From the NCBI GenBank assembly GCA_938016355.1, contig CALLWO010000148.1, positions 1-36,043 on the forward strand: DNA of 36,043 nt. Reading direction: 5' to 3'. The stretch is from an uncultured Boseongicola sp. (GTDB lineage Bacteria; Pseudomonadota; Alphaproteobacteria; Rhodobacterales; Rhodobacteraceae). The translations under genes were made by a program, and so were the position numbers. Below are positions 1-36,043 of the stretch, piece after piece. The number at the start of each line of letters is the position of its first letter. Positions within the stretch are counted from its first letter, which is position 1. The notes beneath the pieces were generated by a model. It was not told where the DNA came from. It was given only the letters and a program-made list of their open reading frames with translations, and searched no databases.

Positions 1-198
1 AAGACAAAAAACGGAGATTGGGGGACGTCGAACCAAAACGCCTGAAGCACAAGAAGTTCGTGAGGTAGATTTCGCCGCATGCGAATTGCAAAGGTCGGTT
101 GTCCAAACACGCAATTAGGTGTGCCTTGAAGGATTGATCCATGAGCGAGACATCATGGAAATGGCCATTTTCGGATCGTCCAATACTGTCGATGACAA
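1..198. other. Left edge, no recognised gene
   Basis: I see no assignable gene here. One forward frame is open from base 2 to a TAG at 116-118. It could be the last 38 codons of a gene that starts left of the window, but the residues match no family I recognise. The rest is AT-rich and appears to be upstream sequence of the toxin-antitoxin pair. Confidence 0.4.
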
Positions 199-252
199 TG
201 TATCATGCCTTGACACATGTATCTCTCTCTGATACACCATCCAAATGATACA
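199..252 (+). promoter_or_regulatory. higBA promoter and operator repeats
   Basis: The element TGTATC(A/T), or its complement TGATACA, occurs four times just before the toxin gene, at 199-205, 218-224, 230-236 and 246-252. The second and third copies face each other across five bases and form a near-palindrome (218-236). A TTGACA -35 hexamer lies at 210-215, with GATACA at 231-236 as a poor -10 candidate. The last copy overlaps the toxin start codon. HigA-type antitoxins repress their own operons, so these repeats are the natural candidate operator. Binding is inferred. Confidence 0.5.
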
Positions 253-526
253 ATCCACACGTGGAAAGATGGCGCAGGCCGTTCTTGACGGTCGTCCGGG
301 CAAAGGATTTCCCACTGCGATCTTCAAAGTGGTGTGCCGGAAATTCACGATGCTTGATGTGGCCGAAACTCTTGATGATCTGCGCATTCCGCCCGCGAAC
401 CGGCTCGAAGCATTGAAAGGAAATCGCGCAGATCAGCATTCGATCCGGATCAACGATCAATGGCGGATTTGCTTCATCTGGACCGACCGTGGACCAGCCA
501 ACGTAGAGATCACCGACTACCATTGA
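245..526 (+). CDS. higB: HigB-type toxin (RelE/ParE superfamily)
   Basis: This 93-residue protein has the HigB layout: an N-terminal MIQS, a central segment ending in RLEALKGNR, then a core with WRICFIW and a C-terminal ITDYH. These correspond to the family's conserved LKG, WRI-F and DYH elements. HigB proteins are ribosome-dependent mRNA endonucleases that stop translation when the antitoxin is lost. The length is normal for the family and there is no sign of damage. The antitoxin gene follows 27 bp downstream, in the toxin-first order typical of higBA. The ATG start is supported by the family's conserved N-terminus, although it overlaps an operator-like repeat. Confidence 0.88.
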   Translation: MIQSTRGKMAQAVLDGRPGKGFPTAIFKVVCRKFTMLDVAETLDDLRIPPANRLEALKGNRADQHSIRINDQWRICFIWTDRGPANVEITDYH

Positions 527-553
527 CGGTAGAGATTGGAGAATGAAACCTAA

Positions 554-835
554 ATGTCGCTCATGAAGAACCCCGCCCATCCCGGCGAAATCCTGAAATA
601 CGAGTTTCTCGAACCGCTTAATCTGTCCGAAGGCAAGCTTGCACGACACTTGAATGTGCCGCGCACTCGGATTGAAAGATTAACAAAGGAAACGACGTCG
701 ATGACCGCCGACACGGCGTTCCGGCTCGCGCGCTTTTTTGGCACCACGCCGCAGTTCTGGCTGAACATGCAGGTCAATTTCGACGTCGCACACACCAAAG
801 TCGACCTCGCCAATATTGAACCGCTTCCGGCCTGA
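554..835 (+). CDS. higA: HigA-type antitoxin, XRE-family DNA-binding protein
   Basis: A 93-residue protein with the HigA signature PAHPGEIL near the N-terminus, followed by a helix-turn-helix at about residues 25-47 (SEGKLARHLNVPRTRIERL) and the conserved TPQFWLNMQ motif near residue 70. It is expected to bind and neutralise HigB and to repress the operon through the TGTATCA repeats upstream. A GGAGA ribosome-binding site lies about 11 bases before the ATG. A second ATG three codons later (563) is also possible. The gene ends three bases before the stop of the convergent BrnA-like gene. Confidence 0.9.
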   Translation: MSLMKNPAHPGEILKYEFLEPLNLSEGKLARHLNVPRTRIERLTKETTSMTADTAFRLARFFGTTPQFWLNMQVNFDVAHTKVDLANIEPLPA

Positions 836-838
836 CTA

Positions 839-1315
839 TCACTCCCCCTCCAACATCCCCAGCCGCTTCAGCGTATCAAAGACCCCCTGCGCATAGGCCC
901 AGTGTTCGTGCAGCGCTTCGCGGCGACGCTTCTCGGGCGGCACTGAACAGGTATCGCTTTCGGCCTGCGCCTGACGGATGGCGTCCATCATGCTCATCTC
1001 AAAGGCTTCCTTGTTGGCGATTTTCATCTGCATCCAGGTTTCCAGAATGCGGTTGATCCGCGCCTGATAGCCGTGCCCCATGGATTTGAACATCCGCAGG
1101 ACCGAACGGCTGAGGTAGAGCGTCACCTTGTCCTTCGGCTCGGCCACATCAAGGTCCATCTCAAGCGTCAGCCACGCCTCGGGCACGTTGCGGCGGGCAA
1201 GGTCAAGAAACGACGTGTCGTCGATATGGGCGGCGTGGCTCAACAGCTCCAGCAGCCGGGCTTCGGCCAGCCGTTTGGATTTCGCGCCTTTGGTCGGGGT
1301 CCAGGGTTTTTCCAT
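839..1315 (-). CDS. BrnA-antitoxin-like protein (DUF4415 type)
   Basis: A 158-residue protein. Residues 62-98 contain the BrnA/DUF4415 signature: KVTLYLSRSVLRMF, then GHGYQARINRIL and a following helix, which is a ribbon-helix-helix DNA-binding fold. Known BrnA proteins pair with the ribonuclease toxin BrnT, and brnT normally lies directly upstream. No such gene exists here: upstream is a short intergenic region and then a forward-strand FucU gene. The protein is also longer than classic BrnA, with extra N-terminal (1-60) and C-terminal (100-158) segments. It may therefore be a stand-alone regulator, not an antitoxin. The family call is good and the role is open. Confidence 0.7.
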   Translation of the reverse strand: MEKPWTPTKGAKSKRLAEARLLELLSHAAHIDDTSFLDLARRNVPEAWLTLEMDLDVAEPKDKVTLYLSRSVLRMFKSMGHGYQARINRILETWMQMKIANKEAFEMSMMDAIRQAQAESDTCSVPPEKRRREALHEHWAYAQGVFDTLKRLGMLEGE

Positions 1316-1369
1316 GTCGGGCAGTGTCGCCGCCCTCGGTTAAGGCCGCGCAAACTCACCGTGCGCAGG

Positions 1370-1424
1370 CACCGACGTGATACCGACGTCATACCGACGC
1401 AAAACCGATCTTGCCACCGACGTC
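1370..1424 (+). repeat. Imperfect 11-bp tandem repeat (ACCGACGT core)
   Basis: Successive 11-base units begin at 1370, 1381, 1392 and 1403, and a slightly shifted fifth copy covers 1414-1424. The shared core is ACCGACGT. The first three units match closely, the fourth is degenerate and the fifth regains the core. The array ends about 21 bases before the FucU start codon. A period near one helical turn would put each core on the same DNA face, as in multi-site operators. Confidence 0.6.
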
Positions 1425-1445
1425 GCTTGCGCCCTATCTTTCGCC

Positions 1446-1877
1446 ATGCTCAGAAACATTCCCCCCCTGCTGTCGCCCGATCTTTTGTACATCCTCGCCT
1501 CCATGGGACATGGCGATGATATCGTGATCGCTGATGCCAATTTCCCCGCCGAGGCCAAGGGCGTGCGCGTTGTTCGCGCTGATGGGCTTTCGGCCAGCGA
1601 CATCCTGAAGGCGGTGCTGACGCTGATGCCGCTCGACACCTTTGTCGATGACCCTGCCCGCTCCATGCAGGTTGTGGACAAGCCCGACGAAATCCCGCCC
1701 GCTGTTGCGGATTTCCAAAGCATTATCAACGCTGTGGCCGACGCGCCCGCGCAAATCCAGCCGGTCGAACGCTTCGCTTTTTATGAAGAGGCGGAGGAGG
1801 CTTTTGCCGTGGTTCAGACCGGGGAAACCCGGCTTTACGGCAATCTCATCCTCAAGAAGGGCGTGATCGGGCTCTGA
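1446..1877 (+). CDS. RbsD/FucU-family sugar mutarotase
   Basis: A 143-residue protein that starts with the family's hallmark MGHGDDIVIADANFP (residues 20-34), including His22 and Asp30 of the sugar pocket. RbsD/FucU proteins interconvert the anomers of ribose or fucose, and this sequence is closer to FucU. The chosen ATG fits the family N-terminus; the frame is open further upstream but the extra residues are not family-like. No sugar transporter or kinase adjoins it, so the substrate is not shown by context. The next gene starts immediately after its stop codon, which suggests coupled expression. Confidence 0.85.
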   Translation: MLRNIPPLLSPDLLYILASMGHGDDIVIADANFPAEAKGVRVVRADGLSASDILKAVLTLMPLDTFVDDPARSMQVVDKPDEIPPAVADFQSIINAVADAPAQIQPVERFAFYEEAEEAFAVVQTGETRLYGNLILKKGVIGL

Positions 1878-2159
1878 ATGTCCGGCTTCTGGACACGCAA
1901 ACGGCAATCCATCGCGATCATGTGCGCGGGGCTTGGTGGCATGTTTGCCTCCGGCTTGTGGTTCGATCTTTTTGAAACCCGCATTGATTTCGCCGCAAGC
2001 CCCGGATTTTACGCGTTTTATGGCTCCATCTGGCTTGCGGTCTTCGGCGTCTTTTTCCGCTTCGCCCCGGCCCGTCTGGCCTTTGTTTTCACGGTTTTGA
2101 TCGCCGGAATTTTCCTTGCAATCTTCGTCGCGGGCAAGTGGTCTCGCGGCGAATTATAA
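1878..2159 (+). CDS. Small membrane protein of unknown function
   Basis: A 93-residue hydrophobic protein with about three membrane segments (roughly residues 10-28, 42-60 and 66-86) and a short charged tail. Its ATG directly abuts the stop of the FucU-type gene, so the two are probably co-transcribed. I do not recognise the family. Translation coupling and the absence of internal stops support a real gene. Confidence 0.65.
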   Translation: MSGFWTRKRQSIAIMCAGLGGMFASGLWFDLFETRIDFAASPGFYAFYGSIWLAVFGVFFRFAPARLAFVFTVLIAGIFLAIFVAGKWSRGEL

Positions 2160-2324
2160 GCATCCCACACCGGTGACCCATTCGGCACTTAATCGCTTGG
2201 GTTGAGCGATTTTGTTTGCTTTTCTCCCCGAACGCGCCCATATGCCCCCTGCGACGTTATTCTATTTCGACCACTGTCTTCCTTCTACGGCTTGCAGTCC
2301 TTCGATCCAGACCAACCAAGCCAA

Positions 2325-2358
2325 GCCACCACATTCTGTGGGTGGCATCTATTAGGAG
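2325..2358 (+). promoter_or_regulatory. Bulged leader hairpin and ribosome-binding site of cold-shock gene 1
   Basis: In the leader, GCCACC-ACA (2325-2333) pairs with TGT-(G)-GGTGGC (2337-2346). This gives a nine-pair stem with one bulged base on the 3' side and a three-base loop. The AGGAG ribosome-binding site begins seven bases later, at 2354. The second cold-shock gene has the same arrangement with a different sequence, which hints at a maintained RNA structure. Cold-shock mRNA leaders are known to be structured and temperature-responsive; that role is inferred here. Confidence 0.5.
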
Positions 2359-2366
2359 ACAACACG

Positions 2367-2573
2367 ATGGCTAATGGCACCGTGAAATGGTTCAATTCTA
2401 CAAAAGGCTTCGGCTTTATCGCACCTGAAACAGGTGGCAAGGACGTTTTCGTCCACATTTCTGCAGTCGAGCGTTCCGGCCTCACAGGCCTCGCAGACGA
2501 CCAGAAAGTAACTTACGACGTTGAAGCAGGCCGTGACGGCCGCGAGTCGGCAGTTAACCTCGCACTGGCGTAA
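2367..2573 (+). CDS. CspA-family cold-shock protein
   Basis: A 68-residue single cold-shock domain protein with the RNP1 motif KGFGFI (residues 13-18) and RNP2 motif VFVHI (27-31), which stack on single-stranded RNA or DNA. It probably acts as an RNA chaperone in the cytoplasm. The start is set by a strong AGGAG site and by the family's short N-terminus. The leader may be up to about 200 bases, typical of cold-shock genes. It is closely related to the second cold-shock gene at 3407, which suggests an old local duplication, with a DUF2938 gene now between them. Confidence 0.95.
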   Translation: MANGTVKWFNSTKGFGFIAPETGGKDVFVHISAVERSGLTGLADDQKVTYDVEAGRDGRESAVNLALA

Positions 2574-2592
2574 GCTTTGCTTTGAAACGATC

Positions 2593-2616
2593 AGGATGGG
2601 TGTGCGCACCCATCCT
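2593..2616. terminator. Shared hairpin terminator between convergent genes
   Basis: AGGATGGGTG (2593-2602) is perfectly complementary to 2607-2616 across a four-base TGCG loop, giving a ten-pair GC-rich stem. It lies 20 bases after the cold-shock stop and touches the stop codon of the convergent DUF2938 gene, so it could serve both. No run of T follows, so it may work as a barrier or rely on Rho. Confidence 0.6.
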
Positions 2617-3112
2617 ACCCGGCCAACAGGGCCACCCCAAACATCCCCACAGCAAAAATACTATGCGCCACCAGCCCAAGTGCGCGGGTTTTCCATGGCG
2701 ACGGTGTCTTTGACGCCGCCCATCCCAGCCCCATGCCCGGTTGCAGCAAGAACCATCCAGCCGCGATCGTCACAAGGCTGAATATCCAGATCGGCAGAAA
2801 CGTGGGCGCGGCAAGCCATCCCGTCCCGACAAGCGCAACAAAGATCACGCCATAGGCAATCCCCACACCGTAATGCAGCGCCCAACCCAAAAGCCGCTCT
2901 TGGGGCACAGGGGTCGCTTCTCCTATGGCGTCGTGAAAGATGCGGCCTTTGAAAACATGGCCCAACCAACGCCCCGGCATCGCCCAGTTTGGAAGCGGCA
3001 TGCCAGCCACACGATTAAGTACCACGGCCCAGACGTCCATCAACACGGTTCCGCCAATGCCCATAACCGCTCCTAGTGTCATCGCCCCAAACATGTGACC
3101 GCTCCCCTTCAA
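2615..3112 (-). CDS. DUF2938 family membrane protein
   Basis: A 165-residue protein with about four membrane segments. It has DUF2938 features: an N-terminal GIGGTVLMDVWA segment, a hydrophilic stretch with PGRWLGH, and a histidine-containing GWALHYGVGIAYG segment, ending with a hydrophobic helix after WKTRALGLVAHS. The function of the family is unknown; it is an inner-membrane protein. Two starts are possible, residue 1 or Met7. The gene runs toward the first cold-shock gene, shares a hairpin with it, and is divergent from the second. Confidence 0.75.
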   Translation of the reverse strand: MKGSGHMFGAMTLGAVMGIGGTVLMDVWAVVLNRVAGMPLPNWAMPGRWLGHVFKGRIFHDAIGEATPVPQERLLGWALHYGVGIAYGVIFVALVGTGWLAAPTFLPIWIFSLVTIAAGWFLLQPGMGLGWAASKTPSPWKTRALGLVAHSIFAVGMFGVALLAG

Positions 3113-3363
3113 TTGTCGTCAAAGGGATGGCGTTCCTTGCGCTCCTGCGCAATGGAGAATGCGTGGCTTTCTTCATATTCATGGCAAAAACCCGATGTAT
3201 TCCATTCCAAAAAGGCCGCGCAAAAGTATGCCTAAGAGGATGCTCCTTTCATTGGCCCGCCTTGATTTTTCACCCTAATTCCGCTACCTTTACCCTGCTA
3301 AATCTTCTACTCGACCTGCCTCCGATACCGGCCGTCAGCTTCGAAATAGACGACACGGCCATG

Positions 3364-3397
3364 CCGCCGCACTTCCGCGGGCGGTCACGATCAGGAG
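3364..3397 (+). promoter_or_regulatory. Bulged leader hairpin and ribosome-binding site of cold-shock gene 2
   Basis: CCGCCGC (3364-3370) pairs with GC-(G)-GGCGG (3377-3384) around an ACTTCC loop, with one bulged base on the 3' side. The AGGAG ribosome-binding site starts eight bases later, at 3393. Position and shape match the hairpin before the first cold-shock gene while the sequence differs. Both leaders also carry CTTCTAC further upstream (2282-2288 and 3304-3310). Confidence 0.5.
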
Positions 3398-3406
3398 ACA
3401 CACGAC

Positions 3407-3613
3407 ATGCCAACTGGCACCGTGAAATGGTTTAATACAACCAAAGGTTTCGGCTTCATTGCACCGGATGAAGGCGGAAAAGACGTTTTTGTGCACATCA
3501 GCGCGGTAGAGCGCTCGGGCCTTACTGGCCTCGCTGACAACCAGAAGGTCAGCTATGAGATGCAGGCGGGACGCGACGGGCGCGAAAGCGCGGGCGATCT
3601 TCAGCTTCTCTGA
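3407..3613 (+). CDS. CspA-family cold-shock protein
   Basis: A 68-residue cold-shock domain protein with RNP1 KGFGFI (residues 13-18) and RNP2 VFVHI (27-31). It is nearly identical to the protein at 2367 in its first 50 residues and diverges toward the C-terminus. Role as for that protein: binding and melting RNA. An AGGAG site ten bases before the ATG fixes the start. The upstream region (3113-3406) is shared with the divergent DUF2938 gene and must hold both promoters, though I see no convincing hexamers. GC-rich inverted repeats follow the stop. Confidence 0.95.
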   Translation: MPTGTVKWFNTTKGFGFIAPDEGGKDVFVHISAVERSGLTGLADNQKVSYEMQAGRDGRESAGDLQLL

Positions 3614-3632
3614 TTCCAAGTGATGTCTTAGC

Positions 3633-3694
3633 CCCGGGCGGCGCGTTTGCCCGGGCAATAACCTGGATCTGCCAATGGGCCTGCTTCGGCCCAT
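3633..3694 (+). terminator. Two hairpins after cold-shock gene 2
   Basis: The first stem pairs CCCGGGC (3633-3639) with GCCCGGG (3649-3655). The second pairs ATGGGCC (3675-3681) with GGCCCAT (3688-3694) around TGCTTC. They lie 20 and 62 bases after the stop codon. Neither has a clear T run, so termination is plausible rather than certain. Confidence 0.45.
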
Positions 3695-3797
3695 ATTGAA
3701 TGACTTTACCCTCATTGACGACGTTGACGCCGCAGTCTCGCGCTTTCTTGCCGGGCTGATCCCGCGCTTATGAAATTCTGAAATTGAATACGGCCCG

Positions 3798-3835
3798 CGT
3801 GATGCACATCACAGAGCGTCATCGAATTTGACGCT
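3798..3835 (+). promoter_or_regulatory. CRP-type palindrome and adjacent inverted repeat
   Basis: CGTGA-TGCACA-TCACA (3798-3813) matches nine of ten bases of the TGTGA-N6-TCACA site used by CRP/FNR-superfamily regulators. Directly after it, AGCGTCA (3815-3821) and TGACGCT (3829-3835) form a perfect seven-base inverted repeat. Both lie upstream of the membrane protein starting at 3872. The regulator that would bind is unknown. Confidence 0.4.
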
Positions 3836-3871
3836 AGGTAATGCATAGGCAACGACATCAGGAGCCAAGAC

Positions 3872-4162
3872 ATGATCGATCTCACATCACCGGAGGTTCA
3901 GCTGTTGTTCAAATTGGTCGGCGTTGCGGGCTTCGCGCTTTATGTTTTGAACTACGCCATGCTCACGTTTGGCGTGCTCTCGACCAGCGCGACGCCCTAT
4001 TTCGTGGTGAATTTCTTTGCCGCCGCGATGGTCTTGCTCAGCTTGATGATCAACTTCAACCTTGCCTCGGCATTGATCCAGGTGTTCTGGATTTTCATGA
4101 GCACGATCGGCATTTTCACACGGTTCAAACCTGATCGCCAATCCGCGATTGGGGCTACCTAA
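3872..4162 (+). CDS. CBU_0592-like small membrane protein
   Basis: A 96-residue protein with three hydrophobic segments. It carries motifs of the CBU_0592-like domain: VLNYAMLTFG followed by a polar turn, then YFVVNFFAA and a final MINFNLASALIQVFWIFMS helix. This small membrane domain has no established function. A CAGGAG ribosome-binding site about seven bases before the ATG supports the start. It stands alone, with CRP-like and inverted-repeat sequences in its upstream region. Confidence 0.7.
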   Translation: MIDLTSPEVQLLFKLVGVAGFALYVLNYAMLTFGVLSTSATPYFVVNFFAAAMVLLSLMINFNLASALIQVFWIFMSTIGIFTRFKPDRQSAIGAT

Positions 4163-4271
4163 GCTAACGCTCTCGCAGTTTCACTAAGGATCACAAAGCG
4201 TTGCGCCGCGCGTAACATCGCTGGATCAAGGCCAATATCGCCCCACCTGATTAGGATAGGAGGACCGCGAT

Positions 4272-4361
4272 ATGCCCGAGACATCGAAACAAACGTCATC
4301 GACAGGGAACGCGAATGCACCGGTGCAGACTTATCGGTTTGATGACTGGGCAATGATCTAA
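4272..4361 (+). CDS. Possible 29-residue small protein
   Basis: A short ORF, ATG at 4272 and TAA at 4359-4361, preceded by an excellent AGGAGGA (4258-4264) at seven-base spacing. The product has a Ser/Thr/Asn-rich first half and ends with YRFDDWAMI. It is soluble, with no signal peptide or membrane helix. I do not recognise it. The ribosome-binding site is the main evidence; without homologues this remains a candidate. Confidence 0.5.
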   Translation: MPETSKQTSSTGNANAPVQTYRFDDWAMI

Positions 4362-4409
4362 ACTTCGCTTTCATTGCGTCTGCTGATGGAATTGACGACA
4401 AGGTATTTT

Positions 4410-4775
4410 ATGACACGCTCACTTCTGACGGCCTTAATAGCCGCGCTCATTGTGATTGGTTTTGCTTTGCTTGGTGGAACGAAGACGCTCGGTGCGCATC
4501 CGTTCTGGTCGCTCAATGTCGCTTTGATCGGCGCACCCATCGGCGGCCTTCTGGCCCTTGGCCTTTTTGTGATGACGCGCTGGTATTGGGGGCCTTTGGT
4601 GTGCTCGGTTATTCTTGCGGCGGTTGCCTATGGCGTTGCGCATTTTGGAAAGCTTCGATTTGCCGCGTCTTATGCAGAAGACGCATTTGCCGGGCAAATG
4701 TGGTTCTTTGGTTGGATCGCGACCGCGCTTTTTATCACGCTCACACTTGCGTTGGCGCTTCGTCCTCGGGGATAG
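4410..4775 (+). CDS. Membrane protein of unknown function
   Basis: A 121-residue protein with four predicted membrane helices: about 4-23, 35-55, 61-79 and 98-117. The ATG at 4410 is preferred because AAGG lies about eight bases upstream and the first helix begins right after it. Earlier in-frame starts (TTG 4374, ATG 4386) lack a ribosome-binding site. I do not recognise the family. The 3' end overlaps the convergent ImuA-like gene by 35 bases, so both transcripts must cross that region. Confidence 0.65.
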   Translation: MTRSLLTALIAALIVIGFALLGGTKTLGAHPFWSLNVALIGAPIGGLLALGLFVMTRWYWGPLVCSVILAAVAYGVAHFGKLRFAASYAEDAFAGQMWFFGWIATALFITLTLALALRPRG

Positions 4776-5406
4776 AAACCCGATCCAGTTCTGCTTTTGT
4801 AAGCGAAAGACCCGTTTTACCGCCCGAAACAGGCCATCGCTTTTCCGGTGCCGTGCGGGCGCGCACCCGGTCCAGCTGCCAGCGCTCAGCGCGCGCATCA
4901 CCGTGATCAGGTGTCAGCGACCACCGGCTTTCCACACCCGGCGCGCCGCCCTGCCCGGGCGTTAACAACACCCCAATCGGCGGTTTGCCGGTCTTTTCCG
5001 CCCCGGTTTCCGCCGCCAGATGCAACCGACGCACCGCCGTCAAACCCGGCGGGCCCGGCAGGTCGGCAATCACAATCGGCAAAAGCCCTGCACGAAGCGC
5101 TTCTTCCATCGTCCAAAGCAAATCTTCCGCGCGCGTTGGCGCGGCCGTGATCAACCGCGACGGATCAATAAAGCGGTGTAGCCCATCGGGATTTAAACGC
5201 CCCGGCATCCACGCCGCCCGGATCCAAAAGACCGGCCCCGACAAGGCCTTAGCCACGTGCAACGCCATCACGCGACGCGACGCGCCACAAATCTCATGCA
5301 CCCGCGCACGCGCCATCGTCAGCTCCCCCAGAAACGCAAGCGGTGCTTCGCCTTTGTGGCGATGGGAATGGCGGGTCAAAAGATGGGCGGCGGTCGCATG
5401 AGACAT
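4741..5406 (-). CDS. ImuA-like SOS mutagenesis protein
   Basis: A 221-residue protein resembling ImuA, the RecA-like partner of the ImuB/DnaE2 mutagenic polymerases. Matching features are an early ALHVAKALSGPVFWIR strand (about 47-62), DPSRLITAAPTRAEDLLWTMEEALRAG (81-107), TAVRRLHLAAE (123-133) and a late SRWSL / RWQLDRVRAR core. ImuA helps translesion synthesis and DNA-damage-induced mutagenesis. A LexA box lies 17 bases before the start codon, which supports SOS control. ImuB and DnaE2 usually sit directly downstream of imuA, but here the gene stands alone and is convergent with a membrane protein. It could also be another ImuA-type RecA paralogue. Confidence 0.65.
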   Translation of the reverse strand: MSHATAAHLLTRHSHRHKGEAPLAFLGELTMARARVHEICGASRRVMALHVAKALSGPVFWIRAAWMPGRLNPDGLHRFIDPSRLITAAPTRAEDLLWTMEEALRAGLLPIVIADLPGPPGLTAVRRLHLAAETGAEKTGKPPIGVLLTPGQGGAPGVESRWSLTPDHGDARAERWQLDRVRARTAPEKRWPVSGGKTGLSLTKAELDRVSIPEDEAPTQV

Positions 5407-5422
5407 CCCGGCAATCTATCAT

Positions 5423-5437
5423 GTTCTTATTTTGTTC
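5423..5437. promoter_or_regulatory. LexA box (GTTC-N7-GTTC)
   Basis: GTTC-TTATTTT-GTTC is an exact match to the direct-repeat LexA site of Alphaproteobacteria. It is centred about 24 bases before the ImuA-like start codon and about 85 bases before the aldo/keto reductase, so it most likely represses the ImuA-like gene until DNA damage. I infer the direction from the closer gene and its function. Confidence 0.75.
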
Positions 5438-5514
5438 TCAATATCTCACATCGCCTTGCCAATCCTGAAATTGCGGCTATCCCTTAGCTCAAGCCCAACA
5501 GGAGATCACCCCTC

Positions 5515-6561
5515 ATGGAACGCACAACACTCGGCCGAACCGGCATCGAGGTCAGCAAATATTGCCTCGGCACAATGACCTTTGGCACGCAAACCCCCGA
5601 AGCCGACGCCCATGCGCAAATCGACCGCAGCCTAGAGGCCGGCATCGATTTTCTCGACACCGCCGAGATGTACCCGGTGAACCCGGTACTGGCAGAAACC
5701 GTCGGGCGCACCGAAGAGATCATAGGCAACTGGAACGCAAAATCCGGCAAGCGCGACAAGATCGTCATCGCCACAAAACACAGTGGCGAAAACGAACGTT
5801 TCGTGCGCCCGGGACAAGACATCTCGGCAGCCACCGTGCGCGGCACTCTCGAAGGCTCCCTCAAACGGCTCCAGACCGACTACGTCGACCTTTATCAGTT
5901 TCACTGGCCGAACCGTGGATCGTTCATGTTTCGCCAAAACTGGACATTCGACCCGCGCAAGCAACCGAGCCAGACCGAAATCCTCGACAATATGGCCGAA
6001 GTTATGGAGGTTCTGAAAGACCTCGTGCGCGAAGGCAAAATGCGCGCCTTTGGCCTGTCAAACGACAGTGCGTGGGGCACGATGAACTGGCTCAATGCGG
6101 CGGCGAAAGTCGACGGGCCGCGCGTGGCGACGATGCAAAACGAATACTCGCTTCTTTGCCGCCTTTACGACACCGATATGGCTGAGCTTTCACACCATGA
6201 AGACGTGACACTTCTGGCCTTTTCGCCGCTGGCTTGCGGGTATCTCACCGGCAAATATCGCAACGGCAAATTGCCTGATGGATCGCGAAAATCAATCGGC
6301 GCTGAAATGGGAGGCCGGGCTTCCGAGCGCGTTGACGAGGCCGTCGAACTCTACGCGAGGATTGCCGAAAAATACGGCATCGACTTCACCCACATGGCTT
6401 TGCAATGGACGCTGGCCCGCCCTTTCCCGACAATTCCGATTTTCGGGGCCACAACATCGGAGCAACTTGAGCATATTCTCAAAGGCGTGGACGTCACCTT
6501 GCCCGATGAGCTCTTGGATGATGTTTCCAAAGCACACCGAAGCTTCCCAATGCCCTACTAA
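5515..6561 (+). CDS. Aldo/keto reductase, Tas-like
   Basis: A 348-residue NADP(H)-dependent oxidoreductase with a TIM-barrel fold. The catalytic tetrad is visible: Asp48 and Tyr53 in LDTAEMYPVNP, Lys88 in ATKHS and His130 in YQFHWPNRG. The DTAEMYP segment and the extended loop after the catalytic His match E. coli Tas. The C-terminal IPIFGATTSEQL segment is the usual cofactor region. GGAG about 11 bases before the ATG fixes the start. The physiological substrate is unknown; Tas was noted for suppressing a tyrosine requirement in E. coli. No operon partner is evident, and the next gene is 66 bp away with its own ribosome-binding site. Confidence 0.92.
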   Translation: MERTTLGRTGIEVSKYCLGTMTFGTQTPEADAHAQIDRSLEAGIDFLDTAEMYPVNPVLAETVGRTEEIIGNWNAKSGKRDKIVIATKHSGENERFVRPGQDISAATVRGTLEGSLKRLQTDYVDLYQFHWPNRGSFMFRQNWTFDPRKQPSQTEILDNMAEVMEVLKDLVREGKMRAFGLSNDSAWGTMNWLNAAAKVDGPRVATMQNEYSLLCRLYDTDMAELSHHEDVTLLAFSPLACGYLTGKYRNGKLPDGSRKSIGAEMGGRASERVDEAVELYARIAEKYGIDFTHMALQWTLARPFPTIPIFGATTSEQLEHILKGVDVTLPDELLDDVSKAHRSFPMPY

Positions 6562-6627
6562 GCCGACGCTCTGTTGCCCGTCCAATCGCGCGCGCCTAGG
6601 GTCTCCTTGGAGCCTGGGGAGGAACCA

Positions 6628-6978
6628 ATGTCTGCGCTGTTCCGCGCGATCGCAATATGTGTCGTGACACTCGCTTTGGCGGCGTGTCAGGAAGACGGCC
6701 CACTCGCTGAGGTGGGCCCTGATGGCGAGCTTGATCTTTTGGCAAGCGAACGCATTGCCTGCGAGCGCACCGGCGGACGTTGGGGTTTGCGCGCTGGCGA
6801 TGATCTCTTTGTCTGTTTCCGCGACACGCGAGACGCCAATCAACTCTGCTCAGAAGCCTCCGATTGCGAAGGTCTTTGCCTTGCGCGTTCGCGCACCTGC
6901 GCGCCGGTGATCCCCTTTCTTGGATGTCATGAAATCCTGACGTCGGGAGGTGGCCGCGCCACCCAGTGTGTGAATTGA
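6628..6978 (+). CDS. Small cysteine-rich lipoprotein
   Basis: A 116-residue predicted lipoprotein with signal peptide and lipobox LAAC (Cys20). The mature part has eight more cysteines (for example CERTGGRW, LCSEASDCEGLCLARSRTC, GCHEIL), consistent with a disulfide-knotted periplasmic domain. I do not recognise a named family. A GGGGAGG site precedes the ATG. Its TGA overlaps the ATG of the lipocalin gene by one base, so the two are translationally coupled and probably both envelope-located. Confidence 0.75.
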   Translation: MSALFRAIAICVVTLALAACQEDGPLAEVGPDGELDLLASERIACERTGGRWGLRAGDDLFVCFRDTRDANQLCSEASDCEGLCLARSRTCAPVIPFLGCHEILTSGGGRATQCVN

Positions 6979-7499
6979 TGCGCGCCGTTAAATATCTGAT
7001 CCCGCTGATACTTTCCGCCTGCGTCGCCTTTCCGACCTATCGCGACACCGACGTGCCAATCTCCTCCATGGCACGGTTTGATCCCGCAGAATACGCTGGT
7101 CTCTGGTACGAAGTTGCGAGCTTCCCTGTGCCGTTTCAGACCGGATGCCGCAACACGACCGCAAGCTACACCGCGCGCAGCAACGGATTGCTGGACGTGG
7201 TGAACCGCTGCGACACAGATGACGGGCCGGAGATGATAAGCGGCACGGCAGAGATCGTCGGACCGGGACGATTGGCAGTGCGCCTTGAAGGCGTCCCGTT
7301 TTCTGCCGATTACTGGGTCCTTTGGGTCGACGAAGGATACAGAACCGCCGTGGTTGGCGTGCCTTCTGGACGGGCCGGATGGATCCTCAACCGCACACCT
7401 GAAATCCCAGCCGACCGACTGCGCGCGGCAAAACGCGTTCTGGAATTCAACGGCTACGACATTACCCAGTTAAGCCTAACCCCACAGGAGACGAGATGA
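6978..7499 (+). CDS. Lipocalin family lipoprotein (Blc-like)
   Basis: A 173-residue protein with a short signal sequence and lipobox LSAC (Cys15), then a lipocalin domain starting with GLWYEVASFP (residues 41-50), the family's GxW motif. The middle holds TASYTAR, the WVLWVDEGYRTAVVG strand and the C-terminal GWILNRTPEI segment, all typical of bacterial lipocalin Blc. Blc is anchored to the outer membrane and binds lysophospholipids or other lipids in membrane maintenance. It is coupled to a lipoprotein gene upstream and an NAD-binding protein downstream (four-base ATGA overlap). Ligand specificity cannot be read from sequence. Confidence 0.88.
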   Translation: MRAVKYLIPLILSACVAFPTYRDTDVPISSMARFDPAEYAGLWYEVASFPVPFQTGCRNTTASYTARSNGLLDVVNRCDTDDGPEMISGTAEIVGPGRLAVRLEGVPFSADYWVLWVDEGYRTAVVGVPSGRAGWILNRTPEIPADRLRAAKRVLEFNGYDITQLSLTPQETR

Positions 7500-8008
7500 G
7501 CCGGAAAGTTGCCATCCTTGGCCTTGGTCATCGCGGCCATGATTGGTCGAATTTGTTCCACACTGGCGGTTGGCGCGTTTCGGGGTTTGATCCGGAACCC
7601 GCGCCTGACGGCCTGCCCCGGTTTAAGTCAGACTGGCGGCGCGAAACGACTATTTCCGCAACAGTGCACGGCGCCGATTGGGTCGTCATTTGCGTGCCGG
7701 ATCGCCTTGAGCTGATGCGCAAGGTTATTCAGCGGGCACAGGCCGAAGCCCCAAAGGACGCGACGATTGCCGTGGCCAGCGAAGCGCATTCGATAGATGA
7801 CATCAAAGATTGCGCCATCCGCCCGGGCGCTGTCGTGCGGGTCGGTGCTGGCGAAGACGAGGGCTTCATCGCCGACGTTACGACTGCAACCTCCGATACC
7901 ACAAAAGCCGAAGCCGCAATGGTGCTAGCCGAGCTTGCCGCATTGCGTGGTATTGGCGAACAAAATCGCGCATTTCCACACCCAGATCAGGACGCGGAAA
8001 GCGCCTGA
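7496..8008 (+). CDS. NAD-binding Rossmann-fold protein, truncated dehydrogenase-like
   Basis: A 170-residue protein beginning with a Rossmann strand and glycine loop, VAILGLGHRG (residues 5-14), then GFDP and a WVVICVPDR strand. This resembles the N-terminal domain of 3-hydroxyacyl-CoA or carnitine dehydrogenases and of 2-hydroxy-3-keto reductases. It lacks the second, substrate-binding helical domain those enzymes need, so it is either a shortened relative or a nucleotide-binding protein with another role. Its start overlaps the lipocalin stop (ATGA), which makes it the third gene of that operon. The 3' end overlaps the convergent XRE regulator by 22 bases. Confidence 0.6.
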   Translation: MSRKVAILGLGHRGHDWSNLFHTGGWRVSGFDPEPAPDGLPRFKSDWRRETTISATVHGADWVVICVPDRLELMRKVIQRAQAEAPKDATIAVASEAHSIDDIKDCAIRPGAVVRVGAGEDEGFIADVTTATSDTTKAEAAMVLAELAALRGIGEQNRAFPHPDQDAESA

Positions 8009-8829
8009 AGATGTGTCGGAAAATCGCGGGCTGAGACATAGGCTTCGCGCACGAGCCCATCAAACTGCTCGCTCAGGACTTTGACGCGCGCACGATCGCG
8101 AAATGCCATATACGTCTGTCCGACATAGATCACACCCACGAGCGGCCCAAATACCGTAATCGGGCACGAGAACAGCTCGCGCGCATCAAATAAGAATATC
8201 CGCAGCGTTGGATAGAGCTGCTCGTGGAGCGCGAAAAGATGGGCAATCTGTTCTTCGCGGACGTCCTCTGGCAGGCCACGATAATACCCGGTCGATGTGA
8301 CCATCGCCTCCATTTCGAAAAGTGGCATCGCGATCTCGTAATCCGACAACGAATTCCCGATCCAATTCAACCGATCCTGACTTGCCCCAATCGCCTGATC
8401 GATCGTGCGCCCAAGGTGCGGTTCATATTCCCAGCGCAGCATCGCCTTTGTTTTTAACATGTCGGGCAGTGCTGCCGGCACATGGCGAATTTTGTATCCA
8501 GCCGCTTCGGTGTGCCACGCGAAAATCTGTTCATCAATCAATGCGCGGGGCGCTTCAGATACCTGCATCGAAGCCTCAAGCAAATCCGCCGCGCTTTCCG
8601 GCTTGTCAGACAGACCCAAGAGCCAATCGACGGAAACCCCCAAAGCCGTTGCGCATTCCGCGACCACTTGCGCGTTGGGCAAGCGCGCCGTGTCCTTGTG
8701 CAACAACTGCGAAACCGTCGAACGGTCAACTTTTACAGCGCGCGCGAGCCCACTTTGTGTCTCCCCCCGCTCCCGCATGGTTTCACTCAGGCGATGTCGA
8801 AAAAGAAGGGCACGATCTCGTTTGTCCAT
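7987..8829 (-). CDS. XRE-family transcriptional regulator
   Basis: A 280-residue regulator with an N-terminal helix-turn-helix (about residues 24-45, TQSGLARAVKVDRSTVSQLL) of the Cro/CI type, followed by a 200-residue domain of unknown ligand. The C-terminal part has no metallopeptidase HExxH. It is divergent from a membrane fatty-acid desaturase gene, and the 106-bp gap holds AT-rich inverted repeats. By position it most likely controls the desaturase and itself. I infer that from context only. Confidence 0.8.
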   Translation of the reverse strand: MDKRDRALLFRHRLSETMRERGETQSGLARAVKVDRSTVSQLLHKDTARLPNAQVVAECATALGVSVDWLLGLSDKPESAADLLEASMQVSEAPRALIDEQIFAWHTEAAGYKIRHVPAALPDMLKTKAMLRWEYEPHLGRTIDQAIGASQDRLNWIGNSLSDYEIAMPLFEMEAMVTSTGYYRGLPEDVREEQIAHLFALHEQLYPTLRIFLFDARELFSCPITVFGPLVGVIYVGQTYMAFRDRARVKVLSEQFDGLVREAYVSARDFPTHLQALSAS

Positions 8830-8935
8830 AGCGTCACTTGTTTGATTTTTTAAACATTGTTGATCTTTTGTTTACTACATACGGAATGTCCCCCCAGCCT
8901 GACAAGTGAGACATTTATCCGGGGACGGAACAAAA
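8830..8935. promoter_or_regulatory. Divergent promoter region, regulator / desaturase
   Basis: The stretch 8838-8876 is strongly AT-rich. TGTTT (8839-8843) and AAACA (8852-8856) form an inverted pair eight bases apart, and TTGTT/TTGTTT half-sites recur at 8857-8861 and 8868-8873. These are candidate binding sites for the divergently encoded XRE regulator. I could not assign a -35/-10 pair with confidence. Confidence 0.35.
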
Positions 8936-9832
8936 ATGATCACAACCAACAAGAGCCACATTGAATGGCCAACGCTTGCGGCACTAGCGGCCGCCTATCT
9001 GACATGGGGAATAGGCACCACAATCCTCGCGAGCGTTTCGATACCATTAGCGATCATGGTCACGGCCGTGGCCATCGCGCTTCACTCCTCGGTGACGCAC
9101 GAGGTGACACACGGGCATCCGTTCAAAAACCAAGTGCTGAATGCCGCCCTTGTGTTCCCGGCCCTCGCTCTGATTTTCCCTTACTTGCGGTTTCGCGACA
9201 CCCATCTGGCGCATCATTCGGATTGTCAGCTCACCGACCCCTACGACGATCCAGAATCGAACTATCTCGACCCGTCGGCTTGGGATACGCTCGATCCGTT
9301 TTGCCGTACCCTCATGACCCTAAATAACACTCTAGCCGGACGCCTGATCCTAGGGCCGTTTTTAGGCGCGGTCACCTTTATCGCAGCCGATATTCGCAAC
9401 ATGCGGTCCAACCCACGCATCCTCTGGGGCTGGCTGCTGCATATCCCTTCGGTCGCCATTGTCCTCATTTGGATTGCGAACAGCGCAATGCCGCTCTGGG
9501 CCTATCTCATTGCTTGCTATGCCAGCCATTCCCTTATCCGAATTCGGACCTTTCTTGAGCATCAGGCACACGAGCGCGCGCGCGGTCGAAGCGTCATCAT
9601 CGAAGACAATGGGCCGCTGGCTTTCCTGTTTCTTAACAACAACTACCACGCCATACATCATTCACATCCAAGCGTGCCTTGGTATCGATTGCGCGGGCTT
9701 TATGCGAAGAACCGCGCGCGGTACTTGCGTCAAAACGACGGCTATGTGTTTCGCTCCTATGCCGAGGTGTTCCGAAAATACTTGTTTCGTCGCAAAGACC
9801 CTGTCGCGCACCCGCTTTGGCGACGCGGTTAA
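8936..9832 (+). CDS. Membrane fatty-acid desaturase family protein
   Basis: A 298-residue membrane protein with the three histidine boxes of the di-iron desaturase/hydroxylase superfamily: H50-SSVTHEVTH (His50, His55, His59), DTHLAHH (residues 88-94) and NNNYHAIHH near residue 245. Several hydrophobic helices lie between them. These enzymes insert double bonds or hydroxyl groups in acyl chains or carotenoid rings using O2. A further C-terminal region has WYRLRGLY. A GGGGACGG site precedes the ATG, which is preferred over an in-frame GTG ten codons upstream. It is probably controlled by the divergent XRE gene; the exact substrate is not evident. Confidence 0.85.
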   Translation: MITTNKSHIEWPTLAALAAAYLTWGIGTTILASVSIPLAIMVTAVAIALHSSVTHEVTHGHPFKNQVLNAALVFPALALIFPYLRFRDTHLAHHSDCQLTDPYDDPESNYLDPSAWDTLDPFCRTLMTLNNTLAGRLILGPFLGAVTFIAADIRNMRSNPRILWGWLLHIPSVAIVLIWIANSAMPLWAYLIACYASHSLIRIRTFLEHQAHERARGRSVIIEDNGPLAFLFLNNNYHAIHHSHPSVPWYRLRGLYAKNRARYLRQNDGYVFRSYAEVFRKYLFRRKDPVAHPLWRRG

Positions 9833-9860
9833 TCGCTTTCACCTGATCTGATTTGCGATC

Positions 9861-10760
9861 ATGATCCCGGCCATGGACGCTTGGATCTGGCTTGCAATCG
9901 CGGCTGCCGCTGCTCAAACGCTGCGCTTTGCGTTGCAAAAGGTGCTCGCAGGCGGCGCACTTAGCCCAGCGGGCGCGACGTGGGCGCGGTTTTTTTGGTC
10001 TGCCCCTCTCGTCGTTGCGACAATGGCGATTTACGTGACCACGGGCGGCGGGACACTTCCCGATATCGCACCGGGGTTCATACCTTATGCTTTGCTTGGC
10101 GGGTTGGCCCAAATACTCGCAACAATCTGTACTGTCGCGCTCTTCAAATCCCGAGCCTTTGCCGTCGGCATCACCTTTAAGAAATCGGAAGTCATGCTGA
10201 CCGCGCTTGCGGGCCTCATCATCCTCGGCGACCAGATCACATCACTGGGCGCCTTGTTCATCGCAATTGGCTTTGTCGGCGTCCTCTTGCTCTCTGAGCC
10301 ACCCCAAGGCGGCACAATCTTCAACAAAAGCGCGGCACTAGGCCTGTTGTCTGGTGTGTTCTTTGCACTCTCTGCCATCGGTTATCGCGGCGCGACGCTT
10401 CTGGTCGCCTCTGACGATACATTCCTCGTCGCAGGCCTCACACTCGCATTTGTCACGACGGTGCAGACACTTACCCTAGGCGCTTGGCTGTTCTTTCGTG
10501 AACCGGGCCAAATCGGCGCGACGCTGGCATCGTGGCGCACGACATCGCTCGTCGGTGTATTTTCTCTCTTGGGCAGTTGGTGCTGGTTTGCCGCCTTTTC
10601 TCTTCAAAACGCAGCCTATGTCTTTGCCGTCGGCCAGATCGAACTGATCTTCTCTTTGCTCGTTGGAGTGCTTTTCTTCCGCGAACGGCCAAGCCCCCGC
10701 GAAGGCATAGGCATGGGCATATTGACGGTTTCGATCATCGCCATCGCAATCATCGGCTAG
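9861..10760 (+). CDS. DMT-superfamily (EamA) permease
   Basis: A 299-residue inner-membrane protein with about ten helices in two EamA repeats, roughly residues 7-145 and 160-298. The second-half signatures QNAAYVFAVGQIELIFSLL and VLFFRERPS are typical drug/metabolite transporter features. The substrate cannot be predicted from sequence. The ATG at 9861 has no clear ribosome-binding site, and Met5 (9873) is equally plausible. The gene is convergent with the NUDIX gene, the stops being one base apart. Confidence 0.85.
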   Translation: MIPAMDAWIWLAIAAAAAQTLRFALQKVLAGGALSPAGATWARFFWSAPLVVATMAIYVTTGGGTLPDIAPGFIPYALLGGLAQILATICTVALFKSRAFAVGITFKKSEVMLTALAGLIILGDQITSLGALFIAIGFVGVLLLSEPPQGGTIFNKSAALGLLSGVFFALSAIGYRGATLLVASDDTFLVAGLTLAFVTTVQTLTLGAWLFFREPGQIGATLASWRTTSLVGVFSLLGSWCWFAAFSLQNAAYVFAVGQIELIFSLLVGVLFFRERPSPREGIGMGILTVSIIAIAIIG

Positions 10761-10761
10761 A

Positions 10762-11430
10762 TCATATCCAGATGACTTGGCTGTCCAACGCGTCGTTTTT
10801 GATAAACGGCACGCGTTCCGGCGCATCCACACGCGGCAGGTGGTTTTCAAGCTCAGCCAAAACCAGCTTTGTGATGAACGCCAGATCAAGCGCGCGCACG
10901 TCCGCCAATGGCACCCACGCCAAATGCGAAAGCTCCTCTGTGGCATCCGCCATCCTGTCAGGGTCACTCGCCAGTCTGTCCGCCGACGCCAGAAAAAAAC
11001 GCGCATCAAAGCGTCGTGGTCTGCCCGGCGGCGTGACGGCGCGAAAGAAATAGTGAAGTGACGACGCGTCCGGCACATGGCCTGACGCGGCGAACCCGGT
11101 CCAGTCGGCAGGTGGGTCAATCCACGTCCCCGTTTGGCCCAAAACCAACCCCGTTTCTTCCCAAAGTTCGCGGATCGCAGCGATTGCAAGCGTTCTTGGC
11201 GTTGCCCCATCCGAATGCGCCTGCAACCTTTCGGCGCAGGTCGCATTCAGATCAAGCGCCGGATGGATCAACGCGTCACCCTGATCAACCGCACCGCCAG
11301 GAAAGACGAATTTGTTGGGCATGAAAATCGCGCCGCGACCGCGCTGCCCCATCAATATGGCAGGCGCAGTTGCAGCATCCCGAACAAGAATGATCGTCGC
11401 CGCATCTCGGATGGGCACCGCGTCGTTCAT
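10762..11430 (-). CDS. NUDIX hydrolase, NUDT19-like
   Basis: A 222-residue NUDIX protein. FVFPGGAVDQGD (41-52) gives the start of the Nudix fold and RELWEETG (87-94) is the metal-binding REXXEEXG core. About 35 residues separate them, the insertion seen in NUDT19/RP2-type enzymes, which hydrolyse CoA and acyl-CoA derivatives. The C-terminus has the HLAWVPLADV segment of the NUDIX family. The gene is four bases downstream of the DUF983 gene on the same strand, so the two are likely one operon. The CoA substrate is inferred from subfamily resemblance. Confidence 0.85.
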   Translation of the reverse strand: MNDAVPIRDAATIILVRDAATAPAILMGQRGRGAIFMPNKFVFPGGAVDQGDALIHPALDLNATCAERLQAHSDGATPRTLAIAAIRELWEETGLVLGQTGTWIDPPADWTGFAASGHVPDASSLHYFFRAVTPPGRPRRFDARFFLASADRLASDPDRMADATEELSHLAWVPLADVRALDLAFITKLVLAELENHLPRVDAPERVPFIKNDALDSQVIWI

Positions 11431-11434
11431 TTAT

Positions 11435-11857
11435 TCACGCCGGGTTTGGCGTTCCAAATCCATAAAGTCGCTTGGCCCATTGCAGTCCGACAATTGCCCC
11501 CTTCAGTCGGGGCAAAAGATACAGGGAAAGCGCCACGCAGCCCACCGTAAATGTGGTTGCAAGAACCATTGGGTCAGGGCGAAACTCGGTAAACGCCCAA
11601 ATTATCGCTGGCGCCATGAGATGCCCGACAATCAAAATCGTCAGATAGGCCGGGCCGTCGTCTGCGCGGTGATGCGACAGCCGCTGATCGCAAACAGAGC
11701 ACACATCGCGCACTTTCAGATACGACTTCATCATCGGGCCAGATCCGCAGCACGGACATTTGCGCCGCCATCCACGGATCATTGCACCGCGCACATCGCG
11801 GACGTCGTCGTTCTCACAGCTCTCGGCTGGATGCTCATTCACTCGGTCGTCAAACAT
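11435..11857 (-). CDS. DUF983 family zinc-ribbon membrane protein
   Basis: A 140-residue protein with an N-terminal zinc ribbon, CPCCGSG (34-40) plus CSVC (53-56), followed by two membrane helices (about residues 72-90 and 98-118) and a conserved ADDGPAYLTI segment. This is the DUF983 pattern; the family has no established biochemical role. The ATG at 11857 is chosen because GTGGGA precedes it, while a GTG 14 codons upstream adds non-family residues. It runs into the NUDIX gene with a four-base gap. Confidence 0.85.
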   Translation of the reverse strand: MFDDRVNEHPAESCENDDVRDVRGAMIRGWRRKCPCCGSGPMMKSYLKVRDVCSVCDQRLSHHRADDGPAYLTILIVGHLMAPAIIWAFTEFRPDPMVLATTFTVGCVALSLYLLPRLKGAIVGLQWAKRLYGFGTPNPA

Positions 11858-12056
11858 GGTCCCACTCGCTTTCGCGAAATATATGGCGCGAGTTTTCACC
11901 GGTTAAAAGGACACGAATTGTCCTTGCGTCGCGATGTCGCGTCGCCGTTTGCGAAAAAATTTTTGCCAAAGAGCGACGGAACTATTCGGCTCCTCCGTTT
12001 CAATGGGCAGCTACGAAACGAATTCGCGGCCTTTTTTGACAAATGGAGACCTAATA

Positions 12057-12548
12057 ATGGATCGAGCAACTTTGAAAATCATCGCAGCCGCTGTGGCAAT
12101 CGCAGCCGGCGTCGGCGCGGCGCAGGCGCAGGGCGAACGCGGTGATCGCGAACCAATGACATTTGAAATGCTGGACGTCGATGGCAGCGGCGAAATCGAC
12201 ACAGCCGACCTTGAAGCCCTGCGCGCTCAGAAATTTGCTGAGATCGACACGGATGGCGACGGCGTCGTCAGCGAGGCGGAATTCGTCGCCCGTGCAAGCG
12301 AAGACGCCGCAGAACGCGCAGCCAGCATGTTCGCCCGCATGGACGCCGATGGCGACGGCAGCCTGTCACGGGATGCCCTGGAAGGGCGCGGCGGACGCGG
12401 GCTTTCCGGTCGCTTCCTCGATCGCGCTGACAAAGACGGTTCTGGCGGCGTAAGCGCCGAAGAATTCGAAGAAATGCGCACAGCCATGCAAGACCGTCGC
12501 GGCGGTAAGAAGGGCAAAAAAGAACGCAAAGGTTCGCGCGGCGAATGA
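12057..12548 (+). CDS. Secreted EF-hand calcium-binding protein
   Basis: A 163-residue protein with a signal peptide (cleavage probably after AQA, residue 25) and four EF-hand loops, each with DxDGxG-type spacing: DVDGSGEIDTAD (40-51), DTDGDGVVSEAE (64-75), DADGDGSLSRDA (96-107) and DKDGSGGVSAEE (125-136). The tail is strongly basic. It should bind calcium in the periplasm. GGAGA 7-11 bases before the ATG sets the start. The three genes downstream form an ECF sigma factor group, so it may be part of, or a target of, an envelope stress response. A hairpin separates it from the sigma gene. Confidence 0.9.
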   Translation: MDRATLKIIAAAVAIAAGVGAAQAQGERGDREPMTFEMLDVDGSGEIDTADLEALRAQKFAEIDTDGDGVVSEAEFVARASEDAAERAASMFARMDADGDGSLSRDALEGRGGRGLSGRFLDRADKDGSGGVSAEEFEEMRTAMQDRRGGKKGKKERKGSRGE

Positions 12549-12556
12549 TTGAAATG

Positions 12557-12587
12557 GCGCCGGATTGCGTCGCATGCAGTCCGGCGC
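12557..12587 (+). terminator. Hairpin between EF-hand and sigma-factor genes
   Basis: GCGCCGGA (12557-12564) pairs with TCCGGCGC (12580-12587), and inner bases TTGC/GCA extend the stem. It lies nine bases after the EF-hand stop and 19 bases before the sigma ATG. No T run follows, so it may attenuate or protect RNA ends rather than stop all transcription. Confidence 0.5.
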
Positions 12588-12605
12588 TACTTCGTTTGAG
12601 TGTCT

Positions 12606-13199
12606 ATGCTTCAACCAGACCCTTCACTGATCGACGACCAGGTGCCCGATGCGGCGCTATTGGTGGCCGTCGGCAATGGCGATGCGCAAGCGGCACGGGC
12701 ATTGGTTCAAAGACTTGGGCCGCGGCTTTTTCATCATGCGGCTCGTCTTCTTTCGGATCGCACCGAAGCCGAAGACGTCGTACAGGAAACCTTGTTGCGC
12801 CTTTGGAAAATTGCGCCCGAGTGGCGGCAAGGCGAAGCCAAGGTTTCAACGTGGTGCTTCACGGTCCTGAACAATTTATGCACGGACCGGCTTCGCGCGA
12901 AGAAACCAACGGTCGCAATCGATGCGATTGCAGAGCCAACGTCAGAGTTACGCTCGGTTGTGGCTCAGATGACAGAAATAGACAGGGCGAACGCGCTCGC
13001 GGCAGCGCTCGACACCCTACCCGAGCGACAGAAACAAGCCGTGGTTTTGCGCCATATCGAGGAACTCCAGAACCCCGACATCGCGCAGATCATGGACATC
13101 AGCGTCGAAGCGGTCGAAAGTTTAACCGCGCGTGGCAAACGCGCCCTTGCGGCGGCACTCATCGGACAGAAAGACGAATTGGGATTTAGCGATGACTAA
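12606..13199 (+). CDS. ECF-type RNA polymerase sigma factor
   Basis: A 197-residue sigma-70 family protein with region 2 (about 40-105, DRTEAEDVVQETLLRLW) and region 4 (about 135-182, LPERQKQAVVLRHIEELQNPDIAQIMDIS split by a short turn), and no region 1 or 3. That is the extracytoplasmic-function layout. A GTG two codons upstream is an alternative start. The following gene overlaps it by eight bases and looks like a membrane anti-sigma factor, and the next encodes a periplasmic Metal_resist-type protein. This suggests control by an envelope or metal signal. The ECF group and target promoter are not known. Confidence 0.9.
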   Translation: MLQPDPSLIDDQVPDAALLVAVGNGDAQAARALVQRLGPRLFHHAARLLSDRTEAEDVVQETLLRLWKIAPEWRQGEAKVSTWCFTVLNNLCTDRLRAKKPTVAIDAIAEPTSELRSVVAQMTEIDRANALAAALDTLPERQKQAVVLRHIEELQNPDIAQIMDISVEAVESLTARGKRALAAALIGQKDELGFSDD

Positions 13200-13569
13200 A
13201 CATTCTGAGGACACCCCAGATCTCGAGCCTCTGTTCGAGGCCGCACGCGCCAACGCACTAGAGCCGTCGCCAGATTTCATGGCCCGATTGATGAATGACG
13301 CGGAAGCTGGCGCCGCGCTGAATGCAGCGCCGCCTGAGACTGCCCCTCCGACAGCCCACCCCGGCGTCTTAACCCGCCTCGTTCGCGCGCTTCTCCCCGT
13401 CTCGGGATTAACCGCGGCGACGGCTGCGGGCGTCTGGATTGGCGTTGGATTGCCCGATACCGATATCGCAAGCGCACTTTTATTTGGTGCCGACAGCGAA
13501 GTGGACCTCAGCGCGTTCCTGCCTGCCTCGGACCTCAGCCAATTTTCAACGACAGAGGTGGATGGATGA
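13192..13569 (+). CDS. Putative membrane anti-sigma factor
   Basis: A 125-residue protein with a cytoplasmic N-terminal half (1-75, containing EAARANALEPSPDFMARLMNDAE), one membrane helix at about 79-96 and a short periplasmic tail. The position, with an eight-base overlap with the sigma gene, and the topology are those of an anti-sigma factor. It has no cysteine, so it lacks the zinc-binding HxxxCxxC motif of ZAS-type anti-sigmas. I recognise no sequence family; the call rests on context. Confidence 0.6.
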   Translation: MTKHSEDTPDLEPLFEAARANALEPSPDFMARLMNDAEAGAALNAAPPETAPPTAHPGVLTRLVRALLPVSGLTAATAAGVWIGVGLPDTDIASALLFGADSEVDLSAFLPASDLSQFSTTEVDG

Positions 13570-14054
13570 GCGATCCTGTTGAAACACCAAAGCGCGGCTG
13601 GCTAAAGCTTCTGCTATTCGTCTCGCTTGCCGCGAACCTGCTGATCGTCGGCATCATCGGCGGTGCTTTTTTGTCGAACCGTGGCAATGACGGGCCACCC
13701 GATCGCATCGCGCGTCAGGTACAGTCCTTGATCGGCGCTCCGTTTTTTCGCGCGCTTCCCGACGGGGATCGCCGGGAACTGGTGCGCGCACTGGATCCGA
13801 AACGCGACCGTCTCAAAGAAAACCGAGAGGCGCTTCGCGGGCGGTTCGAAGCCTTTTTGGGCGCGTTGCGCACCGAACCATTTGATGCAGCCATGGTCAA
13901 AAAACTATTGGAAGAACAAAGACTCGTCGCAGTACGCCGTCAGGACATCGGAGAGGATTTGCTGATTGAGCGGCTCGAAGCAATGACCCCCGGAGCACGC
14001 GCGGAATATGCAGACCGGCTGGCCAAATCACTTCGTCACATTAGACGGAAATAG
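13566..14054 (+). CDS. Periplasmic heavy-metal sensor-like protein (Metal_resist/CpxP type)
   Basis: A 162-residue protein with an N-terminal membrane anchor (about 13-36) and a helical periplasmic domain rich in Arg and Glu, with paired segments RRELVRALDPKRDRLKENREALRGRF and MVKKLLEEQRLVAVRRQDIG, like the LTxxQ/Metal_resist family. Relatives bind metals or sense misfolded protein. No histidine or cysteine cluster is visible, so direct metal binding is doubtful. The ATGA overlap with the putative anti-sigma gene places it in the same operon. It may be the signal-sensing partner. The 3' end overlaps the convergent pleD-like gene by 14 bases. Confidence 0.75.
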   Translation: MSDPVETPKRGWLKLLLFVSLAANLLIVGIIGGAFLSNRGNDGPPDRIARQVQSLIGAPFFRALPDGDRRELVRALDPKRDRLKENREALRGRFEAFLGALRTEPFDAAMVKKLLEEQRLVAVRRQDIGEDLLIERLEAMTPGARAEYADRLAKSLRHIRRK

Positions 14055-15471
14055 CCGACATCCGCACGCGGTTTCGCCCAGCCTCTTTGGCACCGTAAAG
14101 CGCACTGTCAGCTTCGCCCAACAGCCCTTTGACCATTTGCGCCGCGCGCTCTTGGCTCGGTGCTTCGCTCAGGACATTGTCGCGCGCTCGCGCCTCGCGA
14201 TAGCCGCCGATCGTCACGCCAATACTGACGGTTACATTGATTTTGCGCCCATCCTCCAGCGTCACGGGCGCGCGGGAGATACGGGTCCGCAAACGGTCGG
14301 CAGCCAAATGGGCACGCGTTTCGTCTGTCCCCGGCAGGACGATCAAGAACTCCTCACCGCCAAATCGCGCGACCAGGTCGATGGCCCGCAGATTTCGACG
14401 CATCCTATCTGAAATCGCCTTCAAAACCGCGTCCCCCGCCGCGTGACCTTCGGTATCGTTGATCACTTTGAAATGATCAATGTCGACCATCATCAATGTA
14501 AAAGGCCGTTTGGTATTCTCCGATGTGGCAATTGCATCAGATAGATAGGCTTGCGCGTATCGCCGATTGTAAAGACCGGTCAACGTGTCCGTAGCGGCCA
14601 GTTTCAGCGTCGTTTCCGATGACTCGCGCAATGCGTCGTCGGCCGCTTTTCTGGCGAGTAATGCCTTGATACGAATAACTAGTTCTTCCTCGCTCGCGTC
14701 GATTGGCGTCACATCGGATGCGCCACTGTCCAGCGCGATTATCGCCGCGTTCGGATCGGCATTGTCATGAAGAACCAAAATCGCGGCGTTTCGCGAATGG
14801 CTGCGCGCGCGCAACTCAGGAAGCGCATTCAACAACTTTTGGCGGTCGAGCGACTGTCCATCCAACACAAACGCATCATAGGGCGGGTCCCCGGCTTGCG
14901 CCGTCATCGCGCTTTGCGGCGTCAAAGCGCGAAACTTTGAACCAAATGCATTGGAAAGCGCACGCTTTGCCAAGCCGTCGTTGTCGCCCGAAGACACCAA
15001 TGCAACGCGCGCGGGCTTTTCAAAGGCCGCGGCTTCTTCGGCCAATCCGAAACGCGCGGCCGCTGCCTGTCGTCTTGCGATTTCTTTGGCGCTATTTGCT
15101 TCCCGCAAAACGCATCTGAGACGGGCCAGAAACAAGCTGTCTGGCACCGGCGCTGCCAGCAAATCGCGCGCTCCTGCCGCCAAAGCCCGCAACCTGCGCG
15201 CAGGCGTGGCCTTCTCATCGATGCAGATCAACGGTGGATCTGACACCTTTCCACCAATCAGGCGACGATCTTTCAACGAGGTCAGAAAAGCCTCCGGATC
15301 AGCATCGCCAACGGCAGCAAACACCACATCCGGAGCCCCGCGGCGCACCTCGACCACCGCGTCTTCTAGCGTCGCCGCGGAGTCCACTTCATAGTGGTTG
15401 GACGTCAGAAGCGAAGACAACAACATGCGCGCCGTCGCCTTGGCTTCAATGATAAGAATGCGGTTCGCCAT
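14041..15471 (-). CDS. pleD: PleD-like diguanylate cyclase (REC-REC-GGDEF)
   Basis: A 476-residue protein with the PleD order: REC1 (about 1-122), REC2 (154-275) and GGDEF (290-474). The cyclase active site is GGEEF (371-375) and the inhibitory I-site is RAID (362-365), so cyclic-di-GMP synthesis with product inhibition is expected. REC1 is degenerate: the acidic pair is Glu9-Ala10, the phospho-acceptor position is Ala53 in VVFAAVGD, and the usual Lys is missing. PleD needs phosphorylated Asp53 to dimerise, so this protein must be activated another way or be constitutive. The neighbouring DUF3572 gene is divergent, as is usual in this bacterial group. Confidence 0.85.
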   Translation of the reverse strand: MANRILIIEAKATARMLLSSLLTSNHYEVDSAATLEDAVVEVRRGAPDVVFAAVGDADPEAFLTSLKDRRLIGGKVSDPPLICIDEKATPARRLRALAAGARDLLAAPVPDSLFLARLRCVLREANSAKEIARRQAAAARFGLAEEAAAFEKPARVALVSSGDNDGLAKRALSNAFGSKFRALTPQSAMTAQAGDPPYDAFVLDGQSLDRQKLLNALPELRARSHSRNAAILVLHDNADPNAAIIALDSGASDVTPIDASEEELVIRIKALLARKAADDALRESSETTLKLAATDTLTGLYNRRYAQAYLSDAIATSENTKRPFTLMMVDIDHFKVINDTEGHAAGDAVLKAISDRMRRNLRAIDLVARFGGEEFLIVLPGTDETRAHLAADRLRTRISRAPVTLEDGRKINVTVSIGVTIGGYREARARDNVLSEAPSQERAAQMVKGLLGEADSALYGAKEAGRNRVRMSAISV

Positions 15472-15555
15472 TCCGGCCCCAGGATGTTTACAATTGTCTC
15501 TTCGCCGTTCAGTCTTTGCTGAGAACTGTTAAGAAAAGATTTCAGGAAACGTTCC

Positions 15556-15843
15556 ATGACCCCGCTTGCGCGAGATTCCGCAGAAGTTCTGGCGATCGAG
15601 GCTTTGTCTTGGTTGGTCACAAACGAGGACCTCTTGCCGGTCTTCTTGGGGTCTACCGGTGCGGGGGTCGACGACATACGCGAACGCGCGCAAGACCCGG
15701 AGTTTTTAGCATCCGTTCTGGACTTTATCCTGATGGACGACGCCTGGGTAAGTGCTTTTTGTGAAACGAAAAATTACGCGACAGACTTGCCGTTCCGTGC
15801 GCGCGGTGCGCTCCCGGGTGGTGCGCAGGTTAACTGGACTTGA
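15556..15843 (+). CDS. DUF3572 family protein
   Basis: A 95-residue all-alpha protein with the family segments AEVLAIEALSWLVTNEDLLPVFL (split by a turn) and FLASVLDFILMDDAWVSAFC. The family is small, alphaproteobacterial and of unknown function, and often lies beside pleD as here. An AGGAAA site about seven bases before the ATG fixes the start. The gene is divergent from pleD across 84 bases. Confidence 0.85.
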   Translation: MTPLARDSAEVLAIEALSWLVTNEDLLPVFLGSTGAGVDDIRERAQDPEFLASVLDFILMDDAWVSAFCETKNYATDLPFRARGALPGGAQVNWT

Positions 15844-15970
15844 GACCGCCCCAGATCACGGATTAGCGCACCGTCGAAAAACACACTCAAACTGATCGCG
15901 CAACGCCCCCACACGAACTGCGCGGGCATTCGCTCAAAAAGAATTAGAATTCCGGTAAGGTTAATCGCCG

Positions 15971-17230
15971 TTAAGCCGTCGCCTTGCGTCGCGTGCGCTT
16001 TTTGGCGTTCGAATCTATAAAATCAAGCACGAGTGGGCGGATATTGTTGCGCCAGCTCTTGCCGGCAAATATACCATAATGCCCGGCACCAGCCTCCAGA
16101 TGCGCCGCTTTCTTCGCGTCCGGCAATCCCGTCAAAAGATCAAGCGCGGCAAGGCATTGCCCCGGAGCGGAGATGTCATCACGTTCGCCTTCAACGATCT
16201 TCACGGCCACATCTGTGATTGCGCCGATATCGACTTCGCGCCCATCCACGACAAAGCGATTCTCCGCAATCTCACGATTCTTGAAAATGCGTTCGACCGT
16301 CGACAGATAGAATTCCGCCGTCATATCCATCACGGCAAGATATTCGTCATAGAATTTGTTGTGTTTGTCGTGGTCGCCGGACTGCCCCTTGGACACACGC
16401 ATGATCTGGTCGGTAAAGGCCGCCGCATGGGTCTCGCTGTTCATCGACATGAACGACGCCAGTTGCAGAAGCCCAGGGTAAACCATACGCCCGACGCCGG
16501 CGTAATTGAATCCGACGCGCTGGATGATGAACTGTTCAAGTTGGCCCATTGTCACGCGACTGCCAAAATCGGTCACATCCGTAGGTGCTGCGTCAGGATC
16601 AATCGGCCCACCGATCAATGTCAGTGTTCTTGGCTGCGCCTTGGGGTCTGCCGCCGCAAGATAGGCTGTCGCCGCCAATGCCAAAGGCGCAGGCTGGCAA
16701 ACAGCGATCACATTCAGATCTGGCCCCAAATGTTTCATGAAGTCAGAGAGGTATAGCGTATAATCTTCGACGTCGAATTTGCCTTCGCTCACTGGAATAT
16801 CGCGCGCATTGTGCCAATCCGTGATCCAGACCTCGGCGTCCGGCAAAAGGCTTTGAACGGTCGAACGCAACAACGTCGCATAATGCCCGGACATCGGTGC
16901 CACGAGCAAAATCCGTCGTTTCTTGTCCGGACGCCCATGCACGTTGAACCGAAGCAAATCGCCAAAGGGGCGTTTGAGTTCAGCATCAACCGAAACGATA
17001 TGATCGCGCCCGTCTGACGCGACAACGGCATCAATCCCCCAATCGGGTTTGGCCACCATCCGACTGAACGTCCGTTCAGTAACTTCGCCCCAAGCCGCCA
17101 TCATTTTGAAAGCAGGGTTAGGAACGATCCCCCAAATCGGGTAGGATGCAAGAGCCTGAGCCGACGCACCCGCCCACTGATTGGTGTTCCGAATGGTCTC
17201 CATGAGGTCGTACGTCATCATGTATCGCAT
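15971..17230 (-). CDS. phaZ: Intracellular poly(3-hydroxybutyrate) depolymerase
   Basis: A 419-residue protein of the PhaZ1/PhaZa1 type. It has APMSGHYATLLRSTV near residue 112 and the catalytic cysteine in VCQPAPLALAA (Cys178), plus the later ISAPGQ and EAGAGHYGIFAG segments that supply Asp and His. It breaks intracellular PHB granules into 3-hydroxybutyrate when carbon is short. The ATG at 17230 is chosen because MRYMMTYDLMETIRN is the family's N-terminus; a longer frame starts at 17347 with non-family residues and would nearly reach phaC. It is divergent from phaC, and the 128-bp gap contains TGC-rich candidate regulator sites. Confidence 0.9.
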   Translation of the reverse strand: MRYMMTYDLMETIRNTNQWAGASAQALASYPIWGIVPNPAFKMMAAWGEVTERTFSRMVAKPDWGIDAVVASDGRDHIVSVDAELKRPFGDLLRFNVHGRPDKKRRILLVAPMSGHYATLLRSTVQSLLPDAEVWITDWHNARDIPVSEGKFDVEDYTLYLSDFMKHLGPDLNVIAVCQPAPLALAATAYLAAADPKAQPRTLTLIGGPIDPDAAPTDVTDFGSRVTMGQLEQFIIQRVGFNYAGVGRMVYPGLLQLASFMSMNSETHAAAFTDQIMRVSKGQSGDHDKHNKFYDEYLAVMDMTAEFYLSTVERIFKNREIAENRFVVDGREVDIGAITDVAVKIVEGERDDISAPGQCLAALDLLTGLPDAKKAAHLEAGAGHYGIFAGKSWRNNIRPLVLDFIDSNAKKRTRRKATA

Positions 17231-17312
17231 ACGGGGGCTACCTTTGTTGAACCGGGCCAAAACGTCGCTTTGACCAAATGGAACCCGCGACGGTATGACG
17301 ACGTTAATGTTA

Positions 17313-17340
17313 TGCAACAAGAAATGCTGCAACTGCAAAA
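17313..17340. promoter_or_regulatory. TGC-rich candidate PhaR region between phaZ and phaC
   Basis: TGCAA (17313-17317), TGCTGCA (17325-17331) and TGCAA (17334-17338) cluster within 28 bases. The middle element matches the left half of the perfect palindromes before phaP; the right half is degenerate. PhaR repressors bind TGC-rich DNA, so weaker binding here is plausible. Confidence 0.35.
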
Positions 17341-17358
17341 TAGGCACAAAACCCTGTT

Positions 17359-19158
17359 ATGACAACAAAAGAAACCGATTCGACCGAAGAACTCGAACGA
17401 CTGAACGAAAATGTCGCAAAGATCGAGGAGCTCTCAGAGCGGCTGGTCAGTGCCTTGTCGCAGAAAAAACCGATCCATCCCGGACTCGAAGGGCCGGGTC
17501 AGGATCTCTATATGAAGGCGGCCACATCCTACATGAACGAGATGGTGGCAAACCCCTCAAAGATCATCGAGCATCAGGTCGGCTATTGGGGCAAAGCGCT
17601 CACCCACTACATCGAGGCGCAGCAGAACTTTGCCCAAGGCAAGCTGGAACCGCCCACGGACGAGACACCGAAAGACAAGCGCTTTTCCGACCCGATGTGG
17701 GAAACGCACCCGTTCTTTAACTACGTCAAACAGCAATATCTGATGTCAGCGCAGGCAATATCGGATGCCGTCGATCAACTCGAAGGGCTTGACGAGACGG
17801 ACACGAAGCGCGCGCGGTATTTCACCCGGCAGATCGTCGATATGATGAGCCCGGCCAATGTTCTGGCAACCAATCCGACCGCGTTGACCAAGGCTGTCGA
17901 AACCAACGGTCAAAGCCTCGTGGATGGTTTGGAAAACCTTGTACGGGATATCGAGACGAATAAAGGCGATCTCGCGGTAACGCTCGCAGATAAAAACGCT
18001 TTCAAGATCGGTGAGAACCTTGCGACGACGCCGGGCGAGGTTGTGTTTCGAAACGAGATTTTCGAACTGATACAATACGCTCCGACGACCAAAACCGTGC
18101 ACGCGACGCCGCTGATCATCTTTCCGCCCTGGATCAACAAATTCTACATTCTCGACCTCAAGGAAAAGAACAGCCTGATCCGCTGGATCGTGGAACAGGG
18201 CTACACACTTTTCGTTGTCAGCTGGAAGAACCCCGATCCAAGCTATCGCGATTTTAGCCTCGATGACTATGTCGAAAAGGGCTATTTGACCGCGATTGAC
18301 GAGACGAAGAAAATCACGGGCGAAAAGCAGGTCAATGCCGTCGGCTATTGCATCGCGGGCACGACGCTGTCGCTCACTTTGGCCCTGATGAAAAAGCGGG
18401 GCGACACGTCGATCAAGTCCGCGACATTCTTCACCACGCTCGCCGATTTCTCGGACCAGGGCGAGGTCGGCGTGTTTCTGTCGAACGATTTCGTCGATTC
18501 AATTGATGCGGAAGTCGAACAAGAAGGCATTCTCGACAAATCCATCATGTCGCGCACCTTTTCCTTCCTGCGCTCAAACGACCTTGTCTACGGGCCTGCG
18601 ATCCGCAGCTATATGATGGGCGAAGCGCCACCGGCGTTCGATCTGCTCTACTGGAATGGCGACGGAACCAATCTGCCGGGCTGCATGGCGATGCAATATT
18701 TGCGAGGCCTGTGCCAGAGCAACAAATTCGCCGACGGCGGCTTTGAGATTTTGGGCGAGACGTTGAACATAGAGGATGTCAGCGTTCCGCTTTGTGCTAT
18801 TGCGTGCGAAACCGATCATATCGCAGCATGGGACGCCAGCTATCGCGGCGTTCAGCAAATGGGCAGCCGCTCCAAGACATTCATTCTTTCCGAGTCCGGC
18901 CATATCGCAGGGATCGTCAATCCGCCCTCGAAAAAGAAATACGGACATTACACCAATGACGATTGGTCCGTTGGGCCAGAAGACTGGCGTGCCTCGGCGG
19001 AATTCCACGAAGGATCATGGTGGCCAATGTGGAGCAAGTGGCTGAAAAGCCGGTCCGGGAAAAAGGTGCCGCAACGCATTCCGGGGGACCTCAAATCGCA
19101 TCCTGCGCTGTCGCCTGCCCCAGGAAAATATGTGTCGGAAACGCCAAAATCCGCCTAA
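17359..19158 (+). CDS. phaC: Class I PHA synthase
   Basis: A 599-residue polymerase that links 3-hydroxyacyl-CoA monomers into polyhydroxyalkanoate on the granule surface. The catalytic Cys331 lies in the modified lipase box GYCIAG, with Asp486 (CETDHIAAW) and His515 (SESGHIAG) completing the triad. The length is class I and no PhaE or PhaR subunit gene adjoins. The N-terminal 100 residues are the variable helical region. No ribosome-binding site precedes the ATG, so the start is set by the N-terminal context, and translation may be leaderless or weak. Its partners here are phaZ (divergent) and phaP (downstream). Confidence 0.95.
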   Translation: MTTKETDSTEELERLNENVAKIEELSERLVSALSQKKPIHPGLEGPGQDLYMKAATSYMNEMVANPSKIIEHQVGYWGKALTHYIEAQQNFAQGKLEPPTDETPKDKRFSDPMWETHPFFNYVKQQYLMSAQAISDAVDQLEGLDETDTKRARYFTRQIVDMMSPANVLATNPTALTKAVETNGQSLVDGLENLVRDIETNKGDLAVTLADKNAFKIGENLATTPGEVVFRNEIFELIQYAPTTKTVHATPLIIFPPWINKFYILDLKEKNSLIRWIVEQGYTLFVVSWKNPDPSYRDFSLDDYVEKGYLTAIDETKKITGEKQVNAVGYCIAGTTLSLTLALMKKRGDTSIKSATFFTTLADFSDQGEVGVFLSNDFVDSIDAEVEQEGILDKSIMSRTFSFLRSNDLVYGPAIRSYMMGEAPPAFDLLYWNGDGTNLPGCMAMQYLRGLCQSNKFADGGFEILGETLNIEDVSVPLCAIACETDHIAAWDASYRGVQQMGSRSKTFILSESGHIAGIVNPPSKKKYGHYTNDDWSVGPEDWRASAEFHEGSWWPMWSKWLKSRSGKKVPQRIPGDLKSHPALSPAPGKYVSETPKSA

Positions 19159-19186
19159 ATATCTGAAAACAAAAGAAACAAAAATT

Positions 19187-19229
19187 TGCTGCATCGCAGC
19201 ATAAGGCCTTGAATTGCTGCATCGCAGCA
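19187..19229 (+). promoter_or_regulatory. Two identical PhaR-type palindromes before phaP
   Basis: The 15-base palindrome TGCTGC-ATC-GCAGCA occurs twice with no mismatch, at 19187-19201 and 19215-19229, 28 bases apart. Each contains the CTGC-N3-GCAG core described for PhaR of Rhodobacter-type bacteria. The second copy sits exactly in the spacer of the phaP promoter, so binding should block RNA polymerase. PhaR senses PHB and leaves DNA when polymer accumulates, letting phasin be made. Confidence 0.8.
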
Positions 19230-19237
19230 TGTATATC
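19209..19237 (+). promoter_or_regulatory. phaP promoter
   Basis: TTGAAT at 19209-19214 and TATATC at 19232-19237 are separated by 17 bases, close to the sigma-70 consensus. The downstream PhaR-type palindrome fills 15 of those 17 bases. The predicted start would be near 19244, leaving about 54 bases of leader before the phasin ATG. Confidence 0.65.
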
Positions 19238-19297
19238 CTTTGCAGACGCAGAAAGCGGGTCTCCCCGCTCAACGCTTTCAAATTAGGAGAGAGACCA

Positions 19298-19747
19298 ATG
19301 GCTAAAGCACAAAACGAATACACAAAGATGATGAAAGACATGATGGGCGCATTCCCAGTTGATATGACTGCGATGCAGGATGCTTTCAAATCGCAAGCTG
19401 ACTTTGCAGACAAAATGTCGAAAGTCGTTCTGGTTGCTGCTGAGAAATCCACCGAGATTTCCGCAAACTGGACAAAATCCACAATCGGTAAAGTTGGCAA
19501 CGTGACAACTGCAAAAGCCGATCCTGCGGATTACACAAAAGCAATGACAGACTTCGCTTCGGCACAAGCTGAAATGAGCTCAGAATCCATGGCTGCTTTC
19601 GCTGAAATCGCGAAAAAAGTTCAGATGGAAACTGTTGAGTTGATGATGGCCGCTGGCAAAGACATCAGCGACGACGCAACGGCTGCTGTTAAGAAAGCAA
19701 CCAACGACGTCACAGCTGCTGCTAAAAAAGCCGCTGCTGCGAAGTAA
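19298..19747 (+). CDS. phaP: Phasin, PHA granule surface protein
   Basis: A 149-residue alpha-helical, amphipathic protein rich in Ala, Lys, Asp and Met, with no cysteine or membrane helix. Relevant segments are MTAMQDAFKSQADFADKM and MAAFAEIAKKVQMETVELMMAAGKD, and the C-terminus is an Ala/Lys-rich tail. Phasins coat PHB granules and control their size and number. A TTAGGAGAG site before the ATG is close to perfect. Codons (GCT, AAA) differ from the GC-rich neighbours, as expected of a highly expressed gene. It sits behind a PhaR-controlled promoter and is followed by a strong terminator. Confidence 0.92.
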   Translation: MAKAQNEYTKMMKDMMGAFPVDMTAMQDAFKSQADFADKMSKVVLVAAEKSTEISANWTKSTIGKVGNVTTAKADPADYTKAMTDFASAQAEMSSESMAAFAEIAKKVQMETVELMMAAGKDISDDATAAVKKATNDVTAAAKKAAAAK

Positions 19748-19791
19748 TTTGACTTCCCGATAGTCAACACCTCCCTGTTGGCATCTTAAAC

Positions 19792-19820
19792 TGGCGGGTC
19801 CTTGCGACCCGCCATTTTTT
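19792..19820. terminator. Intrinsic terminator of phaP
   Basis: TGGCGGGTC (19792-19800) and GACCCGCCA (19806-19814) form a perfect nine-pair stem with a CTTGC loop, followed by six T (19815-19820). This is a classical Rho-independent terminator. It abuts the stop codon of the convergent response regulator, so it may serve both directions. Confidence 0.92.
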
Positions 19821-20208
19821 ATTCTGCAGCGCGTAAAGCCACGTGGGCGCGTAAGACGATCGAGGTCAAAAGCGCCTCAAGGTCGTCCGTTTCAATCGGC
19901 TTCTCCAGAAAATCGAACCCTTGGATGCGCTCACTCAGCTCGGATTTATTGTACCCCGACACGAACACAACAGCTGTTCCGAGACGAGCAAGCTCTATGC
20001 CAAGATCAATCGTTCGCTCACCATTGCCCAAATTCACATCCAGCAGTGCGACATCGATCCTGCCTGAATTGATCTCAAATTCCGCTGATCGCAAATTATG
20101 GGCAAGGCGCACGTCCTTGAAACCAAATTCGCTCAGGATCTGAGCCGTTTCAATTGCAACGATGATTTCGTCTTCAACATAGAGGATCGTTTTTTCAGAA
20201 AAGGTCAT
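19819..20208 (-). CDS. Single-domain response regulator
   Basis: A 129-residue receiver domain with the acidic pocket at Glu12-Asp13-Glu14, phospho-acceptor Asp57 (ALLDVNLG), Ser84 (FVSGY) and Lys103 (LEKPIE). There is no output domain. Its first 14 bases overlap the end of the large HWE kinase gene upstream, so it is coupled to that kinase and is likely its phosphorylation target. Such stand-alone receivers act through protein contacts. Confidence 0.9.
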   Translation of the reverse strand: MTFSEKTILYVEDEIIVAIETAQILSEFGFKDVRLAHNLRSAEFEINSGRIDVALLDVNLGNGERTIDLGIELARLGTAVVFVSGYNKSELSERIQGFDFLEKPIETDDLEALLTSIVLRAHVALRAAE

Positions 20209-23200
20209 ACACTACATCTTCTTCTAGTTTTCGTAACTCTTCGAATGGCACGCTCAGTTCGACGCAAAGCCCTTCGGCTTTCCAATCCATACTCACCGCC
20301 CCATGCAGACTGCCGGTTATGGTTGACGCGATCAGCTGGCTTCCAAAGCCGCGGCCTGGCTTTTGTTCAATCACCGGTCCACCGCTTTCTTCCCATCGGA
20401 ACACCACGCGGTCCTGTTCGCCGTCATCAAGGCGGAACCACCTGAAATCCACACGCCCGCTGTCTTGTGAGAACGCCCCGTATTTCGCAGCATTGGTGGC
20501 CAGTTCATGCACCGCCATGCCCAAAGCCACAGCCGCGCGCGCGTTCATTTTCAGGGTTGGACCGTGCAATGTTACGCGCTCTGGGCCGTAAACTTCGGTC
20601 AATTCCGGCGCGATCAGCGCGTGGATTTCCGCCGCGCGCCAGTTTTCTTGCGTCAGGATCTTATGCGTATGCGCCAGCGCCTTAATCCGCGAGGCCAGCG
20701 TGTCCAGAACGATCCGGTCCTCGTTCGCATCGCGTCGCGCACGACCAACAAGAGCAAGCACATTGGACAACATGTTCTTAACACGGTGCTGCAACTCCAA
20801 CATCACCCGGCGCAATTCAGCGGACATTTCGGTCTGCTCGGTGATGTCTCTGAAATTCACTCCAACCGCGACAATGTCCTCACCGTTCTTCACCGGATAC
20901 CAATCGGTCAGGAACAGCCTGCGTTCGTCCGGGCGGGCTGCTGTCGCGCCTTCAATGCGACGCGACAACACCGGTTCGCCCGTTTCCAGAACCACATCGA
21001 ATGCGCCGTTGATTTGCTCGTTAAGGTCCGGCACAACGTCACGCATTCTCTGCCCGATATGGTCTTCCACGCTCATGCCATTGATCTCGGCCATCTGCCG
21101 GTTGATCCGCAAATACGTGGTATCCGGCGCCAAAAGCGCCATTGCCTGTGGGCTGACAAAATAAAGTTGTTCAATCTCCGCCAATTGCCGTTGAGAAGCC
21201 TGGCGTTCGCGATCTGCAACCGACACCGCGCGGCTCAGCTGCGTGATATCGGTCATTGTACAAACGACGCCGCCGGTGTTTGCAAACCGATCACCAGCAT
21301 AGGGTTCGATCTTCAAAATATAACGACGGCTGCCGTCTTCCGTTGCGATTTCTTCTTCAACGGGGATCGTGCTGTCCAACACGCCCTGACAGCGATTAAT
21401 CAGATAACTCATGTCGATCTCGCCGCCGATGTCGTCGATCTTGCGGCCCCGATCGCCTTCGACAAAACGAAAGACGCTACGCGATTCCGGCGTGAAGAAC
21501 CGCAACTTCAATTTGTCGTCGAGAAACACGGTTATGATCTTTGTCGACCGCATCAGGTTGGCGATGTCGTCGTTGGCTTCGCGCAATTCCGCAACCGTAT
21601 TCTGAAGCTCATCGTTCGTGGTCGACAGCTCCTCGTTTGCCGACTGAAGCTCTTCGTTCATCGACATCATTTCTTCGTTCGAGCTTTTGAGTTCTTCGTT
21701 CGACGTCTCAAGCTCTTCGACGGTCGTGCGGATCGTCTCACGCGCCTTTTCAAGCTCAAGCTCTAGGTCATGAACATAGGAATCACCCGCACCACCGCCC
21801 TGACCCACAACAACCGCGCGATCTTCGACAAGATCGAGCCGGTCTTCAAAAACGAGGAGTCGAGAACCGTCCTCAAGATGCTCAAGCGTCAGGACAAGCC
21901 GGACCTCGCGTCCGCCCACTTTTCCCCGAAACTCCTGTTGACGCCGTCCTTCTTCGGGAAGTGCTGTCACGAACAATCTTCGGAGTGCAGGCTCAAGCTC
22001 AGGGATGATCAATTGGGTGATCCCCATCCGCGTGGATCCCGGCTTGATCCGCAAAAACTCGGATGCTCGATCCGATGTGAATGTCAAATTCCCTTTGATA
22101 TCAGTCAGTAAGAATGGTGGCGCAAATTTTGTCAGGATCGTCTGACCATAGGGCTCGTGCGACAGTTCGCGAATGGCCTCATCCGGCTCAAGCGCGCGAC
22201 CCTGGAACGGAACAGCCGTAATTGACGGGAAGTTCAACCGCCGCGCAGGACCCGGCCGGCGAGAGAAAACCCGCATCCGCGTGTCAATGCCAACGAACAG
22301 TTCGTCAAGATTGCGAGGCGTTTCGCTTGGACCGATGAACAAATAGCTGCTGTCTTTGAGCGCGTAGTGGAACACCGACATCGCAAAATTCTGGAGATCG
22401 GCCTCGAAATAGATCGTCACATTGCGACACGACACCAGATCAATGCGCGAAAACGGTGGGTCCTTGACGATGCTTTGGTTCGAAAACCGCACCATCTCGC
22501 GCAGCCTTGGGGACACTTCGTAACCGTTTGCCGTCGCTGTGAAATATGTGTTTAGAAAATTCTGCGGCACTTCGTCGACAATGGAATTGGGATAAATCCC
22601 CTTGCGCGCCACTTTGATCGCGTCTTCGTCGATATCCGTGGCAAACACCGAAACGCGCGGCGTCATGTCAGAGCGTTCAAGTTCGTCGGCGATCAACATC
22701 GCTATTGTGAAAGCCTCTTGCCCGGTCGAACATCCCGGCACCCAAACCCGCACTTCGTCGCTCTTTCCCTTTCCCTTCACGATCTCGGGGATCACCTTTT
22801 TGGCGAGGACTTCAAAGGCGTCAGGATCGCGGAAAAAGCTCGTGACGTTGATCAGAAGATCACGAAACAGTTTTGAGGCTTCAGTCTTGTTGCCGATCAG
22901 TTCCTTCAGATAATCGTTCGGATTTGTCAGGCCCAGAACCGACATCCGCACTGCCAGACGACGCAGCAATGTGGCTTGCTTGTAGTGGCTGAAGTCATGC
23001 CCGGTGCGGTAACTCACATGCTTTGACACGCGCGCAATGAATTCCGCGTCCGACAAAACCGACGGCTTGAGATCGGCTCTGATTGAAAAGTAATCACTGA
23101 TCACATCAATCATGTCTTGCGTCGGCAGAACCATATCGTCCGCGCCGGTTTCGATGGCGCTTTTGGGCATGCCGTCGTAATCGGCCTGCTTTGGATCCTG

Positions 23201-23677
23201 CACAAAGACAAGCCCTCCAGCCTCTTTAATCGCGCGAATGCCGGTGCTGCCATCCGATCCGGTGCCTGAAAGAATGATCCCCACCGCACGCGGGCCAACA
23301 TCGGACGCAAGGCTCTCCAGAAACTTATCAATCGGGCGGCGCAAACCGCGCGGTTTGGCAAATTCGCTCAGCTTCAGAACACCTTGCTCAATTGTCAGCA
23401 TCTGCCCCGGCGGAATCAGATAGATGTTGCCGCCATCGACTTTCATCCCGTCGGTTGCGCTGTAAACCGGCGTTGACGTCCGCTTGGCCAGAAGCTCCGG
23501 AAGCAGACTTTCATGGTTTGGGTCAAGGTGTTGCACCAGCACGATTGCCAGCGAGTGGTCTTTGGGAAGGCGTGATAAAAGCGTTTGAAACGCCTCCAGT
23601 CCGCCAGCGGATGCTCCCACTCCGACGATCAATGGTCCGCTCAAAAGGCTCAGTTCAATCTGGCTGTCGTCCGGCAC
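20195..23677 (-). CDS. CheB-CheR-PAS-HWE hybrid sensor kinase
   Basis: A 1160-residue multidomain protein. CheB methylesterase domain, about 14-195, with catalytic Ser23 (GASAGG), His50 (QHLDPNHES) and Asp142 (GTGSDG). CheR methyltransferase domain, about 205-475, with SAM motif GCSTGQEAF (315-323). Then a coiled coil of repeated NEEL motifs (636-705), PAS-like domains (about 710-815 and 835-950), and an HWE kinase with His964 (ELQHRVKN), HELATNAAKYGA (1057-1068) and the WEE motif (1095-1097). The GTG start at 23677 is chosen because AAGGAGG lies seven bases upstream; an upstream GTG has none. It probably couples an unknown signal, not chemotaxis proper, to the adjacent receiver protein. Confidence 0.9.
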   Translation of the reverse strand: MPDDSQIELSLLSGPLIVGVGASAGGLEAFQTLLSRLPKDHSLAIVLVQHLDPNHESLLPELLAKRTSTPVYSATDGMKVDGGNIYLIPPGQMLTIEQGVLKLSEFAKPRGLRRPIDKFLESLASDVGPRAVGIILSGTGSDGSTGIRAIKEAGGLVFVQDPKQADYDGMPKSAIETGADDMVLPTQDMIDVISDYFSIRADLKPSVLSDAEFIARVSKHVSYRTGHDFSHYKQATLLRRLAVRMSVLGLTNPNDYLKELIGNKTEASKLFRDLLINVTSFFRDPDAFEVLAKKVIPEIVKGKGKSDEVRVWVPGCSTGQEAFTIAMLIADELERSDMTPRVSVFATDIDEDAIKVARKGIYPNSIVDEVPQNFLNTYFTATANGYEVSPRLREMVRFSNQSIVKDPPFSRIDLVSCRNVTIYFEADLQNFAMSVFHYALKDSSYLFIGPSETPRNLDELFVGIDTRMRVFSRRPGPARRLNFPSITAVPFQGRALEPDEAIRELSHEPYGQTILTKFAPPFLLTDIKGNLTFTSDRASEFLRIKPGSTRMGITQLIIPELEPALRRLFVTALPEEGRRQQEFRGKVGGREVRLVLTLEHLEDGSRLLVFEDRLDLVEDRAVVVGQGGGAGDSYVHDLELELEKARETIRTTVEELETSNEELKSSNEEMMSMNEELQSANEELSTTNDELQNTVAELREANDDIANLMRSTKIITVFLDDKLKLRFFTPESRSVFRFVEGDRGRKIDDIGGEIDMSYLINRCQGVLDSTIPVEEEIATEDGSRRYILKIEPYAGDRFANTGGVVCTMTDITQLSRAVSVADRERQASQRQLAEIEQLYFVSPQAMALLAPDTTYLRINRQMAEINGMSVEDHIGQRMRDVVPDLNEQINGAFDVVLETGEPVLSRRIEGATAARPDERRLFLTDWYPVKNGEDIVAVGVNFRDITEQTEMSAELRRVMLELQHRVKNMLSNVLALVGRARRDANEDRIVLDTLASRIKALAHTHKILTQENWRAAEIHALIAPELTEVYGPERVTLHGPTLKMNARAAVALGMAVHELATNAAKYGAFSQDSGRVDFRWFRLDDGEQDRVVFRWEESGGPVIEQKPGRGFGSQLIASTITGSLHGAVSMDWKAEGLCVELSVPFEELRKLEEDVVYDLF

Positions 23678-23845
23678 CGGGCGTCCTCCTTGCGCAAGAG
23701 CGCGGGATTCAGAACGCACGGTTATCGAGACAAACGAACCCTACCCTAACGTGCATCCATTTTCAGACTACACCTTCAGGTAGAATGGGTTCGAATTGCA
23801 AGCAAATTCGATTGTTTTCAGAAAATTAATACAACCTAAAGGCGT

Positions 23846-24133
23846 TTAAGTGCCTTCAACAAGGATGATCATGCTGTCCGCTGTTCGGCGACGAATTTCG
23901 GCAACTTCCTGATAAGCTTCGTCATAATATGCCTTCTTCGCATCTTCGAAACTTGGAAACTCGATCACGACGTGTCGCTGGTACGCCGGTCCTTCGGGCT
24001 CTTCTGACTGGCCGCCACGCACGACAAATTTTGCACCAAAGGATTCAAGAATGGGCGTATCGCGCGCCACGTATTCCTTATACGCTTCGGGGTCGCTGAC
24101 GCTTATGTGGCCAATGATGTATCCTTTTGGCAT
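23846..24133 (-). CDS. DUF1330 family protein
   Basis: A 95-residue ferredoxin-like alpha/beta protein of the dimeric alpha-beta barrel type, with the family motifs KGYIIGHISVSDPEAYKEY, VVRGGQSEEPEG and VVIEFPSFEDAKKAYYDEAYQ. Its function is unknown. It lies downstream of the ExbD2 gene on the same strand but 64 bases away, so it may be separately expressed. Confidence 0.88.
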   Translation of the reverse strand: MPKGYIIGHISVSDPEAYKEYVARDTPILESFGAKFVVRGGQSEEPEGPAYQRHVVIEFPSFEDAKKAYYDEAYQEVAEIRRRTADSMIILVEGT

Positions 24134-24197
24134 GGTCGTTCCTTATGAAATCCTTGATTGGCGGTCACGCTAGACCCGCTTCGCGCGAACGGCAAGT

Positions 24198-24551
24198 TCA
24201 CTTCTCGATCGCCAGTAAACGAATGTCTGCTGCACCGGCCTGAGCCAATTCACGCAACGCACCCGCGACCAACGCAGCTGGCAAATTCGCTTCCGCACGC
24301 AAAACTACAATTTGCCCGCTCAAATCCTCGGGCGAGATCGTCAAAAATGCTCCGTCGCCTCCAAGCGTTACCGTGTGGGCTTCCGCGCTCAATAGCTCTG
24401 CCGAAGCGACCAAAGGCGGCTCAACCGCATCGGGGTCAGGCGGCGCAATCACAGCCACCATCAGAAAAAAGATCAGCAAAAGAAATGCCACGTTGATCAT
24501 CGGCACAATTGGATCCGCACGGCGTCTCGGAGGGGATGCCAGATCAATCAT
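24198..24551 (-). CDS. ExbD/TolR-family protein, second copy
   Basis: A 117-residue protein with one N-terminal membrane helix (about 18-36) and a periplasmic domain. The helix reads PMINVAFLLLIFFLMV. In classical ExbD/TolR this motif is PMIDV, whose aspartate carries protons; here it is Asn20. The protein thus lacks the key ionisable residue but is otherwise intact. It may act as a non-conducting partner in a mixed complex. It starts four bases inside the preceding exbD (ATGA overlap). Confidence 0.85.
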   Translation of the reverse strand: MIDLASPPRRRADPIVPMINVAFLLLIFFLMVAVIAPPDPDAVEPPLVASAELLSAEAHTVTLGGDGAFLTISPEDLSGQIVVLRAEANLPAALVAGALRELAQAGAADIRLLAIEK

Positions 24552-24931
24552 TCGACCAATACCAAGTTGGTCAAACCGCCGCCGCGCAAAATGGCGATCA
24601 CATCCACCAAACGCTGCAAATCGGCGCCGTCGCCCGCCCGCAAAATCACAGTATCTTCAGAAGCGTGCGTCAAGCTCTTCACCGCATCCAACACCTCGGA
24701 TGCATCGATAACCTGTCCATTCAATTGAAGCGTTTCGGCCCCAATATCCAACAACCGTGGCGGACCTTCATATTCCTCACCTCCGCCGATGCCCCCAGAG
24801 ATCGGGACGCTCATCTCACGCTCAAAACTTGCGGCAAGCATGAAGAAAATCAGCAAAAGGAAAACCACGTCGATCATCGGGGCCAGCCCGATGCGCCGCG
24901 CAGAAGGCCCTCTTGCCAGTTGAAGCGTCAT
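24548..24931 (-). CDS. exbD: ExbD/TolR-family protein, first copy
   Basis: A 127-residue protein with one membrane helix (about 18-36) in the order PMIDVVFLLLIFFML, including the proton-carrying Asp21. The periplasmic part (40-127) contains the ILRAGDGADLQRLVDVI segment of the family. With ExbB it forms a proton-driven motor in the inner membrane that powers TonB-type or similar partners. It overlaps exbB upstream and the second exbD downstream by four bases each. No tonB gene is visible nearby. Confidence 0.9.
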   Translation of the reverse strand: MTLQLARGPSARRIGLAPMIDVVFLLLIFFMLAASFEREMSVPISGGIGGGEEYEGPPRLLDIGAETLQLNGQVIDASEVLDAVKSLTHASEDTVILRAGDGADLQRLVDVIAILRGGGLTNLVLVE

Positions 24932-25563
24932 TCCGCCGCTCGTGCATGTTCGCGTTTGGGCGCAAGAAAGACGCGCATAAGCAAGTCTTCCAAATCGGAG
25001 GCCACGTGATCTATCACACCCTCAAACCACGAATGCGCAAGCGACGCCGGGATCGCGACCGCCATGCCGGCTGCCGTCGTTAAAAGGGCTTCCCAAATCC
25101 CTCCGGCCAACACCGAAGGGTCAGCGCGCGCGCCGGTGGTTTGAAGCGCCTGAAAGGCCGCGATCATACCGATCACCGTGCCAAGCAGACCCAAAAGCGG
25201 CGCGACTGTCGCGACGACATCCAAAACACGCAAACCCCGGCGCGCTTCGGATAAAGTGCGCCGTGCCACGCGTTCGGCCTCGTCGCGTGCGTCCTCCCGG
25301 CTCCGTCGCGGATCAAGATGGGCCGCCATCGCTGCGCGCACCACCGAAAGCCGCATTCCGCCGCCCTCTCCTGTCTCGACCGCACGGCCGTCCTCAAACG
25401 CGCGCACGGCCTCTTCCGCCCGCGCGCCGCCCCAGGCGCCCAAGGCAACCAATCGCCCGATTTTCCAAAGGATCACAGTCAGCGCAACCACCGACAAAGC
25501 CGCAATCACCCAAAGCACGATGCCGCCACGATCCAAAAGCGTCAGGTTATCTGCGATGTCCAT
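24928..25563 (-). CDS. exbB: ExbB/TolQ/MotA-family motor protein
   Basis: A 211-residue membrane protein with three helices (about 13-38, 107-132 and 150-178). The family signature VVATVAPLLGLLGTVIGMIAAFQ (broken by a turn) lies at about 114-136, with GGIWEALLTTAAGMAVAIP in the third helix. It forms the channel ring around ExbD. The start ATG is preceded by GGAG at nine-base spacing, within a 20-base tandem duplication. The three-gene operon lacks TonB, so its partner must be elsewhere. Confidence 0.92.
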   Translation of the reverse strand: MDIADNLTLLDRGGIVLWVIAALSVVALTVILWKIGRLVALGAWGGARAEEAVRAFEDGRAVETGEGGGMRLSVVRAAMAAHLDPRRSREDARDEAERVARRTLSEARRGLRVLDVVATVAPLLGLLGTVIGMIAAFQALQTTGARADPSVLAGGIWEALLTTAAGMAVAIPASLAHSWFEGVIDHVASDLEDLLMRVFLAPKREHARAAE

Positions 25564-25603
25564 CTAAACAGGCTCCAAAAATCCTAAACATGCTCCAAAA
25601 ATC
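25564..25603. repeat. 20-bp tandem duplication in the exbB leader
   Basis: Two consecutive 20-base units (25564-25583 and 25584-25603) differ at one base. They lie directly before the exbB ATG on the minus strand. Each contains a GGAG ribosome-binding motif followed by a TTTAG; only the proximal GGAG is correctly placed for exbB. The duplication ends exactly at the base before the ATG, as expected of a slippage event. Confidence 0.85.
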
Positions 25604-25686
25604 ACGCCGCCACCCTGCCCGGCCCGACTTCCAAGCGCAAGACAGTCCGCTTGCCCACGACGCGTTCCCCTGCTCTAGTCAGGCAC

Positions 25687-27123
25687 ATGCCGGAACTTGA
25701 CCTCATCCTAAAAGGCGCGCGCGTCCTGACGTCCCAAAGTGACGGCATGGCCGATATTGGCATTTCGAACGGCGTCATCACGGCTCTCGGCTCCATAACC
25801 ACCCCAACCATCCAAACCATTGATGCAACAGGTAAAATCATCACACCCGGCGGCGTCGACGCGCATTGCCACATCGAACAATTGTCCGGCATGGGGTTGA
25901 TGAACGCCGATACATTCGAAACCGCCACCCGCTCGGCTGCAATTGGTGGCACGACGACAACCATCAGCTTTGCCCCGCAATCCGCGGATATGCCCCTCGC
26001 TGATGCGCTAAAGGATTATGAAAAGCGAGCCGCGCGCGGCGCTCTCATCGACCACGCTTTCCACATTATCCTGAGCGACCTCGACGCGCCGGATATCCGG
26101 CGGGATCTGCGAAATGCCATCCGCGCCGGTCACCGTTCGATCAAGGTGTTCACAACCTACAACATCCAGCTTTCCGACCGCGACATCTGCGACGTGCTTG
26201 CCATCGCTAAGGAAGAAGGCGCGCTCGTTTGCGTCCATGCCGAAAACGACGGTTTGATCGGCTGGACCAAGGATCAATTGCTGAAATCGGGCAAAACCAC
26301 ACCGCCATTTCACGCAATTTCTCATCCTCGCCTCGCTGAGATTGAAGCCGTCGATCGCTTGATCCGCTTTGCGGAGTTTTTCGCGACACCCGTCATGCTC
26401 TTTCACATATCCACACGTGAAGCGGTTGACGCCATTCGCTCCGCCAAGGCGCGCGGCGTTCCGGTCTGGGCCGAAACCTGCCCGCATTATCTTTTCATGA
26501 CGGCCGAGGTGCTCGACGCCGACGGCGACACCGGCGCCAAGTGGATGTGCTCACCACCCCAACGCACAAAAGACGACCATTGCGCCCTTTGGGACGGGCT
26601 AAACGACGGTACGCTGTCGTTGGTCTCTTCCGATCACGCACCTTATCGCTTTGATAAAACAGGTAAACTTTCCGCTGGTCCGGGCGCTGATTTCTCGAAG
26701 AAAGCCAACGGCTTGCCCGGTCTCGAAGTGCGTATGCCGCTCATGTTTGATGCGATGATGAACGGCGAAAAACTGACCCCTCAGAAATTTGTTGAGCTGA
26801 ATTGCACGGCGCCTGCCCGACTTCACGGATTGCCAAACAAAGGCGATATCGCACCGGGCTATGACGCTGATCTGGTCATCTGGGACAGCGAGAAAACGAT
26901 CACTTATGGCGCAAACGACCTCCACGACAACGTGGGATACAACCCTTGGGAAGGCTACACGATCACCGGCTGGCCAACCCATGTTTTCTTGCGCGGACAG
27001 GAGATCGTGACAGGCGGCGCGCTTCAGACCGACCCTGGCCGAGGGCGCTGGATCACCCGACCGCATTTGGGGATCACGACCGATGCTACGCCTGCTCGCG
27101 AGTATGTCGAGGCCACCAGATGA
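25687..27123 (+). CDS. Dihydropyrimidinase / hydantoinase family amidohydrolase
   Basis: A 478-residue cyclic amidohydrolase. Binuclear metal ligands are His60 and His62 (GVDAHCH), the carboxylated Lys153 (SIKVFTTY), His184 (VCVHAEND), His240 (MLFHIST) and Asp316 (VSSDHAPY). The ETCPHYL segment (263-269) is typical of D-hydantoinases. It should open a hydantoin or dihydropyrimidine ring. The ATG at 25687 is chosen over an upstream in-frame TTG because it matches the family N-terminus (ELDLILKGARVL). It heads a four-gene operon with a VOC protein, a racemase and a DapA-family enzyme. The exact ring substrate is not shown. Confidence 0.9.
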   Translation: MPELDLILKGARVLTSQSDGMADIGISNGVITALGSITTPTIQTIDATGKIITPGGVDAHCHIEQLSGMGLMNADTFETATRSAAIGGTTTTISFAPQSADMPLADALKDYEKRAARGALIDHAFHIILSDLDAPDIRRDLRNAIRAGHRSIKVFTTYNIQLSDRDICDVLAIAKEEGALVCVHAENDGLIGWTKDQLLKSGKTTPPFHAISHPRLAEIEAVDRLIRFAEFFATPVMLFHISTREAVDAIRSAKARGVPVWAETCPHYLFMTAEVLDADGDTGAKWMCSPPQRTKDDHCALWDGLNDGTLSLVSSDHAPYRFDKTGKLSAGPGADFSKKANGLPGLEVRMPLMFDAMMNGEKLTPQKFVELNCTAPARLHGLPNKGDIAPGYDADLVIWDSEKTITYGANDLHDNVGYNPWEGYTITGWPTHVFLRGQEIVTGGALQTDPGRGRWITRPHLGITTDATPAREYVEATR

Positions 27124-27506
27124 TGCGGCCCGACGCCCCGGAACTTGCCATCACATTTCTCTATTACCGCGATCTTTCGCGCGCCGAGACCTTCTATCGC
27201 GACATGCTCGGCCTGCCGCTTGCCATTGATCAGGGATGGGCGAAAATATTTCGCCTCGCGGATGGCGCACATGTTGGTTTGGTCGACGAAGCAAGGGGCA
27301 TGAACAACTGGCAGGCGCAGAAATGCGTCCAGCTTTGTTTGCGCGTTGCCGACGTAGATGCCTGGTATGACTGGGCCAATACAAACGAATTCAACGACGT
27401 AAGCGAAATGTTCCGCAACGACGAGATCGGCATTCGCGCCTTTGTCTTCTTCGACCCCGAAGGCTATCAAATCGAAATTCAGACCCCGACACGACCCGGC
27501 GCATGA
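27120..27506 (+). CDS. VOC-superfamily (glyoxalase-like) protein
   Basis: A 128-residue vicinal-oxygen-chelate protein with one module pair: ITFLYYRDLSRAETFYRDMLGLPL near the N-terminus (split by a loop), CVQLCLRVADVDAWYDW in the middle and FVFFDPEGYQIEI near the end. Relatives include glyoxalases, dioxygenases and binding proteins. The start overlaps the hydantoinase stop, and a second ATG follows at once. Its role here is unknown; in this operon it may act on a downstream product. Confidence 0.8.
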   Translation: MMRPDAPELAITFLYYRDLSRAETFYRDMLGLPLAIDQGWAKIFRLADGAHVGLVDEARGMNNWQAQKCVQLCLRVADVDAWYDWANTNEFNDVSEMFRNDEIGIRAFVFFDPEGYQIEIQTPTRPGA

Positions 27507-28180
27507 CCCTCTTCGTGATCAACCCCAATTCAACGCAAGCCGTCACCGACGGTATTGATGCGGCCATCTCCCCATTGCGGCAATGGGGCCAAAAGATCGA
27601 ATGTCTGACCCTCGCAGATGGGCCACCGGGCATCGAAACCGATCAGCATGTGGTTGATGTCGTCGCACCAACACTTGCGCTGGTGGAAACTTTGAAGCCC
27701 CGCGCCACAGGTTTCGTCATCGCCTGCTTTTCCGACCCCGGCGTCGCCGCCCTGCGGAAGATCACACCCCTGCCCGTTCTGGGCATCCGCGAGGCGGCCA
27801 TCACCCAAGCCCTCACCCTCGGGCACAGGTTCGGGATCATCGCCATTGGCGAAGCCTCCATCCCGCGCCACCTTGCCGCGGTTGAGGCCATCGGTGTCAC
27901 CGCGCGCCTTGCCGGGGACCGCGCTCTTGGCCTCTCGGTTGTCGACCTCTCTGATGCAACGAAAACCGAAGCGCGCCTCACACACATCGCCAAAACCCTG
28001 CGCGATACTGACAAGGCCGACGTGCTCATCCTCGGATGCGCCGGAATGGCCCAATACCGCGCAACCCTCGAAGCCAGCGTCGGCATCCCTGTGATTGACC
28101 CTTGTCAGGCCGCCGTTGCCTTGGCACTTGGACGCATTACTCTTAACCAAACTCACCAGCCGGAGATCGCACATGCTTGA
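27503..28180 (+). CDS. Hydantoin racemase-like Asp/Glu racemase family protein
   Basis: A 225-residue protein with the family's two catalytic cysteines, Cys75 (FVIACFSDPG) and Cys179 (ILGCAGMA). Their spacing matches HyuA hydantoin racemases. The N-terminal LFVINPNST motif is typical of this subfamily. It would interconvert enantiomers of a substituted hydantoin so that the hydantoinase can use both. The four-base overlap with the VOC gene upstream and the eight-base overlap with the DapA-family gene downstream support a single operon. Confidence 0.85.
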   Translation: MTLFVINPNSTQAVTDGIDAAISPLRQWGQKIECLTLADGPPGIETDQHVVDVVAPTLALVETLKPRATGFVIACFSDPGVAALRKITPLPVLGIREAAITQALTLGHRFGIIAIGEASIPRHLAAVEAIGVTARLAGDRALGLSVVDLSDATKTEARLTHIAKTLRDTDKADVLILGCAGMAQYRATLEASVGIPVIDPCQAAVALALGRITLNQTHQPEIAHA

Positions 28181-29084
28181 CGCAACCGCCAAAGGTGTCT
28201 TCACCATCGCCGCCACGCCCTTTCTTCCCGATGGCGCGCTCGACACTGACAGCCTTGATCGCATGACGGACTTCTATCTCGAGCGCGGCGCGACCGGCCT
28301 CACCATCCTCGGGATCATGGGGGAAGCGGGAAAACTGACCGCCGCCGAAAGCGCGCAAGTCATCGAACGCGTCTGCGCGCGTGCCGATGTCCCGGTGATC
28401 GTCGGCGTCTCCGCGCCTGGGTTCGCCGCCATCGAAGCGCTCTCCAACGTCGCCATGGAAAAAGGCGCGGCGGGCGTGATGATTGCACCTCCCGGCAACT
28501 TGAAAACCGACGCCCAGATTACAAGCTATTACCGAACCGCTGGCGAACGCCTCGGCGACATCCCTTGGGTTATTCAGGACTTCCCACTTGTCACAGGCGT
28601 GCAGATTGACCCCGGCGTCATTCTCAACATCGTCGAGCAGAACCCGGCCTGCGTGATGCTCAAACACGAGGACTGGCCCGGCCTTGAGAAAATCGCGGCC
28701 CTGCGCAAAGCCAGTGACAAAGGCGCGCGGCGCATTTCGATCCTGTGCGGCAACGGCGGCCAGTTTCTTCTTGAGGAAATGATCCGTGGCGCCGATGGCG
28801 CAATGACCGGCTTCGCCTATCCCGAAATGATGCGCGATGTTGTCAAGCTGATGAACGCCGGCGACGAAGCGGTGGCGCGCGATGTCTTTGACGCCTACCT
28901 CCCGCTCATCCGATACGAAAGCCAACCGGGTCTCGGCCTCGCCATCCGCAAATACATTCTCGCAAAGCGCGGCGCGATCGCCCATGACAGCGTGCGCGCA
29001 CCGGGGCCCAAACTTTCAACCGCTGCCATCGCCGAAATCGAAACTCTGATCGCACGACAAGACGCCCGACTGGCCGCACTCTGA
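28173..29084 (+). CDS. DapA/N-acetylneuraminate lyase family protein
   Basis: A 303-residue TIM-barrel protein of the DHDPS family with Schiff-base Lys164 (VMLKHEDW). Other key residues differ from DapA: the usual GTTGE loop is GIMGE (47-51), losing two threonines, and the catalytic Tyr of the LYN-VP motif is Gln135 (VIQDFP). It is thus probably not a dihydrodipicolinate synthase but an aldolase or decarboxylase for another oxo-acid. A GGAG site about seven bases before the ATG, inside the racemase gene, sets the start. The operon context suggests a product of the hydantoin pathway as substrate. Confidence 0.8.
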   Translation: MLDATAKGVFTIAATPFLPDGALDTDSLDRMTDFYLERGATGLTILGIMGEAGKLTAAESAQVIERVCARADVPVIVGVSAPGFAAIEALSNVAMEKGAAGVMIAPPGNLKTDAQITSYYRTAGERLGDIPWVIQDFPLVTGVQIDPGVILNIVEQNPACVMLKHEDWPGLEKIAALRKASDKGARRISILCGNGGQFLLEEMIRGADGAMTGFAYPEMMRDVVKLMNAGDEAVARDVFDAYLPLIRYESQPGLGLAIRKYILAKRGAIAHDSVRAPGPKLSTAAIAEIETLIARQDARLAAL

Positions 29085-29261
29085 ACCCGCTTCATTTTTC
29101 CAAAAATACTCAAACCAAAACAGTGGACAAAACCGCAAGCGTGGCCATAAGACCATCTTTACGTTGGTCAAAGAATTCCCATGCTTTTCTTGGCGCAAAA
29201 CACAACATATAGTGGCAACAATCGGCGGGAACGGGACCGCCCGTAAGAACAGAGGCAGGCA

Positions 29262-30071
29262 GTGGCCCATATAATCGTCGTTGGAAACGAAAAAGGCGGC
29301 GCGGGGAAATCCACCGTGTCGATGCATATCGCGACCGCGCTTGTGCGCATGGGGCATGTGGTGGGGGTCCTTGATCTTGACCTCAGACAACGCAGCTTCG
29401 GGCGCTACGTCGAAAACCGCAGGACGTTTCTCGAGACAGAAAACCTCGATCTGCCCAGCCCGATCTACCGCGAACTCCCCAAGATCAGCGCCGACAGCCT
29501 CGGCCCCGGCGAGAACGTCTATGACCAGCGGCTGTCAGCCGCCGTGACCGGCCTTGAACGCGAAGTCGAATTTATCCTGATCGATTGCCCCGGCTCTCAC
29601 ACCCGCCTTAGCCAGGTCGCCCATTCCCTCGCCGATACGTTGGTCACGCCGCTGAACGACAGTTTCGTCGACTTCGATCTGCTGGCGCGGATCGATCCGC
29701 AAACCAACAAAATCCTCGGGCCATCGGTCTATTCAGAAATGGTCTGGAATGCCCGCCAGTTGCGCGCGCAGGCGGGGCTTGATCCCATCGACTGGATCGT
29801 GGTGCGCAACCGCGTCGGCGCGCAAGCCATGCACAACAAGAAAAAGATGGCCGAGGCGGTCAATTCGCTGGCCAAACGCATCGGCTTTCGTGTGGCGCCC
29901 GGATTTTCGGAACGCGTCATTTTCCGGGAACTTTTCCCACGCGGTCTGACGCTCTTGGATTTGCGCGACATCGGCATTCAGAACATGAACCTGTCAAACG
30001 TCGCAGCGCGTCAGGAATTGCGCGAGCTTTTGAAAGAAATCCGTCTGCCCGGAGTCACGGTCGACTTTTAA
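29262..30071 (+). CDS. mipZ: Cell-division positioning ATPase MipZ
   Basis: A 269-residue ParA/MinD-family ATPase. The deviant Walker A is KGGAGKST (11-18) with Lys11, and LDLDLRQRSFGRYVENR (38-54) is a MipZ hallmark. It has the DCPG motif and the C-terminal FRELFPRGLTLLDL segment. In Caulobacter MipZ forms a gradient from the poles, bound to ParB, and blocks FtsZ ring formation except at midcell. The GTG start is supported by AGAGG upstream. The gene is convergent with the next and overlaps it by 17 bases. Confidence 0.92.
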   Translation: MAHIIVVGNEKGGAGKSTVSMHIATALVRMGHVVGVLDLDLRQRSFGRYVENRRTFLETENLDLPSPIYRELPKISADSLGPGENVYDQRLSAAVTGLEREVEFILIDCPGSHTRLSQVAHSLADTLVTPLNDSFVDFDLLARIDPQTNKILGPSVYSEMVWNARQLRAQAGLDPIDWIVVRNRVGAQAMHNKKKMAEAVNSLAKRIGFRVAPGFSERVIFRELFPRGLTLLDLRDIGIQNMNLSNVAARQELRELLKEIRLPGVTVDF

Positions 30072-31047
30072 ACCGACCAAAGGCCTTGAGAAATCCGTGA
30101 GCCACATCGCCAAGGGCCGCGCGCATCGGGTGTTGCCTGCTCTCGGCTGCCTGAAATTCGCTCTCGATGATCTCTTCCTGAGACGCAATCGGCTGAAAGA
30201 ACGTGAGCGGGTGTAAACCGTTTGTGGCATTTGACGATGCCGCACCACGGCGGCGGGAAGTCCCGCGCTTTGGCAAGCGCCGATAGACCATCATCCCGCC
30301 CCCGATAACGATCACAAGGAAACCAACCCAAAACAAAACCATCTGTTTTCGCGTGTCATCCCCGACCGGCGCGGCACTGGTTTTGGGCGCCACATAGGGC
30401 GACACCAACGGAAGCGCAGCGGCATCGGGTCCTAGCATCTCGTCGAGCGTCTCTTCGAACGCGTCTCCGCCCAGCACACCGTCCCAAAAGGCCCGGTTAA
30501 AGATCGCGCCCGATGTCGACACCACGATACCGTCATAACCTTCACCAATCATTTGCAACCCAAAGTCGCGCAGAATACGCGGCGCGCTCCCGCGCTCGGT
30601 CACATCATAGACGAAGATAGCCGCGGGTTGCGGGTTGCGTGCGCCACTGGGGCGCGCAACGGGGCGCGGCGCACCTTGCGCGCGTCCGGAATGGTGCGCG
30701 ATATGGCTCAATGCGCGGGCACGCCCGCCTTCACTCACTGGATAGACCGGAAGAAACACAAACCGTTCCTGATCCGCGCCTTCCCCGAAATACCGGATGG
30801 CGGCATGGCCTAGATGCACCTCGGCCAGCACGCTCACTTCATTCAGCATATTTGCGTGCACTTCAGGATCGAAATCCTGCACCAGAACCGGGTCCGGCAA
30901 GCCAACCTTTTGCGCCAACGTCTGGTCGGCAAGTTTCTGGTCGTGCACATATCCAAGCAGCATCGACGCCCCCAAAAGGAAGCTCCCGGCGGTTAACCAC
31001 ATCCGTGGTGCCTTGATCAGATGCTTGAATTTTTGCGACACAGTCAC
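30055..31047 (-). CDS. Membrane protein of unknown function
   Basis: A 330-residue protein with an N-terminal membrane helix (about 16-33), a 200-residue non-cytoplasmic domain and a second helix near residue 240, followed by a basic cytoplasmic tail (about 85 residues). The central domain has PAAIFVYDVTERGS and YDGIVVSTSGAIFN segments. I recognise no family. The GTG start has AGGA four bases upstream. Convergence with mipZ may be chance; it is not evidence for a division role. Confidence 0.7.
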   Translation of the reverse strand: MTVSQKFKHLIKAPRMWLTAGSFLLGASMLLGYVHDQKLADQTLAQKVGLPDPVLVQDFDPEVHANMLNEVSVLAEVHLGHAAIRYFGEGADQERFVFLPVYPVSEGGRARALSHIAHHSGRAQGAPRPVARPSGARNPQPAAIFVYDVTERGSAPRILRDFGLQMIGEGYDGIVVSTSGAIFNRAFWDGVLGGDAFEETLDEMLGPDAAALPLVSPYVAPKTSAAPVGDDTRKQMVLFWVGFLVIVIGGGMMVYRRLPKRGTSRRRGAASSNATNGLHPLTFFQPIASQEEIIESEFQAAESRQHPMRAALGDVAHGFLKAFGRFKSRP

Positions 31048-31236
31048 GACGTCCTGTTACTCAAACTCTCTACGTTCACCGATCATGCAGAGTTAACGGG
31101 GCGTTTACGTGACCCTTTCGCGGAACATTGTCCGCGCACCCGCGACAGTCTGTTTGCAAGAATGCCAGCAATGGCCACTTCAGGGGACGGGAAATCATCC
31201 AATGTGTCCCGTCCGCCGCCCCAATTTGGCGAAACC

Positions 31237-31287
31237 TTGACCAGCTGAGGTCAATGTCGCGCCTTTGATCCGATGTAGCGTCGGATC
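31237..31287 (-). terminator. Two inverted repeats after the small membrane protein gene
   Basis: GATCCGA (31267-31273) pairs with TCGGATC (31281-31287), overlapping the stop codon of the 56-residue ORF. TTGACC (31237-31242) pairs with GGTCAA (31249-31254). On the minus strand they would end that transcript; there is no T run, so the strength is uncertain. Confidence 0.4.
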
Positions 31288-31456
31288 ATACCACCGCGTT
31301 TGACTCGCGAAGTGGCACAACATTTTGAGCCGCGATTTCACGCAACCACGCCTCATATGGCGTCTTTGGGCGACGGGAATCGACTATGAACGCGCCCAGC
31401 GATGAGCAGAGCGAAAACGAAATCCCACCAAGTACAAATGCAACCAAAAACAACAT
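31286..31456 (-). CDS. 56-residue single-pass membrane protein
   Basis: A short protein with one membrane helix at about residues 2-25 and a polar tail containing SRRPKTPYEAWLREIAAQ. A GAGG site seven bases before the ATG is well placed. I do not recognise it. The gene stands alone between a hairpin and a long leader with an FNR-type site and a good -10 element. Small membrane proteins of this size often bind and modulate larger membrane complexes, but none is indicated here. Confidence 0.65.
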   Translation of the reverse strand: MLFLVAFVLGGISFSLCSSLGAFIVDSRRPKTPYEAWLREIAAQNVVPLRESNAVV

Positions 31457-31662
31457 CACAACCTCGAACTCGTAACTAAACCAACACTTAACTTCACACA
31501 CTTTAGCCAACTTGGCCGAGTTGAGGGTGCCGACACACAACACACGACACCCTCATCAACTCGCTAGACTTAGCTTTTACTCGTACACACACATGGCAAA
31601 CTCAAAAACAAACAACTCGTTACTGCCATGATCATAATTTGCCATGCTAATGGGGCATTAGT
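31457..31662 (-). promoter_or_regulatory. Structured leader, -10 element and possible leader peptide
   Basis: Reading the minus strand, TATGAT (31631-31636) is a near-consensus -10. The leader then contains a 12-pair stem: 31518-31529 pairs with 31548-31553 and 31557-31562, with a three-base bulge (31554-31556). That bulge is an ATG on the minus strand opening a 17-codon ORF to 31503, with two Cys-rich codon clusters. CATGGCAAA (31592-31600) and TTTGCCATG (31638-31646) form a further inverted repeat around the promoter. The region is otherwise free of genes. Confidence 0.4.
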
Positions 31663-31676
31663 TTGACTTATATCAA
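31663..31676. promoter_or_regulatory. FNR-type box (TTGAC-N4-ATCAA)
   Basis: TTGAC-TTAT-ATCAA matches nine of ten bases of the FNR/FnrL consensus. It lies 26 bases upstream of the minus-strand -10, so its centre is near -45 of the likely start, close to the usual activating position. It would make the small membrane protein gene oxygen-responsive. No forward gene follows within reach. Confidence 0.55.
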
Positions 31677-31775
31677 AGTTTATTCAGTTAAAATCGGCGT
31701 TTTTTAGGGAATCTGCTCAACGATCTTTTTGAAACCTTGGTGATCGTTTCCAGATCCAAGACAAGCGCCCAATTT

Positions 31776-31997
31776 CTAGGTCAGAAGGGCCGCGACTCCG
31801 GGCAGATCAGTGATTCCCACGATTTCCACCGCATCCAGCCGCCGGCCCAAACGTTCTTCAAGCGCCAAAACCAGCCGAAAATGCGCCAGACTATCCCAGC
31901 TTGGCGTCGTGCCAAGGCTCGTTTCGCCATCCACCTCGCCCACTGAAAGCCCAAGCGCTGTCGCGACGATCTCTTTTGCAGCCAAATCACTCGTCAT
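31776..31997 (-). CDS. Acyl carrier protein
   Basis: A 73-residue carrier protein whose DSL motif (Asp35-Ser36-Leu37 in SWDSLAHF) is the 4'-phosphopantetheine attachment site. It is too diverged from AcpP for housekeeping fatty-acid synthesis. It is last in an overlapping five-gene operon and overlaps the GNAT gene by four bases. Its likely partner is the adenylating enzyme two genes upstream, which would load it with an acyl or aminoacyl group. Confidence 0.85.
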   Translation of the reverse strand: MTSDLAAKEIVATALGLSVGEVDGETSLGTTPSWDSLAHFRLVLALEERLGRRLDAVEIVGITDLPGVAALLT

Positions 31998-32593
31998 GAC
32001 GTTTCATTCCGGCGCTTTTCGATCCAGTCGTCTTTCAGGAATTCGAAGTGGAGCGTGTCGAACAATTCATTCGTCGCCGGACAACGCCAGGATTTGCGGT
32101 CATGCCCGATCAGCCGAAACCCCAGCTTTTTGTAATTATAGATCGAGCTGAAATTCCGCTCCAGCACGCGCCCGAAAAATCGCTCAACCCTTGGCGATTG
32201 GCTGAAGTGATCCATCAGACCCGCGCGCACTTCTTCGAATACGCCTTTGCCCCACCAGTCCTCGGCATGCACCACGATGGCAAGCTTGACCGTCCCTGAC
32301 CGATCCAGCGTAATCCGGTGCGCGCCGATCGTCCCTTTAATCTCCTTGGCGACTATCGCGTGATAGAACAGCTTGGAGCCATCGGGCTTTCCGATCTTCT
32401 TCACCCACTCCGATTGAGAATACGCCGCTTCGCCGAACATCAGGCTTTGCAGCGTGTCGGGGTTCGTCCGCCAAGGCGCGGTGACTTTAATGGCCTCACT
32501 CTGATTGCAAGGAACAAGATAAAACCGCTCGGTTTCGACGTGTTTCGAAAGGAACGCATCCGGCTCTGTCTTTTTTGCAAAACTCAGGACCAT
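31994..32593 (-). CDS. GNAT-family acyltransferase
   Basis: A 199-residue protein of the RimJ/RimL-like GNAT type. The fold features are an N-terminal strand with ERFYLVPC, a KLAIVVHAEDWWGKGVFEEVR segment (acyl-CoA binding region, broken by a turn) and ERNFSSIYNYKKLGFRLIG, which is the typical C-terminal motif. It would transfer an acyl group to an amine or hydroxyl. Overlaps of ten bases with the adenylating enzyme and four bases with the carrier protein suggest they work together, perhaps with the carrier as donor. Confidence 0.8.
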   Translation of the reverse strand: MVLSFAKKTEPDAFLSKHVETERFYLVPCNQSEAIKVTAPWRTNPDTLQSLMFGEAAYSQSEWVKKIGKPDGSKLFYHAIVAKEIKGTIGAHRITLDRSGTVKLAIVVHAEDWWGKGVFEEVRAGLMDHFSQSPRVERFFGRVLERNFSSIYNYKKLGFRLIGHDRKSWRCPATNELFDTLHFEFLKDDWIEKRRNETS

Positions 32594-33993
32594 TTCGCCA
32601 CCATCTCCCCGCGAACATCCGCGCGCGCAATCTTTCCACGATCATTCTTCGGGATGTCGTCAACGATCTCAAGCTGAAACGGAACGGCTTCAATCCGCGC
32701 GTGCGCCCGGCACCAGTCCAAAAGCGCTTCAGCCGTCAGCGCAGGCGATTGCGCCTTCACCACCGCCCCGACAACTTCGCCCGATATTTCGTCGGGGATG
32801 CCAAAGGCACAGGCTTCGATCACATCCACATGGCGCTCCAGAAGCATATCCACTTCCTCGGCCAGCACTTTGATCCCACCACGATTGATCTCGTGCTTAT
32901 TGCGTCCAAGCAATCGCAACGTCTGGTCCGCTTCAAGCTGCCCAATATCGCCGGTCAGCATATAGTCGCCCTTCATTAGCGCGCGTGTCGCTTCTGGCGC
33001 GCCCCAAAGGCCCAGCATCATCGATGGGCTTTTAACCGCAACCTCGCCCTTGCCCACATCACACAATTGCCCCTCGCGCAGAACCTTGAACGCACCGCCC
33101 CATGGTCGCCCGACGAACCCTTCGGCCACGCTCGCGTCCGTCAACCGCCCGCCGGACACCCAGTTGGCGGTTTCGGTCATGCCATAAGTATTGAAAACCT
33201 CGCCCGTACCGCACCAGTCGCAAATGCTGCGCCAAAGCGGCTCCGACAACGGGGCCGAACCGACATGAACGCGAACCGGTGCCGATTTGGGCGGCGGTGA
33301 CATTTGCAAAACCATCCGCCACATCGAAGGAACCGAACTGAAAAATGTGATATCAAGACGATCAAGCGTCGCCCCAAAGCCGGGCAATTCAGCGACTCCA
33401 AGCGTCGGCATAAGGTGAACCGTCTGCCCGGCATAAAGCGCGCTCAGGCAATTGCCGATAAGCCCGTGCCCAAAGAAAAGAGGCAAAGTGCAAAGCGTCT
33501 CGCGCAAAGACTCCTCTCCAATCTCAGCCACATTCAACTCCAAACGACGCTCCAAAGTCGCAAGGCTATGAACAATCCCCTTCGGGTCACCCGTCGTGCC
33601 CGACGTCATCAAGATCAACGCGGCCCCCGGCAATCCGTTGTCCAACGCCGTTTTTGGCTCGAAGCTTTGCCGTCCGCCCCCGTCCACCCAAAGGCGCGCA
33701 CCGACTTTGGCCACGACCCGCGCCTTTTCGTCCTCTGACAGTTTGGGGTTCACCAACACCGCGCACGCCCCAAGCGTCCAAACCGCGAAAAGCGCCGTGA
33801 GGCAGGCAAGCGGATCACTTTCGGCCACGACGACGCGCGCACCGGCCTCAACCCCCACCAATCGTATAGCGGCGGCCTCCACATCGACACGGGCCGACAG
33901 GGCTTCATGATCCAACGCCGCACCGGTGCGCACATCGCGCAACATCATGCTTTGTGGAATGCTTTTCAAAAGGTTCGTGGTCGCGAATGTCAT
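32584..33993 (-). CDS. AMP-forming acyl/aminoacyl adenylating enzyme
   Basis: A 469-residue ANL-superfamily enzyme. It has the phosphate loop MTSGTTGDPKG, the TYGMTET motif (A5), the YMLTGD motif (A7), the hinge GRNKHEINRGG (A8) and the catalytic Lys in PKNDRGKIAR (A10). It activates a carboxylate as an adenylate and then loads a thiol. The stand-alone size resembles DltA, DhbE or acyl-ACP ligases. The start ATG (33993) overlaps the YjbF stop by one base; an upstream in-frame start adds non-family residues. Which acid is used is not evident from the sequence. Confidence 0.85.
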   Translation of the reverse strand: MTFATTNLLKSIPQSMMLRDVRTGAALDHEALSARVDVEAAAIRLVGVEAGARVVVAESDPLACLTALFAVWTLGACAVLVNPKLSEDEKARVVAKVGARLWVDGGGRQSFEPKTALDNGLPGAALILMTSGTTGDPKGIVHSLATLERRLELNVAEIGEESLRETLCTLPLFFGHGLIGNCLSALYAGQTVHLMPTLGVAELPGFGATLDRLDITFFSSVPSMWRMVLQMSPPPKSAPVRVHVGSAPLSEPLWRSICDWCGTGEVFNTYGMTETANWVSGGRLTDASVAEGFVGRPWGGAFKVLREGQLCDVGKGEVAVKSPSMMLGLWGAPEATRALMKGDYMLTGDIGQLEADQTLRLLGRNKHEINRGGIKVLAEEVDMLLERHVDVIEACAFGIPDEISGEVVGAVVKAQSPALTAEALLDWCRAHARIEAVPFQLEIVDDIPKNDRGKIARADVRGEMVAKWS

Positions 33994-34670
33994 CAGTCGA
34001 GCGGCTCTAGCACTTCGTAAATCAGCGTCCCCTGATCCGGTCCCGTCCACTGCGCCGAAGACCAGATGTAGCCTGTGTCAGCCTCAACCAGGTGACGGTT
34101 TTCAAACCGCGTTCCGCCTGCCTCACAGGTTTCGGCCACCACAACGACATCGACGCGTCGATCCAAGATCTCATGCGGCTTTGACGAGCCAGTTTGAAAA
34201 ACGCAGTCAAATCGCACCGCCGTGCCAAGCCCGGTTGAATCCAACATATAGTGCCGCTCCACTGTCGCGGGCCAGTCACCAATCGGACGCGGATTGGCAA
34301 TCGGGTCCATCTCGACAGTCTCAACCGGTTCAAGATTATAGCCGTATCCATAGGTGCTTTGGATCAACCCACCTTCCAAAACCAACCGACGATCACCGCG
34401 CGCGCTATAGGTGATCCGCCCTTCGTCCCCGCGCACCGCGACCAGCAAACCGGTCTTTTCAATCAACGTTTCTTCGACACGCAACATGGCAAGGCCCAGT
34501 CGGTCAACCTGCGCGCGCGTGATGGTTTTGGCGACGTCCGGCGCTGACGCCTCCGCCGTTTCAGACGCGCGCAATTCGCCAAGCACAGCCGCCGTAACCT
34601 CGTTTGGCCCGGACGAGGAACAGCTCGCAAGGCCAGCCATCATAACAACAATCGCTAAAGGCTGCTTCAT
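33993..34670 (-). CDS. YjbF/GfcB-family lipoprotein
   Basis: A 225-residue predicted lipoprotein with lipobox LASC (Cys17) and the YjbF arrangement: an N-terminal ITRAQVDRLGLAML segment, RITYSARGDRRLVLEGG and a C-terminal extended domain. YjbF is part of the yjbEFGH exopolysaccharide operon and is anchored in the outer membrane. The ATG overlaps the YjbH stop (ATGA) and is preferred to an in-frame start six codons upstream. YjbG and YjbE are not seen in the window and may lie to the right. Confidence 0.75.
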   Translation of the reverse strand: MKQPLAIVVMMAGLASCSSSGPNEVTAAVLGELRASETAEASAPDVAKTITRAQVDRLGLAMLRVEETLIEKTGLLVAVRGDEGRITYSARGDRRLVLEGGLIQSTYGYGYNLEPVETVEMDPIANPRPIGDWPATVERHYMLDSTGLGTAVRFDCVFQTGSSKPHEILDRRVDVVVVAETCEAGGTRFENRHLVEADTGYIWSSAQWTGPDQGTLIYEVLEPLD

Positions 34671-36043
34671 TTCCAAAACGTCCCCCATGCATCAACTACC
34701 CGACGCGCATTGGCACGGCGAACGCGGGTGATCAAACGATCGGGCGTCGCCACACGCGCACCGGCATCGCCGAAATTTCCACCAAGCCGCAACGTGCTTT
34801 TGCGCCGAGTTTCAATCGGGGCCAGCGTCGAAAACGGGATTTCAACGCGCGCTCCTATCTTCACTTTTTCGTCGCGATTATCTTCCGTCAGCGTCGCAAA
34901 TGTCGCCACATCCCACCCGTTGGCGAAACTGCGCGACACGGTCAGCGTCGTGCCCCAGTCCCCGGCCAAATAGCGCCCGACATCCACCTGCGCGCCCAAC
35001 CCCTTGAACCCCGTGTTCCAATAAAGCGAAACGTGCCCCGTCACAGCGTCCAGATCCAAAACCCCGAATGCATCATCATAATCGCGTTTTCTGGCATAGG
35101 TCACTTCGCCACCAAGCGCCCAGTTCGTCGCATCCGGCGTCCACAAAATCTCTGCGCTCGCACCCGCATATTGCCGTTCCAAAATGCCAAACGCCAACCG
35201 CGAATGAAGCGCGGGCGCAGGCTTCGCGATATGCGCGGCAAACAGGCGATCTAAGCGAACACTGCGCTGATCATAGGCGGACGCATCACTGCGCACGCTT
35301 GGCGTTGCGGGCGGTGCCGCACCGGACCCACCACCTGCCAATTGATAAGAAAGCGTACCAGAGGCGTAAAATGACCGTGAGAAGTCATAGCGTCCTTGAG
35401 CAAACAGGGCGAGTTCCGGCTCAAACCCACCGGTTGAATCTATAGCAAGTGCCACAGCGGGCGTGGCAGACCATGAAAAGCCACCTTCAAAAGGCCGGAC
35501 CCAATCATATTCCTCCGCGCGCCTCACCTCGTTGCGCGTTGCGATTAATGTCCGACTCTCCGCGCCGCGCCCCGGCGTGTTTTCAAGCGTTTGGATGCCG
35601 TCACGCGGCACAAGAAACGTGGTTGTCGCCACACCGCGCTCGAAAACCGTGATGTTAAACGCCTCGACCGAGGCGGGCGCGACGCCCGACAAAATACGTG
35701 CTGTGCGTCCGACGACGTTGGGGATCGCGGCGGTCCCGCGTGTCGCAACGCCGACTGACAAGACATTCGATGCAGCCGAAAATCCAACAAGCTGGATTGA
35801 CGCCTCACCCAATCGCTCCTCCGCGGCACGCTGCAAAGCCGCCGCAACATTCGCATCTGTTGCCCAGCCTGCGTTGTTACGTCCGGCCGTTGGGCGCGGC
35901 GTGAACAACGGTGGCGGTGCCCCAAGATCGGGCGGGAACAAAGGCCGCGTCGGATTGGCCGACAATGTCAGCGCGACCCCAAGCGTTTCCCCGCCGCGCT
36001 GAAACGCTGTGATGTCCAAGCCCTCAGCCACCCGATAATGCGC
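34667..36043 (-). CDS. YjbH/GfcD-family outer-membrane protein, partial at right edge
   Basis: The visible 458 residues have the alternating beta-strand pattern of an outer-membrane beta-barrel with strands such as LYWNTGFKGLGAQVDVGRYLAGDWGTTLTV (split by a turn), and end in RRVVDAWGTFWK. This matches the C-terminal half of YjbH. The reading frame has no stop at the window edge, so the N-terminus and start lie beyond 36043. YjbH is thought to be an outer-membrane component of exopolysaccharide export. It is the first visible gene of the overlapping operon. Confidence 0.75.
   Translation of the reverse strand, partial: AHYRVAEGLDITAFQRGGETLGVALTLSANPTRPLFPPDLGAPPPLFTPRPTAGRNNAGWATDANVAAALQRAAEERLGEASIQLVGFSAASNVLSVGVATRGTAAIPNVVGRTARILSGVAPASVEAFNITVFERGVATTTFLVPRDGIQTLENTPGRGAESRTLIATRNEVRRAEEYDWVRPFEGGFSWSATPAVALAIDSTGGFEPELALFAQGRYDFSRSFYASGTLSYQLAGGGSGAAPPATPSVRSDASAYDQRSVRLDRLFAAHIAKPAPALHSRLAFGILERQYAGASAEILWTPDATNWALGGEVTYARKRDYDDAFGVLDLDAVTGHVSLYWNTGFKGLGAQVDVGRYLAGDWGTTLTVSRSFANGWDVATFATLTEDNRDEKVKIGARVEIPFSTLAPIETRRKSTLRLGGNFGDAGARVATPDRLITRVRRANARRVVDAWGTFWK

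Follow-up and report, generated by a model that had tools for sequence, protein, structure and literature searches.

The window analysed here is a complete contig of 36,043 nucleotides from an uncultured Boseongicola sp., part of a 2.66-Mb assembly that is ~80% complete. Five genes on the minus strand run up to the end of this contig, and read 5' to 3' on that strand their order is yjbH-yjbF-ligase-GNAT-ACP. The window ends where the contig does, so the start of the operon lies out of view.

34667..36043, minus strand: yjbH, outer-membrane exopolysaccharide protein (PF06082, E 5e-79), truncated at its 5' end by the contig boundary
33993..34670, minus strand: yjbF, GfcB/YjbF-family outer-membrane lipoprotein (PF11102, E 6e-25)
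32584..33993, minus strand: AMP-forming carboxylate ligase (PF00501, E 8e-45; PF13193, E 2e-10)
31994..32593, minus strand: GNAT acyltransferase (PF13302, E 3e-10)
31776..31997, minus strand: acyl carrier protein (ACP; PF00550, 20.3 bits), phosphopantetheine site WDSL with Ser36

Neighbouring genes overlap by 4 bases (yjbH/yjbF), 1 base (yjbF/ligase, in the sequence TGATG), 10 bases (ligase/GNAT) and 4 bases (GNAT/ACP), exactly as reported in the initial annotation; the genes are overlapping but separate, and the word "fused" in its title does not apply. The identities it had assigned from the translations (YjbH, YjbF, an adenylate-forming enzyme, a GNAT and an ACP) were borne out by family matches for all five ORFs, with the ACP scoring just below the PF00550 cut-off of 20.8 bits and its serine motif conserved, as residues W34, D35, S36, L37 and H39 are invariant in 13 relatives. 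The frames encoding YjbH (458 aa) and the ligase (469 aa) exceed every ORF obtained when the region was shuffled 200 times, the longest ORF per shuffle averaging 165 aa and reaching 311 aa at most. The G+C content is 0.605 for yjbH, 0.583 for yjbF, 0.595 for the ligase gene and 0.59 for the ACP gene, and lower, at 0.542, for the GNAT gene. That yjbF and the ligase gene share a single base would speak against an assembly chimera at this junction. Neither a sigma-70-like promoter nor a terminator was found at positions 31000-32200, a negative that carries no weight either way. Elsewhere in the window, MipZ, which points to the Alphaproteobacteria as the presumable class, is encoded at 29262-30071; positions 25651-29084 carry a hydantoinase-like ORF (recognised by eye), an Asp/Glu/hydantoin racemase (PF01177) and a dihydrodipicolinate-synthase-family gene (PF00701); and ORFs at 15971-19747 resemble, by eye from their translations, a polyhydroxyalkanoate depolymerase, a synthase and a phasin.

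The yjbH-yjbF pair and the five-gene set in relatives

The YjbH match spans positions 214-657 of the 658-position PF06082 profile, the N-terminal third of the protein lying beyond the contig end, and yjbH is single-copy in the ~80% complete host assembly. The YjbF translation carries a lipobox-like LASC motif. Judged by sequence, the double-barrel protein YjbH and the lipoprotein YjbF, whose genes are neighbours, are unremarkable members of the YjbEFGH/Gfc group. Short gene overlaps such as those seen here are typical of the YjbEFGH and group 4 capsule GfcABCD operons (PMC8592465, PMC9603273), but the present locus differs from them in its reverse yjbH-yjbF order and in the acyl-transfer trio that follows downstream. 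In E. coli a YjbG/GfcC gene adjoins the pair; here none is located between yjbH and yjbF, which overlap directly, and anything encoded ahead of yjbH would lie past the edge of the contig.

A search of 61 genomes gave YjbH matches in 24, the host among them, and 18 yjbH loci from 17 relatives, mostly 20 kb each, were examined for the remaining genes of the set. The initial annotation had treated the five genes as one system, a view that by its own account lack of conservation in relatives would refute; a co-occurrence check detected a ligase, GNAT or ACP of the trio kind at 0 of these 18 YjbH/YjbF loci, many of which have yjbF as the final gene of the run. Two relatives carry both parts on separate contigs: in G001 the trio is on contig C6 and yjbHF on C15, and in G1207 contig C4 has the trio and C7 has yjbHF in complete form. 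The junction between yjbHF and the trio is known from one genome only, that of the host, whose genus is represented by this single genome in the comparison set. A conserved five-gene system is thus rejected; the joining of the five genes is local and does not amount to a system in its own right. Because it is not conserved, the five-gene system would itself be without importance.

Conservation and probable chemistry of the ligase-GNAT-ACP trio

The ligase belongs to a well-separated family, whose members score >550 bits against a 13-row profile on which the best other ligases score ≤261 bits, and which was found in 17 genomes of the host's family and others of the class. In 16 of these 17 the GNAT and ACP genes adjoin the ligase gene, mostly with overlapping starts, and the suggestion in the initial annotation that these three genes make up a loading-and-transfer module gains support from this arrangement. 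The exception is G559, where an ACP domain accompanies the ligase but no GNAT adjoins it. Several of the 17 genomes were found via the GNAT, and the unbiased count is given by the relatives found by the ligase alone, five of six of which carry the trio (G001, G208, G712, G1207 and G1224, but not G559). Conversely, searching with the GNAT alone gave 12 loci in relatives, of which 10 have the ligase beside the GNAT and 11 an ACP. Pairwise distances between ligases and between GNATs are correlated (0.77, reached in 0 of 2000 permutations), as are those of GNAT and ACP (0.34, 7 of 2000); the ligase-ACP correlation is 0.19 (118 of 2000), the ACP being a short protein. At one locus (L072) the gene order is ligase-ACP-GNAT with the three genes still together, which indicates that the association survives rearrangement. 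The adjacency counts and the distance correlations together show that the trio is largely co-inherited: it is a real, conserved and rare gene set, inherited largely as a unit. Plasmid spread was rejected, as no match to the GNAT or the ligase was found in 72,556 plasmid records, and so was an anti-phage role for the trio, for which no PADLOC match was obtained. A single-sequence ligase scan of genome contigs recovered one distant acyl-CoA ligase only (L028), beside an enoyl-CoA-hydratase-like gene. A 5.4-kb contig (L075:3342-4198) carries a GNAT and an ACP without a ligase, with the GNAT match split over two frames like a decayed copy.

The ligase has the features of the ANL superfamily, namely the AMP-binding core (PF00501), the C-terminal domain (PF13193), the TSGTTG motif (T130-G135) and the catalytic lysine K454, the last two being invariant in 13 ligases. 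The initial annotation had likened it to DltA, and the presence of an adenylating enzyme and a small carrier protein beside envelope genes does recall a Dlt-type D-alanylation system, which here would aminoacylate an exported surface polysaccharide. In DltA-type adenylation domains the Asp of the A4 motif binds the amino group of the substrate. When a fragment of DltA (3e7w, residues 150-255) was aligned with the 13 ligases, this Asp (in FSFDLS) fell opposite an invariant Gly, and the ligase is nearest to acyl-CoA-type ligases. The phosphopantetheine serine expected of a Dlt small carrier is present in the WDSL motif of the ACP, and is common to all acyl carrier systems. The trio resembles DltA/DltC in pairing an adenylating enzyme with a small carrier, and differs from them in having a GNAT and in lacking both the amino-binding Asp and any DltB or DltD. 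The absence of the latter two beside the ligase, which the initial annotation had pointed out, was confirmed: neither DltB (MBOAT) nor DltD was found among the neighbouring ORFs down to 27.5 kb, the upstream side ending at the contig end. Membership in the Dlt system is rejected on the missing Asp and the missing DltB/DltD, and with the five-gene set itself not conserved, a D-alanylation-like function for this locus is highly improbable.

Among enzymes of solved structure, those closest to the ligase are carboxylate ligases, including oxalate-CoA ligase and MenE. The closest of these, an oxalate-specific enzyme, does not by itself identify the acid. Given these relatives and the Gly at the DltA Asp position, the substrate of the ligase is likely to be a non-amino carboxylic acid. 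The same resemblance to CoA ligases in sequence and fold would fit an ordinary acyl-CoA ligase, with the GNAT drawing on acyl-CoA or acetyl-CoA, the usual donors of GNATs, and the ACP serving another purpose. Against this, the ACP gene keeps its place beside the other two in 16 of 17 genomes, one of them with an altered gene order, and we regard this alternative as improbable. The predicted structure of the GNAT (pLDDT 90.6) has as its structural relatives RimL, SpeG, PseH and the lasso-peptide acetyltransferase 9iy3, most of which act on amines, and its fold is nearest to that of amine acetyltransferases, PseH among them.

Systems in which an adenylating enzyme, a carrier and a GNAT act together have been described. 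In SB-203208 biosynthesis, transfer from adenylating enzyme to ACP to GNAT was shown in vitro for SbzL/SbzG/SbzI, and this system, SbzB/SbzG/SbzC and FeeM (as cited in PMC6331615) resemble the trio in combining a stand-alone adenylating enzyme, a small carrier and a GNAT (PMC6331615). In systems of the Sbz/FeeM kind the three are encoded together, as they are in the 16 trio genomes, a likeness drawn at the level of the gene set. Unlike the trio, the Sbz systems serve natural-product synthesis in Streptomyces, where both the acids and the acceptors are known, and they have no link to envelope genes. The trio most likely works like Sbz-type ACP-dependent GNAT transfer.

The wbeL region of Vibrio cholerae O1, where we take a carrier protein and an acyltransferase to be present as well, offers a comparison from surface glycan synthesis. 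The published account describes WbeL as a 471-aa protein with a putative ATP-binding domain that is needed for tetronate N-acylation of perosamine (PMC3441752). The likeness lies in the N-acylation of an exported amino sugar, and WbeL is here compared with the ligase by description only; that region also makes the acid, and no GNAT was noted in the account (PMC3441752). In the polar flagellin glycosylation islands of Aeromonas, an ACP and an AMP-dependent synthetase occur in pseudaminic-acid loci, as at one of the trio loci below (L076); the group II islands add a 3-oxoacyl-ACP reductase, LuxE and LuxC, and the only islands for which a GNAT is named are those of group III (PMC7874193). No description of the ligase-GNAT-ACP trio or of the five-gene set was found in the open-access papers searched, and the trio is apparently a variant of known acyl-transfer chemistry that has so far gone undescribed.

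Proposed function and candidate acceptors

Positions 31776-33993 may be read as a self-contained three-gene acyl-transfer cassette that recurs in varied genomic settings. The ligase would activate a carboxylic acid, probably small and non-amino, as an acyl-AMP and would load the acyl group onto the ACP at its phosphopantetheine arm, from which the GNAT would transfer it to an amino group. That ACP rather than CoA is loaded, and that acyl-ACP is the GNAT donor, we infer. In the host the likeliest acceptor would be an amino sugar within the polysaccharide that YjbH and YjbF handle, acylated in the cytoplasm before export, since the cassette forms the 3' part of the overlapping yjbH-yjbF run; this overlap, found in one genome, weakly suggests an exported amino sugar. 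As a whole, an ACP-dependent acyl-transfer cassette with an amino-sugar acceptor in the host is probably the correct account of the locus. Of the two roles offered in the initial annotation, acylation of a surface glycan is possible and aminoacylation is unlikely.

The glycan view draws on two further observations. At L076 the trio lies within a pseudaminic-acid locus whose PseB, PseC, PseG and PseI score above NCBIfam cut-offs, and a PF02719 nucleotide-sugar dehydratase gene is located directly before yjbH in six relatives' loci. In G559 (L110) the ligase is found among sugar genes, the GNAT not being adjacent. Downstream of this ligase, L110:10736-11884 encodes a fusion protein that joins an acyl carrier domain and a PEP-mutase/methylisocitrate-lyase-like domain.

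Other settings point to a different acceptor, in which the trio acylates a ribosomal lasso-like peptide or another small metabolite and its position behind yjbHF reflects incidental co-transcription. In G712 (L109) and G208 (L033), which are among the closest relatives of the host trio, the trio adjoins a lasso-like set of PqqD, a B2 protease and an HprK-like protein, and in G1224 the same set is on a separate 5.5-kb contig (L126), the trio lying towards one end of a different small contig. Across 372 genomes from the order, the HprK-like subtype was found in two, each of which also carries the trio; the overlap has a hypergeometric probability of 9e-5, a post hoc value from a profile built from the same carriers, so that only the absence of the subtype elsewhere is informative. 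The match of the GNAT model to the lasso-peptide acetyltransferase 9iy3 fits this alternative as well. However, there is no B2 (PF13471) or HprK-like match in the host genome at its ~80% completeness and no B2 match in the trio carrier G001 (99% complete), and the trio is also found in glycan loci such as L076. We consider this explanation rather unlikely for the locus as a whole. As to the acceptor alone, a glycan has close to an even chance, with a peptide or other small molecule taking up the rest.

Most trio loci lack adjoining glycan genes, and two or three have the lasso-like set; outside the settings described in this section, the trio loci have no neighbours in common. A doubtful but wider reading would make the trio an ACP-dependent N-acylation cassette of Alphaproteobacteria, acting on surface sugars and in a rare lasso-like peptide pathway, and coupled here to a polysaccharide export pair. 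If the cassette account of the trio is right, the presence of this compact unit would predict which bacteria put unusual acyl groups on surface amino sugars or peptides, and one acyl-transfer cassette would be common to glycan and peptide modification. The three enzymes are small enough for direct tests of the acid and the acceptor.

Several minor features were observed around the trio loci. Three loci of one genus (L067, L073 and L074) have a gene of ~390 aa upstream of the trio, which in the one tested (L073:6969-8132) is ATP-grasp-like by profile. The rare lasso-like sets are located at L109:7812-13168, L033:7349-9178 and L126:1085-4667; no lasso cyclase was noticed at any of the three, and an NTP_transf_5 protein is part of the set in L109 and L126. 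In L109 a small opposite-strand ORF (11010-11291) carries a YxxP leader-like motif. At L128:9245-9779, near lasso-type genes, three tandem and near-identical ORFs of ~54-58 aa, ending in TISGRxGxDGGxxPSSYTAS, look like repeated peptide precursors.
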